In this document: positions 1 to 64,000 of the stretch, piece by piece
Position numbering within the stretch: position 1 is the first letter of the stretch
Layout: every line of letters starts with the position of its first letter
Source: Limnothrix sp. CACIAM 69d
Lineage (GTDB): Bacteria > Cyanobacteriota > Cyanobacteriia > CACIAM-69d
Assembly (NCBI GenBank): GCA_001913845.2
Contig: MKGP02000082.1
Span: 1 to 64,000, forward strand
DNA: 64,000 bases
Direction of reading: 5' to 3'
The notes under the pieces: model-generated
Databases searched by the model: none
Seen by the model: the letters and a program-made list of their open reading frames with translations, nothing else
Told to the model about the DNA's origin: nothing
Program-made: the position numbers and the translations under genes

Positions 1-466
1 GGTCTACGGCTTCGATGGTGGCAAAAAGGTTAAGGGACGTAAACGCCACATTATCGTTGACTCGCAAGGGTTCCTGATGGGCGTGTTGGTGACTGAAGCG
101 AATGCTTCTGAGCGATTGGGAGGGATTGTGGTGTTAGAGGAAGTGAAGGAGAAGCTATCTCGACTAGAGGTTATTTGGGTTGATCAGGGGTATTCCGGGA
201 AAAAGTTTGCGGATGCTGTGAAGCGTGTGTGTGGTGAGAGTGTGCGCGTGGAGGTGATCAGCCGAATCGGTAAAGGGTTTGAGACGTTGCCCAAGCGGTG
301 GATTGTCGAGCGGACGTTTGGCTGGCTGAACCGATTTCGGCGATTGAGCAAGGACTATGAGTTGTATTCGGAGACGAGCGAAGGAATGATCTATGGCTGC
401 TTAATGCATTTGATGGTGAGAAGATTGGCTGCCCTAGATGATTAATAGTTGCTTTATAAATCAGCT
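1..466 (+). mobile_element. IS5-type insertion sequence, right-hand part
   Basis: The window opens inside an insertion sequence. Its transposase frame is open from base 2 and stops at 445. The right end is placed near 466 because, read on the minus strand, the interrupted kinase gene still looks like its family down to the residues HFYDSE, then becomes unrelated sequence ending in the antisense of the transposase. The likely terminal inverted repeat is the stretch around 446-468 (minus-strand GAGCTGATTTATAAAGCAAC). The other end and any target-site duplication lie outside the window, so the exact boundary is inferred. Confidence 0.75.
2..445 (+). CDS. IS5-family DDE transposase, C-terminal part
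   Basis: This is the C-terminal portion of a DDE transposase; the 5' part lies beyond the left edge. The visible frame opens with YGFDGGKKVKGRKRHIIVD, the conserved block after the first catalytic Asp region in IS5/IS427-type transposases. It continues with VIWVDQGYSGKKF, carrying the second Asp, and ends with PKRWIVERTFGWLNRFRRL, carrying the catalytic Glu of the Y(2)R(3)E(6)K-like signature. A methionine at 77 is internal and is not a start. The visible sequence is intact, so the element may still be functional. It inserted into, and is read convergently with, the kinase gene to its right. Confidence 0.9.
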   Translation, partial: VYGFDGGKKVKGRKRHIIVDSQGFLMGVLVTEANASERLGGIVVLEEVKEKLSRLEVIWVDQGYSGKKFADAVKRVCGESVRVEVISRIGKGFETLPKRWIVERTFGWLNRFRRLSKDYELYSETSEGMIYGCLMHLMVRRLAALDD

Positions 467-3400
467 CTGAATCATAGAAATGAAATAAGGGAACCATGAA
501 GCATCCTGATATTCCGCTAAGATATTTTTTAGCTTGCGCGGCAGTTTCAGTCGCGGATTCCCACTCACCAAAAAGGTAACAGAGAATTAACTTATTCACG
601 TAAAGGGTTCCTAGCGCATAAAGATCGTGAGCTTTCTGATGTAGAGGCAACATATTGTTTTCATCATAAATTTCACCCTGAATTTTCCAAGAATGCTCAT
701 TCCGCATCATTAGGTTCATGATAGATTGATAGAAAATTTTCAAATAGTTATGAGCCACTTCTTGTTTAATTTGTGCCAGTGCTTGATTGTATAGATGAAC
801 TTCTGATTCTAGAGTTGATAAATCTTTTCCGAGAAAGTAGGAAAGCGAGCAATAGTTATAAGCACAATAGGCAGCATACTCTAAAGTTCCTGTTTCTAGT
901 CCGCTGTGATATCCATCGAGTAGAGGAGCTAGAGAATTTTTAATGTGGTGCTTCCAGGGCTTTACAAACGGATAAACCATGTTGATAGTACTGGCTTTAA
1001 ATTCTCGGTTCTGAAAGCGCGATAGTAACCCCAGCGCAATTTCTCCAATTTGATTACCCAAGTCAATTTCTCCGGTAATACACAGAATTACTCCATACCA
1101 AGCAAAAGCTTGAGCCGATACAGCAGCACTACCATACTGAACGGATAATTCAACTTGCTTACACACAATCAGTGGTAAAAGTTCAGGAACTGCTTGGTAA
1201 ACTGCTGCTGTAACAGTTGCTAGAATTCGCATTTGAGCAATAGCTTGTAAGTCAGTCATCTCTGGCAGTACTAATAAATCTGCCAAGTCTTTTCCTTTTA
1301 ATAATTCCTGAGTCTGCCTTAGGCTTCGAGAAATATCAGCGGCATTAGGGTTTCCTGGAAACACCATGCCAAATAGCTCTAAAACACTAAGAGCAGTTTT
1401 GATAGCCTCAGGTTGTTTACTTTGTGCTACCTCAGCCAAAATTTTTACTTCATAGACTTTGGCTTTATCCAGCACATGATGTGCGTGTATAACTACTTCG
1501 TTAACCAACTGCTGCATTTTTTCAAAGTTGCTAACCAAACAAGTTACTTCTGCCGCTAAGTTATATAGGCTCAGTGTGATTTCATAATGTTGTCTCCAAG
1601 GTTGCAAAGCAAGTAACTTTATTCCTTGGTCAGCATATTCAATAGCTGCAATATAAGCAGTAGAGAGCTTTGCTTTTCGTGCAGCTTTTAGATTTAATTT
1701 AGCTAGCTCTTCTCGTTCATTTTGAGACTTAATTAAGTCAGATCCTTGATTTAACTGATTGACAACCTCAAAGATCCTCTCTTCTTGATCTACTGAATTT
1801 ACTACACGAGCAAGAAGTTGCCCGATTTTTAAGTGTTTCACTTGCTTTTGATCATTAGGAATTAGAGAATAAGCTGCTTGCTGAACTCTGTCATGCAGAA
1901 ATTTATAATTAATGGCCTGTTGGTTTTTGAGCGCACTTGAGTCAAGACTTTGACTGATGTAAAACTTGTAAACATCACCAACGGGCACAATCAGTCCTTC
2001 CTGCAAAGCTCTCCACAAGACAGCGGCTGCTTCCGTTTGAGATTGCTCTGCCACAATCGCCAAGGTCTGCAAATCAAACTGTGCGCCAATGCAAGCCGCT
2101 AATTTCAAAATCTCTTGCGTTGCTGTCGGCAGTTTCTGCAACTGCAACGCCATAAACTCCACCACATCATCCGTCAGGGCCAGGGCATTGACCTGGGCAA
2201 TGTCACATTGCCAATAGCCTTGATCGCGATTAAAGATGATATACCCGTCTTCGTGAAGTGCTTTTAAAAATTGGGTCGTAAAGAAAGGATTTCCTTTCGT
2301 TTTACGATCGACCAGTTGAGTCAGTGGCTGTGCTAACGCTTGGCTGCATTTTAACGTATCCGCCACCAAGCAATTGGTATACTCCAGGCTCAGCGGCAAC
2401 AAAGTAATCGTATTAACAGTCAAGCTAGCTTTTTCCAATTCTCCGATCGTCAGCATCAGGGGATGAACCGGTGAAACTTCGTTGTCCCGATAAGCACCCA
2501 ACATCAGCAGATAGCCACTGCTTTCCATGAGCACTTTCAGCAATTGCAACGAAGCAGAATCAGACCACTGTAAGTCATCTAGAAAAATGACTAACGGATG
2601 GTCAATGGTCGTAAAAACCTGAATAAACTTCTGAAACAGAAAATTAAACCGATTCTGCGCTGCGGTTCCTGAAAGCTCCGGGGCTGTGGGCTGCTGACCA
2701 ATGACCTGCTCTAACTCTGGAATCACCTCAATTAAGACTTGCCCATTTTCGCCAACAGCCTTGAGAATTTGAGCTTTCCATTCGGCTAATTGACTGTCAG
2801 ATTCTGAAAGCAGTTGCCCCATCAGGTCCCGCAGAGCTTGCACGAATGCTGATAGGGGAATGTTGCGATTGAACTGGTCAAACTTTCCTTTAATGAAATA
2901 ACCCTTTTGCTGAGTGATTGGTTTATGGACTTCATTCACAACAGCCGTTTTACCAATTCCCGAGAAACCCGCCACCAGCATCAGCTCTGATGCACCTTGG
3001 GAAACTCGCTCAAAGGAGTTGAGTAGAATTTGTACTTCACTCTCACGACCGTAGAGCTTTTCAGGGATTAAGAAGCGATCGCTCAGATCTCGTTGTCCCA
3101 ACTCAAATGCTGCAATCGTTCCTGTTGCTTCCCATTGGCTTAAGCATTGCTGTAAATCATGCTGGAGACCCAAGGCACTCTGATATCGATCCTCAGCGTT
3201 TTTAGCCATCAGTTTTGCCACGATCTCCCCCACCATCTCAGGTACTGACGGATTCACCTGATCCACGGGCTGTGCTGTTTTGGCAATATGGCAATGCAGA
3301 ATTTCTAAGGGATCGTTAGCAATGAAAGGTAATTGACCCGTCAATAGTTGATATAGCGTCACCCCCAAAGCATAGTAATCAGCTCGATAGTCAATGCCAC

Positions 3401-3983
3401 GATTCATGCGCCCGGTTTGCTCGGGAGCCAGGTAGGCTAAAGTTCCCTCTAAAATGTTTGGATTCTGAATCTCTTGAGTTTCTTTAGGCAACAAAGAAGC
3501 AATGCTGAAGTCAATTAATTTAATTTCTTGTGATTCAGGATTAATTAGAATATTGGCAGGTTTAATATCTTTGTGAATAACGCGCTGCTGATGCAAATCG
3601 TGCAGAATGATGGTCAGTTGCAGGGCAATCTTGAGCACTTCGACCCAACTGAGCGTTTGCTGCTGTAGGTATTGATTGAGGGACAATCCTCCCCAATCTT
3701 CCATTACGAGCACATAGCCATTCCCCAAGGGTTGAAGATTCAGGGGGTGAATAATGCCAGGTAGATTCAGGTTTTTGGCGATCGCGTATTGATTCCGAAA
3801 TTGCACCAATTCGCCAAAGGTGGGATAGTCCGACAGCAGCGTTTTCAACACAACTGCTCGTTGATCGGCATCTTGCACCCCTCGATAAACGGCCGTTCTT
3901 GATCCCGAATAGAGTTGCTCAATGATTGTATAGCCAGCAATCGTAGGCAATGACCGAGATGAAGAGCCAGTGAGGGATGACAT
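466..3983 (-). pseudogene. Hybrid Ser/Thr kinase-AAA ATPase gene truncated by an IS
   Basis: This is the 5' part (about 1170 codons) of a giant signalling kinase of the cyanobacterial type that joins a protein kinase, an AAA ATPase and a sensor histidine kinase. Visible in order: protein kinase (about 15-280) with HKDIKPANIL catalytic loop and DFS in place of DFG; AAA ATPase with Walker A GFSGIGKTA and Walker B VIFLDDLQWSD; then a long alpha-helical, TPR-like region. The GAF/PAS/histidine-kinase end expected from its neighbour is missing because an IS5-type element interrupts the frame near 466. The open frame then runs about 70 codons into IS antisense and stops at 258. The start at 3983 (MSSLTGSSSRS) was chosen because it aligns exactly with the start of the downstream-numbered paralogue; an in-frame ATG at 4043 would add 20 unlikely residues. 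Its kinase/ATPase half is almost identical in DNA to 8380-10340. Confidence 0.85.
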
Positions 3984-4126
3984 GAATATGGTTAAAAGTA
4001 AAATCTCCTTTTCAGTATTAGATCTCTTCCGGTGATACAGCAACTTTGATGTGCTAGATATGACACAGCATACGGACGTAATTTGGTTTTACATAACAGC
4101 CTAGAATTTCGCAGCAGAATCTATGA

Positions 4127-7100
4127 CTAGATTGGCAGTCGAATCAAAAACTCAGCACCTTGTCCTGGCTCCGACTCAACGGTCAAACTGCCACTGTGTT
4201 TATCCACCACAATTTGTTGGGCGATCGCGAGACCCAACCCTGTGCCTTTGCCCACAGATTTTGTGGTGAACAAGTGGTCAAAGATCCTGGCTTGCACCTC
4301 TGCATTCATCCCCTTGCCATTGTCCCGAATTGAGATCTGCACTTGCTGGTTAATCAAAACTGTGCTGATGGTGATCTGTTGAGAATTTGCTTCTAATTCC
4401 TTGAACGATCGCCCTTGCGCCATCTCATCAAACATATCGATCGCATTAGCCAGGATATTCATAAACACCTGATTAAGCTGCCCTGGAAAGCAATCGATTG
4501 GCGGTATTTCACCATAGTTGGTGATCACCTCGATCGCGGGTCGGTTCGCATTCGCCTTGAGCCGATATTTCAGAATCAGCAGCGTACTATCAATTCCTTC
4601 ATGCAGATTAGTGCTGACTTTATACTCCGTATCGGCACGAGAGAAAGTCCGCAAACTGGTACTAATCGATTTGATGCGATCGGTTGCCCCTTGCATTGAA
4701 TTCAAGAGTTGAGGCAAATCTTCGCAAACATATTCCAAATCAATATCTTCAGCGTGATCTTGAATTGGAGAAGTAGGACTAGGATAATGCTGTTGATATA
4801 GAGCTAAATGTTCAAGCAAGTCCTGTACGTGCTCTTTGCCATTATTGATGCTGCCATTCAGAAAGCCGATCGGGTTATTAATCTCATGGGCAACCCCTGC
4901 CACTAGGTTTCCTAGCGATGCCATCTTCTCGCTTTGCACCATCTGTAACTGAGCACTTTGTAGCTCTTGCAATGTATTTTCTAAGTCCTGAGACTTTTGC
5001 TGAATTGTGGCTTCTGCAGCCTTACGATCACTAATATCTTCAACACTTGACCAAATGAATTGCTCACCATGTCGCTCCACAAGAATCCCAGATAGTCGAA
5101 CTGGAACGAGATACCCATCTTTATGGATATATTCCTTTTCATAGGGGCCATAGCGTCCAGTTGCTTGGAGGCGTTGCATCTGTAGTTGCTCCTGATCAGC
5201 ATAAGATGCTGGTGTAATTTCAAAGTAAGTTAATGTGGAAAGCTCGTCAGTTGTTCGTCCTACAATCTTGGCGTAGGCAGGATTGCAATAGAGTAGTTGA
5301 CCATTCATTCTGCATAGTGCCAACCCAATGGATGCTTGGTCAAAAAGCGTGCGGTGATAAGCCTCACTCTCAATCAATGCAGCTTCAGCTTCCTTACGAT
5401 TGCTGATATCTAACAAGAGGCCATCCCACACCAACGCACCATCCGCAAGTTTTTCGATTCGTGCTTCCCCATGAATCCATTTAACTTTGCCGGATGGTGT
5501 GATAATTCTTCCTTCCCAGTGCCAAGGAGTTAAGGTGTGAACCGAGTCAGCAATGGACTGGCGATGTGATTCAGTATCCTCTGGATGCGTCATATTCATA
5601 AGAATTTGCACATCAGCGATCGCCTGTTCAGCCTTAACTTCATACAGGTCGTAACAAGCATTACTGATGTATGGCATTAATACTGAGCCATCAGTTTTCA
5701 TGAGGAACTGATACACCACCCCCGGAACGTTATCCACTAGATGATGGAAACGAGATTGGGTAGTGTCTAATTCATGAAAAGATCGCTCTAGTTGTCGGCT
5801 ATGTTCCTGAGATTGTTGATAGAGTCGTGCATTTTCCAGAGAAATTGCTGCCTGGGTGCAAAGGAAGTTAAGCACTGCAATGCGATCACCCGTGAATACA
5901 CCACTGGCTGATCGATTTTCCAAATACAAAATAGCGTTTAAATTTCCTTGGCTGAAAATTGGCAAGCACAATACGCTCTTAGGTTGATGTTGAGTGAGGT
6001 AATCACCAATGACGGGAAGCTCAGTCTTGAGATCATCGACCACCACTGTCATTGCAGTGTTCTTGACGTAATGAATCAGTTTGACAGGAACCGTAGAGTT
6101 GCCTTCTAGCAGCACAGATTGCAGCACTACTTGTTCTGCATTTGCCATTACCCGAACTTGCCATCGATCATCCTCGCAGAGCATTAAGGCACACCCATCT
6201 GCTCCGGAGTTTTCCAGCATGGTTTGGGTCAGATTTCTGAGGAGATCATCTAGGGCGATCGTGCTAGCAAAGGTCTGAGAAATTTGCAGCAACGTAGCCA
6301 AATCTAGAGTCTGGTTGATATTGCTAGCAGAATGCGTGTGAGGTGTGGAATGAATTGAATAGACAGGAGCAGTAATGCTCGAAAGAGTTTCTAAAATAGT
6401 TAAACGCTGGTTGGCCGCCTGTAAAATAGGTTGCAATAATTGAGGATAGCGTTCTTCTAAGTCATCAACTTTAGCTTTTGCGCCCCAGCGGGCATAGCAG
6501 TAATAGGCCTCTTGCATGTAGCCTGCGGCAAATTTTTCTTTACCCCACTCAAGATAGAACTTAGCGGCAAGCTCGTTGGCCAGCGCTTCGTGATGAGTCA
6601 GTTGCTCTGCTCTTGCCGCTGAAATTGCTTGATCGTATAACTCAATTGCTTCTAACTTTTGGTTTTGAATACGTGCAATTTCAGCAGAGGCCATCAGAAA
6701 CTGGTGTAAGAAATTTTCAGGGCAGCTATTAGCCCAAACCCGTATTTGTTTTTGATGCAAATTAATGATTTGCCAATAATTTTCTTGATTTTCCTCAGAA
6801 GCGTTTGAATAGATTGCCGTTAAAATCAATAAATGATAAAAATAGTATTTGGTTACCGGAAAGAAACCAAAATTAGCTGCAATTTTATCCTGAACAGCCT
6901 GACAAGCTTGCAAAGCTTCTTCATATTGTTCGTAGTTATAAAGTAACTGTGCTTTTACATAGTGATACCAATTAAGTCCATGTTCAAAATTGTTTTCGCG
7001 CCACTTGGCTATACATAAGTTTTCATCGAAAATTTCATCAGTTAAACTGTAACGACTTTCATTTTTCCCTTGAAGATTTCTGATCATTCGCTGTACCGCC

Positions 7101-10100
7101 AAGAAAGAGGAAAACATGTTGAAATCACCCACTTCTTCCAGAGGGTAAACATATTTGTTTGCCTCATCCTCAACTGCTTGCAAATTTTCTCCTGTTTCTA
7201 GTCTTGTCCAAAGGTCAAAAAATAAGGCCCATGCAGCATAGGTTAAATCGCCGCACTCTGTGCAACGTTGATAGGACTCCTGATAAAGAGCTAGGTTGGT
7301 GACAAAGGGTCGATTGTAGGGATTGATGGAATGACAGAATAAATTATTCACTTTTCCAACCAAGTCAGTTCGGTTGAATTTGGCATTCAACCGTAATGCT
7401 AGTTGTGCAAGTTGATAGGCTGTTGAATAATCTTGACCAAATGCTAAGTTCATAGCATAGGTAACATAGCCAAATGCAGAAAAGCTAGTATTACCATTCT
7501 CAAGTGATAAAAGAACAATTTTCAAGACAGTTAATTGTAAGAGATTAAGATTGCCATCTAAGTAGGCTAAGGCCCATAAATCAACCAAAAGGCGCATGAC
7601 AAAATTCTGCGCAAGATCAGTTTGCACTTGATGATCATAAAGACTTGCAATATCAATATTTGCCAAAAACTGCTGTACCTGTTGTTGGTCGTCAGAGATT
7701 AATTGTTGCAATTCATTGTCTTGCCTTGGAACTGATAATCCTAAAACTTCTAACCCTTCTAGTCCTGCAGAAATTCCATTGGCAAAGTTATCCCCTTGAG
7801 TCATGCAAAGATTCATCAAAATCGAATAAAGCTTAGCTTGATCTAGGTTGATGGACGTATGTTGAAAAGCAATGTCTAAAAGTTGTTGACTGGCTTGAAA
7901 ATTACCATTCAAATATTCACACTCAGCACATTCCCGATACAAAGCAAAAGTCAGCTCATAGTTAGTTTCCCAGCTACCAGCAGACAACAGCTCGATTCCA
8001 AGGTTCAAGTGCTTAATTGCTGTTGCATGAGCATTAGATTTCTTTGCCTTTTCACCGGCCATTAGATTCAATTGAGCCAGCTTATGCTTCCAGGATTGAT
8101 CATTGTCTAGATCAATTCCTATATTCAAATGATTGACAATATCAAAAACTGTGGCTTCTAATTCTTCCTGTGGCGTACTACTCAGCAGGAGTTGTCCAAT
8201 TTTGAGATGAGTGGCTTGCTTTTGCTCTGCGGCAATCAAAGAATAAGCCGCTTGCTGAACCCGATCGTGCAGAAACCGATAGGCTGGATTGGCATGATTC
8301 TGAGACTCAAGCTGCTCAATTTCCTCAGACTGAAAAAACTTGTAAACCTGAGTGATCGGAATGATCAATCCTTCCTGCAAAGCTCTCCACAAGACAGTGG
8401 CTGCTTCCGTTTGAGATTGCTCTGCCACAATCGCCAAGGTCTGCAAATCAAACTGTGCGCCAATGCAAGCCGCTAATTTCAAAATCTCTTGCGTTGCTGT
8501 CGGCAGTTTCTGCAACTGCAACGCCATAAACTCCACCACATCATCCGTCAGGGCTAGGGCATTGACCTGGGCAATATCACATTGCCAATAGCCTTGGTCA
8601 CGGTCAAAGATGATGTACCCATCTTCGTGAAGAGCCTTCAGGAATTGGGTCGTGAAGAAAGGATTCCCTTGGGTTTTACGATCGACCAGTTGAGTCAGCG
8701 GCTTTGATAGCTCTTGGCTGCATTTCAACGTATCCGCCACCAAGCAATTGGTATGCTCTAGGCTTAATGCCAATAGGGTGATTGTATTGACGGTCAAGTT
8801 CGCTTTTTCCAACTCCCCGATCGTTAGCATCAGGGGATGAACCGGCGAAACTTCGTTGTCCCGATAAGCACCCAACATCAGCAGATAGCCACTGCTTTCC
8901 ATGAGCACTTTCAACAACTGCAATGAAGCAGAATCAGACCACTGCAAATCATCTAGAAAAATGACTAACGGATGGTCAACGGTCGTAAAAACCTGAATAA
9001 ACTTCTGAAACAGCAAGTTAAATCGATTCTGCGCTGCGGTTCCTGAAAGCTCCGGGGCTGCGGGCTGCTGACCAATGACCTGCTCTAACTCTGGAATCAC
9101 CTCAATTAAGACCTGTCCATTTTCGCCAACAGCCTTGAGAATTTGAGCTTTCCATTCGGCTAATTGACTGTCAGATTCTGAAAGCAGTTGCCCCATCAGA
9201 TCCCGCAGAGCCTGCACGAATGCTGATAGGGGAATGTTGCGATTGAACTGGTCAAACTTTCCTTTGATGAAATAACCCTTTTGCTGAGTGATTGGTTTAT
9301 GAACTTCATTCACAACAGCCGTTTTACCAATTCCCGAGAAGCCCGCCACCAGCATCAGTTCTGATGCACCTTGGGAAACTCGCTCAAAAGACTTGAGTAG
9401 AATCTGTACTTCCGTCTCGCGACCGTAGAGTTTTTCAGGGATTAAGAAGCGATCGCTCAGATCCCGTTGTCCTAACTCAAATGCTGCAATCGTTCCTGTT
9501 GCTTCCCATTGGCTTAAGCATTGCTGTAAATCATGCTGGAGACCCAAGGCACTCTGATATCGATCCTCAGCATTTTTAGCCATCAGTTTTGCCACGATCT
9601 CCCCCACCATCTCAGGTACTGACGGATTTACCTGATCCACTGATTGTGCTGTTTTGGCAATATGGCAATGCAACAACTCCAAGGGATCATTGGAAATGAA
9701 GGGCAGCGTATTGGCTATGGTCAATAATTGATAGAGAGTGACTCCTAAGGAGTAGTAATCGGCACGATAATCAATGCCACGATTCATCCGCCCGGTTTGC
9801 TCGGGAGCCAGGTAGGCTAAAGTTCCCTCTAAAATGTTTGGATTCTGAATCTCTTGAGTTTCTTTAGGCAACAAAGAAGCAATACTGAAGTCAATTAATT
9901 TAATTTCTTTTGATTTGGGATCAATCAAAATATTGGCAGGTTTAATATCTTTATGAATAACGCGCTGCTGATGCAGATCGTGCAGAATGCTGGTTAGTTG
10001 CAGTGCAATCTTGAGTACTTCGACCCAATTAAGCGTTTGCTGCTGTAGGTATTGATTGAGAGACAGTCCTCCCCAATCTTCCATTACGAGCACATAGCCA

Positions 10101-10363
10101 TTCCCCAAGGATTGAAGATTCAGGGGGTGAATAATGCCAGGTAGATTCAGGTTTTTGGCGATCGCGTATTGATTCCGAAATTGCACCAATTCGCCAAAGG
10201 TGGGATAGTCCGACAGCAGGATTTTCAAGACGACTGCTCGTTGATCGGCATCCTGCACCCCTCGATAGACAGCGGTTCGCGATCCCAAATACAGTTGCTC
10301 GGTGATTGTGTAGTCCGAAATATTGGGTATCGACTGTTCAGCTACTCGCGTTGTGGTGGTCAT
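4127..10363 (-). CDS. Trifunctional Ser/Thr kinase / AAA ATPase / histidine kinase
   Basis: This 2078-residue cytoplasmic signalling protein appears intact. Domain order: protein kinase 15-280 (K47 in VVLK, H137-K138-D139 catalytic loop, DFS at 158 for DFG, APEQ at about 187); AAA ATPase 320-700 (Walker A GFSGIGKTA at 341, Walker B LVIFLDDLQWSD at about 465); long helical TPR-like region 700-1340; GAF about 1360-1505; PAS about 1537-1665 and 1666-1790; histidine kinase with phospho-acceptor H1826 in VAHEINNP and ATP-binding motifs DNGKGM and GTGLGLAIAQQ. In this family a Ser/Thr kinase and a His kinase reside on one chain; the signal and target are unknown. It has no adjacent response regulator. 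It lies 143 bp upstream of a disrupted paralogue on the same strand, so the two may once have been co-transcribed. A degenerate glycine loop (LGSRTAVYRG) is usual for this group. Confidence 0.9.
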   Translation of the reverse strand: MTTTTRVAEQSIPNISDYTITEQLYLGSRTAVYRGVQDADQRAVVLKILLSDYPTFGELVQFRNQYAIAKNLNLPGIIHPLNLQSLGNGYVLVMEDWGGLSLNQYLQQQTLNWVEVLKIALQLTSILHDLHQQRVIHKDIKPANILIDPKSKEIKLIDFSIASLLPKETQEIQNPNILEGTLAYLAPEQTGRMNRGIDYRADYYSLGVTLYQLLTIANTLPFISNDPLELLHCHIAKTAQSVDQVNPSVPEMVGEIVAKLMAKNAEDRYQSALGLQHDLQQCLSQWEATGTIAAFELGQRDLSDRFLIPEKLYGRETEVQILLKSFERVSQGASELMLVAGFSGIGKTAVVNEVHKPITQQKGYFIKGKFDQFNRNIPLSAFVQALRDLMGQLLSESDSQLAEWKAQILKAVGENGQVLIEVIPELEQVIGQQPAAPELSGTAAQNRFNLLFQKFIQVFTTVDHPLVIFLDDLQWSDSASLQLLKVLMESSGYLLMLGAYRDNEVSPVHPLMLTIGELEKANLTVNTITLLALSLEHTNCLVADTLKCSQELSKPLTQLVDRKTQGNPFFTTQFLKALHEDGYIIFDRDQGYWQCDIAQVNALALTDDVVEFMALQLQKLPTATQEILKLAACIGAQFDLQTLAIVAEQSQTEAATVLWRALQEGLIIPITQVYKFFQSEEIEQLESQNHANPAYRFLHDRVQQAAYSLIAAEQKQATHLKIGQLLLSSTPQEELEATVFDIVNHLNIGIDLDNDQSWKHKLAQLNLMAGEKAKKSNAHATAIKHLNLGIELLSAGSWETNYELTFALYRECAECEYLNGNFQASQQLLDIAFQHTSINLDQAKLYSILMNLCMTQGDNFANGISAGLEGLEVLGLSVPRQDNELQQLISDDQQQVQQFLANIDIASLYDHQVQTDLAQNFVMRLLVDLWALAYLDGNLNLLQLTVLKIVLLSLENGNTSFSAFGYVTYAMNLAFGQDYSTAYQLAQLALRLNAKFNRTDLVGKVNNLFCHSINPYNRPFVTNLALYQESYQRCTECGDLTYAAWALFFDLWTRLETGENLQAVEDEANKYVYPLEEVGDFNMFSSFLAVQRMIRNLQGKNESRYSLTDEIFDENLCIAKWRENNFEHGLNWYHYVKAQLLYNYEQYEEALQACQAVQDKIAANFGFFPVTKYYFYHLLILTAIYSNASEENQENYWQIINLHQKQIRVWANSCPENFLHQFLMASAEIARIQNQKLEAIELYDQAISAARAEQLTHHEALANELAAKFYLEWGKEKFAAGYMQEAYYCYARWGAKAKVDDLEERYPQLLQPILQAANQRLTILETLSSITAPVYSIHSTPHTHSASNINQTLDLATLLQISQTFASTIALDDLLRNLTQTMLENSGADGCALMLCEDDRWQVRVMANAEQVVLQSVLLEGNSTVPVKLIHYVKNTAMTVVVDDLKTELPVIGDYLTQHQPKSVLCLPIFSQGNLNAILYLENRSASGVFTGDRIAVLNFLCTQAAISLENARLYQQSQEHSRQLERSFHELDTTQSRFHHLVDNVPGVVYQFLMKTDGSVLMPYISNACYDLYEVKAEQAIADVQILMNMTHPEDTESHRQSIADSVHTLTPWHWEGRIITPSGKVKWIHGEARIEKLADGALVWDGLLLDISNRKEAEAALIESEAYHRTLFDQASIGLALCRMNGQLLYCNPAYAKIVGRTTDELSTLTYFEITPASYADQEQLQMQRLQATGRYGPYEKEYIHKDGYLVPVRLSGILVERHGEQFIWSSVEDISDRKAAEATIQQKSQDLENTLQELQSAQLQMVQSEKMASLGNLVAGVAHEINNPIGFLNGSINNGKEHVQDLLEHLALYQQHYPSPTSPIQDHAEDIDLEYVCEDLPQLLNSMQGATDRIKSISTSLRTFSRADTEYKVSTNLHEGIDSTLLILKYRLKANANRPAIEVITNYGEIPPIDCFPGQLNQVFMNILANAIDMFDEMAQGRSFKELEANSQQITISTVLINQQVQISIRDNGKGMNAEVQARIFDHLFTTKSVGKGTGLGLAIAQQIVVDKHSGSLTVESEPGQGAEFLIRLPI

Positions 10364-10421
10364 AAGTGATACCAGGAGATCGGCTCAATCCATTCAGGAA
10401 CACATTCAAGGCGCACGAAAG

Positions 10422-10683
10422 TTCCCCAGCACTCGGCGCTGCCAGGGTATTGATGCAATGTTTTAGAGCACTTAAGAGATCACTCAGCGATCACTCAGCA
10501 ATGTGGCTCTATAAATTTTGCGTAAAATCAGGAAAATCTCGGGAATGGCAAAAAAGTGCTGCGTAGAAATCTTCCCAGCACTCAGCACTGACAAGGCACT
10601 GATCCAATGTCATGGGGTACTAAGGAGATCACCCAGCAGTATAGCTCTACAAATTTTGCGTAAAATCGGGAAAATCTGGGAAA
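10422..10683. repeat. Imperfect tandem duplication upstream of kinase gene
   Basis: Two copies of a block of about 115-125 bp lie head to tail at 10422-10546 and 10571-10683. Both begin with CCCAGCACTC, share GAGATCAC and CAGCA in the middle, and end with the almost identical AAATTTTGCGTAAAATC followed by GGGAAAATCT-like sequence. Together they fill most of the 367-bp gap upstream of the giant kinase. No convincing gene is seen on either strand here; short frames over the repeats have no protein-like character. Confidence 0.75.
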
Positions 10684-10730
10684 TTTCAGGAAAATTCCGA
10701 AAAAATACAACTTCTCAGAGCAGGAAAGCG

Positions 10731-11222
10731 CTAATTGCTCAACACTGAGGCGAGAGGCTGAGGCTGCTGTTCAAAGAAGCGAATGCTAGTAGGTGTGCGG
10801 TTTTTGAGATCGGGAGCGTAGCGGGCTAGGTGGCGCACTACCCGATCGTTGACCCACAAAATGATGGGGAACCGAAACTGATGGGTGAAGGCGTTGAAGG
10901 CCCGATTGGTGGCCACCAATAGATCATCCAGTTCTTCTAGGGTTTCCAACCCGGTGACCACCAGGGCTTGCGGTGGGTGCTGGCGGCAAATGTGTTGGAT
11001 AGGTGACAAGAGCGATCGGGCAGAGGTGGGCAACTGCAAGCACCCGACCTCCAGGGACAGCATCTCGCGTAAGCGATTAGTGGCACAACGCTGAACCGTG
11101 GGATCGTTGCAGTGCGCCAGAATCAAGGCAAATTCTCCCTGCTGGTGCAACAGAGTTCTGGCCAAGATGGCAACAGATCGTTCATTGGCATTGGCGAGAC
11201 TGCCTGGAACTTTGGGGCCCAT
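10731..11222 (-). CDS. Small conserved protein, partner of the ATPase gene
   Basis: This 163-residue soluble protein was not recognised with certainty. It reads like the N-terminal domain of large cyanobacterial ATPase/TPR-associated proteins: ERSVAILARTLLHQQGEFAL, then a central LVVTGLETLEELDDLL strand and FPIILWVNDRVVRHLARYAPD, the pattern of a P-loop-like fold with a sensor strand but no evident Walker A. It starts with ATG at 11222 and ends with TAG at 10731. It lies 91 bp downstream of the ATPase gene on the same strand, implying an operon. In relatives this type of domain is, from memory, usually fused to a long repeat domain. Here it ends early, next to the duplicated non-coding block, so it may be a truncated remnant or a minimal stand-alone form. 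Confidence 0.65.
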   Translation of the reverse strand: MGPKVPGSLANANERSVAILARTLLHQQGEFALILAHCNDPTVQRCATNRLREMLSLEVGCLQLPTSARSLLSPIQHICRQHPPQALVVTGLETLEELDDLLVATNRAFNAFTHQFRFPIILWVNDRVVRHLARYAPDLKNRTPTSIRFFEQQPQPLASVLSN

Positions 11223-11313
11223 GGCTTAACGCTCCTCATTGGGAACAGTCGCATGACTGCTACGTATTGCGCCTGGGTGGATGGGTTAGGCCCAGGCGGC
11301 GATCATCTGGGAG

Positions 11314-12648
11314 TTAGCGGTTTTGTTGCTGCCAAGCTTGAAACCAGTCGGTTTCTTCAAGGGAAGGGTTGATGCCAAACCAACGTCCCTGGGCATCGCG
11401 GTACTCGTAAACAATTTGAGTCCGCAGCAGCATTTGGTAGCTGTCCTCGCCACGCACACTTTGTTCACGGACAACTTGGAAAAGGCGCTCTCGCTCGATG
11501 TCATCGATCGACAGGGTGAGATCGTCCCGACTGTCGCGAATGGCGCGCTCCAAGTTCGCCCGAGCAAAGGGAGGGTCTTCCTGCTGTAGGCAGCGATAGA
11601 GTAATCCTAACAGGCTTCGGGGGTGACCACCACTGACCCGACAAAGACGATTTAGGGTTTCCAAGTCTTCAAAAACTTCGCTGACATGGCTGAGGGCTTC
11701 GGTGGGAGAAAGGTTGGGAAAAGCCCTCGCCAAAACAGCCGATCGCAAGGCTTCCATGCCTGGTTCAAAGGGTTCCCCATTCCGAGTCCGCACCGGAATC
11801 ATTGACAATACTTTGGGAGCCAAACCGCCGCCTAAGCGGTTTTTCATCGCTTCGTATTCGTCAGCAAACATTAACGAAAGGGGAACGGTGTAGACCAAAT
11901 GGCAATTAATTCGCCGGAGCTGAGCACCGCGATCGATAAACAAATATTCCGGTTGCCGCCGCCCGATCGAGGGTAAGGTGCGGCTATCCACCCGATCGAG
12001 GTTATCCACAATCACCACCAGGCCCTTCTTGCCGCGCCGCAATAATTCTTGGGTGGCCCGCTGAATAATTTCCTCGTTAATGGCCCGCAGAATTCCCTCC
12101 GTTCGCGGCTCCAGGTATTGTCGCAATTGGCTGCGCAGTTTGGGATTGTCCTGGGTTTTGGCGGTAATTTTGGCAATTCCTAGGGAAACCTCCGCCTGAG
12201 CACCCAACTCGATCGGGGTTTGCAGAAAGTCTGAAACCTCTTGGAACAAATTGGCAAAATAGCTGGGTTTCAACTTAATGCCAACGGAATCTAAGTTTTC
12301 GCTGACCTGGCGAGTAATGGCCAACAAAATATCACTAATATCCACATCGGCCATGTCTAAGTCTTGGGTAGACTCGAAATAGACCACATGGAAATTCTCT
12401 TGCTCCAGTTCAGCTTTCAACCGCAAGAGTTCCGTGGACTTCCCGCAGCCAATGTGTCCCGTAAAAAGCTGACAAGTGGGCACATCGGGAGAAATTCGGA
12501 CGATCGTCCGCTTCAGCTCACCAATGATATTGCCACCGCGCACATTCGAGAAATCAATATAGTATTTTCGATCTTCCGGCTTGGCGAGATCGAGCGTATA
12601 GGAAGGATTGCAGGCCTTAAAGAAGCGGGATATATCGTCAATTGCCAT
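11314..12648 (-). CDS. AAA/KAP-like P-loop ATPase
   Basis: This 444-residue P-loop NTPase carries Walker A GHIGCGKST at about residue 65, Walker B LVVIVDNLDRV at about 210, and a C-terminal helical lid with a winged-helix-like end. It resembles the cyanobacterial AAA ATPases of the ORC/STAND-like type often placed beside signalling or repeat proteins; the biological substrate is unknown. The start ATG at 12648 gives MAIDDISRFFKACNPSYTL, the typical N-terminus of the group. The small protein at 10731-11222 follows 91 bp downstream. There is no signal peptide or membrane segment, so it acts in the cytoplasm. Confidence 0.8.
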   Translation of the reverse strand: MAIDDISRFFKACNPSYTLDLAKPEDRKYYIDFSNVRGGNIIGELKRTIVRISPDVPTCQLFTGHIGCGKSTELLRLKAELEQENFHVVYFESTQDLDMADVDISDILLAITRQVSENLDSVGIKLKPSYFANLFQEVSDFLQTPIELGAQAEVSLGIAKITAKTQDNPKLRSQLRQYLEPRTEGILRAINEEIIQRATQELLRRGKKGLVVIVDNLDRVDSRTLPSIGRRQPEYLFIDRGAQLRRINCHLVYTVPLSLMFADEYEAMKNRLGGGLAPKVLSMIPVRTRNGEPFEPGMEALRSAVLARAFPNLSPTEALSHVSEVFEDLETLNRLCRVSGGHPRSLLGLLYRCLQQEDPPFARANLERAIRDSRDDLTLSIDDIERERLFQVVREQSVRGEDSYQMLLRTQIVYEYRDAQGRWFGINPSLEETDWFQAWQQQNR

Positions 12649-12982
12649 GGTACTGAGAAATATCGGCCAAAGAAAACAGCAACAATCGACTTGGACTAGG
12701 GCTACGATGCAACCATCATGACCAACCTAGCGATCAAAGTACAGGAAGACCGGCATTCACCCTGAAATCTATTCCTGAAATCTTGAAATTGATGAAAATT
12801 GTGCAGTTTGTCCTGGGTTTTCGTTGTGGGGCGAGCAGCGGCAACTATTCTAAAGGGCCCCATTTTGAATTGGGGTTGGGGGTCTTGGCCACTGAAGCTC
12901 AGGAGAAATCAGGTATCCCTTGCAGAAATCCATATATTCAGGACGCTATTACAGACGCTATTACATAAAACAGATCAGTTAA
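12649..12982. other. Intergenic region between ATPase and ftsQ
   Basis: This 334-bp divergent gap must hold the promoters of the ATPase operon (minus) and ftsQ (plus). The only clear structure is a short direct repeat GACGCTATTACA twice in a row near 12942-12965, just before ftsQ. No gene was seen. Confidence 0.5.
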
Positions 12983-13879
12983 ATGGGCCAGATGTTCAAC
13001 GGGCCAGATGACGGGCCAGATATGGATCCGCTTGTTCCCTTGTCTCGCCGCCACTTGGATCTGCGGCGATCGCACCTTCGCCGTCGCCGCCACTGGAAAA
13101 TTGCGCGGCGGAGTTGGCGCTTGGTGGCGGTGGGGTTGGTGGCGATCGCGACGGCCAGCTTGGTCACCGCTTCCCCTTGGGTGATTCGGGGGCCCGAACA
13201 GGTGGACGTGTTGGGCAATCGGATGCTGAGCGATGACCATGTGCGATCGCTCCTGGGCATCAGCTATCCTCAATCTTTGTGGAAACTCCAGCCCCAAGTG
13301 ATTGCCGCCAGTTTGCGGGCCAGGGGCCCCGTGGCCCACGCAGAAGTCACTCGCCAACTGTTGCCGCCCAAGTTGGTGGTGCAGGTCACGGAGCTGTTTC
13401 CGGTGGCTGTGATTGAGTCCACGGTTCCGGTGCAACGGGCTGGCGGCAACCCCCGCGCCCAAATCGGCCTGATGGACAGCCAGGGCACTTGGATTGAGCT
13501 AGAGCGATACCAAGCCATGCGCCCTGTCCCCCAATTGCCCGTGCTCAAGGCGATCGGGGACTATGACACGATCCAACGGGAATGGGCTTTTATCTACCGT
13601 TGGCTGAGTCTGTCGCCCGTGGCTGTGCAGGCGGTGGATTGGCGCAATCCCCGATCGATCCGTTTGCAAACGGAATTGGGGCCCGTGGAATTGGGAACCT
13701 ATGGGCGCGATCGCTGGGCCCAGCAAATGGCGCTCCTGGCGCGGATGCGATCGCTCCCGCAACAACTTGATCCCAGACAAATTGATCACATTGATTTCCG
13801 GGATTTGGAGCGACCCGCCATCCAAATGCGATCCACCACTCTGGACAAGGGAGCACAACAACAGCTAAAACCACCCTAG
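12983..13879 (+). CDS. ftsQ: Cell division protein FtsQ/DivIB-type
   Basis: This single-pass membrane protein of the divisome has up to 298 residues. A basic cytoplasmic N-terminus rich in RRH/RRR is followed by one membrane segment (LVAVGLVAIATASLVTA, about 47-63). Next comes a POTRA-type FtsQ domain beginning VIRGPEQVDVLGNRMLSDDHVRSLL, and the periplasmic beta domain. Its position directly upstream of ftsZ supports the call, as ftsQ-ftsZ pairs are common in cyanobacteria. The start is uncertain: ATG at 12983, or ATG at 13022 (MDPLVPLSRRHL); neither has a strong ribosome-binding site. Periplasmic sequence varies widely in this family, so recognition rests on topology, POTRA motif and context. 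Confidence 0.85.
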   Translation: MGQMFNGPDDGPDMDPLVPLSRRHLDLRRSHLRRRRHWKIARRSWRLVAVGLVAIATASLVTASPWVIRGPEQVDVLGNRMLSDDHVRSLLGISYPQSLWKLQPQVIAASLRARGPVAHAEVTRQLLPPKLVVQVTELFPVAVIESTVPVQRAGGNPRAQIGLMDSQGTWIELERYQAMRPVPQLPVLKAIGDYDTIQREWAFIYRWLSLSPVAVQAVDWRNPRSIRLQTELGPVELGTYGRDRWAQQMALLARMRSLPQQLDPRQIDHIDFRDLERPAIQMRSTTLDKGAQQQLKPP

Positions 13880-14115
13880 TAACACTGTTGTTGCCTGAGC
13901 ACATCGCCCGAGCATTTCACCCGTTGATCGGATTTCCACCTCAGCAACTTCCCCACACTCGTTCACGCCCCGGCCCCTTGATCCAACAGCCGCCAGATTG
14001 CTGAGATAACTTTTTTCCAGCAACTTTCAGCAACTTACCCTATAGTTGTCTACAAATTCTGTAAATTCTGTCGGTTGGACAATCTAACCTTCGACCCTTT
14101 TAGCTTGCCAATCCC
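13880..14115 (+). promoter_or_regulatory. ftsZ upstream region with possible promoter
   Basis: This is the 236-bp gap between ftsQ and ftsZ. A plausible -10 box TATAGT lies at 14041 with no good -35. AAATTCTGT is repeated directly near 14054-14071. It is AT-richer than the flanking genes. Whether ftsZ also has its own promoter cannot be decided by eye. Confidence 0.35.
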
Positions 14116-15393
14116 ATGACGCTTAATGACCGCCTGGGGCCTGCCCAAGACAACCCAACCGCCTACGACTCCGCCGAGTACCCCCGTGGAGCCAGCGGAG
14201 CCTATGGAAGTGCTGGCCTGCCCCTCAGCAATATCGGTAGCGGCTTTAAGAATAATGGAGATGGCGGGATGCAGCCCGGTGAAACTGCCAAAGGAAGCGA
14301 GATCGTGCCAGGAAGCATCGCCCGTATTAAGGTCATTGGCGTAGGTGGTGGCGGCGGCAACGCTGTGAACCGCATGATTGCCAGCCAAATTTCCGGCATC
14401 GAGTTTTGGTCTATCAATACCGATGCCCAGGCCCTGACCCAATCGGCGGCCCAAAACCGCTTGCAAATTGGTCAAAAGCTCACCAAGGGGCTGGGAGCTG
14501 GCGGCAACCGCACCATTGGCAAAAGCGCCGCTGAAGAATCCCGGGAAGAAATTGCCAACCTGGTGCAAAACACAGAATTGGTCTTCATTACGGCCGGCAT
14601 GGGCGGCGGCACTGGAACCGGGGCCGCCCCGATCGTGGCGGAAATGGCCAAGGAAGCCGGTGCGCTGACGGTGGCGGTGGTGACCCGGCCCTTTAAGTTT
14701 GAAGGGCGGCGGCGCATGGCCCAAGCCGAAGAAGGCATCGCGGAACTGCAAGCCCAGGTAGACACCACGATCATCATTCCTAACGATCGCCTGTTGGCCG
14801 CCATTCCGGAACAAACCCCCGTCCAAGAAGCCTTCCAGTTTGCCGATGACGTGTTGCGGCAAGGGGTTCAGGGGATCTCTGATATCATCACCATTCCCGG
14901 TTTGGTGAATGTGGACTTTGCCGATGTGCGAGCGGTGATGGCCGATGCCGGTTCGGCGCTGATGGGCATTGGTATTGGTTCCGGGAAGTCCCGGGCCCGC
15001 GATGCGGCCAATGCGGCTATTTCCTCCCCGCTGCTCGAAGCCAGCATTGAAGGGGCCAAGGGCGTGGTCTTGAATATTACGGGCGGTCGTGATCTAACCC
15101 TCCATGAGGTGAATGCGGCCGCTGAAGCAATCTATGAAGTGGTTGACCCGAACGCCAACATCATCTTCGGTGCGGTGATTGATGAGCGACTGCAGGGGGA
15201 AATTTGCGTCACGGTGATTGCAACGGGCTTTTCGGCAGATTTGCCCCCCAATCCGGCGGCGGGCCGCTTGGGCACGGGTTTACCGCGATCGACCCCTAAG
15301 CCCCTCCCGAACCCCACGGGCGATCAAAAGGGCAACAGCATGTTGGGTGGGCTAGATATTCCCGAGTTCCTGCAACGGCGGCGGAATCCCTAG
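14116..15393 (+). CDS. ftsZ: Cell division GTPase FtsZ
   Basis: FtsZ is the tubulin-like GTPase that polymerises into the division ring at mid-cell. The protein has 425 residues. A variable N-terminal arm of about 65 residues, longer than in most bacteria and usual for cyanobacteria, precedes [18 protein letters not shown]. The tubulin signature [10 protein letters not shown] lies near residue 163 and the T7 region [11 protein letters not shown] near 272. A linker rich in Pro and Gly leads to the conserved C-terminal peptide [11 protein letters not shown], the docking site for partner proteins. The start at 14116 (MTLNDRLGP) is the first ATG of the frame. The gene lies between ftsQ and thiD on the same strand. 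Confidence 0.98.
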
Positions 15394-15439
15394 GCTCCCC
15401 GATCCCACCCGATCTTGATCGTCCTAGATCATCTAGACC

Positions 15440-16252
15440 ATGAGCCAGGGAATGCAGCCCCCGATCGCCCTGACCATTGCCGGTTCCGATAGCGGCGGCG
15501 GTGCGGGAATTCAAGCCGATTTAAAAACCTTCGCCATGCACTGTGTTCACGGTGCTTGTGCCTTAACCTGTGTGACGGCCCAAAACACCTTGGGGGTCAC
15601 CAGGGTTGACCCGTTGGCTCCGGCGGCGGTGGTGGCCCAAATTGATGCGGTGGCAATCGATTTAGGCATCGCAGCGGCCAAAACGGGCATGTTGCTGAAT
15701 CGAGACATTATTTCGGCCGTGGTCGATCGGCTCACGGCTGACCCGTTACCGGCCTTGGTCGTGGATCCGGTGATGGTGTCCCGCACGGGGGCGCAGTTGA
15801 TTGATAACGACGCGGTGGCACTGATGCGCGATCGGCTGTTGCCCTTGGCGACGGTGGCCACGCCCAATTGCTATGAAGCGCAACTATTGACCGGACGGGC
15901 GATCGAGTCCTTGGCGGACTTGATCGCGGCGGCAAAAACCATTTGGCAGTTGGGGCCCCAGGCGGTGGTGGTGAAGGGGGGCGGTTTGCCGGGAGATTTA
16001 CGGGGCGTGGATGTGTGGTTTGCGGGCGATGAACCGGTGGTGTTGCGGACGGAAACCGTGGACACCCCCCACACCCATGGCACGGGCTGTAGTTTGTCTG
16101 CGGCGATCGCGGCGAACTTGGCCTTGGGGCAAGCCCCGTTGGCGGCAACCCAGGCAGCCAAAGCCTACGTTACGCAAGCATTGCGCCATTCTCTGGCGAT
16201 CGGACAAGGCCAGGGGCCGATCGGGCACTTTTTCCCGTTGTTGAACGGTTGA
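15440..16252 (+). CDS. thiD: Hydroxymethylpyrimidine/phosphomethylpyrimidine kinase ThiD
   Basis: ThiD phosphorylates hydroxymethylpyrimidine and then its monophosphate to give HMP-diphosphate for thiamine synthesis in the cytoplasm. The 270-residue protein shows the ribokinase-fold hallmarks: ALTIAGSDSGGGAGIQADLKT at the N-terminus, ALTCVTAQNT in the substrate site, VVDPVMVS, NCYEAQLLTG, VVKGGG, and the C-terminal anion-hole motif THGTGCSLSAAIAA. Length is normal for the single-domain form. It follows ftsZ by 46 bp on the same strand, so read-through is likely. No TPP riboswitch was seen in the short gap. Confidence 0.97.
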   Translation: MSQGMQPPIALTIAGSDSGGGAGIQADLKTFAMHCVHGACALTCVTAQNTLGVTRVDPLAPAAVVAQIDAVAIDLGIAAAKTGMLLNRDIISAVVDRLTADPLPALVVDPVMVSRTGAQLIDNDAVALMRDRLLPLATVATPNCYEAQLLTGRAIESLADLIAAAKTIWQLGPQAVVVKGGGLPGDLRGVDVWFAGDEPVVLRTETVDTPHTHGTGCSLSAAIAANLALGQAPLAATQAAKAYVTQALRHSLAIGQGQGPIGHFFPLLNG

Positions 16253-16653
16253 TTGACCCTGCATCGCACCCAGTTAATCCCTAACTACCGATATCTAACC
16301 ACCGATCTCCAACTGAAATCACACCCTAATTTCGCAATCCTGGAAGTTTTCAGCAGAAAATTGCCTGAACGCGCTGAATTTTCACCAATCTCAGCTCCCT
16401 AGTGGGCGTGGGAACATTTGGCGACCGATCATCGGCCAGTTTCGCAGGCGACAATCAGCCCCTCCCCAATCCGGAAGTCTGCTGCTTCGGTAGGAAGAGG
16501 AAAAAAGGTGGTGACGATCGCTACGACCGATGGTGAAAACACGGAAATTGGGCGATCGGGGACAGGCTGCTGCATGACTGAGATCGGTCTCCGTTTGCGA
16601 TCGCCGTCGCCATCTGTGATTGCTAACCGAGTGAAACTAGAGATATCACAAGC
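16253..16653. other. Intergenic region after thiD
   Basis: About 400 bp without a supported gene. It holds several CGATCG motifs. No clear terminator, tRNA or repeat was seen. A short minus-strand frame across 16429-16686 has no protein-like pattern. Confidence 0.4.
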
Positions 16654-17253
16654 ATGATGGGCGATCGAGCAATGATGAGCACGCATTCCCCCAGATCTGG
16701 CCAGCGTCCAGAGGACAACGTGCGGGCGATCGCCGACGCGTTGGCCGTCTATCTCGCTTGGTCGTTCCGCAACAGTGTGACGCAGGTCAAAAAAACAACA
16801 ACCGTGATCCCGGAAGTGCCCGCTGTGGGTCGGTCAGCTTCGGATTCCCAACCATCAACCACGATCGAAGCCATGGCCGACCAACCGCCAGCCGGTTTGG
16901 CCGACTCTGGGGCCCCGTCTGCAACTTCGGAGAAGGCTGAGGGTGACTCAGTGAATTTACGGAGATTAGCCCAGTGGCGCGAGCTTGACCCGGACGCGAT
17001 CGAGCCAATCCCTTCCTCTGAGTCATCTTCTGAGTCATGGCCGACGGCTGAACTGCGGGCAGAAACAGAACCCTCCCGTCAATTGCCAGGGTTAACTGCG
17101 GCCATGACCACCACGGAAACCGTTACCAGCGGTGTGAATTTCCAAAGTGAGCGATCGGGCACTGCCACTCCTGCTCAAGGATCGCCAGACTCCGATTGGG
17201 TAGATTTTGGGGCCGATCCTTGGGATACGGCTCTGGAACCGGGCATGGGTTAA
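16654..17253 (+). CDS. Hypothetical Ser/Ala/Thr-rich acidic protein
   Basis: A possible protein of 199 residues; not recognised. The first 50 residues look folded and helical (EDNVRAIADALAVYLAWSFRNSVTQVKK). The rest is low-complexity, rich in Ser, Ala, Thr, Pro and acidic residues, ending DSDWVDFGADPWDTAL, with no membrane segment. The frame contains alternative ATG starts at 16657, 16672 and 16675 (MSTHSPRSGQ); the last gives the most natural N-terminus. It stands alone between thiD and a convergent small gene. The disordered composition and many CGATCG-derived codons mean it could be a chance frame. Confidence 0.45.
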   Translation: MMGDRAMMSTHSPRSGQRPEDNVRAIADALAVYLAWSFRNSVTQVKKTTTVIPEVPAVGRSASDSQPSTTIEAMADQPPAGLADSGAPSATSEKAEGDSVNLRRLAQWRELDPDAIEPIPSSESSSESWPTAELRAETEPSRQLPGLTAAMTTTETVTSGVNFQSERSGTATPAQGSPDSDWVDFGADPWDTALEPGMG

Positions 17254-17351
17254 ACCGGCCCTCACTTGATCGCCTGGCGACAACCTTCACGACTGACCCT
17301 CACGGCCAACCCATTCCGACCAACTGGGGCGAGTTTTCTGAACCGGCTGCC

Positions 17352-17804
17352 CTAAACCAGCCAGCCCGTTTCGTCATCATTACTCTTGCGCGGGTCGATC
17401 GGGCCCGAGACCGAGCGGCGCGGCGGCAATCGGCGCGGGGTCGGCGCATTGGGACGAGTCAGGGGCTTCGGCAGATTGCGATCGTTCATCGGGTCGATCG
17501 GGGCGGGGGCAACCGGCGGAGCCAAATTCAAAATGCGGGGTTTGCTGCGGCGCTCCGGCACGATCGGGGCCGCCAATTTCGCCGGCAATTGTGGTGGCGT
17601 GCTGGCGGGAAGGCTACGGCTCGCGATCGCCGGGGCCGCAGGTTCCGCTTGCTGGGCTAACCATAACCGCAACCCATCCTCGATCGCGTTCCCAGGTGCA
17701 TCGGTCAGTTCTAACACCCGATTGATCAAGGTCGGATCCAAGAAAACTGTATATTGCTCGCGATGTTGGCTGGACTGACCGGACGGGGCGGATGGTGCAG
17801 ACAT
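17352..17804 (-). CDS. Small protein with ribbon-helix-helix-like core and Pro-rich tail
   Basis: A 150-residue protein of unknown function. Residues 15-55 (QYTVFLDPTLINRVLELTDAPGNAIEDGLRLWLAQQ) have the strand-helix-helix pattern of ribbon-helix-helix DNA-binding proteins. The remaining two thirds is disordered, Pro-, Arg- and Ala-rich, and ends SNDDETGWLV. The frame is open much further upstream (to 18101), but the protein-like part begins at MSAPSAPSGQ (17804), so that start is preferred. It has no adjacent toxin-like gene on the same strand, so an antitoxin role is not supported. It converges with the hypothetical gene ending at 17253. Confidence 0.55.
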   Translation of the reverse strand: MSAPSAPSGQSSQHREQYTVFLDPTLINRVLELTDAPGNAIEDGLRLWLAQQAEPAAPAIASRSLPASTPPQLPAKLAAPIVPERRSKPRILNLAPPVAPAPIDPMNDRNLPKPLTRPNAPTPRRLPPRRSVSGPIDPRKSNDDETGWLV

Positions 17805-18054
17805 GGAAAGCGTAGCGATCGGGTGGGCAAATAACTCAACCCATTGTCGCCTGTTTGGGGGCCGATCGCCCATGAACCTATGGCTCAACCAGTCTTGATC
17901 GGACGATCGGAGGCCCACCTCACTCAGGCGGGCGACAAGCCACCGACCGGCCGCCAACAGGCCGGCCACAAGCCATGGAGCGGAAATTGGCTTGGCCAAA
18001 TGGCTTGGGAAATGGGTCGAGCAAGATTGGGTAGCAATTCGGCAAAAAATTGGC

Positions 18055-18084
18055 AAAAAAAAGGAGAGTCGTTGCGGACTCTCC
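18055..18084 (-). terminator. Intrinsic terminator of gatB
   Basis: On the minus strand a perfect 8-bp stem GGAGAGTC/GACTCTCC with loop CGCAAC (18063-18084) is followed at once by eight T residues (18055-18062). It lies 110 bp past the gatB stop and points the right way. Confidence 0.85.
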
Positions 18085-18194
18085 CAGTCATCAGGGTGCA
18101 TCTACTTAGCACAGTATAACAGCAGAAGGGCGAGGGGTGTCACCCCCTTTTTTGAAATTTTGATGAATTCTTGGAAATCCAGTCGGCCGATCGC

Positions 18195-19679
18195 CTAGCC
18201 ATTCAGCAACTCCTCCAGCAATTGGTTCGTGAGCTTCGGATCCACGCGGCCGCCGCTCTTCTTCATCAGTTGCCCCACAAAGAAGCCCTTCAGCTTGGTT
18301 TTTCCCGCGCGATATTGCTCCAGTTCCGTCGGATGGGCCGCCAAAACCTCTTCGATCATGGCTTTGATCGCCCCTTGGTCGGAAATTTGCACCAACCCCT
18401 TGCGATCGACCAGGGCCTTGGGCGAGCCACCTTCTGTTAACAGCTCCGGCAGGATGTCTTTGGCGATTTTGCCGCTGATGGTTCCATTCACAATGAGACC
18501 CACCAACTCCGCCAACTCCGCTGGTTTCAGGGCCAAGTTGTCGATCGACCGTTTTTCGTTCTTCAGCCAAGCGGCAATATCACCCATGATCCAGTTTGCC
18601 GCCTGCTTCACATCGCCCCCAGCGGCCACCGTGGCTTCAAAATATTCCGCCACCGCCCGCTCATCGGTCAGCACCTGGGCATCATAGGCCGACAAGCCCA
18701 ACTCCGTTTCATAGCGATGGCGCTTTTGGGCCGGCAACTCCGGTAACTCCTCGCGCCAAGACTCCCGTTGTTCTTCCGACACCACGATCGGGGTGAGATC
18801 TGGCTCCGGGAAATAGCGATAGTCGCTGGAGCCTTCCTTAGAGCGCATGGAAATGGTACGTTGGCTGCCCTCTTCCCAAAGGCGGGTTTCTTGGACGATC
18901 GGCTCGCCGGTTTCGATCGCCTCAATTTGGCGCTCAATTTCATACTCGATCGCCCGCTGAATCGCGTTGAACGAGTTCATATTTTTGATTTCAACCTTCG
19001 TGCCAAAGGCCTTTTGGCCCACCGGTCGCACCGACACATTCACATCACAACGCAGGGAACCTTCCTGCATGTTGCCGTCACTGATGCCCAAATAGCGCAC
19101 GATTCGGCGCAGTTCCTTGGCATATTCCGCCGCCTCTTGGCCCGTGCGAATGTCCGGCTCCGAAACGATTTCCACCAACGGCACACCGGCTCGGTTGTAG
19201 TCCACTAGGGAATAGGCCGACCCGGCCAGGCGATCGGCCCCCGCATGAACCAACTTGCCCGCGTCTTCTTCCATGTGCAAACGGGTGATGCCAATCCGCT
19301 TACGGGTAGCGTTCCCTTGCTTGTCCACAATTTCAACTTCCAGCCAACCATGCTCCGCGATCGGCAGGTCGTATTGGGAAATTTGGTAATTCTTGGGCAA
19401 ATCGGGATAGAAATATTGCTTGCGATCGAACTTGCTGTAGGGGGCGATCTGACAATTGAGGGCCAAGCCCGCCTTCACCGCATATTCCAACACCTTTTGG
19501 TTCAGCACCGGCAGCGTGCCCGGCAACCCCAAGCACACCGGATCCACATGGGTGTTGGGATCGGCTCCAAACTCCGTGGAACTGGTACAGAAAATTTTGG
19601 TTTCCGTGCTCAGTTGACAGTGGGTTTCGAGACCAATGACGGCTTCGTATTCGGTCTTGGCAGGCGCGGCAACGGTCAT
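18195..19679 (-). CDS. gatB: Asp-tRNA(Asn)/Glu-tRNA(Gln) amidotransferase subunit B
   Basis: GatB is the kinase-like subunit of GatCAB, which activates and amidates mischarged Glu-tRNA(Gln) (and Asp-tRNA(Asn)); cyanobacteria lack glutaminyl-tRNA synthetase and need it. The 494-residue protein shows [21 protein letters not shown] at the N-terminus and the core [19 protein letters not shown]. Also visible are [13 protein letters not shown] and [17 protein letters not shown]. The YqeY-like tail reads [21 protein letters not shown] and [22 protein letters not shown]. The start at 19679 ([14 protein letters not shown]) fits the family; the frame opens 24 codons earlier with unlike residues. It is monocistronic here, without gatA or gatC, and ends in a good terminator. 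Confidence 0.97.
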
Positions 19680-20084
19680 ATGCTTGGCTGAACTTGCTGT
19701 GAGTGACGGATGAGAAGTTAATGAACCGAAAGTGAATGAACCCAGAGGCACGGAGTCCGGCTGAATCAGCAGGCCGATTCAGTGTCCATGGCTCATGCCC
19801 GTCCAGTATTCCTACTGTGGGTCTTTGAGCGCGATCGGCTTAGAATCCCGAGAGGGCCCCAGTTGGCATGATTGAAAGGGTTAATCAATAGTTGAGCCAG
19901 TGGCCAAATCAACTAGCTAGACCATCACCCGATCAAAAAACCGATCAAAGCGCTCGGACTTCATTCTATCGCTAGCGATCGCCCGGCCCCGGTTGGAAGC
20001 AAAACTTTTGACGGTTGACCTGTCTCTTTCAACTGGCCGTGCTGGTGGAATTCATCGCCAAGGATTAATCAACGGAAGGTGGCC
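19680..20084. other. Divergent intergenic region gatB / membrane TPR gene
   Basis: About 400 bp that must hold promoters for gatB (minus) and the plus-strand gene at 20085. No gene, tRNA or clear repeat was seen; several CGATC motifs are present. Confidence 0.4.
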
Positions 20085-21446
20085 GTGCAACGCAAGGGGC
20101 AAATCCTGATTGGGCTGTTGGGGGCAGTGGTGGTTGCGGGGCTGGGCCTGGAATGGTGGCTGCGTAGTGACCCGATTTTGAGGGCCGCGCGATCGGCCTA
20201 TGACCAAGCCAACTGTGCCGCCGCGATTCCCCAGTTTCAGCAGGTGGCCGATCGATCCACTCCGGACGATCGGGACCCAACGGCCGTGGAAAGTCGCTAT
20301 CGGTTAGCGGAATGTCAGCTTTATCAAACCGCTGAGCAGGCCCAAAAGGCTCGCCAATTGAACAAGGCGTTTGGAGCCTATGTGCAATTTGCCAAGATTT
20401 ATCCCCACAGTGCGCTGATTGGCGCGGTGCGGGCTAATGTGCGGCGAATTTTGGATCGCACCAGTCCGGGCAGCCTGGCCAGTCCGGAAGCTTGCCGAGG
20501 GTTAACCATTCTGCTCGATCGGGCCGTGGTCAGCGCCGAACACCCCAGCACACCGCTGTTGTTGTTGACCTGTGGGCGGCTGTTTACCCAACGGGCTGAA
20601 TATGCGCGGGCTGTCCATACCTACGTGGCTCTGGAAATTCACTATCCCGATCATCCCGTGATGGAACTGTTTCCGGAGGAGCTGGCCCAATTGCTGCGGT
20701 TGGGGCAATTTTCAGAATCTTCGGTGCGCAATATCTATCAGGTGATTGAGCAACGGGATTTGGATCGACTGAATTGGACAGCCCGCCCGGAACCGGATAC
20801 GGACTGGATGATGGCAAATCCGCGCTCTTGGGAATTGGTGCAACAGTGGCTGGCCAATCCGGAATCTTGGCTGATTCTGGGAGGCGGGGCGGTGGGTTTG
20901 GGTTTGGGGCTGGCGGCCAGTCGCTGGTGGCGGCAACGATCGCCCCGGCCCCGGCGATCGGTTTCCCGGCGATCGCCCGTGCGAGTCACCCAAGAACGGC
21001 CTACGGGATTTCGATTTGATGGGGGTCAATATCGCCTGACCCGGCAACAGCTCGACCAAATCAAGGCGGAACCCAGCCAGACCATTCCCAAAACCCAACC
21101 TCAGCAGGCCGATCGCCCTACGACTTCCCCGTCTACCTCGTCCACCTCTTCCTCATCGCAATCCGCGTCGTCTCGATCGACTCCACCGCAGCCAACACCA
21201 CCCCCATCCCGACCTCAGCGCGATCGCCCGGCGGCCAAGCGGCCGCCCCGCCCAGACCCCAAGCCCAAACCCGCAAAAAGTCGTGGCCCCAGCCGGGCCC
21301 TGGAAGCGCAACTGTTGCTGTTAGTGCAAAACCAGCGATCGACCGCTGAACGCTTGGTGGCCTTGGAGCGATCGCGGATACCGGGTAAGTCGGAGGATTG
21401 GTACTGGCAAGCGGCGATCGAGCGGCTCATTCGCGATCGGCGCTAA
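20085..21446 (+). CDS. Membrane-anchored TPR-like protein, unknown function
   Basis: A protein of about 453 residues, not assigned to a named family. An N-terminal membrane anchor (ILIGLLGAVVVAGLGLEWWL) is followed by helical repeat-like sequence with two TPR-type pairs (SAYDQANCAAAIPQFQQVADR; AFGAYVQFAKIYPHSALIGAVRANVRRIL). A second membrane segment (WLILGGGAVGLGLGLAASRWW) lies near residue 265. The C-terminal 170 residues are basic and Ser/Pro-rich and end in a short helical segment with LEAQLLLLVQNQRSTAERLVALE. GTG at 20085 is preferred over GTG at 20079 because the GGAAGG upstream then sits at normal spacing. The stop codon lies inside the first unit of a short tandem repeat. Confidence 0.75.
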   Translation: MQRKGQILIGLLGAVVVAGLGLEWWLRSDPILRAARSAYDQANCAAAIPQFQQVADRSTPDDRDPTAVESRYRLAECQLYQTAEQAQKARQLNKAFGAYVQFAKIYPHSALIGAVRANVRRILDRTSPGSLASPEACRGLTILLDRAVVSAEHPSTPLLLLTCGRLFTQRAEYARAVHTYVALEIHYPDHPVMELFPEELAQLLRLGQFSESSVRNIYQVIEQRDLDRLNWTARPEPDTDWMMANPRSWELVQQWLANPESWLILGGGAVGLGLGLAASRWWRQRSPRPRRSVSRRSPVRVTQERPTGFRFDGGQYRLTRQQLDQIKAEPSQTIPKTQPQQADRPTTSPSTSSTSSSSQSASSRSTPPQPTPPPSRPQRDRPAAKRPPRPDPKPKPAKSRGPSRALEAQLLLLVQNQRSTAERLVALERSRIPGKSEDWYWQAAIERLIRDRR

Positions 21447-21518
21447 TCAGGCGCTAATCAGGCGCTAATCAGGCGCTCCTAACCAATTGTTCCTAACCAA
21501 TTGTTCCTAACCAATTGT
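21441..21518. repeat. Two adjacent short tandem arrays at a gene end
   Basis: An 11-bp unit CGCTAATCAGG is repeated 3.4 times (21441-21477), immediately followed by a 14-bp unit TCCTAACCAATTGT repeated exactly three times (21477-21518). The TAA stop of the preceding gene is inside the first unit of the first array. They fill the gap between two convergent genes. Confidence 0.9.
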
Positions 21519-21538
21519 TGTTACCCAACCAGGAATCT

Positions 21539-21967
21539 TCAGGGCTGAACCGGGCGATCGCGATTGGCCAACCACCACCCCAGCCCAATGCCCAAAAAGC
21601 TGCAAACCAAATCCACCCCGCTAAAGGTGCGATTGGGGGACAAACTTTGTAGCCATTCTTCCGCCGCCGTCCAAATTGCAAAGCCCAAGGGAAACAGGGG
21701 CCAAGCGCGCCCGCCCAGACGGATGGTTTTCCAGCGACTGAAGCGGTGGCCCAGGTAGCTGCCCATGGCGTAAAGAATGATGTGGCCGGGGATGTCGTAG
21801 TGGGGAATTTTGCCTAAAAAACTGGGCAGATTTCCCGTGTAGGCCAGCCAAAGAATGCCGCAAAACAACAGGCCATAGAAGGGAGCCAGCCATCGCATCC
21901 AATCCACACGGGGCGATCGGGCGGTGGGCATGGGGTCGGGTTCGCTGGGGCGATCGAGCGGTGACAT
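21539..21967 (-). CDS. VanZ-like membrane protein
   Basis: A 142-residue membrane protein with four predicted membrane segments: WLAPFYGLLFCGILWLAYTG, HIILYAMGSYLGHRF, LFPLGFAIWTAAEEWLQSL and VDLVCSFLGIGLGWWLA. The pattern of D-P-H in the second segment (YDIPGHIILYAMGSYL) and EE-Q near the third (AEEWLQSLSPNRTFSGVDLV) is that of the VanZ-like family. Members are named after a teicoplanin-resistance accessory protein, but their general role is unsettled. The start at 21967 is the first ATG; an internal ATG at residue 13 is also possible. It converges with the TPR protein across the tandem repeats. Confidence 0.8.
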   Translation of the reverse strand: MSPLDRPSEPDPMPTARSPRVDWMRWLAPFYGLLFCGILWLAYTGNLPSFLGKIPHYDIPGHIILYAMGSYLGHRFSRWKTIRLGGRAWPLFPLGFAIWTAAEEWLQSLSPNRTFSGVDLVCSFLGIGLGWWLANRDRPVQP

Positions 21968-22069
21968 AAGTGGAGTTAAGGGTTAATCAACAGTGATTGA
22001 TTTCCCCTCATTTGCCCACATTCTCTGCAAAATGCGAATCCATTTTAGGGGCTGTCATACAATGGACAG

Positions 22070-22450
22070 ATGCTACTCGGATTCAAAACTCAACTCAAGC
22101 TCAACAACCAACAACGCACCGCATTAGCTCGCCATGCCGGTGTTGCGCGTCATGCTTGGAACTGGGGGCTGGGGTTGACCAAGAGTATCCTTGACCATAA
22201 CCAATTACATCCCGAAGACAAAATCAAATTCCCATCGGCCATTGATTTGCATAAGTGGTTGGTAGCCTTGGTCAAGTCTGAACACCCTTGGTACTATGAG
22301 GTCTCCAAAAGTTCTCCTCAAAACGCCCTTCGTCATTTGCGAGCTACTTGGGATCGATGCTTCAAAAAGACTGCAGGCGCTCCTAAATTCAAGAAAAAGG
22401 GTCGTCATGACTCCTTTGAACTGGGTGGAGCTATTCATACAGCCCTTACC
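22070..22450 (+). pseudogene. TnpB (IS200/IS605 OrfB) N-terminal fragment
   Basis: The first about 125 residues of an RNA-guided TnpB-type protein: LLGFKTQLKLNNQQRTALARHAGVARHAWNWGL is the typical OrfB helix-turn-helix start. It is followed by HPWYYEVSKSSPQNALRHL and FKKKGRHDSFELGGA. The RuvC-like catalytic part and zinc ribbon are absent: the frame runs into an IS630-type remnant at about 22450 and stops at 22483. No TnpA gene accompanies it. This is a decayed element, not a working system. Confidence 0.85.
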
Positions 22451-22457
22451 TCGATCA

Positions 22458-22960
22458 TTAAGTACAATAACAACACTTGGTAAGCCAGTTTCTCAGGCAC
22501 TGTAAATCCACTAGTCGGGCTGCCAGTCTAGTTAATTGTTCCAACACCTCTATGGTTTCTGTTCTAAATTTCCACAAAAAGATTTCTAACTGTGACCACA
22601 TCATTTCTATAGGGTTAAAGTCTGGTGAATATACTGGCAGATATTCTACTCTTGCCCCTACTGCTTCTATCATTTCTCTCACCTCTGGGCGATGATGAGA
22701 ATTCAAGTTATCCATGACAACCACATCACCTACTTTTAATTGCGATGCCAAGTTTACTTTGACAAACTCTAGAAAATCTTCCTTTTTCATTGAGCCTTTC
22801 AAACCTTTAATTGTGACAACTCCTGATCGTCTGATCGCACTAATGACTGTCATCTTTTTGCCGTAGTACGGCTTTTGTGTTTCATAAGCCTTCATTGACA
22901 TTGTCTTTGATGGCATTATCTTGAATTTGCAAATTAGAAGAACGCTGCCGCGAATTATCT
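22458..22960 (-). pseudogene. IS630-type transposase remnant (OrfB half)
   Basis: C-terminal half of a Tc1/mariner-IS630 DDE transposase. Visible blocks are RGSVLLICKFKIMPSKTM (open upstream of the ATG at 22916), KAYETQKPYYGKKMTVISAI, the second Asp in VVVMDNLNSHH, and the catalytic Glu context YSPDFNPIEMMWSQLE. The terminal NWLTKCCYCT is a common end of cyanobacterial members. The N-terminal helix-turn-helix and first catalytic Asp are missing, and no matching inverted repeat was seen on the right. It sits against the TnpB fragment, presumably inserted in it. Confidence 0.8.
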
Positions 22961-23265
22961 CTGTATAAAAATAAAAACTATTCCCAAGATCGCGATTTCC
23001 AAGCTGCTTTGGAGTCCAGCATTATTCGTATTCTTGAAATCGCTACTAATCCTCCCGATCTAGACGTATTGGCAGGCTAGCCACGTTCACGATACTTAGT
23101 GATGCCTGGTTTTGGAGGTCGTGATCTCCATCATGCCCTGTTGAGAATGGTCTCGCGATCGGGGCGGGCGGCAGCGCGGCCGAGACCGAAACGGTAGGAT
23201 GGAAAGTGACGGGGCGATCGACCCAAGCCAGCTTGCCCCAGTTCCCCAGTAAAGAGATTTTGCCC
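22961..23265. other. Relic-containing gap before Uma2 gene
   Basis: About 300 bp. A plus-strand open stretch ending at TAG 23078 (DRDFQAALESSIIRILEIA) looks protein-like but has no start and was not recognised; it may be the tail of a gene destroyed by the neighbouring transposons. The rest resembles ordinary GC-rich intergenic DNA with CGATCG motifs. Confidence 0.35.
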
Positions 23266-23904
23266 ATGATCGCCCAACTGGACAAGCAACCCCACAGCCT
23301 CGGAGCCTATAGCCCGGAAGCTTATCTCGATCGGGAAGTCAACAGCGATCAGCGTCACGAATACCGAGATGGAGTCATCATCCCCATGACTGGCGGAACC
23401 CCTAATCACAACGACATTACAGGGAATCTCTACATTGTCCTCAAGCTGGCACTCCGGCATCGGAATTACCGTGTTTTTCAAGCTGATCAGCGGCTGTGGG
23501 TTCCTGAGCGGCAGATGTATACCTATCCCGATGTGATGGTGTTGCCCAAGCCGATCGAACTGCAAGCAGGTCGCAAAGATACGGTAACGAATCCCTTGCT
23601 GATTGCAGAAGTGTTGTCCAAATCCACTCGAAACTATGATGGGGGCGAAAAATTTGCCGCCTATCGTACCATTCCCAGCTTTCAGGAATATCTTCTAATT
23701 GACCAATATGAAATGCGCGTTGAACAATTCATTAAACTAGAAGATTGTGAATGGCGATTTTTGGAATACCGCAAGCCTGAATCTACCCTTCAGCTCAAAA
23801 CGGTTGAGTTGAGTCTGCAATTAACCGATCTTTATAGCAATATTGATTTTTCGGAGATGGATTCATCGACTGATGAGCTGGCGATTGATCAGCCTGAAGA
23901 CTAA
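23266..23904 (+). CDS. Uma2 family (DUF820) endonuclease-like protein
   Basis: A 212-residue protein of the Uma2/DUF820 family, PD-(D/E)XK-fold proteins that are greatly expanded in cyanobacteria; cellular role unproven. Visible family pattern: YSPEAYLDREVNSDQRHEYRDG, then HNDITGNLYIVLKL, DQRLWVPERQMYTYPDVMV carrying the active-site Asp, and LLIAEVLSKSTRNYDGGEKFAAYRTIPS carrying the catalytic Glu. EYLLIDQYEMRVEQF follows. The start at 23266 (MIAQLDKQ) is preferred; a frame opening at 23206 adds 20 residues unlike the family. The gene lies between transposon debris and a 133-bp inverted-repeat element, a typical setting. Confidence 0.9.
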   Translation: MIAQLDKQPHSLGAYSPEAYLDREVNSDQRHEYRDGVIIPMTGGTPNHNDITGNLYIVLKLALRHRNYRVFQADQRLWVPERQMYTYPDVMVLPKPIELQAGRKDTVTNPLLIAEVLSKSTRNYDGGEKFAAYRTIPSFQEYLLIDQYEMRVEQFIKLEDCEWRFLEYRKPESTLQLKTVELSLQLTDLYSNIDFSEMDSSTDELAIDQPED

Positions 23905-24000
23905 CAGGATATTTGGAACGTCAAAATCAAGATGCTGCGGACCCTAACAATTGATGCAAGATATTCAAGCAGCTTGCGCCGCAACGGTCTTTACTTTGTT

Positions 24001-24133
24001 AGAGGATGTCTGAAAAGCCAGACTTGCTATTCTGTATGCTCCAGCGATCAACGCAAACAAGGGGCTTAGGACTTTTGCCCCCACGATAATTGATGCTTGG
24101 CCCGTACTGAAAGATACTTCTCAGACATCCTCT
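24001..24133. repeat. 133-bp inverted-repeat element, family 1, copy A
   Basis: Ends AGAGGATGTCTGA and TCAGACATCCTCT are perfect 13-bp inverted repeats. The interior matches 33141-33273 along its length, including TGTA(T/C)GC and GCCCGTACTGAAAGAT. The centre is a degenerate form of the CAAGGGGCTTAAGCCCCTTG palindrome (24058-24077). It has no coding capacity and is MITE-like. Confidence 0.9.
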
Positions 24134-24203
24134 TAATCCTCAAAGATCCTTTTCCGATATCCTTGGAAGCTCTGAAATTCACTTGGAAACTAAACTAACG
24201 GGC

Positions 24204-24725
24204 ATGATTCAGAAACTTCAGCAAAATATTGCCCAAAAGCCAGGCAAGCAGTCCAAAATCCAGCCCAAAATCTTGAAGAAGAGGCTCATTGATCGTGGAA
24301 CTTGGTTAGGCTCTGGGGCGATCGTGATCGGGCTAATTCTGATGGCTAATCCTTTGCGGGCCCAGCTCCCCAGCAATAGTAATGATCCGAATAATGCGCC
24401 CGATCGACTGCCAACCATGTCCCTAATTCTAGAAAACCGCACCAAAGATGCTTTTATTCGGCGGTTTGTGATCCGAGAACGGCGCAATCGTCCCGGAACC
24501 GATTTATTAGCAGATTCGATTGGCATTTATCCCAACGAAGCCCGGCTCATGACTGGCAACTATCCGCGTCGGCTTTTGAGTTGCGTGGAGGTGGTTCCCG
24601 TCGGAGGGGGCGAGCCAGTCCACCACATTGATATGGGACGGGTGCAAGTTGTAGGCAATCGGGTTCGGTTCAGCATTGAAGGAAACTGGAAAGAACCACC
24701 CTTTGCACCGGGCCCTTGTCCCTAG
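24204..24725 (+). CDS. Hypothetical exported or membrane-anchored protein
   Basis: A protein of about 173 residues, not recognised. A long basic N-terminus precedes one hydrophobic segment (WLGSGAIVIGLILMANPLRAQ) that resembles a signal peptide with cleavage near LRAQ. The predicted mature domain of about 115 residues is beta-rich, with SLILENRTKDAFIRRFVIRE and SCVEVVPVGGGEPVHHIDMG. ATG at 24204 is chosen; TTG at 24183 is an alternative with no better upstream signal. The next gene begins 55 bp downstream on the same strand. Confidence 0.65.
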   Translation: MIQKLQQNIAQKPGKQSKIQPKILKKRLIDRGTWLGSGAIVIGLILMANPLRAQLPSNSNDPNNAPDRLPTMSLILENRTKDAFIRRFVIRERRNRPGTDLLADSIGIYPNEARLMTGNYPRRLLSCVEVVPVGGGEPVHHIDMGRVQVVGNRVRFSIEGNWKEPPFAPGPCP

Positions 24726-24780
24726 AGAATGTCCGAAAAACTCTAGCCTTGCCAACAGTCTTAGAAAGATCTTGAATGCC

Positions 24781-25605
24781 ATGGATTCTCGCTACCAAAT
24801 TTTGCAAACCTGCCAGCGTGAACGAGTCAGTGATGGTGCGATCGTTCCTGTTTTGAACGGGTGCGATCGGGCAGCCAAAATTCTGTTTATCGCGCTGCCC
24901 CAATTGGGGGATTTTGACAGTTTGGAATATGCCTGGTGGTTGCGTCGGGAGGCCGATCGCCTGCGTGATCACGAAATTGTGCTGCGGGCTGTGGGAATTG
25001 GCGATCGCTCCTCGGGGGAAAAATTTTGTGATTACACGGGGTTTCCCGCCGAAGCGCTGTTGATCGATCCCACGGCGGATCTCCATCGGCAATTGGGGCT
25101 ATACGGGGGCTTGACCCGATCGTGGCCAGGCTTGCGATCAGGTCAAAGCGCTTGGCTGAATTTGATGTTGATGTGTGCAGGGCTGGGCAGTCCGGGCACG
25201 CTGGCGGAGGTGTTTCGCGGCTATCGGGGCGATCGCGCTGCACCGCAGTTGATCGCTGACGACGAAACGATCGATACGAAATTCCTGCCCCCGATGAAGG
25301 GTGAATTTTTTGCCCTGGCCGGTGGGCGCGGGTTTCAGCGTCCCTTTGAGCTGGCTACCCTGCGACTGCGAAATATGGTGGAAGTGTTGAGCCACTGGAA
25401 TCGCTACGTTCCCGATGCCCAATACATGACCCAACGGGGGGGAACGTTTTTGTTCGATCGCGCCGGGACGTTGCTCTATGAACATCGCGATCGGGGAATT
25501 CTGGGTTTCGCCGCGAACATGGCTCATCCCTTGGCTTTCCTAGATCAGTTGGAACCGCCGAATTTGAACCCACCCCAGACCGCGACGGTTGGCGACCCGA
25601 CCTAA
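24781..25605 (+). CDS. Peroxiredoxin-like (AhpC/TSA family) protein
   Basis: A 274-residue protein of the thioredoxin-fold AhpC/TSA-like group found in cyanobacteria and plastids. Characteristic stretches are ILFIALPQLGDFDSLEYAWWL, AVGIGDRSSGEKFCDYTGFP, DLHRQLGLYGGL, LMCAGLGSPGTLAEVFRGY, FQRPFELATLRLRNMVEVLSHW and FLFDRAGTLLYEHRDRGILGF. The position that holds the peroxidatic Cys in true peroxiredoxins is occupied by the QLGDFDSLE loop, so peroxidase activity is doubtful; other cysteines (for example in EKFCDY) are present. The start at 24781 (MDSRYQILQTC) is preferred over an in-frame ATG at 24676 that overlaps the preceding gene. It converges with the TPR gene, stops 7 bp apart. Confidence 0.85.
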   Translation: MDSRYQILQTCQRERVSDGAIVPVLNGCDRAAKILFIALPQLGDFDSLEYAWWLRREADRLRDHEIVLRAVGIGDRSSGEKFCDYTGFPAEALLIDPTADLHRQLGLYGGLTRSWPGLRSGQSAWLNLMLMCAGLGSPGTLAEVFRGYRGDRAAPQLIADDETIDTKFLPPMKGEFFALAGGRGFQRPFELATLRLRNMVEVLSHWNRYVPDAQYMTQRGGTFLFDRAGTLLYEHRDRGILGFAANMAHPLAFLDQLEPPNLNPPQTATVGDPT

Positions 25606-25612
25606 GCACCCA

Positions 25613-26722
25613 TCACTTGGGCAGAGCATCACGGGCGGCGATCGCATCGGGAACCCCCAAAGCGGCCGCGCGATCGAACGCTTCCCGGGCCTCAAAATTC
25701 CGCCCTTGCTTGGCCAACGCGCGACCTAACTTGAAATGGGCCATGCCCGTGTTGGGCTGCAACTCCACCAACCGCCGGTAGCCAATAATCGCCACCAGCA
25801 CATCGCCCGATTCCAAACTCAGATCCGCCAAAGCCTCTTGGGCCTCATAGGAATCGCCATCGGCCGACACCGCCCGTTGATAGGCGGCGAGCGCTCCAGG
25901 AATATCGCCCTGTTCCCGCAGAATTTTGCCAATTTGCAGATGGACGGTCGGATTTCGCGGGTTCAGTCGAGCCGCTTGGGCAAAAGCCGCCGTGGCCTCC
26001 GTGCTGTTGCCGGCCGCCAACCAGGCCACCCCGAGCGAAACATAGGTGCTGTCGCGGCGGGGGTTCAGCTTTTGGGCCGCTTGCAACGCCGCGATCGCCT
26101 GTTGCACTTCGCCGGTCTTCAGGAGGGTTAGCCCCACAAACTCCTGGGCCGTCGCATTCCGGGGATCCAGATTCAGAACTTGACGGTAGGCTTGCAGTGC
26201 GCCGCTGTAGTTGGCCTGGCGATAGAGCACGGCTCCCAGCCCCAAATGGGCATTCAGGTGGCGCTCATCCAACTGCACCGCGCGGTAGTAGGCGGCTAAG
26301 GCTGGTTCCAGGTCGTTAGTGTTGGCGAGGCTGAACCCAAGGGCATAGAAAAATTCAGCATTGCGCGGATCCAGCACCGTTGCCTGTTGATAGGCCCGGG
26401 CCGCTTCCGCGAAGTTGCCGCGCATGGCTTGCACATAGCCAATCCCGGAATAGATGCGGGCATTGTCCCGATCGAGCTGGGCCGCCCGTTCATAGATCAC
26501 CAGGGCCGATTCCCAATCGCGTCGCTGCACAAACTGTTCGCCCCGTTCAATCAGATCCTGAAGTTGGGGATTGTTGCTGCTGTTGCTGACTTGGGCCAGG
26601 GTGAGGGGACTGGCTTGGGCCAACTCGGGGGCCAGCCCGATCGCCCCGAACCAAACCAGTAACCCCAGCGATCGCCCAATCAGCCGACGGTGGCGGGGTT
26701 GAAACCAGGATTGAATGGCCAT
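25613..26722 (-). CDS. Secreted or periplasmic TPR repeat protein
   Basis: A 369-residue protein. The N-terminal signal-like segment (RSLGLLVWFGAIGLAPELAQASP) is followed by about eight tandem tetratricopeptide repeats from residue 55 to the end. Repeats show the usual spacing of W/L-G-Y-A-F-A-P, for example NARIYSGIGYVQAMRGNFAEAARAYQQATVLDP (residues read over several repeats). TPR arrays mediate protein contacts; no partner is suggested by context. It stands alone, divergent from nothing close on its 5' side: gltX lies 200 bp upstream on the same strand. Start ATG at 26722. Confidence 0.9.
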   Translation of the reverse strand: MAIQSWFQPRHRRLIGRSLGLLVWFGAIGLAPELAQASPLTLAQVSNSSNNPQLQDLIERGEQFVQRRDWESALVIYERAAQLDRDNARIYSGIGYVQAMRGNFAEAARAYQQATVLDPRNAEFFYALGFSLANTNDLEPALAAYYRAVQLDERHLNAHLGLGAVLYRQANYSGALQAYRQVLNLDPRNATAQEFVGLTLLKTGEVQQAIAALQAAQKLNPRRDSTYVSLGVAWLAAGNSTEATAAFAQAARLNPRNPTVHLQIGKILREQGDIPGALAAYQRAVSADGDSYEAQEALADLSLESGDVLVAIIGYRRLVELQPNTGMAHFKLGRALAKQGRNFEAREAFDRAAALGVPDAIAARDALPK

Positions 26723-26772
26723 AGTTGCGTTTCCGATCCTTGCGCGATCGAGCGAGTGGAAGCGTTACAGGA

Positions 26773-26908
26773 GATCTCTGGCTAAAGATTTACTGCTGAA
26801 GATCTCTGGCCAAAGATTTATTGCTGAAGTATTGCCGAAGATCTTAGGGCTTGCGGGGCCATCCCATCTGTGGACAGGGAACCAAAGACAAGGGGCTAAA
26901 GCCCCTTG
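26773..26908. repeat. 28-bp tandem repeat and dispersed palindrome
   Basis: Between gltX and the TPR gene, a 28-bp unit starting GATCTCTGGC is present twice in tandem (26773-26800, 26801-26828, two mismatches). It is followed by a copy of the dispersed palindrome, CAAGGGGCTAAAGCCCCTTG, at 26889-26908, 15 bp past the gltX stop. The palindrome could act as a transcript-end stem-loop for gltX, but no T-run follows. Confidence 0.8.
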
Positions 26909-26923
26909 CCACCCTGCTGGGAT

Positions 26924-28372
26924 CTACGGCTGGGCGATCGCCTGGCCCGCCGCAATCCGGGCGCGATCGAACCCGCGTTGGTTCAGGATCTGCCAAGTGG
27001 GAACCATCTCCGGCCCCTGCATCGCCCCCATCAGGGTCGCCCGCAGCGTCCGCATCACCTGGCCCTTCTTCGTGCCCGTGGACTTCACCACCGTGTTAAT
27101 CAGCGCCATGGCCGCGTCGTGATCTAAGGGCTGATCGCTGAGTCCCTCCGCCAGGGCCGCCAAAATCTCCGCGCCGCCGGCCTGGGCCAGTTGGGCGCGG
27201 GCTTCGTCGGTGTAGTCCACCGTTTCGCTAAAGAACAGCTTGGCCGCCTCGGGCGCTTGATCCAACCGGACGATCGCCGTGGCCAACAAACCCGCCAAGG
27301 CCTCCAGCCAGGGGCGATCGGCTACGGGATCGAAGCTGTAGCCCGCGCCTTGCCAGTAGGGCATCAGGTGCTCCAGCAGCTCGGCCGGCGGCATCTTGTG
27401 CAGATATTGGGCGTTCAGCCAGTTCAGCTTGTCCCAATCGAACTTCGCGCCCGCCTTGTTGACGCGATCGATCTCAAATTGGGCGGCCGCTTGCTCCAGG
27501 GAAAAGACTTCTTCCATCCCTTCCGGCGGGGCCCAACCCAACAGGGTCATGTAGTTGGCGATCGCCTCGGACAGATAACCCATGTTGCGGAATTCCGAAA
27601 CCGAGGTGGCCCCGTCCCGCTTCGAGAGCTTGCGCCCTTCTCGGTTCAAAATCAGCGGCGTGTGGGCAAACTCGGGAACCGTTGCGCCCAAAGCCTCATA
27701 GAGCAAAATTTGCTTAGCGGTGTTGGCGATGTGGTCTTCGCCGCGAATCACGTGGGTGATTTGCATATCAATGTCATCGACCACTACGGCCAGGTTGTAG
27801 AGCGGTTGGCCCACATCATCGATGCCGGCCGCGCGGGCCACCACCATATCGCCGCCTAGGTCAAAGCCTTTCCAAGTGACCGTGCCCCGTACCCGATCGT
27901 TCCAAGCGATCGTCCGTTTGTCATCAATTTTGAAGCGAATCACCGGCTGGCGACCTTCGGCAATGAAGGCAGCTTCCTGCTCGGGGGTTAAGTTGCGGTG
28001 GCGGTTGTCGTAGCGGGGCGCTTCGTTGCGGGCTTTTTGACCCTCACGCAGTTTGTCCAACTCCTCGGGCGTGGTGTAGCAACGATAGGCCAAGCCCTTG
28101 TCCAGCAGGGTTTGGATCGCTTGCTTGTAAAGCTCATTGCGCTTGGACTGGTAGAACGGGCCTTCATCCCAGTTCATGCCCAGCCATTGCAAGCCTTCGA
28201 GGATATTGGCTTCAAATTCGGGGCGCGATCGCTCGGTGTCGGTGTCTTCAATCCGCAGCACGAAGGTACCACCCGTGCGACGAGCATAAAGCCAGTTAAA
28301 AACGGCGGTGCGGGCCGTGCCGATGTGGAGGTTTCCGGTGGGGCTAGGGGCGAGGCGAACGCGAACGGACAC
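26924..28372 (-). CDS. gltX: Glutamyl-tRNA synthetase
   Basis: This class I synthetase charges tRNA(Glu), and in organisms with GatCAB also tRNA(Gln); Glu-tRNA also feeds tetrapyrrole synthesis in cyanobacteria. The 482-residue protein begins [20 protein letters not shown] with the HIGH-type motif HIGT and carries [21 protein letters not shown] (the KMSKS counterpart) lies near residue 250, followed by a full anticodon-binding C-terminal part. Length is normal for the discriminating or non-discriminating bacterial enzyme; specificity cannot be read by eye. gatB lies 7 kb away, so the indirect Gln route is present in the same region. Start ATG at 28372. Confidence 0.98.
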
Positions 28373-28534
28373 GATGATTTTGGGGGCTAAAGGGTCTTGT
28401 TAGAGCGGTCTCGATTGTAACGGTTCGCGGCCCTGACAGGGGACGATCGGCTGACTGCCCTGGCTCGATCGATTGCGATAGTTTGGAAAGGTGTTCGATC
28501 GTGGAATCTAGAGGATCAGTGGGAAGTGAGTCCT

Positions 28535-29176
28535 ATGAGCCAAGTTTGTCTGCCCAGCGAACCAGCGATCCAATTAGCAGACTCAGCACCACCACAACCG
28601 GTTATTCCTATTCAGCCCTATCGGTTCACAGTGGCGGAATACCAGCGAATTTATGAGGCCGGTGCGATCGCGCCGGACGTGCGAACAGAACTCATTGAAG
28701 GAACGATTGTCAAAATGTCGCCCCTTGGATTTCATCATCAGGCTTGCATCAATCGACTGAATCGTAAGTTCTGTGCCTTGATCCAAAATCGGGCAATCAT
28801 CAGTGTGCAGAATTCCGTTGTCCTAGGTGATTCGCAGCCTCAGCCGGATTTGATGATTTTGCAAGAAACGGAGAACTTCTATGAGGATCGATCACCCGAG
28901 GTTGCTGAAGTCCTGCTACTGATCGAAGTAGCGGATAGTACGCTGAAATCTGATCGTGAGGTCAAAGGGCCGCTCTACGCGCGATCGGGGATTGGCGAGT
29001 TTTGGCTAGTGGATTTGGAGCACAGAAAACTCGAGGTCTATCGCGATCCCAGCCCCGAGGGCTATCAAACCAAATTCACTCTCACCGCTGCCGATCGAGC
29101 CGCTTGCTTGGCCTTTCCCGACGAATCGATCGCCCTGTCAGACCTTTTGGGAAATCCAGCAGAATCATCCGAATAA
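28535..29176 (+). CDS. Uma2 family (DUF820) endonuclease-like protein
   Basis: A 213-residue second Uma2-type protein, different from that at 23266. Family pattern: YRFTVAEYQRIYEAGAIAPDVRTELIEG, HHQACINRLNRKF, SQPQPDLMIL (active-site Asp) and VLLLIEVADSTLKSDREVKGPLYARSGIGEFWLVDL (Glu and Lys, read in parts). The start at ATG 28535 is preferred to GTG 28526 because GGGAAG upstream is then 8 bases away. It stands alone between gltX and the metal transporter operon. No toxin or modification gene is adjacent. Confidence 0.92.
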   Translation: MSQVCLPSEPAIQLADSAPPQPVIPIQPYRFTVAEYQRIYEAGAIAPDVRTELIEGTIVKMSPLGFHHQACINRLNRKFCALIQNRAIISVQNSVVLGDSQPQPDLMILQETENFYEDRSPEVAEVLLLIEVADSTLKSDREVKGPLYARSGIGEFWLVDLEHRKLEVYRDPSPEGYQTKFTLTAADRAACLAFPDESIALSDLLGNPAESSE

Positions 29177-29216
29177 TTCGAGATATTGGTTGTTCACAAT
29201 TTCGCCCATGATTTTG

Positions 29217-29975
29217 CTAATAATCCAGCGGCAAATCGTAGGATTCCAACAGCGCCCGATCGCCCAATAATTCCGCCGTGGGTCGATCTTCTCGGATCCG
29301 TCCATGGGACAAAATCAAGGCTCGATGGGTGGTTTTGCCAATCCATTGCAAGTCATGGGAAGCCACAATCAGCGATTGAATGGGCAAGGTTTCCAAAACC
29401 TGAGCGAGCGATCGTCGCCACCGAGGATCGAGGCCCGTGGTTGGCTCATCCAACACCAAAATGGCCGGCTCCAGGGCCAGCACGGCCGCCAAGGCCGCCA
29501 ACCGCCGCTGACCCCCCGAAAGTTCATGGGCCGATCGCCCCTCAAAAGCCAACAGATCAAAACGGGCTAGGAGTTCCCTGGCTTGGTTTTTGGCCTGGGC
29601 GATCGGGATGCCATAATTCAGCGGCCCAAACATCACATCTTCCAAAATGGTCGGCATAAACAATTGGTCGTTGGCATCCTGGAAACAAAAGCCCAAGCGG
29701 CGGCGAATCGTGGGCAGGGTGCGCGGTTCCACCCGAGTTCCTCCAATCCACACAGCGCCCCGGCTCGGTTGCTTCAGGCCAATCAGTTGCTCCAAGAGGG
29801 TGCTTTTGCCGCAACCGGTGGGCCCCAACAGAGCCACCCGATCGCCCGGCTCCAACGCAAAGGAAATCCCCTGCAAAACCGGCGGCTGTTGGGGATAGGC
29901 AAATTGCAAATCTTGCACCAAAACGGCGGCCGACACTTCAGCACGATCAAGCTTGCATTCAGAAAAAAGGGTCAT
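29217..29975 (-). CDS. cbiO: Cobalt/nickel ECF transporter ATP-binding protein
   Basis: ATPase component of an energy-coupling-factor transporter for Co2+ or Ni2+, on the cytoplasmic face of the inner membrane. The 252-residue protein has Walker A GPTGCGKST at about residue 51, Q-loop CFQDANDQLF (the DANDQLF form is typical of ECF ATPases), signature LSGGQRRLAALAAVLAL, Walker B ILVLDEPTTGLD and switch His in ASHD. It is the last gene of a cbiM-cbiQ-cbiO operon on the minus strand; 129 bp separate it from cbiQ. Confidence 0.93.
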   Translation of the reverse strand: MTLFSECKLDRAEVSAAVLVQDLQFAYPQQPPVLQGISFALEPGDRVALLGPTGCGKSTLLEQLIGLKQPSRGAVWIGGTRVEPRTLPTIRRRLGFCFQDANDQLFMPTILEDVMFGPLNYGIPIAQAKNQARELLARFDLLAFEGRSAHELSGGQRRLAALAAVLALEPAILVLDEPTTGLDPRWRRSLAQVLETLPIQSLIVASHDLQWIGKTTHRALILSHGRIREDRPTAELLGDRALLESYDLPLDY

Positions 29976-30104
29976 GAAACTGTTGCGGCGGCCATGCGAT
30001 CGAACTTTGTTCCTGCTTGCTCAACCTTAAAGGGATTAGGGCGGCAGCGCCAAACCAGCACCCGTTGGCATCGTCCCAAAGGGGGCAAACCTGTGCCAAA
30101 ACCT

Positions 30105-30821
30105 CTACTCAAAACCGTAGGAGCCGATCGCCAGACCAGCGGCCCCCACTGCCGCCCCCCACAACCACCAGCGATGGTGTGGCGGGCTGGGGTGCAACAG
30201 GGGCAAGGCTCCCCCATAGCCCCGAACCACCATGGCCGCATAGACCCGTTCAGCGCGATCGAGACTGCGCAAATACAGAGAGCCGATGGTAGCGGCGCTG
30301 ACATAGCGCAACCAACTGCCCGGCCCCGACAGCCCCCGACAGGCGGCCGCCCGCTGCATCCGTTGCACCTCGTCGATCACAATTTCCAAGTATTGCCCCG
30401 CCAACAGAGCCGTTTCTCGCAACGCGGCCGGCAGCGGCAAACTTTTCAAGGCGATCGCCAAACTATGGGGCGGCAGGGTCAACAACACCCCATTCATCAG
30501 CAACAGGCAAACCAGCGATCGCGCCATCAGAAAGCTGGCCCGCTCCCAACCGTGGGGCAAGGCCGCCAGGCTCAGAAACACCAGTTCCGCCCCCAACAGA
30601 CCCAGGAGCGATCGCGCCGGAACCCGCAACCAGCAGACCCAGGCGATCGCCAAGCCACCATAGACCGCCAACGGGGCCCAAGCTCCCACCCGCAAGCAAG
30701 CAGCCCCCAACACCCAAATCAGAGCCAACCGCAACCGCAACACCACCAGGGCCGGGCCCGGAGTCGATCGCTCCAAACCCCATGTCGATTGGCGATTGGC
30801 ATTCAGGCTGATTTCAATCAC
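30105..30821 (-). CDS. cbiQ: ECF transporter transmembrane protein CbiQ
   Basis: The T-component of the metal ECF transporter couples the ATPase to the substrate-binding subunit. The 238-residue protein is rich in membrane segments (LVVLRLRLALIWVLGAACL, LLGAELVFLSLAALP, LVCLLLMNGVLLTL). It carries the coupling-helix signatures near ARG-type motifs, here QRAAACRGLSGP and RAERVYAAMVVRGYGG, the two Ala-Arg-Gly-like motifs that touch the ATPases. It starts with GTG at 30821, overlapping the cbiM stop (GTGA), so translation is probably coupled. Confidence 0.9.
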   Translation of the reverse strand: MIEISLNANRQSTWGLERSTPGPALVVLRLRLALIWVLGAACLRVGAWAPLAVYGGLAIAWVCWLRVPARSLLGLLGAELVFLSLAALPHGWERASFLMARSLVCLLLMNGVLLTLPPHSLAIALKSLPLPAALRETALLAGQYLEIVIDEVQRMQRAAACRGLSGPGSWLRYVSAATIGSLYLRSLDRAERVYAAMVVRGYGGALPLLHPSPPHHRWWLWGAAVGAAGLAIGSYGFE

Positions 30822-31750
30822 GACTCTTCAGCTCGCTTGGGTTGCACCAACTTGGCGATTCCAAAGGCTGCACCAAAGGAAACCACACTGCCCAACAACC
30901 CCGTAATCGTTGTGCCCAAGGGCCCCAATCCTTCGATGCCATAGTCTGCAAAGGGCGTAGGCACGGTAATTCGCACCTCTTCCGCCAGCCGAATAAAGCC
31001 CAAATCTTCCGCCACCTTTTCCAAGCCGTCGGGCCAGGAAGATGCCAACAAAGACAGCACCCCCGCCACCAACAGCACGCCGATCACCGGCCCTTGCCAC
31101 TGTTCCAAACGCGGCTTGGCTCCCGGCAGCAGGTCGGGGCGAGCCTTGGTCAAATAGCCAATGACACCGGCGGTGATGATCCCTTCGCCCAAGCCAATCA
31201 GGATATGCACTCCGGCCATGGCGGGCACGGCGAGCTGAAAGGCCGCCGTTCCGGACAGCACCAGCTCGATCGCACAGGCGATCGCCGCCACCACCACACT
31301 CACCCCCGCTGCAATGCCGGCCGCGAGCGGTAACCGTCGCTGGGATCCCCCGAGCAGCCGCTGAATCACCTGGGTCAAAATCCAGCCCGTCCAGACCCCC
31401 AAGACGGCCATATTCAGAATGTTGGCTCCCAGGGCCGTGATGCCGCCATCGGCAAACAGCACCGCCTGAATCAGCAGGACTGTGGCGATCGAGAGGGTTC
31501 CCGCCCAGGGATTACCCATCAACACGGCCGCCAGCGTTCCCCCCAGCAGGTGGCCGCTTGTGCCGCCAGCGACGGGGAAGTTCACCATCTGAGCCGCAAA
31601 GACGAAGGCCGTGGTTAGCCCCAAAATTGGCCCCTGTTTGAGGCCATAGGTCGATCGGGTTCGCGCCAGGGACAGGGCGATCGCCCCGATCGTGGCCGCC
31701 GATGTGACCGTTGCCACAGGCACCGAAACAAAACCGTCAGGAATATGCAT
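30818..31750 (-). CDS. cbiM: Metal ECF transporter substrate subunit, CbiM-CbiN fusion
   Basis: The S-component binds Co2+ or Ni2+ through its mature N-terminus. The protein starts MHIPDGFVS with the invariant His that ligates the metal, then has six to seven membrane segments containing GGTSGHLLGGTLAAVLMG and GVHILIGLGEGIITA. From about residue 220 a second unit follows: LLVAGVLSLLASSWPDGLEKVAEDLGF, the PDGLE motif of CbiN/NikN-type auxiliary subunits, and a final membrane helix. The fusion of M and N in one 310-residue chain is seen in both nickel and cobalt systems, so the metal is open. No cobalamin riboswitch was seen upstream. Confidence 0.92.
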   Translation of the reverse strand: MHIPDGFVSVPVATVTSAATIGAIALSLARTRSTYGLKQGPILGLTTAFVFAAQMVNFPVAGGTSGHLLGGTLAAVLMGNPWAGTLSIATVLLIQAVLFADGGITALGANILNMAVLGVWTGWILTQVIQRLLGGSQRRLPLAAGIAAGVSVVVAAIACAIELVLSGTAAFQLAVPAMAGVHILIGLGEGIITAGVIGYLTKARPDLLPGAKPRLEQWQGPVIGVLLVAGVLSLLASSWPDGLEKVAEDLGFIRLAEEVRITVPTPFADYGIEGLGPLGTTITGLLGSVVSFGAAFGIAKLVQPKRAEES

Positions 31751-32220
31751 GAAACCAGCCAGCGTTAATCACACAACAGATTGCCATTCCAAAAAAACAA
31801 GTTCAGCCCCGAAAAACAATCCCTACCGAGGGGATATGAATTGCCTGATGAAGTGGTTGGGTGCTGCCCTTGGATCTCTCAAATACCCATCTTCCAAACT
31901 TGCTCAATTAGCTTTCCAGAGTGATGCAGAAATTGGTCAAAAACCATCTGCCAATTCTATTTTTCCTGACCAAATCGATTGACTCTCGCTATGAATTTCT
32001 CAGCGAAGTTATCCTTCTGCTTGAAAAATGAAGCGTTAGAAGGATACGCAATTCAATGCATTGAGTCTTGATCAAGTCGCGATTGAGTTTTGATTGAGGT
32101 TACCTAGCGTGAAGTGATCTGGGTTTAGATTTGTTCGTAATGCCGCTTGAGGATTGCCATTGATCCAGAATGATCGATTGCATCCCTATCATGGCCCAGA
32201 TTTTTCAAACCCCTCAAGAA
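31751..32220. other. Intergenic region upstream of cbiM
   Basis: A 470-bp AT-richer gap between cbiM and the broken kinase gene. It must contain the cbiM promoter (minus strand). No B12-box (AGCC.GGA..CC.GCC-like) was seen on the minus strand, which argues against a cobalamin riboswitch. A short stem ATCCC/GGGAT lies near 31829-31845. No gene was supported. Confidence 0.45.
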
Positions 32221-33128
32221 TTAACAATCTTTTAAAAGCCGATGAATCATCCCATTGGCTTGGCTACCATAGCCACCGCCAAATAGATTAAAGTGATTCA
32301 AGATATGGTAAAGATTGTAAAGATCTTTGCGGATTTCATAACCTGATTCCAGAGGATTCACTTCACCATAACCTTGATAAAAGCTGTTGGGAAAGCCGCC
32401 AAATAATTCAGTCATGGCCAAATCGGCCTCCCGATCGCCCCAATAGGTTGCCGGGTCAAAGATCACGGGTGTGCCATCCACCATCACCGCCGCATTACCC
32501 GACCACAAATCCCCATGGAGCAGGGCGGGTTGGGGCCGATGTCCCTTCAGCAAGCGGGGAATGGCGGCCAGCAGGCGATCGGCCTCGGGGAAATGACCAC
32601 CACGCCGCTGAGCCAACTGCAACTGAAACCCAATACGCCGCTCTGCCCAAAAGGTGACCCAATCATCGGCCCAATCGTTCGGTTGGGGGTGGAGCCGATC
32701 GTGTTGCCTCGCCACCACCCGAAGGCCCGTTGACCGGAGGCCGGCTGCCATCGGTGTAATTGGGCTAGGTTACGCCCCAATTGGGCCCAGGCTTCGTGGT
32801 TGCCACGGCCCAACTCCAGCCACTCCAAAACCAAATAGGCGCGATCGCCCGCTTGGCCATAGCAGAGGGGCTGGGGCACTTTAATGGCTTGGGCGGCAGC
32901 TAGGTCTCGGAGGGCTGCGGCTTCGGCGGCGAACATGTCCAGACCGCTGGCCTGATTCAGTTTGACAAAGTAAACGGGAGCGTTGGCAGCATCGCCAAAA
33001 CTCAGGCGATAGGTTTGGTTAATGCAACCGCCACCGACCGATCGGGCCGCGGGCGACTCCGCTGAACCGCCGCCCTGTTCCCGAATGGCTCGGGCGATCG
33101 TTGCCCATAGTGCTGACAGGTTTCCCAT
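32221..33128 (-). pseudogene. Fructosamine kinase family protein, frameshifted
   Basis: The gene encodes a fructosamine/ketosamine-3-kinase (protein deglycation repair; aminoglycoside-phosphotransferase fold) in two frames. The first frame (33128 to about 32690) gives SVGGGCINQTYRLSF, VYFVKLNQ, AYLVLEWLELG, LGRNLAQLHRW and GWWRGNTIGSTP. The second (about 32690 to 32221) gives QPNDWADDWVTFWAERRI, the catalytic LLHGDLWSGNAAV, the metal-binding FDPATYWGDREADLAMTELFGGFP and YNLYHILNHFNLFG. The family sequence joins if the run of five G (minus-strand C) at 32685-32689 were six. Everything else is intact, so the change is recent, a sequencing error, or a slippage switch. Confidence 0.9.
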
Positions 33129-33140
33129 CACAATGACCTA

Positions 33141-33273
33141 AGAGGATGTCTGAAAAGCCAAAATTTCTACTCTGTACGCCCCAAAGATCGATGTAGACAA
33201 GGGGCTTAAGCCCCTTGTTCCTACGACAATTAGTCTTTAGCCCGTACTGAAAGATCCTTCTCAGACATCCTCT
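33141..33273. repeat. 133-bp inverted-repeat element, family 1, copy B
   Basis: Same length and 13-bp ends (AGAGGATGTCTGA / TCAGACATCCTCT) as 24001-24133. Here the central palindrome is perfect: CAAGGGGCTTAAGCCCCTTG at 33198-33217. It lies 12 bp upstream of the fructosamine kinase start codon, so it may affect expression of that gene. Confidence 0.92.
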
Positions 33274-33406
33274 AATTTAATGACTTAATCTAATGACCCA
33301 ATTTGTAGTGCGTCGCTTGATTTGTAATTTGCAATTCTTGCGGGATTCAACCATTGTTTAAATAGCATTCAAATCAATAGCATTCAAACGGAATTGAGAG
33401 CGGGCT

Positions 33407-34609
33407 GTGCTGGATCTGGTAAAGCTTTCCAAACAAATGCAGGGCATGGGCCAACAGCTCACCCAGGAATCGCGGGCGGCACGCCAACGGCTGACGATCG
33501 CCCAAGAATTGCTGGCCCAGGTGCAACCGGAACAGGACTATTGGGTGGGGCAGCTTCACCAATGGCGCGATCGCCTGGAATTTGTGGCGGCCGAGCCGAT
33601 CGAACCCTTGGACAAGCGCGAACCCATTGGCCCCGCCCCGATCGCCCACAGCTTGATCGCCACCGATGGTTCCCAAATTGCCCCCAGCCACCACGAAATC
33701 GCCTATTGCTATTTGATCAACACCGGGCGCGTGGCCCTGCACTACGGCCAAAAGCGCTATCCCATGCTAGATAGTTTGCCGGAAATTTTTTACAAACCCG
33801 AAGACCTCTACATTTCCCGCCAGTGGGGAATCAGCACCGAAGACTGGATGGGCCATCGGCGCACCGTGGCCGAGGCGGAAGCCCTGGCGGATTTGGGCAC
33901 GGATTTAGCCCACAGCATCACCACTGGCAACAGCAAAGACGCACCGCCCACGCTGGCCATGGTGGATGGCTCGCTGATCTATTGGTTTCTCGATCGAATG
34001 CCGAGCACAGCGGTCGATCGAATTTTGCCACCGATTCTGGCTGCCTGGGAACGGTTGCGATTGGCGGGCATTCCCCTCGTCAGCTACCTGAGCGCTCCCC
34101 GCAGCGGCGAGGCGGCTAACTTTTTCCGGCTCAAAACTTGCAATCAAATCACGCCCGATTGCAAAACCCACTGTCCTGGGCGGGCTGATGAGGCCCCTTG
34201 CAACCGGCTGAAGCCGCTGCGGGATGCGGCCCTTTGGTCGGTGTTGCTGGAGTCGGGTGAGCGGGGGCCCCTGTGGCGATCGAACGCTCGTGTCCTGGAG
34301 GACTATGGCCGCCACCGCATCTATTTCTGTTATCTGCATGTGGGAACCGAGGTGGCGCGGGTCGAAATGCCGGAGTGGGTGGCGACTGATCGGGCCTTGT
34401 TGAATCAGGCCTTGAGTTTGATTCTCAGTCAGGTGCAAAAGGGCTATGGTTACCCGATCGCCCTGGCCGAGGCCCACAACCAAGCGGTGGTGCGTGGGAG
34501 CGATCGCAGCCGGTTTTTCTCGCTGCTGGAGCGGGAAATGGTGAAGGCTGGCCTCAGCAACATCGGCACTTCCTATAAAGAAGCCCGCAAACGCAACAGC
34601 ATCGCCTGA
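33407..34609 (+). CDS. NurA domain-containing nuclease-like protein
   Basis: A 400-residue protein of the cyanobacterial NurA-domain family. NurA is a 5'-3' nuclease that in archaea works with the HerA helicase in break processing; the role in cyanobacteria is not established. Visible: IATDGSQIAPSHHEIAYCYLINTG, with the metal-binding Asp near residue 85; ATLAMVDGSLIYWFL-like MVDGSLIYW with the second acidic site; GIPLVSYLSAPRSGEAANF; and the C-terminal GYGYPIALAEAHNQAVVRGSDR with the conserved HNQAV. The start is GTG at 33407 after a GAGAG stretch. A HerA partner is not adjacent. Confidence 0.85.
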   Translation: MLDLVKLSKQMQGMGQQLTQESRAARQRLTIAQELLAQVQPEQDYWVGQLHQWRDRLEFVAAEPIEPLDKREPIGPAPIAHSLIATDGSQIAPSHHEIAYCYLINTGRVALHYGQKRYPMLDSLPEIFYKPEDLYISRQWGISTEDWMGHRRTVAEAEALADLGTDLAHSITTGNSKDAPPTLAMVDGSLIYWFLDRMPSTAVDRILPPILAAWERLRLAGIPLVSYLSAPRSGEAANFFRLKTCNQITPDCKTHCPGRADEAPCNRLKPLRDAALWSVLLESGERGPLWRSNARVLEDYGRHRIYFCYLHVGTEVARVEMPEWVATDRALLNQALSLILSQVQKGYGYPIALAEAHNQAVVRGSDRSRFFSLLEREMVKAGLSNIGTSYKEARKRNSIA

Positions 34610-34982
34610 GGAATCCAAGAACGATCCAAGAACAATCCAAGGCTGCTGCCCCTTGGCCATCGATCGATCAATCAATCTCTCTGGCGTTCTGGATTTGGCG
34701 ATCGGTTGCTTAACCCTCATCCTTCTGGATGGTCAGGGAAAATCCGGAACCGCTTGGGGCATTTTTTGAAGGGGCCGGGCGATCGGGCGGGTACGGGATT
34801 GCCCAACCACGCTGCTACGGGGATCGATCGCCTCGCCAATTGGGCCAGTGGAATAGGGGAACTGTGGCGATCGCACCACTGGCCAAGGGCTTCCGGAATT
34901 TGGCAATTGCTCAGGGAATCTGAACCCAAGAGACGAGATTCAAATCCAATCGCTCCTTTCACACCCCCATCAGAGACGACCT
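34610..34982. other. Intergenic region before beta-helix gene
   Basis: About 370 bp. A short direct repeat, AATCCAAGAACRATCCAAGAACAATCCAAG, read as three AATCCAAG-type units, lies at 34611-34640 right after the nuclease stop. No gene is convincing on either strand. Confidence 0.4.
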
Positions 34983-36002
34983 ATGGCTATGCTGCGCCCC
35001 CAAGGTATCTACCAATCCCGTTCGGCTCAAACCATTCTGGCTCTGCTGTTGGCTCTGCCGATGGTGCAAGGTGTTGCCACTCCGCTGATGGCCGCTGAAG
35101 CAGTGCGAGCCGCCGGCCCCGAGCCGATCGCCAGCACCCTGCCCAGCAATGCCCGCATTTTGCATGTGAACCCTGCCATGGGCGCGGACACGGCCCCCAG
35201 CGGTAGCCAGCGGGCCCCCTTCCGCACCATCGCCTACGCCCTCAGCCAAGCTCAGCCGGGTGATGTGGTGCAGTTGGCCCCGGGAGTCTATAGCGCCACC
35301 ACGGGGGAAACGTTTCCGTTGATGGTTCCGGAAGGGGTGACCCTGCGGGGTGACGAAGCCGCCGAGGGCAAAAACACGGTCATTCAAGGGGGCGGTAGCT
35401 TCATTAGCCCCAGCTTTGCTCGCCAGAACGCGGCGGTGCGGGTGCAACGCAACACCGTGCTGAGTGGCATCACCGTCACCAATGGCAACACGCGCGGTAC
35501 GGGCGTTTGGGTGGAGTCCGCGAATCCGGTGATTCGCCGCAGTGTGTTCAAGGGCAACCACCGCGATGGCATTTTCGTGACCGGGAACGCTGCGCCCATG
35601 ATTCAAAACTGCCTGTTCCATGAAAACAAGGGCAACGGCATTGCACTGACGCGGGCGGCCGGTGGCGAAATTCGGGATAGCTGGTTCCAGTCCACGGGCT
35701 TTGGCCTGGCGATCGGGGGAACGGCCAATCCGTTGGTGGTGAATAACACGATCGTCAATAACCAAGATGGCGTGGTGATTTCTGACCAAGCGCGGCCGGT
35801 GTTGCGCAATAACTCGATCGAGAACAATGGGCGGGACGGCATTGTGGCAATTTTGCGCGCTCGCCCCGATCTGGGAACCAGCACTACTCCGGGCAACAAC
35901 CGCATCATGGGGAATGGTCGCTTTGCGGTGAACAACGCCACGGGGAACGTCTTCAGCACGATCGGCAACCAAATGGGCCGTAGTCGGGTCTTTGGCCTCT
36001 AG
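34983..36002 (+). CDS. Secreted parallel beta-helix protein (DUF1565-type)
   Basis: A 339-residue exported protein. The signal peptide covers about residues 1-38 (TILALLLALPMVQGVATPLMAAEA). A DUF1565-like start follows (ILHVNPAMGADTAPSGSQRAPFRTIAYALSQAQPGDVVQLAPGVY, read in parts). About seven right-handed beta-helix coils then repeat the N-x-G/N-N pattern: VIRRSVFKGNHRDGIFV, MIQNCLFHENKGNGIAL, LVVNNTIVNNQDGVVI, VLRNNSIENNGRDGIV. Such proteins are cell-surface or periplasmic and often bind or cleave polysaccharides, but no catalytic residues can be named. It has its own terminator downstream. ATG at 34983 and the ATG two codons later are both possible starts. Confidence 0.9.
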   Translation: MAMLRPQGIYQSRSAQTILALLLALPMVQGVATPLMAAEAVRAAGPEPIASTLPSNARILHVNPAMGADTAPSGSQRAPFRTIAYALSQAQPGDVVQLAPGVYSATTGETFPLMVPEGVTLRGDEAAEGKNTVIQGGGSFISPSFARQNAAVRVQRNTVLSGITVTNGNTRGTGVWVESANPVIRRSVFKGNHRDGIFVTGNAAPMIQNCLFHENKGNGIALTRAAGGEIRDSWFQSTGFGLAIGGTANPLVVNNTIVNNQDGVVISDQARPVLRNNSIENNGRDGIVAILRARPDLGTSTTPGNNRIMGNGRFAVNNATGNVFSTIGNQMGRSRVFGL

Positions 36003-36114
36003 GCGATCGCTGCAAGACCGTTGATGCACTGATAATGCACTGAATATCAGCGTTCTGTGCTCAGGAGTGCTGCACTTAGCATTCGCCTTCGTTTTTTCCT
36101 TACCACCGAACTGG

Positions 36115-36152
36115 GTCCGTAGCATGGCTGTTGAGGCTGGCTACGGACTTTT
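36115..36152 (+). terminator. Intrinsic terminator after beta-helix gene
   Basis: Nine-base stem GTCCGTAGC (36115-36123) / GCTACGGAC (36140-36148) with a 16-base loop, followed by TTTT. It lies 113 bp past the stop at 36002 and points with the gene. Confidence 0.75.
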
Positions 36153-36213
36153 CGTGTGATTTTTGTGATGTATTTGTGAGTTACTAAACAGAATGGTTGG
36201 TTGCTAAAAACTG

Positions 36214-37323
36214 CTACTCATCCACTTGCCAGAGTTCTTTGGCGTAGTCTTGATCGAGACCTTTCTTGGGCCGCAAAACGAGAATCAGCTTACCCAGGAG
36301 TGATCGCTCGGGTTCTGAGTCAAACCATTCAAAGGCCAAGTTTTCGTCACCATCGGCCACCGCAAAAAAGGCATCATCCCGCCAGGCGCGATCGGCTCGA
36401 TCGATCACCAGCATCACTGATTCCGGGCGATCGTCCGGTAGGGCGGCCGGCAACTGTTCCGGCAAGGCCAACAGGGCGATCGGGTCTTCAGCATTGCGCA
36501 ATACTTGCCAATTGGGCAGCGCCACCCAAGCCCCTTCGCCCGAAAACCGCACCATGCCAAAGGGCCCTTCCGACTCAATCAGGGGCACGGCTCGCAAGGC
36601 CGCCACGGGCATTGGCAACTGGCCCGCCACCGCCAGCAGACGCGGCTCTTCCTCGTCGGAATCGATCCGATAAACCGGCATTCGAGGAGCGCTCTTGGGA
36701 GCCACCACCGTGAAGTCCATCAGCAGCTTTTCCAGTTGGGCCCGAGCTTCCGGCGTTTGGGCAAACCGCAACCCCTTAGCAATCAGGCGAGATCGACTTT
36801 GCAGATCCGTTTGCTGCCGGGCCGATCGCCAACATTGCCAGGCCAGCGCATCCCCCGGCAATTCCGCAAATCCTTCCGGCTGCTGTTTCAGGTAGGTCAA
36901 TTCCTTGAAGGCTTTCACCACCTCGCGGGCCTCATCAAAATCCAGCCCCCGCTCCACCACCAGGGCCGCCGTCGAAAGCCGATCGTCCTCGGACAAAACC
37001 CGCATTTCGTACAAAATGTCGCTGCCCTTGCGCCCAAAGTGCTCTTGCACCGGCTCCGGCGCGTCCAGTTTCAGCAGGGTTTGGTAAACCTGGGATCCGA
37101 CAATGACTTGGTTTTGTTGGATTGGCTCAAAGCCCGTGTCTTCAAAGATTTTTTGGGGGCCCAGGCCGCTTTGTTGCAGCTTTTGGCAGGCTTGGCCCCA
37201 CTCGACCCACGATCCTTCCTTGCGCCGCAGTTGCAACAACAGGCGGTCAACCTCCTCCGGAGCCAGACCTGCCTTGGCCGCTTGAAAGGGTTGGGAGGGG
37301 TTGCGATGAAACGAATCAGTCAT
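36214..37323 (-). CDS. raf1: RuBisCO accumulation factor Raf1
   Basis: Raf1 is a dimeric chaperone that helps assemble Rubisco large subunits. The 369-residue protein matches the cyanobacterial form: an N-terminal alpha domain with LLLQLRRKEGSWVEWGQACQKLQQSG, FEDTGFEPIQQNQVIVGSQVY and LSEDDRLSTAALVVERGLDFDEAREVVKAFKE (read in parts). A linker and a C-terminal beta domain follow, with MPVYRIDSDEEEPRLLAVAGQLP and LPNWQVLRNAEDPIALLALP. Length is about that of known cyanobacterial members. It is divergent from ndhA (334 bp between starts), so a shared control region is possible. Start ATG at 37323. Confidence 0.95.
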   Translation of the reverse strand: MTDSFHRNPSQPFQAAKAGLAPEEVDRLLLQLRRKEGSWVEWGQACQKLQQSGLGPQKIFEDTGFEPIQQNQVIVGSQVYQTLLKLDAPEPVQEHFGRKGSDILYEMRVLSEDDRLSTAALVVERGLDFDEAREVVKAFKELTYLKQQPEGFAELPGDALAWQCWRSARQQTDLQSRSRLIAKGLRFAQTPEARAQLEKLLMDFTVVAPKSAPRMPVYRIDSDEEEPRLLAVAGQLPMPVAALRAVPLIESEGPFGMVRFSGEGAWVALPNWQVLRNAEDPIALLALPEQLPAALPDDRPESVMLVIDRADRAWRDDAFFAVADGDENLAFEWFDSEPERSLLGKLILVLRPKKGLDQDYAKELWQVDE

Positions 37324-37657
37324 TCTGGAAACCTACAAGACAAACCTGGCCCCATGGGCCCGGTGGCGAGCGTCGGGCGGCAATGGCCAGGGCGATCGCG
37401 CTGATGCCCATGCTAGGCCAATCGGGCGTATCAGCAGAACCAATCAGCCCCAGCCGATCGAAGACGGGGCCCGTTCTCGTACAACGATATACTAGGCACG
37501 GAAAGCCCGCTGAACATCTATGCCTAGCCTCTATCACTAGCGTATTTCGGGTGATTTTGAGCAATTTCTCTTTGAAATTCTGGCTCAATTTCTCCCACTG
37601 GCTTGCCGCGATCGCGCGGCTCGGCTTTCCTCCAGACCCGCTCATCGCGCTGAAGCT
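37324..37657. promoter_or_regulatory. Divergent raf1 / ndhA control region
   Basis: A 334-bp gap holding the promoters of raf1 (minus) and of ndhA-I-G-E (plus). ACGATATACTAGGCACGG near 37485-37502 contains a plausible plus-strand -10 (TATACT). The related sequences ACTAGGCA and GCCTAGC lie about 40 bp apart and could form a weak stem. No gene was seen. Confidence 0.4.
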
Positions 37658-38776
37658 ATGAACCAAGGAATCGACCTCCAAAGCAGCTTCGTGCAAGCGC
37701 TCGCCGACTTCGGACTGCCTGGCGATTTCGCCCGCGCCGTGTGGATTCCGCTGCCGCTGCTCCTGATGCTGATTACCGCCACCGTCGGCGTGCTCGTCGT
37801 CGTGTGGCTTGAACGGAAAATTTCCGCCGCTGCCCAACAGCGGATTGGTCCCGAATATGCGGGGCCCCTCGGCGTGTTGCAACCGGCCGCCGATGGTCTG
37901 AAATTGCTATTTAAAGAAGACATCGTGCCGGCCAAGGCGGATCCTTGGCTGTTCACGATCGGGCCGGCGCTGGTGGTGGTTCCCGTCTTTTTGTCCTACA
38001 TCATTGTGCCCTTTGGCCAAAACGTGAACATCACCGACCTGGGGTTGGGGGTGTTCCTGTGGATTGCCCTCTCCAGCATTGCCCCGATCGGGCTGCTGAT
38101 GTCGGGCTATTCGTCCAACAACAAGTACTCCCTGCTGGGAGGCTTGCGGGCCGCTGCCCAATCGATTAGCTACGAAATTCCCCTGGCCTTGGCCGTGTTG
38201 GCGATCGTGATGATGTCCAACTCCCTGAGCACCGTGGACATCGTGGATCAGCAATCGGGCTACGGCATCCTGGGTTGGAACGTCTGGCGGCAACCGCTAG
38301 GCTTCCTGATCTTCTGGATTGCGGCCCTGGCGGAATGCGAACGCTTGCCCTTCGACTTGCCCGAAGCGGAAGAAGAACTGGTGGCCGGCTACCAAACCGA
38401 ATATGCCGGGATGCGGTTTGCCCTGTTCTATCTGGGGTCTTACGTGAACCTCACCCTGTCGGCGCTGCTGGTGGCAGTGTTGTATCTGGGGGGCTGGGAA
38501 TCGCCCGTCTCGATCGACTGGTTGGCTGGAACCCTGGGCTTGGATCTGAGTGCCGCTTGGGTGCAAATCATCGCCGCCGCCCTTGGCATTGTGATGGTGC
38601 TGTTCAAGACCTATTTGCTGGTGTTCTTGGCGGTGTTGCTGCGCTGGACGGTTCCCCGGGTGCGGATTGACCAACTGTTGAACCTGGGTTGGAAGTTCTT
38701 GCTACCGGTCGCACTGGCTAACCTGCTGCTGACGGCGGCCCTGAAACTTAGCTTCCCGGCCTTCTTCGGCGGCTAA
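37658..38776 (+). CDS. ndhA: NAD(P)H-quinone oxidoreductase subunit 1 (NdhA)
   Basis: Membrane subunit of photosynthetic NDH-1, which takes electrons from ferredoxin to plastoquinone in respiration and cyclic electron flow. The 372-residue protein has eight or so membrane segments. Conserved blocks include [42 protein letters not shown] (quinone-site and matrix-facing loop, read in parts), [16 protein letters not shown], and the acidic loop [30 protein letters not shown]. The second-last helix contains [18 protein letters not shown]. It is the first gene of an ndhA-ndhI-ndhG-ndhE cluster in the usual cyanobacterial order. Confidence 0.98.
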
Positions 38777-38788
38777 CCTGGGACAAAG

Positions 38789-38840
38789 CCCCAAATCAGT
38801 GCCCCAAATCAGTGCCCCAAATCAGTGCCCCAAATCAGTG
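38789..38840. repeat. 13-bp tandem repeat x4 between ndhA and ndhI
   Basis: CCCCAAATCAGTG is repeated four times without a mismatch, starting 12 bp after the ndhA stop. A 7-bp stem CCGAACC/GGTTCGG follows at 38859-38890. The ndhA-ndhI gap is 261 bp, long for this operon. Confidence 0.95.
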
Positions 38841-39037
38841 ATCTTTCGCCCCTTGCACCCGAACCGTTCAGAGATCCCCGAAGGGTTCGGATGGGGGCGA
38901 TCGGGAAGCACCGCACAACAGCAAAACGCGCAACAGCGAAATGATCCGGCGGGCCCGCCGCCCGCCCCAAGGTTGGACTGACTGAACGCGAACCAACGTT
39001 TGTTACCCGCAATCTTGTTAACAGAGAGGCAAACACC

Positions 39038-39637
39038 ATGCTGAACTTCCTCAAGAAAGTCAGCGACTATGCTGGCGAGGCAGTCCAAGCGGCCAAATAT
39101 ATCGGCCAAGGCCTGTCGGTGACGTTCGACCACATGCAGCGCCGCCCCGTGACGGTGCAATATCCCTACGAAAAGCTCGTCCCTTCGGAGCGTTACCGGG
39201 GCCGAATTCACTACGAATTTGACAAGTGCATTGCCTGCGAAGTTTGCGTGCGGGTTTGCCCGATTAACCTGCCCGTGGTGGATTACGAATTCAATAAAGC
39301 CACCAAGAAGAAGGAACTGAAGAGCTACAGCATTGATTTCGGCGTTTGCATTTTCTGCGGTAACTGCGTGGAATATTGCCCCACCAACTGCCTGTCGATG
39401 ACGGAAGAATACGAGCTGGCCAGCTTCGATCGCCACGACTTAAACTTCGACAGCGTGGCCCTGGGTCGCTTGCCCTACAAGGTGACGAACGATCCGATGG
39501 TTACGCCGCTGCGGGAGTTTGCCTACTTGCCTGCTGGGGTGATTGATCCCCACGATTTGCCCGCCGGGGCCCAACGGGCCGGTAGTCGCCCGGAAGAAAT
39601 TCTGGCCACCCTGGAAAAGGACAAGCCCGACGCTTAG
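39038..39637 (+). CDS. ndhI: NAD(P)H-quinone oxidoreductase subunit I (NdhI)
   Basis: Peripheral-arm ferredoxin-like subunit of NDH-1 that carries two 4Fe-4S clusters. The 199-residue protein shows both cluster motifs: [16 protein letters not shown] and [16 protein letters not shown]. They are preceded by the amphipathic N-terminal helix ([35 protein letters not shown], read in parts) and by [19 protein letters not shown]. The ribosome-binding region is AGAGAGGCAAACACC before ATG 39038. It lies between ndhA and ndhG. Confidence 0.98.
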
Positions 39638-39660
39638 AACGTTGCCAGAGCAGGGCCAGA

Positions 39661-39680
39661 CAAGGGGCTTAAGCCCCTTG
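39661..39680. repeat. Dispersed palindrome, ndhI-ndhG gap
   Basis: A perfect 20-bp palindrome, CAAGGGGCTTAAGCCCCTTG, lies 23 bp after the ndhI stop, with no surrounding inverted-repeat element. It is identical to copies at 33198, 40459, 45548, 59963 and 60108. Confidence 0.97.
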
Positions 39681-39751
39681 CTCCCTGACTCCTAGGGATA
39701 AGTCCAGCGATCGCGATTGAGAAGTAGGGAAATTACGGAGCGGAAGTAACG

Positions 39752-40351
39752 GTGAATTTAGGCGAAAGCGTACAACTGGGGGCATTCGCAATTTTGGCCC
39801 TGATGATGCTGGGTTCGGCCCTGGGTGTGGTGCTGGCCGGCAACATCGTCTACTCGGCCTTTTTGCTGGGGTTAACCTTCATCAGCATGGCCGGTTTGTA
39901 TTTGCTGCTGAACGCGGATTTTGTGGCGGCGGCGCAAATTTTGGTCTATGTGGGCGCGGTGAACGTGCTGATCCTGTTTGGGGTGATGCTCGTGAACAAG
40001 CGCGAAGACTACGTACCAGCGGCCGGGGCCCTGCTGCGGCAGGTGGTGACGGCGCTGGTTTGTGCGGGGTTGTTTGCCCTGCTGGCGGCGGTGGTGCTGA
40101 CCAGTCCTTGGCAGTTGGCGACGGATTTCCAAACGGTGGAATCCTCGATCGTGACCCTCGCCCAGCATTTCTTTAGCGATTATCTGTTGCCCTTTGAGGT
40201 GGCTTCGGTGTTGCTGTTGATGGCGATGATTGGGGCGATCGTCCTGGCGCGTCGCGATTTGCTGGTGGATGACCCAACCACGGGCCAACCGACGGAAACG
40301 GAATTGGCGTTGCCGGAGCGGCCGAAAGAGTTGGCCGCCACTGATCGCTAA
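39752..40351 (+). CDS. ndhG: NAD(P)H-quinone oxidoreductase subunit 6 (NdhG)
   Basis: Membrane subunit of NDH-1 with five membrane segments. The 199-residue protein begins VNLGESVQLGAFAILALMMLGSALGVVL and contains NIVYSAFLLGLTFISMAGLYLLLNADFVAAAQILVYVGAVNVLILFGVMLVN (read in parts), which covers the conserved helix 3 with its pi-bulge-type region. The last helix EVASVLLLMAMIGAIVLAR is typical. It starts with GTG at 39752 (GTG AAT TTA), preceded by GGAAGTAACG. The gap to ndhE is 165 bp and holds another palindrome. Confidence 0.97.
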   Translation: MNLGESVQLGAFAILALMMLGSALGVVLAGNIVYSAFLLGLTFISMAGLYLLLNADFVAAAQILVYVGAVNVLILFGVMLVNKREDYVPAAGALLRQVVTALVCAGLFALLAAVVLTSPWQLATDFQTVESSIVTLAQHFFSDYLLPFEVASVLLLMAMIGAIVLARRDLLVDDPTTGQPTETELALPERPKELAATDR

Positions 40352-40458
40352 TCGGCAATCGATTGATCGCTCATCGATCACGGGTGACCACCCCCGATCA
40401 GACAGGGGGCTGGCGACTGATCGCTCATCGATCGCGTTAGTTGCCCACCCAAACCAGA

Positions 40459-40478
40459 CAAGGGGCTTAAGCCCCTTG
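40459..40478. repeat. Dispersed palindrome, ndhG-ndhE gap
   Basis: A perfect copy of CAAGGGGCTTAAGCCCCTTG lies 38 bp before the ndhE start. Upstream in the same gap GATCGCTCATCGATC is present twice (about 40364 and 40420), an additional direct repeat. Confidence 0.97.
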
Positions 40479-40516
40479 CCCCAGCACTTCAAGGCAGTTT
40501 TCAGCAGGAGCAAGCG

Positions 40517-40822
40517 ATGCAACTGGAATATTTTTTGTTATTGGCGGCGGCGCTATTTTGTACCGGAATTTTTGGTCTGGTCACCAGCCGGAACGCAATT
40601 CGGGTGTTGATGTCGATCGAGCTGATGCTCAACGCTGTGAATTTGAACCTGATGGCCTTTTCTAACTATCTCGATCCCCAAGGGATCAAGGGTCAGGTAT
40701 TTGCGGTGTTTGTGATTACGATCGCGGCGGCCGAAGCGGCTGTGGGCTTGGCGATTGTCCTGTCGATTTACCGCAACCGCGACACGATCGACATGGAACA
40801 ATTCAACCTCTTGAAGTGGTAA
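40517..40822 (+). CDS. ndhE: NAD(P)H-quinone oxidoreductase subunit 4L (NdhE)
   Basis: Small membrane subunit of NDH-1 (NuoK-like) with three membrane helices. The 101-residue protein reads [45 protein letters not shown] (in parts), with the conserved Glu in [13 protein letters not shown]. The second conserved Glu is in [20 protein letters not shown]. Length and end ([13 protein letters not shown]) are as in other cyanobacteria. It is preceded by AGCAGGAGCAAGCG, a good ribosome-binding site. It closes the ndhA-I-G-E cluster. Confidence 0.98.
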
Positions 40823-40835
40823 ATCTAGTTGAATT

Positions 40836-40875
40836 GACCCTTCTTTTCAAGTATTTGCAAGTATTTTCAAGGGTC
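40836..40875. terminator. Possible stem-loop after ndhE
   Basis: A 7-bp stem GACCCTT (40836-40842) / AAGGGTC (40869-40875) with a 26-base AT-rich loop containing repeated CAAGTATTT. No T-run follows directly, so termination is only possible. It lies in the gap between convergent ndhE and the pseudouridine synthase gene. Confidence 0.35.
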
Positions 40876-40961
40876 TTCAGGTACTTGGAAATTTATAAAA
40901 CAGCAGGGGTGCGATCGAGTCGTGTCCCTGTTGTTGTATGGAGCATGACCTCAGCAGAAAT

Positions 40962-42062
40962 CTAGAGCGCCGGCCCCGATCGACGACGCAGCACCTCCAG
41001 CAGGGTTTGGAAATGTTCCGGTAAGGGTGCTTCCGTATCGATCCATTCGTAGTTCAAGGGATGCTGAAACCGAAGTTTCCAAGCATGGAGCGCCTGCCCC
41101 GGTAAATTAACCCCAATGCTGCGGCCCGACCCATAGACCGGATCCCCAACGATCGGGTGGCCCAGTTCGGCACTGTGGACACGGATTTGGTGAGTGCGGC
41201 CCGTTTGCAGCTCAAAGCGAATTAGGGTGTAGTTACCCAAGCGCTCTTCGATGAACCAATGGGTGATTGCCTTGCGGCCGCCTTTTTCAACGGGGACGAT
41301 CGCCTGTTTTTTGCGATCGACCGGATGCCGCCCGATTGGCAGATCCACCACCCCCCGATCGTCCCGAGGCGCACCGTAGACAATCCCCAAATAGGTGCGT
41401 TGGGCCACCTTGTAGCGCAACTGGGCTTGCAGGTGTTGGTTGGCCAAGTCGGTTTTGGCAAACATAATTGCGCCCGTGGTGTCCCGATCGAGCCGATGCA
41501 CCACCCCCGGCCGCTGCACGCCATTAATCGACGGCATTTCCATCCCCGGCAGGGTTTTGCAGTGGGCCAAGAGCGCATTCACCATCGTGCCGTCCGGATG
41601 CCCCGGAGCCGGATGCACCACCATGCCCGCCGGTTTGTTAATCACAATCACCTGCGAGTCTTCATACAAAATATCCAGCGGGATCGCCTGGGGTTCCAAG
41701 CTCAGGGGTCGATCGGGCGGAATCGTCACCACAATTCGATCGCCCGGCTTCACCTCCCCATGCTTGTTGGTGCAGGACGCATCATTCACCTGCACCTGGC
41801 CCGCTTCAATCAGTTTTTGAAAGCGCGATCGAGACAGGTTGGGCCAAGTAACTGCTAAAAAGCGATCGATTCGCTCTAGGCGATCGACCGTGCAATTGTA
41901 GGAAGTCGGTTCCGCAGTCCCATCACCATCGCCCCCCTCTCCATCGACGCTGAAATCATCTATTGTGTCATCGGTGTTGTTCCCCAAAGAATTACTTTCG
42001 TCCATCGAGGGTTTTCCCTCAAGACTCGAAACAGGCGATGATGATGTTGCTGGATAGCTCAA
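40962..42062 (-). CDS. RluA/RluD-family pseudouridine synthase
   Basis: Converts specific uridines in 23S rRNA (or tRNA) to pseudouridine. The 366-residue protein has an acidic, low-complexity N-terminus of about 58 residues, then an S4 RNA-binding domain (RIDRFLAVTWPNLSRSRFQKLIEAGQVQVN). The catalytic domain carries VVHRLDRDTTGAIM (catalytic Asp about 192). RTHQIRVHSAELGHPIVGDPVYG is the other hallmark. S4 plus this core is the RluD-type layout, but the target site cannot be read from sequence. ATG at 42062 or the internal ATG at codon 20 (MDESNSLG) could be the start; the acidic region is unlikely to be essential. It converges with ndhE. Confidence 0.93.
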   Translation of the reverse strand: MSYPATSSSPVSSLEGKPSMDESNSLGNNTDDTIDDFSVDGEGGDGDGTAEPTSYNCTVDRLERIDRFLAVTWPNLSRSRFQKLIEAGQVQVNDASCTNKHGEVKPGDRIVVTIPPDRPLSLEPQAIPLDILYEDSQVIVINKPAGMVVHPAPGHPDGTMVNALLAHCKTLPGMEMPSINGVQRPGVVHRLDRDTTGAIMFAKTDLANQHLQAQLRYKVAQRTYLGIVYGAPRDDRGVVDLPIGRHPVDRKKQAIVPVEKGGRKAITHWFIEERLGNYTLIRFELQTGRTHQIRVHSAELGHPIVGDPVYGSGRSIGVNLPGQALHAWKLRFQHPLNYEWIDTEAPLPEHFQTLLEVLRRRSGPAL

Positions 42063-42342
42063 TCCTTCTACTCCACAGCGCGATCTCGCTTGGCATTTTA
42101 CTGCAAATGGTTGAGCAATTTGCCAATTTGTGATTCGATTAATTTACTTTGCTTTTTTGTCAAAATTACTGACCATCTACGATCAAAAGAAATAAAATCA
42201 TGAACAAATAAAATTATGAATTGAATATGAACTAAAAATACAACAAATTAATTCTTGCCATAATAACGCTTGGGCAAAATTTTTACGACGTTCTCGCGAC
42301 CATTTTTAATCATTTCGGTAAACTCAGACTTTTTAGTTTCCT
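42063..42342. other. AT-rich divergent gap
   Basis: 280 bp, clearly AT-rich, with many AAATTAATTT-like stretches. It must hold promoters of the pseudouridine synthase (minus) and the PsiE-like gene (plus). No gene or strong structure was seen. Confidence 0.4.
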
Positions 42343-43047
42343 ATGCGCCGATCTTCTAGAAAATTCTCTCTGAATCGTTGGTTCCGCTGGATGATTCGCG
42401 CTAGCTATCATGATCGGGAGTTTTTGAAGCTAGCTGATGGGATTGAAGGGATCATTTCCCGTGCCCTGTCCTTGGCGACGATGGTGGTGATTCTAGTTGC
42501 CACGGTAGACTTGATTTTGCTGCTGTCCACCCAACTCTTTCGATCACCCGTTGGCTTTTTCAATTCATCATTGCAGGAGATTTTTGGCTCACTCCTCAGT
42601 ATTCTGATTGCCTTGGAAATTTTGGAGAACATCACTGCCTATTTGCGAAAACACGTGGTGCAAGTGGAACTGGTGGTGGCCACATCCCTCACGGCAGTAG
42701 CACGCAAGATCATCATCTTGGATTTGTCGAAAGTTGATGGGTTGGAGTTGATCGGTTTGGGACTGGCGATCATTGCCCTTTCCGCTAGTTATTGGTTGAT
42801 TCGAGAAGCCAACCAAAAGCCCCCATCAATTAATCCTCACCATCACAGTGATGCTGAGGATGAACTGCCGCTCAGCCAGATGTTTTTGGGCCCCCCGATC
42901 GATGATTCAGCCATGGCTGACCCCGCTGGTTCTGCTCAGGGACGCTCAACCATCGCACCTCCTCCTCCAGACCATTCAGACGCAGGACAACCTACCCCAG
43001 GCGATCGCTCCGAGGATGCCCCCATTGATTCGCTCCCGCGATCCTGA
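42343..43047 (+). CDS. PsiE-like membrane protein
   Basis: A 234-residue protein with four membrane segments (ALSLATMVVILVATVDLILLLS, FGSLLSILIALEILENITAYL, LVVATSLTAVARKIIIL, LIGLGLAIIALSASYWLI), matching the phosphate-starvation-inducible PsiE family. The conserved stretch is ALEILENITAYLRKHVVQVELVVATSLTAVARKIII (read in parts). Function is unknown. The C-terminal 75 residues are cytoplasmic, acidic and disordered with His-rich HHHSDAEDE. No Pho box was recognised upstream. The start ATG at 42343 follows a basic stretch MRRSSRKFSLNRWFRWMIR. Confidence 0.85.
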   Translation: MRRSSRKFSLNRWFRWMIRASYHDREFLKLADGIEGIISRALSLATMVVILVATVDLILLLSTQLFRSPVGFFNSSLQEIFGSLLSILIALEILENITAYLRKHVVQVELVVATSLTAVARKIIILDLSKVDGLELIGLGLAIIALSASYWLIREANQKPPSINPHHHSDAEDELPLSQMFLGPPIDDSAMADPAGSAQGRSTIAPPPPDHSDAGQPTPGDRSEDAPIDSLPRS

Positions 43048-43295
43048 TCGAATCACCTGATCAGTTTTGGATCTTGATTTGGGTCTGAATTCGGCGATTT
43101 AGCCAGGGACTGAACTCAGGGGCTGATCGATCGCCCCTTGCCTGATTAGCCCCCTGAGATACGAGCGATCGCCCACCGCGCTATCATCAATACGCATTAA
43201 ATCCCTCGCTGAAAAACTCCGCGCCGATCGGGGCAGATCTTGCCCATCTCCCGACCCGGCGCGATCGACCCGACTCACCCGAACGCGCCCTGCCC

Positions 43296-44819
43296 ATGTT
43301 TGACGCTCTTGCCGAACGCTTTGAATCCGCCTGGAAAAAACTTCGTGGCCAGGACAAAATCTCCAGTGCCAACATCCAAGACGCGCTCAAGGACGTGCGG
43401 CGGGCACTGCTAGAAGCCGATGTGAACTTGCAAGTGGTCAAGCGGTTCATTGCCGACGTGGAAACCCGGGCCCAAGGGGCCGAAGTGGTTTCCGGCGTGA
43501 ACCCCGGCCAGCAGTTCATCAAGGTGGTTTACGACGAACTAGCCGCCTTGATGGGTGAAAGCAACGAACCCCTCACCCAAGCGGAAACGGCCCCCACGAT
43601 CGTCCTGATGGCCGGCTTGCAAGGGGCCGGGAAAACCACCGCCACCGCCAAGCTGGCCCTGCACCTGCGCAAGGAAAAGCGATCGACCCTGATGGTGGCC
43701 GCCGACGTGTACCGGCCCGCCGCGATCGAGCAGCTCAAAACCCTCGGTAAACAAATCGACATCCCCGTTTTTGATCTGGGAGCCGAGATCAGCCCCGTGG
43801 AAATTGCCCGCCAGGGGGTTGAAAAAGCTAAGGCCGAAGGCTTTGACACCGTGCTGATTGACACCGCCGGTCGCCTGCAAATTGATGAGGCGATGATGGG
43901 CGAGCTGGTGCAAATCAAAGACACCGTGCAACCCCACGAAATCCTGTTGGTGGTGGATGCCATGATCGGCCAGGAAGCCGCCAACCTGACCAAGGCCTTT
44001 AACGACGCGGTGGGGATCACAGGCGCGATCCTGACCAAAATGGATGGCGACGCGCGGGGCGGGGCAGCCCTCTCGATTCGGCAAATTTCCGGCCAGCCGA
44101 TCAAATTCATCGGCACGGGCGAAAAGGTTGAAGCTCTGCAACCGTTCTATCCCGATCGGATGGCCTCCCGCATTTTGGGCATGGGCGACGTGCTGACCCT
44201 GGTGGAAAAAGCCCAGGAAGCCGTTGACCTGTCCGATGCGGTCAAGATGCAGGAAAAAATCCTCACGGCCCAATTCGATTTTGACGACTTTCTGAAGCAA
44301 ACCCGCTTAATGAAGAGCATGGGATCGCTCGCGGGCATGGTGAAGCTGATCCCCGGCTTGGGCGGCAAAATCAAGGCCGAACACCTGGAGGAAGGGGAAG
44401 CCCGCCTGAAGGTGGCCGAATCAGCTATTAAATCCATGACCTTGGAAGAGCGCCGCAACCCGGATCTGTTGGCCAGCACCCCCAGTCGCCGCCGCCGGAT
44501 TGCTCGCGGCTCCGGCCTCAAGGAAGAGGACGTGAGCAGCCTGGTGTCCGACTTCCAAAAGATGCGCACCCTCATGCAGCAGTTGGGATCGGGGCAAATG
44601 GGCTTCCCGGGTATGGGCGGCATGAATCCCTTTGGGGGCATGAATCCCTTTGGCGGCATGGGCGGTGGCATGGGCGGCATGGGTGGCGGTAACCCCATGG
44701 GCCTGGGTAATCCGATGGGGCAAATGCCTGCACCGGGCTTCCGAGGCTATAACAATCCCAACGCGGCCAAGAAGAAGAAAAAGCCCGGCAAGAAAAAGAA
44801 GGGGTTCTCGGATCTTTAG
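43296..44819 (+). CDS. ffh: Signal recognition particle protein Ffh (SRP54)
   Basis: GTPase of the signal recognition particle that binds signal sequences and SRP RNA and delivers ribosomes to FtsY at the membrane. The 507-residue protein has an N domain (MFDALAERFESAWKKLRGQ), a G domain with GLQGAGKTTATAKLA near 107, VDVYRPAAIEQL-like DVYRPAAIEQL, DTAGRLQ and TKMDGDARGGAALS. Its methionine-rich M domain contains MGSLAGMVKLIPG. The C-terminus carries an unusual Gly-Met-Asn-Pro repeat region (44610-44720; GGMNPFGG units) and ends in a lysine-rich tail. The start ATG at 43296 fits the family. Confidence 0.98.
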   Translation: MFDALAERFESAWKKLRGQDKISSANIQDALKDVRRALLEADVNLQVVKRFIADVETRAQGAEVVSGVNPGQQFIKVVYDELAALMGESNEPLTQAETAPTIVLMAGLQGAGKTTATAKLALHLRKEKRSTLMVAADVYRPAAIEQLKTLGKQIDIPVFDLGAEISPVEIARQGVEKAKAEGFDTVLIDTAGRLQIDEAMMGELVQIKDTVQPHEILLVVDAMIGQEAANLTKAFNDAVGITGAILTKMDGDARGGAALSIRQISGQPIKFIGTGEKVEALQPFYPDRMASRILGMGDVLTLVEKAQEAVDLSDAVKMQEKILTAQFDFDDFLKQTRLMKSMGSLAGMVKLIPGLGGKIKAEHLEEGEARLKVAESAIKSMTLEERRNPDLLASTPSRRRRIARGSGLKEEDVSSLVSDFQKMRTLMQQLGSGQMGFPGMGGMNPFGGMNPFGGMGGGMGGMGGGNPMGLGNPMGQMPAPGFRGYNNPNAAKKKKKPGKKKKGFSDL

Positions 44820-44909
44820 GCCTTGCCCGATCGGCCTAGGGCGATCGCCCCCCATTGCAACTGACCAAACCCCAACGGTGCTTACCTTCGGGGATGATTC
44901 GCAATTTGC

Positions 44910-44942
44910 TTGACATCCCCAAGCAGAAAAATTAGCTTGGGG
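44910..44942 (+). promoter_or_regulatory. Perfect stem-loop overlapping a -35-like box
   Basis: Stem CCCCAAGC (44917-44924) / GCTTGGGG (44935-44942) with a 10-base A-rich loop, in the 195-bp gap between ffh and the TerB-like gene. TTGACA (44910-44915) directly precedes the stem. No T-run follows, so it is not a standard terminator. It may be an mRNA-stabilising stem, an operator or a weak ffh terminator. Confidence 0.45.
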
Positions 44943-45014
44943 CTGTGGTTGCCGGCCAAAGCCGCTCGATTGCGCCTCAGTATTTCCAAACTTTTGAGAG
45001 ACTAGGACGTTTTT

Positions 45015-45491
45015 ATGCCTCGTCATCTGCCTGCGAAAGCGGATTCCGATCTGATTGATTTAACACCTGAAGAGGCAATCATTGCGATCGGGTTAATCAC
45101 CATGATCGTTGATGAGTCCGTTGAAGACATCGAGGCCGAATTGCTGGCCGATGTTGCAGCGGAATTTGAACTATTTGAAGACTATTCCGATGACGAACTC
45201 GTCGAGATAGTCGATAAAGTGGTTGCAGCCTCGGAAGCCTCCGATGCGCAGACCCTCCTGGGCAGTGCCTTGGCAGTGGTCACCCAAAATGAAGATTTGG
45301 CAGAAATTGCCCTAATCACCGCCATTCTGATCGTGGCCGCCGATGGCGAAGTCCCCGAATCAGAAGAAGACTACTTGAACGAGTTGCAAACGGCGCTGGG
45401 CGTTTCTGACGATCGCGCCAATGAAATTGTCGAGGCCCTCTTCAGCGATGAAGAGGACTTTGAGGAAGACGAGGAGGAAGAAGAAGCCTAG
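45015..45491 (+). CDS. TerB-like helical protein
   Basis: A 158-residue, strongly acidic protein. Two similar helical halves (LTPEEAIIAIGLITMIVDESVEDIEAELL and DLAEIALITAILIVAADGEVPESEEDYL) carry the TerB-type pattern: a helix with a D-x-(E/S) metal-like site after a hydrophobic helix. The tail is almost entirely Glu/Asp (EEDFEEDEEEEEA). TerB-like proteins occur in stress and tellurite-resistance operons, but as a lone gene its function is unknown. Start ATG at 45015. Its TAG stop (45489-45491) is part of the terminal repeat of a 150-bp inverted-repeat element, so the last codons may have changed when the element arrived. Confidence 0.75.
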   Translation: MPRHLPAKADSDLIDLTPEEAIIAIGLITMIVDESVEDIEAELLADVAAEFELFEDYSDDELVEIVDKVVAASEASDAQTLLGSALAVVTQNEDLAEIALITAILIVAADGEVPESEEDYLNELQTALGVSDDRANEIVEALFSDEEDFEEDEEEEEA

Positions 45492-45636
45492 AGCTTGTCG
45501 TCGAATCGCCTGAAACCCTGATTCCACCGTTGGCAGATCGTGGGGGACAAGGGGCTTAAGCCCCTTGTTACAACGGCTGGGACATGGAAAATCGATCATT
45601 TCCGCCTGATCCTAGGAAATGGCGACAGACCCTAGG
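45487..45636. repeat. 150-bp inverted-repeat element, family 2, copy A
   Basis: Ends CCTAGAGCTTGTCGTC and (as reverse complement) CCTAGGGTCTGTCGCC are imperfect inverted repeats. The centre is the palindrome CAAGGGGCTTAAGCCCCTTG (45548-45567) preceded by GATCGTGGGGGA. It shares both flanks with 62541-62673 and, in the opposite orientation, with 59893-60043 and 60038-60187. It overlaps the stop codon of the TerB-like gene. Confidence 0.9.
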
Positions 45637-45703
45637 GATTGGTTCCCCTCAGCTAGCCTTCCAACTCATCTCAACCCCTGCCCCGCAAAACTGGATGAAC
45701 CGG

Positions 45704-45732
45704 GCCTGCTCTTCCCTCAGGGCAGGCTTTTT
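45704..45732 (+). terminator. Intrinsic terminator
   Basis: Stem GCCTGC (45704-45709) / GCAGGC (45722-45727), 12-base loop, followed by TTTTT. Plus-strand orientation; it would end transcripts from the TerB-like gene after they cross the 150-bp element. Confidence 0.8.
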
Positions 45733-45782
45733 GCGATTTAGATGAAGGCAAAATTGACACCAGTTGTCTGAATTTTGGAAAA

Positions 45783-46094
45783 CCTGCCGGGCTGAAGGGG
45801 TTGCCCCGAGGGCGGTTCAGGGAATTTTAAAGAAAAGTTGAGGAACTTCCCCAGTGACCCCACTTCATGGAAAACTGGTTTCCAGATAAAAAGGGGTCAC
45901 CCAAATAAAGGCCCTTGTTCATTCAACCCGTGGGGATTTTGCCCCGTTAGGTACTAGCTCAATGGGGTCTAGCTCGTACTGTTTAAAGACCCTTCACCAA
46001 TAGACTTCGCTCTCGGGCAAGCAGGGAATTATTCATATAATCCCGCCCTAGATTTGAACAGGAGCGCTGCCCGTATGGGTGGCGCTCTTGTTTT
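45783..46094 (+). ncRNA. Candidate structured non-coding RNA with terminator
   Basis: No credible reading frame exists between the terminator at 45732 and the helicase gene, but the plus strand is strongly structured. (1) A long-range closing helix pairs TTGCCCCGAGGGCG (45801-45814) with CGCTCTCGGGCAA (46008-46020, one bulge). It is extended by CCTGC (45783-45787) with GCAGG (46021-46025). (2) GTGACCCC (45854-45861) pairs with GGGGTCAC (45893-45900), enclosing TGGAAA/TTTCCA. (3) GGGG/CCCC pairs at 45932-45945. (4) An alternative local hairpin CTGAAGGGG..CCCC..TTCAG (45792-45820) would compete with helix 1. An intrinsic terminator GAGCGC..GCGCTC then TTGTTTT ends at 46094. TTGACA lies at 45754 but no good -10 was found. 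It matches no RNA I can recall (not tmRNA, RNase P, SRP or evident 6S). Ends are approximate. Confidence 0.45.
46062..46094 (+). terminator. Intrinsic terminator of the candidate RNA
   Basis: Stem GAGCGC (46062-46067) with inner CCC/GGG and GCGCTC (46082-46087), then TTGTTTT. The T-run exists only on the plus strand, so it serves a plus-strand transcript and not the minus-strand helicase gene that ends at 46122. No plus-strand protein gene ends here. Confidence 0.75.
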
Positions 46095-46121
46095 GACTGG
46101 GATTTTGAGATTTAGCGATCT

Positions 46122-49442
<3,321 letters not shown>

Positions 49443-49760
49443 GAGCGCCTCATCACCCCCGACTTAACAGAACAAAATCGCCATCAGCCCATTGCCTAGC
49501 CCTCCCCGCTGAGCTGTAACAGGGAGTTCAGAAAGTTCATGGAAAAGGCAGTGCTTAATTGTCGGATAAATTGGGGCCGATGCCGCATTTCGGGCGATCG
49601 GGAGTCATTCACCCCCACGACCCAGCCCCTAACACCGCGCGATCGCCCGGTTCAACATGACAGTTGCAACCAGCGCCCCAGGAAGCCAGAAAAATTCTTC
49701 TTGCGATTTGTAGCCATTTGGGCCAATGCTGCTATACTCTTTAAGCGCCTTTTGGGGCAA

Positions 49761-49832
49761 GCCGGTGTAGCTCAGTGGTAGAGCACTCGATTCGTAATCG
49801 AGCGGTCAGGGGTTCAAATCCCCTCACCGGCT
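49761..49832 (+). tRNA. tRNA-Thr (anticodon CGT)
   Basis: A full cloverleaf can be drawn. Acceptor GCCGGTG/CACCGGC, D arm with AGCTCAGTGGTAGAGC, anticodon stem CTCGA/TCGAG with loop TTCGTAA (anticodon CGT), short variable loop CGGTC, T arm AGGGG-TTCAAAT-CCCCT. The CCA end is not encoded. A promoter-like TATACT lies at 49733, 23 bp upstream. Confidence 0.97.
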
Positions 49833-50023
49833 TTCAAATGTCAGTCAGCGTTAGGCTTAGAGGATTTTTCAGGCGGCAACTTCGATTTGCTGCCGTCCAG
49901 ATTTTTGAGCTTTCAAGTTATGGGAATCCCGCCCCGATCGCGCAGCTAGAAACACGGGGAAGATGGACAGGTTCAGCACAACGCCCATCTCCCCGCAGCC
50001 ATCACGATCGCGCAACCCGCGAA

Positions 50024-50389
50024 CTAGACTGCCGCTGGCACGGGTGCTGGCTCATAGAGATACTCAAACCAGTTGCCATCCAAGTCACGACCATAGAATG
50101 AAGCCGTGCCATCCCGGTGTTCATGCACCTGCGTCACATAGACTCCCTTTGCTTGCAATTCCTCGTAAGCCGTTTCCATCTCAGCTCGTTGGTCAAAAAT
50201 GAAACCAAAGTGCGGGCCCGCTTGATCATATTCCGGACTCAGCAGCGCCAACCCGTCTTCACCCGCCTTCAGATAGGCCCAATCTCGATCTTGCCAGGCC
50301 ACCTCCATTCCCAAGTCCTTGTAGAATTCCACGGCCTTGGCAATGTCCTGAACACAGATCGCCACATGTCCTAAGCGTTTTAGTTGCAT
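50024..50389 (-). CDS. VOC (glyoxalase/bleomycin-resistance fold) family protein
   Basis: A 121-residue vicinal-oxygen-chelate protein. The two beta-alpha-beta-beta-beta modules are visible: LKRLGHVAICVQDIAKAVEFYKDLGMEVAW (with metal-ligand-type His in GHVAI) and HFGFIFDQRAEMETAYEELQAKGV, ending FYGRDLDGNWFEYLYEP (second-module Glu in FEYLYEP). Such proteins include lactoylglutathione lyases, dioxygenases and antibiotic-binding proteins; the substrate is unknown. The ATG at 50389 gives MQLKRLGHVAI, the natural family start; a TTG five codons earlier is less likely. A small frame upstream overlaps the start. Confidence 0.88.
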   Translation of the reverse strand: MQLKRLGHVAICVQDIAKAVEFYKDLGMEVAWQDRDWAYLKAGEDGLALLSPEYDQAGPHFGFIFDQRAEMETAYEELQAKGVYVTQVHEHRDGTASFYGRDLDGNWFEYLYEPAPVPAAV

Positions 50390-50607
50390 TGTTCTGTTAC
50401 CCAAAATTTCTCAGGGGAAAATTTCTCGGTGAAATCACGCAAGTCAGGCCGCCACTGCTCCACAACAGCCCATGACATCAGCACCAGGTTAATTTGACGC
50501 GGTGTTAATTTAGGGACGTTATTGAGCGAATTTGGCAACTTTGGGGCTGAATTAATTGAAAAATCCAAACCGCCCAAATAATGGTTTGAATGACAGCCGC
50601 TTAGCAT
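50380..50607 (-). CDS. Possible small protein overlapping the VOC gene start
   Basis: A 75-residue frame, not recognised. Its second half (LTPRQINLVLMSWAVVEQWRPDLRDFTEKFSPEK) looks like a helical protein; the first half does not. It ends with TAA at 50380-50382, 10 bp inside the VOC gene, the arrangement of translationally coupled genes. It could equally be the decayed tail of a longer gene, since the kilobase upstream shows other broken frames. Confidence 0.35.
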   Translation of the reverse strand: MLSGCHSNHYLGGLDFSINSAPKLPNSLNNVPKLTPRQINLVLMSWAVVEQWRPDLRDFTEKFSPEKFWVTEQCN

Positions 50608-50838
50608 TTTGCTCTAGGATGGGATGAGTCGTACCAACGCACCGATCGCTCATGAGATTTATTCTCGAAAATACTCAGTGACTGCGAGGAATTTTCCTGA
50701 GCTGTGCTTTTTCCCTTGAAGCCAACTCGCCACCAGACAACTGACCTCAAGCGCTTGAATGTTTGAGAGAGGATCTCCAAGGTTGATAGGGAACTAGTAA
50801 CGGATTCGGCGCAAGATATCAGGGAGTGCAGAGATTGA

Positions 50839-51021
50839 TTAGTCATTGGTTACCCACAAACCAGTTGCCCAATTGAGCATTGTTGTTGGGTTGATAAACA
50901 CCATGAGTAACGCAATCATTCAGCCTAAACAAGCCAGAATGATCCAGAACTGGCTGAAATAATCTGGCTGAGGTTTAGGACTGGAATTTGGGATTGGAAT
51001 AGTGTTGTTGATGGCTTTCAT
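50839..51021 (-). pseudogene. Possible small membrane protein split by in-frame TGA
   Basis: Read from ATG 51021 the frame gives MKAINNTIPIPNSSPKPQPD then YFSQFWIILACLG, a TGA at 50922-50920, and then MIALLMVFINPTTMLNWATG to a TAA at 50839. Joined across the stop it would be a 60-residue protein with one membrane helix spanning the stop. There is no strong ribosome-binding site, so this is a weak call: a decayed small gene or coincidence. Confidence 0.25.
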
Positions 51022-51423
51022 GACTAACTTAGTCTTCTGCTTTGCCATTTACTGACTATTGTAGCGGTGATCGCTGGAGATGTTGTCAATCACGATCAAC
51101 AACTCATTATGAGTATGACTAAAACTAAGATCTGAGTCATAACGAAGTTAATGGATCAGTTGTGTAAGCTTGCCCAGCACCGTGAGCCAGATTGTGCCGA
51201 TTGAAAGAAGAGGATCAGCCAAAATGGGGCTAATTTACAGAGCTAATTCAAGGTTGTTCAGGCTTATCCCTCGGGCAGGCTAGAAAATTTCTGAATGTTG
51301 TGAAATGATCATTATTTGATCATTTTCGTTTGATAACTTCAGTGTTTTTATAAGGGTACTCACTAAAAAGCCTGCCAGCGGGGTTTCCGTATTCACCAAG
51401 TTGGAGATTGATCCCTCAGGGCC
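51022..51423. other. AT-rich gap before PatA-like gene
   Basis: About 400 bp of AT-rich DNA with no supported gene. The stretch GATCATTATTTGATCATTTTC near 51306-51327 repeats TGATCATT. The promoter of the regulator gene is expected here. Confidence 0.4.
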
Positions 51424-51467
51424 ATGCCAGAAAACTTCCTCAAGGCCATGCCAGAAAACTTCCATGA
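51420..51467. repeat. 24-bp tandem duplication at a start codon
   Basis: GGCCATGCCAGAAAACTTCC followed by four bases is repeated in tandem, giving two in-frame ATG codons and the N-terminus MPENFLKAMPENFHD. The first 20 bases of both units are identical. Confidence 0.95.
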
Positions 51468-52596
51468 CTCGCAATTGCGTTCATTTCTACTGCTGGCCTA
51501 TCGACAACAGGCAACGGGTTACCTAAGCGTGGAGGTGGATCAACATCGTTGGCAAATTTGGCTCTATCGCGGGCGGCTGGCCTGGTGTACGGGCGATCGC
51601 CATCGGTTGCGACGGTTGCAGCGGGCGATCAAGCTGCGCACGGAGTCGCAGGCGCGTGAGGGGTGGAAGGGGTTGGTGGCAGCCACGAAGCAGAATTTGA
51701 GTGATTCTCTGTGGGAAGTACGTTGCCTAGAGCAAGCGTTGGCAGAGGAACTGTTGACGATCGAACGGGCCCAAGCGATCGTCATGCAGGTGGCGATCGA
51801 GGTGTTTTTTGTGGTTGACCAACCCTCGGCGCGTTTTCAATGGATTGCCCAGCCGATCGACCCCATTCATCCTAACTTGTCCCTTTCCTCTTCCTTGATG
51901 GGCGAAGCCCTCACCCGCGCCTACAACCTTCAGCGCCATTGGCAACGACTGCCCTTCAATCCGCTGTGGGCCGATCGGGGCTGGATTTATCTCCCAGGCA
52001 ATGAAACCGCCGCCGATACCTCCACCACCATGACCCTGGCTCCCCTGCTAGATGGGAGGCGTACCTTCTGGGACATTGTGGCCAAGTTGGATCCTAACTA
52101 TGCCAACCTAGGGGGCGTGCTCAAGGTATTTCAGCTCCTTTGGCAACGCAAACAGTTAGCCGTGATTGAGTTACCGGACTTGGAAATGAGCCACCAAGCG
52201 CCGCAGGCTAGTTTTTCCCTGAAGGTGGCTTGTGTGGATGATGATCCCAAAATTTGCGAAAAGATCGAAAAAATAGTGATTGGAAATGGTCACCAGTTTT
52301 TAGGCTGTTTTGAACCCTTGGCGGCCCTACCTAAGGTGATTGAAGCTAAGCCCGATGTGGTGTTTTTGGATGTGGTGATGCCGGTGATTAATGGGCATGA
52401 GCTTTGTGCTCAGTTGCGGCGCGTGCAACAGCTTAGCCACACATCGATCGTGATGCTGACGAGTGCGGATGGCCTGTTCGATCGAGCAAGGGCCAAACTT
52501 TCGGGAGCAAGCAGTTTCGTCAGCAAACCGGTCACTTCTGCCAAGGTGCTCGCAGCCCTACAGCGCCATCAGCACAACCAAGTGGTGGCCCACTAG
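51424..52596 (+). CDS. PatA/PixG-like response regulator
   Basis: A 390-residue protein. The N-terminal PATAN-type domain (about 15-250) has LRSFLLLAYRQQATGYLSVEVDQHRWQIWLYRGRLAWCTGD (read in parts), the start typical of DUF4388/PATAN proteins. The C-terminal CheY-like receiver (about 264-385) reads LKVACVDDDPKICEKI, the phospho-acceptor Asp in DVVFLDVVMPVINGHEL, the Thr/Ser of VMLTSADG and Lys in FVSKPVTS. Proteins of this layout include PatA (heterocyst spacing) and PixG/PilG-type regulators of phototactic motility. No chemotaxis genes adjoin. Two start codons lie 24 bp apart within a tandem duplication (51424 and 51448); the second has AAGG at closer spacing. Confidence 0.88.
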   Translation: MPENFLKAMPENFHDSQLRSFLLLAYRQQATGYLSVEVDQHRWQIWLYRGRLAWCTGDRHRLRRLQRAIKLRTESQAREGWKGLVAATKQNLSDSLWEVRCLEQALAEELLTIERAQAIVMQVAIEVFFVVDQPSARFQWIAQPIDPIHPNLSLSSSLMGEALTRAYNLQRHWQRLPFNPLWADRGWIYLPGNETAADTSTTMTLAPLLDGRRTFWDIVAKLDPNYANLGGVLKVFQLLWQRKQLAVIELPDLEMSHQAPQASFSLKVACVDDDPKICEKIEKIVIGNGHQFLGCFEPLAALPKVIEAKPDVVFLDVVMPVINGHELCAQLRRVQQLSHTSIVMLTSADGLFDRARAKLSGASSFVSKPVTSAKVLAALQRHQHNQVVAH

Positions 52597-52701
52597 TGAG
52601 CGGGACAGCCTTCGGCTTCTGCACAGAGCCAGATTTCAAAATTGGGGAACGACAAAAAAACGATCGCGCGGTCTTGATTTGCGATCGTTTCCTGTCTCCG
52701 A

Positions 52702-52788
52702 CGGAGAGGGGGGGATTCGAACCCCCGTTGACGTTGCCGCCAAACTTGATTTCGAGTCAAGCGCATTCAACCGCTCTGCCACCTCTCC
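52702..52788 (-). tRNA. tRNA-Ser (anticodon CGA)
   Basis: On the minus strand the acceptor GGAGAGG (52788-52782) pairs with CCTCTCC (52709-52703), with discriminator G at 52702. Anticodon stem CTTGA/TCAAG encloses CTCGAAA (anticodon CGA). A long variable arm (TTTGGCGGCAACGTCAA region) and T arm CGGGGG-TTCGAAT-CCCCC follow, as expected for a class II serine tRNA. No CCA is encoded. Confidence 0.97.
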
Positions 52789-53060
52789 AGGTAAGCGAAG
52801 TTAATATTAGCAGCAATGCCGCAATTTGCAAATTGTTTTGCGCTGGTCTGCCGAAAGCGCTGATTGCGCCGGAGTTGGGTCTTTGGCAGATGCCGTTGAT
52901 TCGCCCACGCACTCCCAGCCCCAAGCAGAGGACGGCTCGTTGATTGTTGGGTATCCTGTTTCCAGACCATCGATTGACAGCGATCGGGGCGGGCCCCAGG
53001 GCCTGCCCCTGTCGAGCCGTCATTGGGGCCACGCCACGGGGTTAATCCACCACAAATGCC

Positions 53061-54125
53061 ATGCCGGTTTCAAAGCGGGTTTCACAACCAGACGATTACC
53101 TCGCACAGTTGCTTCAGCGGCTTTGGGCGATCGCCACAGGAGACACCAGCACCTACATTCTCAAGCGCACGTTGCAAGCCCTCTTAACTTTGCTGTTGGC
53201 TTCGGCCCTGTGCTTTGTGATTGTGGATCTGGCTCCCGGCAGCTATTTGGACACGATCGCCCAAAATCCGCAAATCAGCCGCGATACCCTCGCTCTCTAC
53301 ACCAAGCAATTTGGCCTCGATCGTCCCGCCCTTGAGCAATATTTGCGCTGGTTGGGTCAGGTGGTGTCCCAGGGGAACTTCGGTACGAGTTTTGTCTATC
53401 AACGATCGGTCACATCCCTGCTGGCGGAACGGATTCCCGCCACTCTCTACATGGCGGTGTTGTCGTTGTTGGCCACCTGGGCGATCGCTTTACCGCTTGG
53501 GATTGTGGCCGCCATTCACCACAACCGCTGGGTCGATCGCGCCTTGCAGGTGATCAGCTACTTGGGGCAAGGCTTCCCCAGCTTCATCACGGCTCTGCTG
53601 TTGCTGTTTGTGGCCCAAAATCTCTCGCCCCTGTTGCCCGTGGGGGGCATGACCAGCCTGAATTTCAGTGAACTGTCCCCGATCGGGCAACTCTTAGATA
53701 TTGGTTGGCATTCCATCTTGCCCACCATTGCCCTCAGCATCACGGGTTTTGCCGGCTTGCAGCGGTTGATGCGCGGCCAACTGCTGGATGTGTTGCGCCA
53801 AGACTATATCCGCACCGCCCGGGCCAAGGGATTGCCCGAAGACCGCGTGATTTATGTCCATGCGTTGCGCAATGCAGTGAATCCGTTGATTACGCTCTTG
53901 GGCTTTGAATTTTCCAGCCTGCTGGGTGGTGCGTTCATCACGGAATATTTCTTCAACTGGCCTGGCTTGGGTCGGCTGATTTTGCAAGCGGTTCAAGTCC
54001 AAGATTTGTACTTAACGATGGCGAGTTTGATGATGGGGGCGGTGATGTTGATTTTGGGAAATTTGTTAGCAGATTTGTTGCTGAAATTTGTGGATCCAAG
54101 GATTAATTTGCAATCCATGCAATAG
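53061..54125 (+). CDS. Peptide-type ABC transporter permease (DppB/OppB-like)
   Basis: A 354-residue inner-membrane permease of the peptide/nickel (BPD) class. The long cytoplasmic N-terminus is followed by membrane segment LQALLTLLLASALCFVIVDLAPGS, whose PG-type continuation is typical of OppB/DppB. The periplasmic loop (LYTKQFGLDRPALEQYLRWLGQVVSQGNFGTSF, read in parts) and five more segments follow. The EAA coupling loop is LRQDYIRTARAKGLPEDRVIYVHALRNAVNP. No ATPase, second permease or binding protein is adjacent; cyanobacterial peptide-transporter genes are often scattered. Substrate unknown. Start ATG at 53061 (MPVSKRVSQ). Confidence 0.93.
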   Translation: MPVSKRVSQPDDYLAQLLQRLWAIATGDTSTYILKRTLQALLTLLLASALCFVIVDLAPGSYLDTIAQNPQISRDTLALYTKQFGLDRPALEQYLRWLGQVVSQGNFGTSFVYQRSVTSLLAERIPATLYMAVLSLLATWAIALPLGIVAAIHHNRWVDRALQVISYLGQGFPSFITALLLLFVAQNLSPLLPVGGMTSLNFSELSPIGQLLDIGWHSILPTIALSITGFAGLQRLMRGQLLDVLRQDYIRTARAKGLPEDRVIYVHALRNAVNPLITLLGFEFSSLLGGAFITEYFFNWPGLGRLILQAVQVQDLYLTMASLMMGAVMLILGNLLADLLLKFVDPRINLQSMQ

Positions 54126-54163
54126 GTTGGCCAACCATTTCCCAAAGCACGAATTCATTGCAG

Positions 54164-55147
54164 CTAGCTAAAAGCAAAATCAATGGCGGTGGTCTCCGGC
54201 CCGCCAGACCAAGGCCGATCGCCCAATGGGGATTTCGATTCAATCTGTTTGGGCTGGGCGGTTATTAGGGATTGGGGGGTTGGACTTTCGAGGGGGCGAA
54301 AAAATTGCTGATGGAAGAATTTTGAAATGGCCGTTGCCACCGCTGGCCCCTCCACATCCAGGGGCAACACATGGCCCGATCGATCAAACCATTGCAACTC
54401 CACCGGGCCCGCCACCTGATCGCGCACCCATTCCGCCGCCTGGTAAGCAATGGTGCGATCGGCGTGGGAATGGGCCACAAACACCGGACAGGTGATCCGC
54501 TCCAGTCCCGCCTTGGCCCGTCGCGACAAGCGCCAGAGCACCCGCCCCGCCCGCGCATTTTCAAACTCATAGCAAGGGGCATAAAACCGGCGATTCAGGC
54601 GCTTGGGAATTGAAAAATTCAACCAACCCAAATAGCGCGCCAAAACGGCCCCTCGAAAGGGCAGTTGCAGCGCCGGAGCCGTCACCGCACAGGCATCCAG
54701 CAAGCCTTCCGCCGCCAAAGTCAGAGCGATCGCGCCGCCCATGGAATCGCCATACATGGCCACAAAATCATATTGCTCCCGGGCCCGGCGCACTTCGTCT
54801 CGGGCCGCCGCTAACAGTCGATCGGGTGTGATTTTTGCAATTTCCCGTTCCTGAACGGGGCGATCGCGCCAGCCATGGCCCGGCAGCAAGGGCGCAACCA
54901 CATCCAACCCCTGCTGGGCGATCGCCCGGGCCACAGGCCCTACCCCATAGGGCATGGCCGTGAACCCATGGAGACAAATCACCACCCCGCGCGATCGGCC
55001 CTTGGTCGTCTCCTTGGCCGTGGTTAAAGTAGCCGCTAGCTGAAAAGGAACCGCGTCCGGGTGCAATTGAGCGCGTTCTTGGGCCGACAGGGCCTCGAAA
55101 CCGGAGAGGTAAGGACGGGCAGACAGGGGGGTGGCCATGGCAGTCAC
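54164..55147 (-). CDS. Alpha/beta hydrolase (carboxylesterase/lysophospholipase-like)
   Basis: A 327-residue hydrolase. GVVICLHGFTAMPYGVGPVARAIAQQGLDVVAPLLPGHGW (read in parts) carries the oxyanion-hole HGF motif. The nucleophile Ser is in GDSMGGAIAL, the acid Asp in VFVAHSHADRTI, and the His in DRSGHVLPLD. This layout fits monoglyceride lipase/thermostable carboxylesterase (Est30)-type enzymes. The last 45 residues are non-conserved. ATG at 55147 or the ATG three codons later. It converges with the permease gene, 38 bp apart. Confidence 0.9.
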   Translation of the reverse strand: MTAMATPLSARPYLSGFEALSAQERAQLHPDAVPFQLAATLTTAKETTKGRSRGVVICLHGFTAMPYGVGPVARAIAQQGLDVVAPLLPGHGWRDRPVQEREIAKITPDRLLAAARDEVRRAREQYDFVAMYGDSMGGAIALTLAAEGLLDACAVTAPALQLPFRGAVLARYLGWLNFSIPKRLNRRFYAPCYEFENARAGRVLWRLSRRAKAGLERITCPVFVAHSHADRTIAYQAAEWVRDQVAGPVELQWFDRSGHVLPLDVEGPAVATAISKFFHQQFFRPLESPTPQSLITAQPKQIESKSPLGDRPWSGGPETTAIDFAFS

Positions 55148-55612
55148 GGGCGATCAACAGCGGTTGAAAAACAGAGGCCAGCCATTGCACGAACGGCGGG
55201 CAAGCCACCTTCAGCAAATTCACTGACCCTGGGTTCAACCTATCCTGTCCCTGCTCCCTGGCTCAAACCCCCACCAACCGCTTTCTGAAGCGCCCCGATC
55301 GCTCCCAACCACTCTTCCCCGCGCGATCGGGCAAATCACCCAGAACGCCTTCATTCATGGGCCATGGAGCGGCGGGCGGCTAGCCCCCAGCAGAAAAATA
55401 CTCAGGGACAGTTTGGGAAATGGCACAGCTTCCTAGGATTTGGGTCAGCCTAATTTCTCCAGTCCGATTGCTGCCGTTTGCCATAGGAACCCGTTGCAAG
55501 CCCGGCTGTTTGGCTGCCTTTGAGTCCACTGCCCATAGCTTCGGTTGCAACCCGTGAATATTAGTGGTGTTTCGTGAAAATCATCAAATATCGTTGCGAG
55601 ATTGGGCAATTG
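55148..55612. other. Intergenic region, hydrolase to amt promoter
   Basis: About 465 bp with no supported gene. Upstream of the hydrolase (minus) and the amt promoter (plus). No repeat or strong stem was noticed. Confidence 0.4.
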
Positions 55613-55656
55613 GTGACTTTCTATACAGTTTCTGGGGGTTGGTCGCGCAATATGGT
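55613..55656 (+). promoter_or_regulatory. NtcA-type promoter of amt
   Basis: GTG-N8-TAC (55613-55626), one base from the NtcA consensus GTAN8TAC, is followed after 24 bases by TATGGT, which fits the TAN3T -10 form. This is the class II NtcA-activated promoter layout known for nitrogen-regulated cyanobacterial genes, and lies about 140 bp upstream of an ammonium transporter gene, the expected target. Confidence 0.6.
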
Positions 55657-55797
55657 TTGAACCTTAAATAACTTCCCATCCAAGAAACGGGTTCGAGGCC
55701 ATTTTTTCTCGAATCCGCAGATCCGTTTATGGGTTTGTTGTGCATAAGGCAACGGCAACGAACAATAACGAACAATTCTGAATACCTTGCTACATCT

Positions 55798-57285
55798 ATG
55801 GCTGACTTGTACTCACCTCGATCGGACGCAGACAAATCCCCCCATTCCCACTCCTGGTTAGCAAAGATTGGACGGCTTTCGCCCCCGCCGCGCCCCCATG
55901 TGCAACGGGCAAGGCTGAAGTTACTGGTGGCCTTTGGAATTCCTGTGTTGATGTCGATCGGGGCTGGCCTGTTGGTGGGCTGGTTTGCCGACCCGGCCGC
56001 GGCCCAAGGGGCCGCCGAAGCACCCAAAATCGACACGGGCGACACGGCTTGGATGCTGGTTTCCACGGCCTTGGTGCTGTTGATGACTCCGGGGCTAGCG
56101 TTTTTCTATGGGGGCTTGGTGCGATCGCGCAATGTGCTCAACACCATGATGATGAGCCTGATTGCGATGGCCGTGGTGGGCGTGACCTGGGTGTTGTGGG
56201 GATATAGCCTGAGTTTCGCACCCACGGTGATCAACCCCGGTGGGACACCTGCCTTTGAAGCGAATGCCTTGATTGGCAGCTTGAAATGGTTTGGCTTCCA
56301 AGGCGTGGGTCTTGATCCGGATCCGGTGGGCTATGGGGCAACGATTCCTCACCAGGTGTTTGCCCTCTATCAAATGATGTTCGCCATCATTACGGTGGCG
56401 CTGGTCTCTGGTTCGATCGCGGAGCGCTTGAGCTTCAAGGCCTATTTCTGGTTTGTGGTGTTGTGGTCAACGTTAATCTATTGCCCTTTGGCGCACTGGG
56501 TTTGGGGCAAAGGTTGGCTGGGCAACATGGGGGCCCTGGACTTCGCTGGGGGAACGGTGGTTCACATCAGCTCCGGTGTTTCGGCCCTGGTGGCGGCTTG
56601 GATGCTAGGCCCGCGTAAGGATTGGCAAGTCAAGGCGATCGTGCCCCACAATGTGCCTTTTGTGCTGCTGGGAACGGGGCTGTTGTGGTTTGGCTGGTTT
56701 GGGTTCAATGCCGGTAGCGCCATTGCTGCCAACGGTCTGGCGGCCACGGCATTTACGGCCACCATGGTTTCCACGGCGGCGGCGGGGTTGACCTGGACGG
56801 TGATGGAGTGGTTGTTGGGTCGCAAGCCAACGGCGATCGGGATTGCCAGTGGCTTTGTGGCCGGTTTGGTGGGTATTACTCCGGCAGCGGGCTTCGTCGA
56901 TCCCCTGTCGGCGATGGCGATCGGGGTGATTACGGCCCTGTGCTGTTTAGGAGCCGTCACCCTGAAGGTGCGGTTGGGATTTGATGATGCCTTGGACACC
57001 TTCCCGGTGCATGGTGTGGGTGGCACAGTCGGAGCAATTCTGACGGGGGTGCTTGCCTCGAAATCCGTGAACTCGGCCATCGAAAGCGGTTTGTTGTACG
57101 GCGGCATGAAAACCTTCACGGCCGGCGTGGTGGGGGTACTGGCGGCCTATGCCACGGCTGCGATCGGGACGTTTTTGATTCTGAAGGGGCTGTCCTTGGT
57201 GATGGATTTGCGGGTGTCTCCAGAGGTGGAAGATCAGGGCTTGGATGTGCCTGAGCATGGCGAAGATGCCTACGGAGAGCCTTAG
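55798..57285 (+). CDS. amt: Ammonium transporter (Amt)
   Basis: Trimeric membrane channel for ammonium uptake. The protein has about 495 residues. A long N-terminus is followed by a hydrophobic leader (LLVAFGIPVLMSIGAGLLVGWFADPAAAQ, likely signal/first segment), then IDTGDTAWMLVSTALVLLMTPGLAFFYGGLVR with the pore aromatic residues (read in parts). Ten more segments follow, including FDFAGGTVVH-type LDFAGGTVVHISSG (twin-His first member), WFGWFGFNAGSA and DTFPVHGVGGTVGAILTG (second pore His). ATG at 55798 (MADLYSPRS) is preferred; an in-frame ATG at 55729 lies earlier. The last 25 residues (EVEDQGLDVPEHGEDAYGEP) resemble the regulatory tail that GlnK/PII-type proteins act on. Confidence 0.97.
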   Translation: MADLYSPRSDADKSPHSHSWLAKIGRLSPPPRPHVQRARLKLLVAFGIPVLMSIGAGLLVGWFADPAAAQGAAEAPKIDTGDTAWMLVSTALVLLMTPGLAFFYGGLVRSRNVLNTMMMSLIAMAVVGVTWVLWGYSLSFAPTVINPGGTPAFEANALIGSLKWFGFQGVGLDPDPVGYGATIPHQVFALYQMMFAIITVALVSGSIAERLSFKAYFWFVVLWSTLIYCPLAHWVWGKGWLGNMGALDFAGGTVVHISSGVSALVAAWMLGPRKDWQVKAIVPHNVPFVLLGTGLLWFGWFGFNAGSAIAANGLAATAFTATMVSTAAAGLTWTVMEWLLGRKPTAIGIASGFVAGLVGITPAAGFVDPLSAMAIGVITALCCLGAVTLKVRLGFDDALDTFPVHGVGGTVGAILTGVLASKSVNSAIESGLLYGGMKTFTAGVVGVLAAYATAAIGTFLILKGLSLVMDLRVSPEVEDQGLDVPEHGEDAYGEP

Positions 57286-57306
57286 GACGAGTGTTGAGCC
57301 AGCCCG

Positions 57307-57415
57307 ACTGATATCAATGATCAATGGGCGATCGATCAATGCAGACCAAGGGCCCAACTGACATCAATAATCAATGGGCGATCGATCAACGCAGACCAGG
57401 GGCTGAGGCCCCTGG
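57307..57415. repeat. 50-bp tandem duplication and variant palindrome after amt
   Basis: Units at 57307-57352 and 57357-57402 share ACTGAYATCAATRATCAATG followed by GGCGATCGATCAAYGCAGACCA; the period is 50 bp. The second unit runs into CCAGGGGCTGAGGCCCCTGG (57396-57415), a variant of the dispersed palindrome, and another near-palindrome GGGGGCTTTAAACCCCTTT lies at 57441. Either could form the transcript end of amt. Confidence 0.85.
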
Positions 57416-57509
57416 CCCCCGCGACTAGCTAGTAATGGGCGGGGGCTTTAAACCCCTTTGCAGATCCCCTCTCAAGTCTTGCGGTTCGTTTAGTTATGGC
57501 AGCAGGTAG

Positions 57510-59771
57510 TTATGGCAGCAGGCGGCTGACGAAATTGCCCCAGACCGCTGCCGCTTGGCCGCTGTTGCCATCGGTGGGTTTGCGGGTGTCGTTGCCCAAC
57601 CAAACCCCGGCCGTCAGATTGCGGCCAGGCACATAGCCAATAAACCAAAGGTCGGCGCTGTCGTCCGTTGTGCCGGTTTTGCCCACGGCTCCGGGCACAT
57701 TGGCGGCCGATCGCCCCGTTCCTTGCACCACAACCCCCCGCAGCAGATCCGTCATGGTCTGGGCCACCTGGGGCGAGAGCACCGGTTGGTTAGCACCGGG
57801 CTGATCTGCCTGAGCATCGTACATGACGCGGCAGGTTTGCAGGTTTTGCGGGTCGGTGCAATCGCTGGTGTCCAGGACGCGAGTGATCGCCTTGGCGTGG
57901 TTAAAGCGGCCATTGTTCGCCACGGCGGCAAAAGCCCCGGTCATTTGCAGCAAGGTGGCTTCGCTTTCCCCCAACACGAGGCCGGGCGTTTTGCGCAGGG
58001 GGCTGGTGACTCCCAGCCGCTGGGCCAAGCCAATCACTTCATCCAGCCCCACCGCTTCGGCCACCCGCAGGGCGATCGGGTTTTCGGACAGGGCCACGCC
58101 GCTGACCATGTTTAAGGAACCACCACCCGATCGACAGCCCCGAAACCGTTGCCCCATCCAATTCACGGGGGCGCAACTGTAGGCGGTGTTGGGACTGATG
58201 CCTTTTTCCAGGGCGGCCGCATAGGTAAACAGCTTGAAGGTGGAGCCGGGCTGGCGCAGGCCGTTGGCGGCGCGGTTAAATTGGCTATCTTCAAAGCTGC
58301 GGCCGCCACTCATGGCCAGAATGGCCCCATCGGTGGGGTCGATCGCCACGATCGCCCCTTGGCTGACCCCGGCCCGGCCGCCCTGGCTGTCAATGAACTG
58401 TTGCAGGGCCCGATCGGCCTCGGACTGGGCCGCCAAGTTCAAGCGCGTTTCAATTAAGAAATTGCCTTCGCGGGCCACGCCGGAACCAAAAAGCTGCTCC
58501 AATTCCTCAAAAACGTAGTTAAAAAAGTAGGGCGCACGGGTCGATCGCAAAATTTCCCGTGCTCGGGGACTCACTTCCACGCGCGATCGCCGGGCCCGCT
58601 TGAACTCCTCCAGGGTGACAGCGCCCTGATCCAACATCCGCTGCAAGACCAAATCTCGCCGTTGTACCGCTGTTTTGTAATTGCGGGCCGGGTTCCAGCG
58701 ATTGGGGGCCGGCAAAATGCCCACCAGCATCGCCGCTTCGCCCAAGTCTAGATCCCGCGCGGATTTTTCAAAATAAAATCGAGCGGCATCCTCAAAGCCG
58801 GCCAAATTGCCGCCCAAGAACACTTGGTTCATGTAGGCCAGCAGCAGTCGATCTTTGCCATAGAAACTTTCCAGCTTCAGGGCCACGATCGCCTCTTTGA
58901 TTTTGCGACCGGCGGAATTGTCTGACCCCACATAATCCCGGTAAAGGGTGCGGGCCAGTTGCTGGGAAAGGGTGCTGGCTCCCTGTTGCAATTCCCCTTC
59001 CCGCGCGTTCACCACCAGGGCCCGCAAAATCCCGATCGGGTCAACGCCAAAGTGCCAGTAGTAGCGTGCATCCTCCGAAGCCAGCAATGCTTTTTTGAGA
59101 TAAGGCGAAAATTCTCCCAGGTTCTTGGCTTCCTGGTGGGCCCGCCGCTCGATCGCCTGGAGCGGTTGCCCATCCCCCGCCACCACAATCACCGGGCCGC
59201 GCTGGGCCTGGGGCAGGGGCAAAATCTGAATGCCCTGCCATTGCCAAATCACCGCCAAACTCACCAGCCCGATCGCCCCGGCTAATCCCGAAAGGCCATA
59301 GCGCAGGACTTGCACCAAGGGCGTTGGCGGATCCACATATTGCAGCCGCACCGAGTCCGCCAGCTCCGGCGGCCCCAACACGACCATTTCCCGGTGGCGC
59401 AAAATTTGCCCATTGATCCGTTTTTTGCCGCTGAATGTGCCGTTGGTGGAGTTGCGGTCTTCAATGGCGAAGGTGCTGCCCAAAAAACTGGGAACCCGCC
59501 GCAAGCCTGCGTGGGTGGTGCTGACTACGGGGCTGTTGAGGGGGATGTCGTTGGCCTTGCTCGATCTCCCCAAAAGGTAGTAGTCCCCCAACAGGGGATA
59601 GTCTCGGGGTTCGCTGCCCGCTTCATAGATCACAATGCGGGGCGGGTTGGCATGAGCCGCCAACTTCAGCCGGGCCAGTTGCACCCGCGAAAGCTGGGTC
59701 ACTGTTTGGCGCAGGCGGCCCAGGATGGTTTTGGCGGGTTGAGGCGGAGGCGGCGTAGGATTTGGGCCCAT
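57510..59771 (-). CDS. FHA-domain class A penicillin-binding protein
   Basis: A bifunctional peptidoglycan synthase of 753 residues. The cytoplasmic part (about 1-145) contains an FHA phosphothreonine-binding domain: YYLLGRSSKANDIPLNSPVVSTTHAGLRR and FAIEDRNSTNGTFSGKKRINGQIL with the GR, S, H and N-G signature. One membrane segment (GLAGAIGLVSLAVIWQW) follows. The glycosyltransferase domain has the catalytic Glu in ASEDARYYWHFGVDPIG, QGASTLSQQLARTLY, and RKIKEAIVALKLE. The transpeptidase domain has SxxK as GSTFK, SEN, and KTGTT. The fusion to FHA is known from some cyanobacteria and suggests control by Ser/Thr phosphorylation. Start ATG at 59771; end LLP. Confidence 0.95.
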   Translation of the reverse strand: MGPNPTPPPPQPAKTILGRLRQTVTQLSRVQLARLKLAAHANPPRIVIYEAGSEPRDYPLLGDYYLLGRSSKANDIPLNSPVVSTTHAGLRRVPSFLGSTFAIEDRNSTNGTFSGKKRINGQILRHREMVVLGPPELADSVRLQYVDPPTPLVQVLRYGLSGLAGAIGLVSLAVIWQWQGIQILPLPQAQRGPVIVVAGDGQPLQAIERRAHQEAKNLGEFSPYLKKALLASEDARYYWHFGVDPIGILRALVVNAREGELQQGASTLSQQLARTLYRDYVGSDNSAGRKIKEAIVALKLESFYGKDRLLLAYMNQVFLGGNLAGFEDAARFYFEKSARDLDLGEAAMLVGILPAPNRWNPARNYKTAVQRRDLVLQRMLDQGAVTLEEFKRARRSRVEVSPRAREILRSTRAPYFFNYVFEELEQLFGSGVAREGNFLIETRLNLAAQSEADRALQQFIDSQGGRAGVSQGAIVAIDPTDGAILAMSGGRSFEDSQFNRAANGLRQPGSTFKLFTYAAALEKGISPNTAYSCAPVNWMGQRFRGCRSGGGSLNMVSGVALSENPIALRVAEAVGLDEVIGLAQRLGVTSPLRKTPGLVLGESEATLLQMTGAFAAVANNGRFNHAKAITRVLDTSDCTDPQNLQTCRVMYDAQADQPGANQPVLSPQVAQTMTDLLRGVVVQGTGRSAANVPGAVGKTGTTDDSADLWFIGYVPGRNLTAGVWLGNDTRKPTDGNSGQAAAVWGNFVSRLLP

Positions 59772-59892
59772 AGGGCGATCGGGATCAAAACGACAGAATG
59801 GCCATCATCATTTCAACACGATCCTCGGAAAGCGCGTAGCGATCGCCGGCCACTGTCCATCCATCCTCGGATCGATCGGGATTATGCCAAAC

Positions 59893-60043
59893 CCTAGGGC
59901 CTGTCGTCATTTCCTAAGATCAAGTGCAAGTGATTGATTTTCCATAACCTAACCACCCCAGACAAGGGGCTTAAGCCCCTTGCCCCCCACGATCTGCTAA
60001 CGACAGATCTAGGGTTTTAGGCGATTTGACGACACCCCCTAGG
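59893..60043. repeat. 150-bp inverted-repeat element, family 2, copy B
   Basis: Ends CCTAGGGCCTGTCGTCA and TGACGACACCCCCTAGG are inverted repeats. The centre is CAAGGGGCTTAAGCCCCTTG at 59963-59982. It lies in the upstream region of the FHA-PBP gene and shares its last six bases CCTAGG with the next copy. Confidence 0.92.
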
Positions 60044-60187
60044 GCCCGTTGTCATTTTCTGAGATCCAGTGAAAACGGTTGATCTTCCATATCCTAACCA
60101 TCCTAGACAAGGGGCTTAAGCCCCTTGCCCCCACGATCTCGTCACGATGGAATCAGGTTTTCAGGCGATTTGACGACATGCCCTAGA
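60038..60187. repeat. 150-bp inverted-repeat element, family 2, copy C
   Basis: Begins CCTAGGGCCCGTTGTCA and ends TGACGACATGCCCTAGA. Central palindrome at 60108-60127. It is in the same orientation as copy B and abuts it exactly, as a head-to-tail tandem. Identity to copy B is high around the ends and centre, lower between. Confidence 0.92.
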
Positions 60188-60472
60188 TCTTCAACAACAT
60201 CGAATCTCCAACTCTAGCTTCCAAACAGTTCGGGAATTCTCAAAAACGTCTAGAGTTTTCAGAACATTCGGAATTTTCAGATGTTCGAGAAATTTAAGAG
60301 TTTTTGGAGTTGCCAGAATCTTGTCAAGATAACTTGAGAAACGTAAGGATTTGAAACGAATTCGAGAAAAATTGTTGAGAAACATCGACAACCATGGACG
60401 CTCCGATTTCGCCCCCCTTAGGCTGGGGAGATAGTGTTCTATCTGGCAATCCGCAGGCCATCGAGTCGAACC
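60188..60472. other. AT-rich region upstream of small membrane gene
   Basis: About 285 bp, AT-rich, with many GAATTTTC/GAGTTTT-like motifs. It must contain the promoter of the 60473-62543 gene pair. No gene is supported. Confidence 0.4.
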
Positions 60473-60775
60473 ATGAACCCACAACGCTATCAGTTCCGCT
60501 GCACCCTGACCTTTGGAGACATCTACGGCCAGATCATGGCTTGGTTGATCGTGATTTTCCTGAGCCTGGCCAGCGCACTCGCCCTGCTGGGGGCCAGCAA
60601 GCCCCTGTATGCCCTGTCCATGGTTGGGTTGATTTTGGTGCTATCCTTACCTTTCCTGTTGTTCGCCTTTGTCACCACCCTGCTGAACCACATTGAATTT
60701 GTGGCGGTGGAAGCAGCAGCGGACTTGGCCACTGGTGGCGGCTACGAACCCACCCAACCGGCCCAGGCTCTTTAG
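60473..60775 (+). CDS. Small membrane protein upstream of sdhA
   Basis: A 100-residue protein, not assigned to a named family. A short cytoplasmic start MNPQRYQFRCTLTFGDIYGQ is followed by two membrane helices (IMAWLIVIFLSLASALALLGA and LSMVGLILVLSLPFLLFAFVTTLL) and a soluble tail ending EPTQPAQAL. The frame opens at 60434, but ATG 60473 gives the natural start. It ends 19 bp before the flavoprotein gene, so it is co-transcribed with it. Cyanobacterial succinate dehydrogenases lack an obvious recognised membrane anchor, so an accessory or anchor role is a possible but unproven idea. Confidence 0.75.
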   Translation: MNPQRYQFRCTLTFGDIYGQIMAWLIVIFLSLASALALLGASKPLYALSMVGLILVLSLPFLLFAFVTTLLNHIEFVAVEAAADLATGGGYEPTQPAQAL

Positions 60776-60794
60776 GACAACTGGGGGCCTGCCC

Positions 60795-62543
60795 ATGAAT
60801 GAGCCGCTAAACGAGTTAATTCACGATGTTCTGATCGTGGGGGGCGGGCTGGCCGGCTGTCGGGCAGCCCTGGAAATTGCCCGCCAAAATCCCAAACTCA
60901 GCATCGGATTGGTGGCCAAAACCCACCCGATTCGATCGCACTCTGTGGCCGCCCAAGGGGGAATGGCCGCCGTGTTGAACAACGTGGATCCCGAAGACAC
61001 CTGGCAAGCCCACGCCTTCGATACGGTAAAGGGATCCGACTACCTCGCGGATCAAGACGCGGTGGCCATCCTCACCCAAGAAGCCCCGGAAGTGGTGGTG
61101 GACTTGGAACGTTTGGGGGTTTTGTTCTCGCGTCTGGAAGATGGGCGCGTTGCCCAGCGGGCCTTCGGGGGCCATTCCCATCGGCGCACTTGCTACGCGG
61201 CCGACAAAACGGGCCATGCCATTTTGCATGAGCTGGTGATGAATCTGAAGCGAATGGGGGTCACGCTCTACGAGGAGTGGTATGTGATGCGCCTGATCGT
61301 GGAAGAGGGCGAGGCCAAAGGCCTGGTGATGTTTAATCTGCGGGATTCCCAGCCAGTGCTGGCCCGGGCCCGGGCTGTGATGTTGGCCACGGGGGGCTAT
61401 GGCCGCGCCTTTAACACCACCTCCAATGATTACGCCTCTACGGGGGATGGGCTGGCCATGGCGGCCCGGGCTGGCATTCCCCTGGAGGATATGGAGTTTG
61501 TGCAGTTTCACCCCACGGGGCTTTATCCGGTGGGGGTGTTGGTGTCGGAGGCGGTGCGGGGTGAGGGGGCTTACCTGCGCAATGCGGCGGGCGATCGATT
61601 CATGGCGGACTATGCCCCCAGTCGTATGGAGTTGGCCCCTCGGGATATCACCTCCCGGGCGATCGTTAAGGAACTGCTAGCCGGGCGAGGCATCCATCTC
61701 GATGGCAGCGCGGGTGGCCCCTTTGTGCATCTGGACTTGCGACATTTGGGCGAAGCAACGATCATGAGCCGCGTTCCCTTTTGTTGGGAAGAGGCCCATC
61801 GCCTGCTGGGGGTGAATGCGGTGGAGGAACCGATTCCGGTGCGCCCAACGATTCATTACTCCATGGGCGGCATTCCCACCGATGTGAACGGGCGGGTTCG
61901 CAGCAGCAGCGCCGGGTTTGTGGAAGCTTGTTTTGCGGCGGGCGAGGCGGCCTGTGTGTCGGTGCATGGGGCCAATCGCCTGGGCAGTAATTCCCTGTTG
62001 GAATGCATTGTGTTTGGCCGGCGCACGGGTCGGGCGATCGCCCAATATTTAGACAGCGGGCGCAAGTTGCCATCCTTGGACGGATTGCGCTACCTGGCGG
62101 AGGCCCGGGCCCAAATTCAGGCTCTGTTGGAGCATTCGGGGCCAGAGCGGATCGCCCAAGTGCGCCAAGATTTCCAAGACACGATGACCCAATATTGCGG
62201 GGTGTTTCGGACAGCGGGCTTGATGCAAACGGGGCTGGAAAAGCTGCGGGCAATTGCCCAGCGAATCGAAAATACGAGACTGGACGATCGGGGAACCTGT
62301 TGGAACACGGAACTGATTGAGGCGTTGGAGCTGCGATCGCTCTTTACGGTGGGGCAAACCATTTTGACTGCCGCTGAACGTCGCCAAGAAAGTCGTGGGG
62401 CCCACTGCCGTGAGGACTACCCCGATCGCAATGATCAGGACTATCTCAAACACACGCTGGCCTACTGGTCGCCCTCGGGCATTGACTTGCAATACATGCC
62501 GGTGACGTTGAGCCTGTTTGAACCCCAGGCTCGTAATTATTAA
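60795..62543 (+). CDS. sdhA: Succinate dehydrogenase/fumarate reductase flavoprotein
   Basis: FAD subunit that interconverts succinate and fumarate, feeding the quinone pool at the thylakoid membrane. The 582-residue protein begins MNEPLNELIHDVLIVGGGLAG (dinucleotide-binding GGGLAG) and has RSHSVAAQGGMAAV (His that holds FAD covalently in this family). Also visible are FQFHPTGLYPVGVLVSEAVRGEGAYL with substrate-site residues (read in parts), HYSMGGIPTDVNGRV, and GANRLGSNSLLECIVFGRRTG. The C-terminal part has SRGAHCREDYPDRND. ATG at 60795 is preferred; the frame is open upstream but overlaps the previous gene. The iron-sulfur subunit is not adjacent, as usual in cyanobacteria. The TAA stop lies in a truncated copy of the 150-bp element. 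Confidence 0.93.
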   Translation: MNEPLNELIHDVLIVGGGLAGCRAALEIARQNPKLSIGLVAKTHPIRSHSVAAQGGMAAVLNNVDPEDTWQAHAFDTVKGSDYLADQDAVAILTQEAPEVVVDLERLGVLFSRLEDGRVAQRAFGGHSHRRTCYAADKTGHAILHELVMNLKRMGVTLYEEWYVMRLIVEEGEAKGLVMFNLRDSQPVLARARAVMLATGGYGRAFNTTSNDYASTGDGLAMAARAGIPLEDMEFVQFHPTGLYPVGVLVSEAVRGEGAYLRNAAGDRFMADYAPSRMELAPRDITSRAIVKELLAGRGIHLDGSAGGPFVHLDLRHLGEATIMSRVPFCWEEAHRLLGVNAVEEPIPVRPTIHYSMGGIPTDVNGRVRSSSAGFVEACFAAGEAACVSVHGANRLGSNSLLECIVFGRRTGRAIAQYLDSGRKLPSLDGLRYLAEARAQIQALLEHSGPERIAQVRQDFQDTMTQYCGVFRTAGLMQTGLEKLRAIAQRIENTRLDDRGTCWNTELIEALELRSLFTVGQTILTAAERRQESRGAHCREDYPDRNDQDYLKHTLAYWSPSGIDLQYMPVTLSLFEPQARNY

Positions 62544-62673
62544 TCGCCCAATTCATCAGATCGGCCGTTGGCGGATCGTGGGGGATAAGGGGCTTAAGCC
62601 CCTTGTTACGACCACTAGGGCACGGAAGATCAACCGTTTCAGCATCACCTCGAAAAATGACGACATCCCCTAA
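62541..62673. repeat. 150-bp inverted-repeat element, family 2, copy D (left end missing)
   Basis: From the sdhA stop codon the sequence matches copy A from its internal AATCGCC onward: CCGTTGGC.GATCGTGGGGGA, palindrome TAAGGGGCTTAAGCCCCTTG (62586-62605, one change), TTAC, and right end ATGACGACATCCCCTAA. The left terminal repeat is absent. Confidence 0.85.
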
Positions 62674-62729
62674 TCCCCTGCTGGATTTAGTGGCCCTGAA
62701 ACAATCTTGCCTTGGGTTTGGATCTGTGC

Positions 62730-64000
62730 CTAGTCTTTGTATTTGGCTCCCAGGTTCAGGGGAATTTGAATCAGAAACTCAGTTCCTTCACCCACCTGCG
62801 AAAAGCATTCCAGTTTGCCCTGGTGTTTTTCCACAACAATTTGGTAACTGATGGACATGCCCATCCCGGTTCCTTTCCCGATCGGCTTGGTGGTGAAAAA
62901 GGGGTCAAAAATGCGCCGCTGGATGTCTAGGGGAATGCCGGGGCCATTATCAGCAATGCCTACCACCAGCCACTTAGATCGAGTGCTGGGCTTGCTATCA
63001 CTCAGTGAGGCTCCGGTGGGATTGGTGGAGGGTTGTTCTATTTCTTGAATCCGAGTCCGAATCCGAATCCACTGACGATGGACTTGCAAGTCTTGATAAT
63101 CGCGGTTGGTGGTGGCTTCTTCAAGGGCATCAATGGCATTGCTCAGAATGTTCATGATCACCTGATTGAATTGGCCGGGATAGCACTCGATCGGGGGCAA
63201 ATTGCCATATTCACGAATAATGTCGATCGTGGGGCGCGTGGCCTTGGCTTTGAGACGGTGCTTCAGGATTGTGATTGTGCTGTCAATGCCTTCGTGCAAA
63301 TCCACGGCCTTGAGTTCCGCTTCATCCAAGCGCGAAAAATTGCGCAGGGACAGCACAATTTCCCGAATGCGATCGCTCCCCACCTTCATGGAAGTCAAGA
63401 TCTTCGTTAAATCTTCTTCTAAAAAATCCAGCTCGATCGCCTCTTGTTCCTCCTGAATTTCTGCGACTGGCTCGGGATAGTACTTTTCGTATAACTGCAA
63501 TAATTTCAACAAGTCCTGAGTGTAGGTGCGCACATGCTCCAAGTTACCGTAGATAAAATTCACCGGGTTATTAATCTCATGGGCAACCCCTGCCACTAAC
63601 TGACCCAAACTGGACATTTTTTCGGACTGCACCAGTTGCAATTGGGTTCTTTGTAATTCACTCAGGGTGCGCTCCAGTCGATCACGGGCTTCTGTCATGG
63701 CGGCCATTTGGGACAGGCTCGTCCAACAGGCGATCGCCACCCCCAAAAACGCCACCGTAATTAACACAATGCTGAACACGGCTCCGTGGCTACCGAAGGA
63801 AAATCGATCCAACCCAGCCCGCGCAAACCAACCAATGCTGACCGCGCCACAAAGCAGCAAAATCAGCACCGTCACCTGAAACACCACCCAATCGCGCTGG
63901 ATGTTGATGGGCTTTGGACGGTAACGATTACTCCACCAAGCGGGCTGGCAGAAGGCGATCGGGCAATTTCCCACCCCCTGGGCCACCACGCCGACTGCCA
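62730..64000 (-). CDS. Sensor histidine kinase, 5' end beyond window
   Basis: At least 419 residues of a membrane histidine kinase; the frame is open to the right edge, so the start may lie outside. Two membrane segments (VVFQVTVLILLLCGAVSIGWFA and AVFSIVLITVAFLGVAIACW) lead into a coiled coil (EARDRLERTLSELQRTQLQLVQSEKM). The phospho-acceptor region SSLGQLVAGVAHEINNPVNFIYG follows, then the ATPase domain with N box QVIMNILSNAIDAL, G1 ADNGPGIP, and GKGTGMGMSISYQIV. It resembles the kinase part of the giant protein at 4127-10363 (same HEINNP class). No periplasmic sensor is large enough to suggest a ligand, and no response regulator adjoins in the window. Confidence 0.9.
   Translation of the reverse strand, partial: AVGVVAQGVGNCPIAFCQPAWWSNRYRPKPINIQRDWVVFQVTVLILLLCGAVSIGWFARAGLDRFSFGSHGAVFSIVLITVAFLGVAIACWTSLSQMAAMTEARDRLERTLSELQRTQLQLVQSEKMSSLGQLVAGVAHEINNPVNFIYGNLEHVRTYTQDLLKLLQLYEKYYPEPVAEIQEEQEAIELDFLEEDLTKILTSMKVGSDRIREIVLSLRNFSRLDEAELKAVDLHEGIDSTITILKHRLKAKATRPTIDIIREYGNLPPIECYPGQFNQVIMNILSNAIDALEEATTNRDYQDLQVHRQWIRIRTRIQEIEQPSTNPTGASLSDSKPSTRSKWLVVGIADNGPGIPLDIQRRIFDPFFTTKPIGKGTGMGMSISYQIVVEKHQGKLECFSQVGEGTEFLIQIPLNLGAKYKD

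Follow-up and report, generated by a model that had tools for sequence, protein, structure and literature searches.

A conserved hairpin RNA family of cyanobacteria with a predicted small-RNA gene in Limnothrix sp. CACIAM 69d

Introduction

To our knowledge, few small RNAs are conserved across the cyanobacteria, and the usual list consists of Yfr1, Yfr2, 6S RNA, PsrR1, IsaR1 and NsiR4. PsrR1 (SyR1) is a high-light sRNA regulated by RpaB. It shares with the predicted RNAs described here a free-standing gene in cyanobacteria, an operator made of tandem repeats and a terminator of its own. IsaR1, which is under the control of Fur, and NsiR4 are conserved trans-acting sRNAs of cyanobacteria, and the family appears to be of similar build. 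Yfr1 and Yfr2, again like the family, are spread across the cyanobacteria and carry a short conserved motif; Yfr2 is multicopy, with the loop sequence GGAAACA. Protein-titrating sRNAs of the CsrB/RsmZ type resemble the family in layout only, by repeating a hairpin with a similar loop motif. Their loop is GGA, whereas the family has AGC..AUAAA in one or two copies only, which is a likeness and not membership. In a published study (PMC4734099), NsiR4 is placed under NtcA control and the motif of Yfr1 is given as CACUCCUCACACC.

The DNA analysed here, referred to as the window, is a stretch of 64,000 nucleotides from Limnothrix sp. CACIAM 69d. An earlier note had proposed a structured plus-strand RNA gene flanked by a TerB-like gene and a SNF2 helicase gene. 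The gene itself, its end near 46094 and the lack of an Rfam match are upheld by the present analysis, while its extent and fold are revised. The spot looks like a real small-RNA gene, shorter and folded otherwise than first drawn. The predicted RNA is one copy of a cyanobacteria-wide hairpin RNA family and not an isolated oddity.

Conservation and structure of the locus

The segment 45789-46049 differs from the sister genome (G002) at 5 of 261 sites, compared with 116 of 923 fourfold sites in the neighbouring genes (p ~1e-8); the flank 45735-45788 has 11 differences in 54 sites. As judged from this comparison, the segment is under selective constraint against G002, and it is this conservation that exceeds chance. 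In the third genome of the genus (G001), a syntenic but divergent relative was reached by nhmmer on the flank of the orthologue of the convergent SNF2 gene (L116:3335-3605, E=4.7e-13). Synteny was followed from SNF2 instead of TerB because a sigma factor gene follows the TerB homologue in G001. The G001 region folds with z=-3.76 and has the hairpins H1 and H2 in its centroid. The window RNA, folded from its predicted start, gives z=-3.65 and forms H1, the middle hairpin, H2 and the terminator (Table 1).

Table 1. Predicted features of the small-RNA locus, in window coordinates
Feature	Position	Strand	Basis or remark
Operator-like tandem repeat, 11-bp period (TTTTAAAGAAAAGTTGAGGAA)	45825..45845	+	52 nt before H1
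Extended -10 element TGGAAAACT	45868..45876	+	Aligned with family TGnCAyaCT; ends 16 nt before H1
Predicted small RNA, ~212 nt	45883..46094	+	Start placed from -10 spacing, +/- ~3 nt
Hairpin H1: GGGGUC / ACCCAAAUAAA / GGCCCU plus one outer A-U pair	45892..45916	+	Compensatory changes at 5/6 modelled pairs, 89 distinct sequences
Middle hairpin GGGG-AUUUUG-CCCC	45932..45945	+	Fold from predicted start; GGGGCUUUUACCC version in G001
Hairpin H2, second copy of H1 stem: GGGGUC / 18-nt loop ending UUUAAA / GACCCU	45964..45993	+	Comparison with G001 and G002; tandem forms
AT-rich hairpin GGGA(A)UUAU..AUAAUCCC	46024..46044	+	Fold from predicted start; retained in G002 despite one-base insertion
Terminator-like hairpin, 16 bp (46057-46092), CTCTTGTTTT / U-rich 3' side	46057..46094	+	Strong hairpin also there in G001 and G002

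The repeat upstream of the RNA is likely the site of an OmpR/PhoB-type regulator. The -10 element of the window is a weak match to the consensus, and a generic sigma-70 scan found no promoter here and did not list 45868-45876. In the H1 loop (ACCCAAAUAAA), AUAAA is present and the usual AGC is replaced by ACC; the H2 loop has AGC and UUUAAA and is longer. One H1 pair has become C-A in G002. The H2 stem reads GGGGUC/GACCCU in the window, GGGAUC/GAUCCU in G001, which is a compensatory change, and GGGGUU/GACCCU in G002. The sole change of the 46057-46094 hairpin in G002 falls in the tetraloop, and G001 has a different strong hairpin at this place. A simple terminator scan does not list the 46057-46092 hairpin because its T run is interrupted.

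The molecule first drawn in the earlier note was an RNA of ~310 nt starting at 45783, closed by a 13-bp long-range helix with a 5-bp extension and switching with a local hairpin at 45792-45820. Its helices can form. TTGCCC(C)GAGGGCG at 45801-45814 is pairable with CGCTCTCGGGCAA at 46008-46020 with one bulge, CCTGC at 45783-45787 is pairable with GCAGG near 46021-46025, and the local hairpin can also be made. The further stem-loops and the terminator-like hairpin are present in the window sequence, and 45798-45825 is identical in G002. However, the closed domain of ~240 bases folds no better than shuffled DNA when the terminator is left out (45789-46026, z=-0.2). The value for the whole 318 nt (z=-3.3) comes mainly from the terminator, and the sub-stretches 45783-46050 and 45801-46022 give z=-1.2 and z=-2.2. 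The extension is broken in G002, where CCTGC is changed to TTCGC and GCAGG is unchanged. In G001, several blocks from TAAAGAAAA onward are conserved, but the 5' strand of the 13-bp helix is not. The 5' segment of this fold also lies upstream of the family-conserved promoter described below. By homology, 45825-45876 is a promoter. The long-range helix of 13 bp and its 5-bp extension, the GTGACCCC/GGGGTCAC hairpin and the supposedly competing 45792-45820 hairpin therefore all draw on DNA before the predicted start. The closing helix joins promoter-upstream DNA to the RNA and is thus, on present evidence, outside the transcript. We regard the long-range fold as very unlikely.

The locus could also be read as a small protein gene, a 39-codon ORF at 45838-45957 with a TTG start. 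G001 contains a similar in-frame ORF (MRKSG..SWKT..), and SWKT and NP(W/F)G are common to both. In the comparison with G002, however, the ORF shows 0 synonymous changes and two replacements, and its stop codon is lost. Its conserved letters are explained by the -10 element and a hairpin that covaries by pairs, and no such frame was seen by eye in other family members. A protein gene is therefore hardly credible here.

A hairpin RNA family in cyanobacteria

When 390 cyanobacterial genomes were searched by blastn, G002 alone was matched convincingly; divergent copies needed synteny and nhmmer, followed by a small covariance model. With a three-sequence profile the short hairpin was recognised in unrelated cyanobacteria, two of the copies lying upstream of proB. 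The covariance model R1 describes the H1 hairpin and was built from six sequences, the window copy among them. At E<=0.05 per genome, R1 had matches in 179 of the 390 genomes, against some 20 that chance alone would give, and in 112 of 160 genera. Its best matches have E values of 1e-8 to 1e-6 per genome. A loosened motif, run against 257 Gb of named genomes of bacteria and archaea, found at least 116 stretches. Among the 80 matches listed, all carry cyanobacterial titles except one metagenome-assembled genome named Gracilibacteria bacterium. In this assembly (L260, JAAUUT010000238.1) the family motif lies on a short contig, which is probably misbinned cyanobacterial DNA. In phage and plasmid collections no relatives turned up, only a short match between a Vibrio plasmid and the terminator hairpin. 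Exact-pattern searches found none in viral contigs and, with a 20-mer of the long-helix strand, none in genomes. At the locus, no Rfam model scored above its gathering threshold, and relaxing the limit to E=10 added nothing but noise. In Rfam 15, the window and 22 further loci, most of them with members, gave no family at the gathering threshold, only tRNAs. The family is missing from Rfam.

The window H1 is among 101 aligned members. Their 89 distinct H1 sequences have 99.6% of cells paired and changes on both sides at five of the six pairs, counts that are somewhat biased because the R1 selection includes the H1 pairs. The covariation score of H1 is 0.332, against 0.177 for shuffled alignments; 0 of 500 shuffles scored as high, and slid versions scored far lower. 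A seventh pair, below the H1 stem, also covaries. In most members the loop consensus is A-G-C...A-U-A-A-A, which stays similar while the stem changes by compensation.

The aligned members share the order AT-rich repeat, extended -10, H1, AUAAAUCCCUGUGAAUAC in many members, and terminator-like stem. The search model held H1 only, with the promoter elements and the terminator-like stem outside it, and the placement of the promoter elements is thus free of the selection bias. A loose pattern for the operator consensus AAATATAAAGAAAAyATTAnGAAA matched 125 of 166 members, in almost every case 48-54 nt before H1. The extended -10 pattern TGnCAyaCT was matched in 79 members and ends mostly 14-16 nt before H1. 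The spacings in the window, 52 and 16 nt, fit the family modes of 50 and 15. Terminator-like stems of at least 8 bp occur in 112 of 164 members, against 49 after shuffling. A tandem second hairpin was detected by pattern in 30 of 166 members and in 0 shuffles. Three loci carry extra copies of the hairpin upstream of the main one, at ~50 nt in L221 and L234 and at ~60 nt in L225; the module is therefore duplicated outside the H1-H2 layout as well.

This arrangement also bears on a reading from the minus strand, in which the constraint would come from the 3' UTR and terminator of SNF2. The 46057-46092 hairpin is close behind the SNF2 stop codon, where it could serve as the SNF2 terminator. Folding was also obtained on the minus strand, with z=-2.7 for the full stretch and z=-0.7 for 45789-46026. 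Outside the genus, however, the family shows no tie to SNF2, and operator, -10, hairpin and terminator are ordered on the plus strand. A minus-strand origin of the constraint is highly improbable.

Two recurrent loci of the family

The members recur at two loci, locus A (yqeG-[RNA]-proB) and locus B (DUF3493 (LPA1/REP27)-[RNA]). Among the 166 members, 79 neighbour yqeG and/or proB, 54 neighbour DUF3493, 2 neighbour both and 1 has only an FAD oxidoreductase gene; the 30 unclassified members include some short or distantly framed loci. The name YqeG is assigned from HAD-phosphatase Pfam matches, and ProB is named from its AA_kinase and PUA domains. Tandem forms, of which 29 were tested, belong mainly to the DUF3493 locus (22), with 1 at yqeG-proB and 6 unclassified. 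By the synteny of its G001 orthologue, the window copy is the locus B (DUF3493/LPA1-linked) paralogue. This orthologue adjoins DUF3493; in the window a TerB-like gene replaces DUF3493, with a repeat of ~145 bp between. The yqeG-proB copy of the same genome is on another contig (G000:C21:46566-46597).

In members at locus A, proB follows the RNA with the same orientation, as would be expected of a cis-acting leader, an attenuator or riboswitch of the downstream gene. At locus B, however, members differ in their downstream gene, which is often encoded on the opposite strand, the next gene in the window is the convergent SNF2, and the members carry their own terminator-like stem. A leader function is accordingly very improbable.

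Comparison with described RNAs

The earlier note could match the locus neither to RNase P RNA nor to 6S RNA or tmRNA, and the present analysis agrees. The first two are encoded elsewhere in the same genome and the locus has no RF00013 or RF00010 match; ARAGORN and Rfam found no tmRNA in the window.

Yfr2 differs from the family, in which its GGAAACA loop was not seen, and there was no Rfam match. Yfr1 was rejected, CACUCCUCACACC being absent from the window RNA and from the members read. For PsrR1, we take G035 to be S. elongatus and collinear with UTEX 2973, from its gene content. Identity with PsrR1, which the promoter repeat had suggested, is rejected on position as well as sequence. By transfer of the psaA and PsrR1 coordinates (PMC6091082), PsrR1 is expected near position 1,063,750 of G035; the family member is at 1,845,691, directly downstream of yqeG, and there is no sequence match. 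At the predicted place of PsrR1 there is an HLR1-like repeat, and after it a stretch of the size of an RNA that ends in a terminator. The PsrR1 promoter has the HLR1-like GTTACAAAAGTTTACA, whereas the family promoter has the 11-bp-period AAAGAAAA/TTAnGAAA repeat. The comparison with NsiR4 and IsaR1 was one of promoter sites, and the expected NtcA and Fur sites were at background. The NtcA site GTA-N8-TAC occurs upstream of 2 of 166 members and the looser GT-N10-AC is about as frequent as in shuffles; the best upstream match to the 19-nt Fur consensus is no better than in shuffled sequence.

Searches of the main texts of papers, for the motif letters and for a name of the family, found nothing relevant. 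Published transcript lists may already contain the family without naming it; for Nostoc, predicted sRNAs have been listed in large numbers (PMC4734099).

Proposed function

We propose, with good though not full confidence, that the locus is a free-standing sRNA gene, a locus B member of the cyanobacteria-wide family, with a promoter driven by an OmpR/PhoB-type regulator and a trans-acting RNA that carries H1 and H2. The family, the H1 structure, the promoter spacing and the synteny can be read from the sequence itself. From these we infer that the window RNA is transcribed, its start site, its regulator and its function as a trans-acting regulator. Transcription would be driven by the extended -10 element together with the tandem-repeat operator upstream of it, to which an OmpR/PhoB-type response regulator probably binds, and would yield an RNA of ~212 nt from ~45883 to the terminator at ~46094. 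The RNA would present two copies of the hairpin, with a compensated stem and a similar loop. Action in trans seems most likely, with the exposed loops binding a common partner. This partner could be target mRNAs, recognised through short stretches of base pairing, or an RNA-binding protein titrated by the RNA; with a second hairpin, more binding sites would be on offer. The compensated stem and similar loop, the phylum-wide promoter spacing, the terminator-like stems, the varying or convergent downstream genes and the doubling point to a trans-acting RNA.

A wider proposal, which we make tentatively, is that of an undescribed cyanobacteria-wide regulatory RNA family with two ancestral loci (yqeG-proB and DUF3493/LPA1), expressed through a response regulator, the loop module of which was duplicated, giving two sites, at the locus linked to photosystem II assembly. 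It would possibly act as a titrator of an RNA-binding protein or as a global regulator of photosynthesis and stress genes.

What appeared to be a lone oddity is thus presented as a conserved, probably regulatory RNA, for which a target search is now possible. A family that occurs in nearly half of the sampled genomes, its promoter site clearly marked and its stem compensated, but without an Rfam entry, would lend itself to study. In Nostoc or S. elongatus, direct tests could address what regulates it, what it targets and why the hairpin was doubled.

Further observations around the locus

The TAG triplets at 45955, 45970 and 46049-46051 are all changed in G002, where one frame is open through the RNA. 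This open frame is probably a coincidence, because other members have no such frame. The segment 45640-45734, which separates the repeat from the sRNA promoter, holds the strong terminator of the TerB-like gene (GCCTGC..GCAGGC-TTTTT). It too shows unusual conservation, with 3 changes in 95 against G002. The ~145-bp interspersed repeat itself occupies 45490-45635 and has a GGGGCTTAAGCCCC palindrome core. About a dozen copies with 89-92% identity are found in the same genome, and more in G002 and G001. The repeat is absent at the same site in G002, and a recent insertion or loss is therefore indicated.
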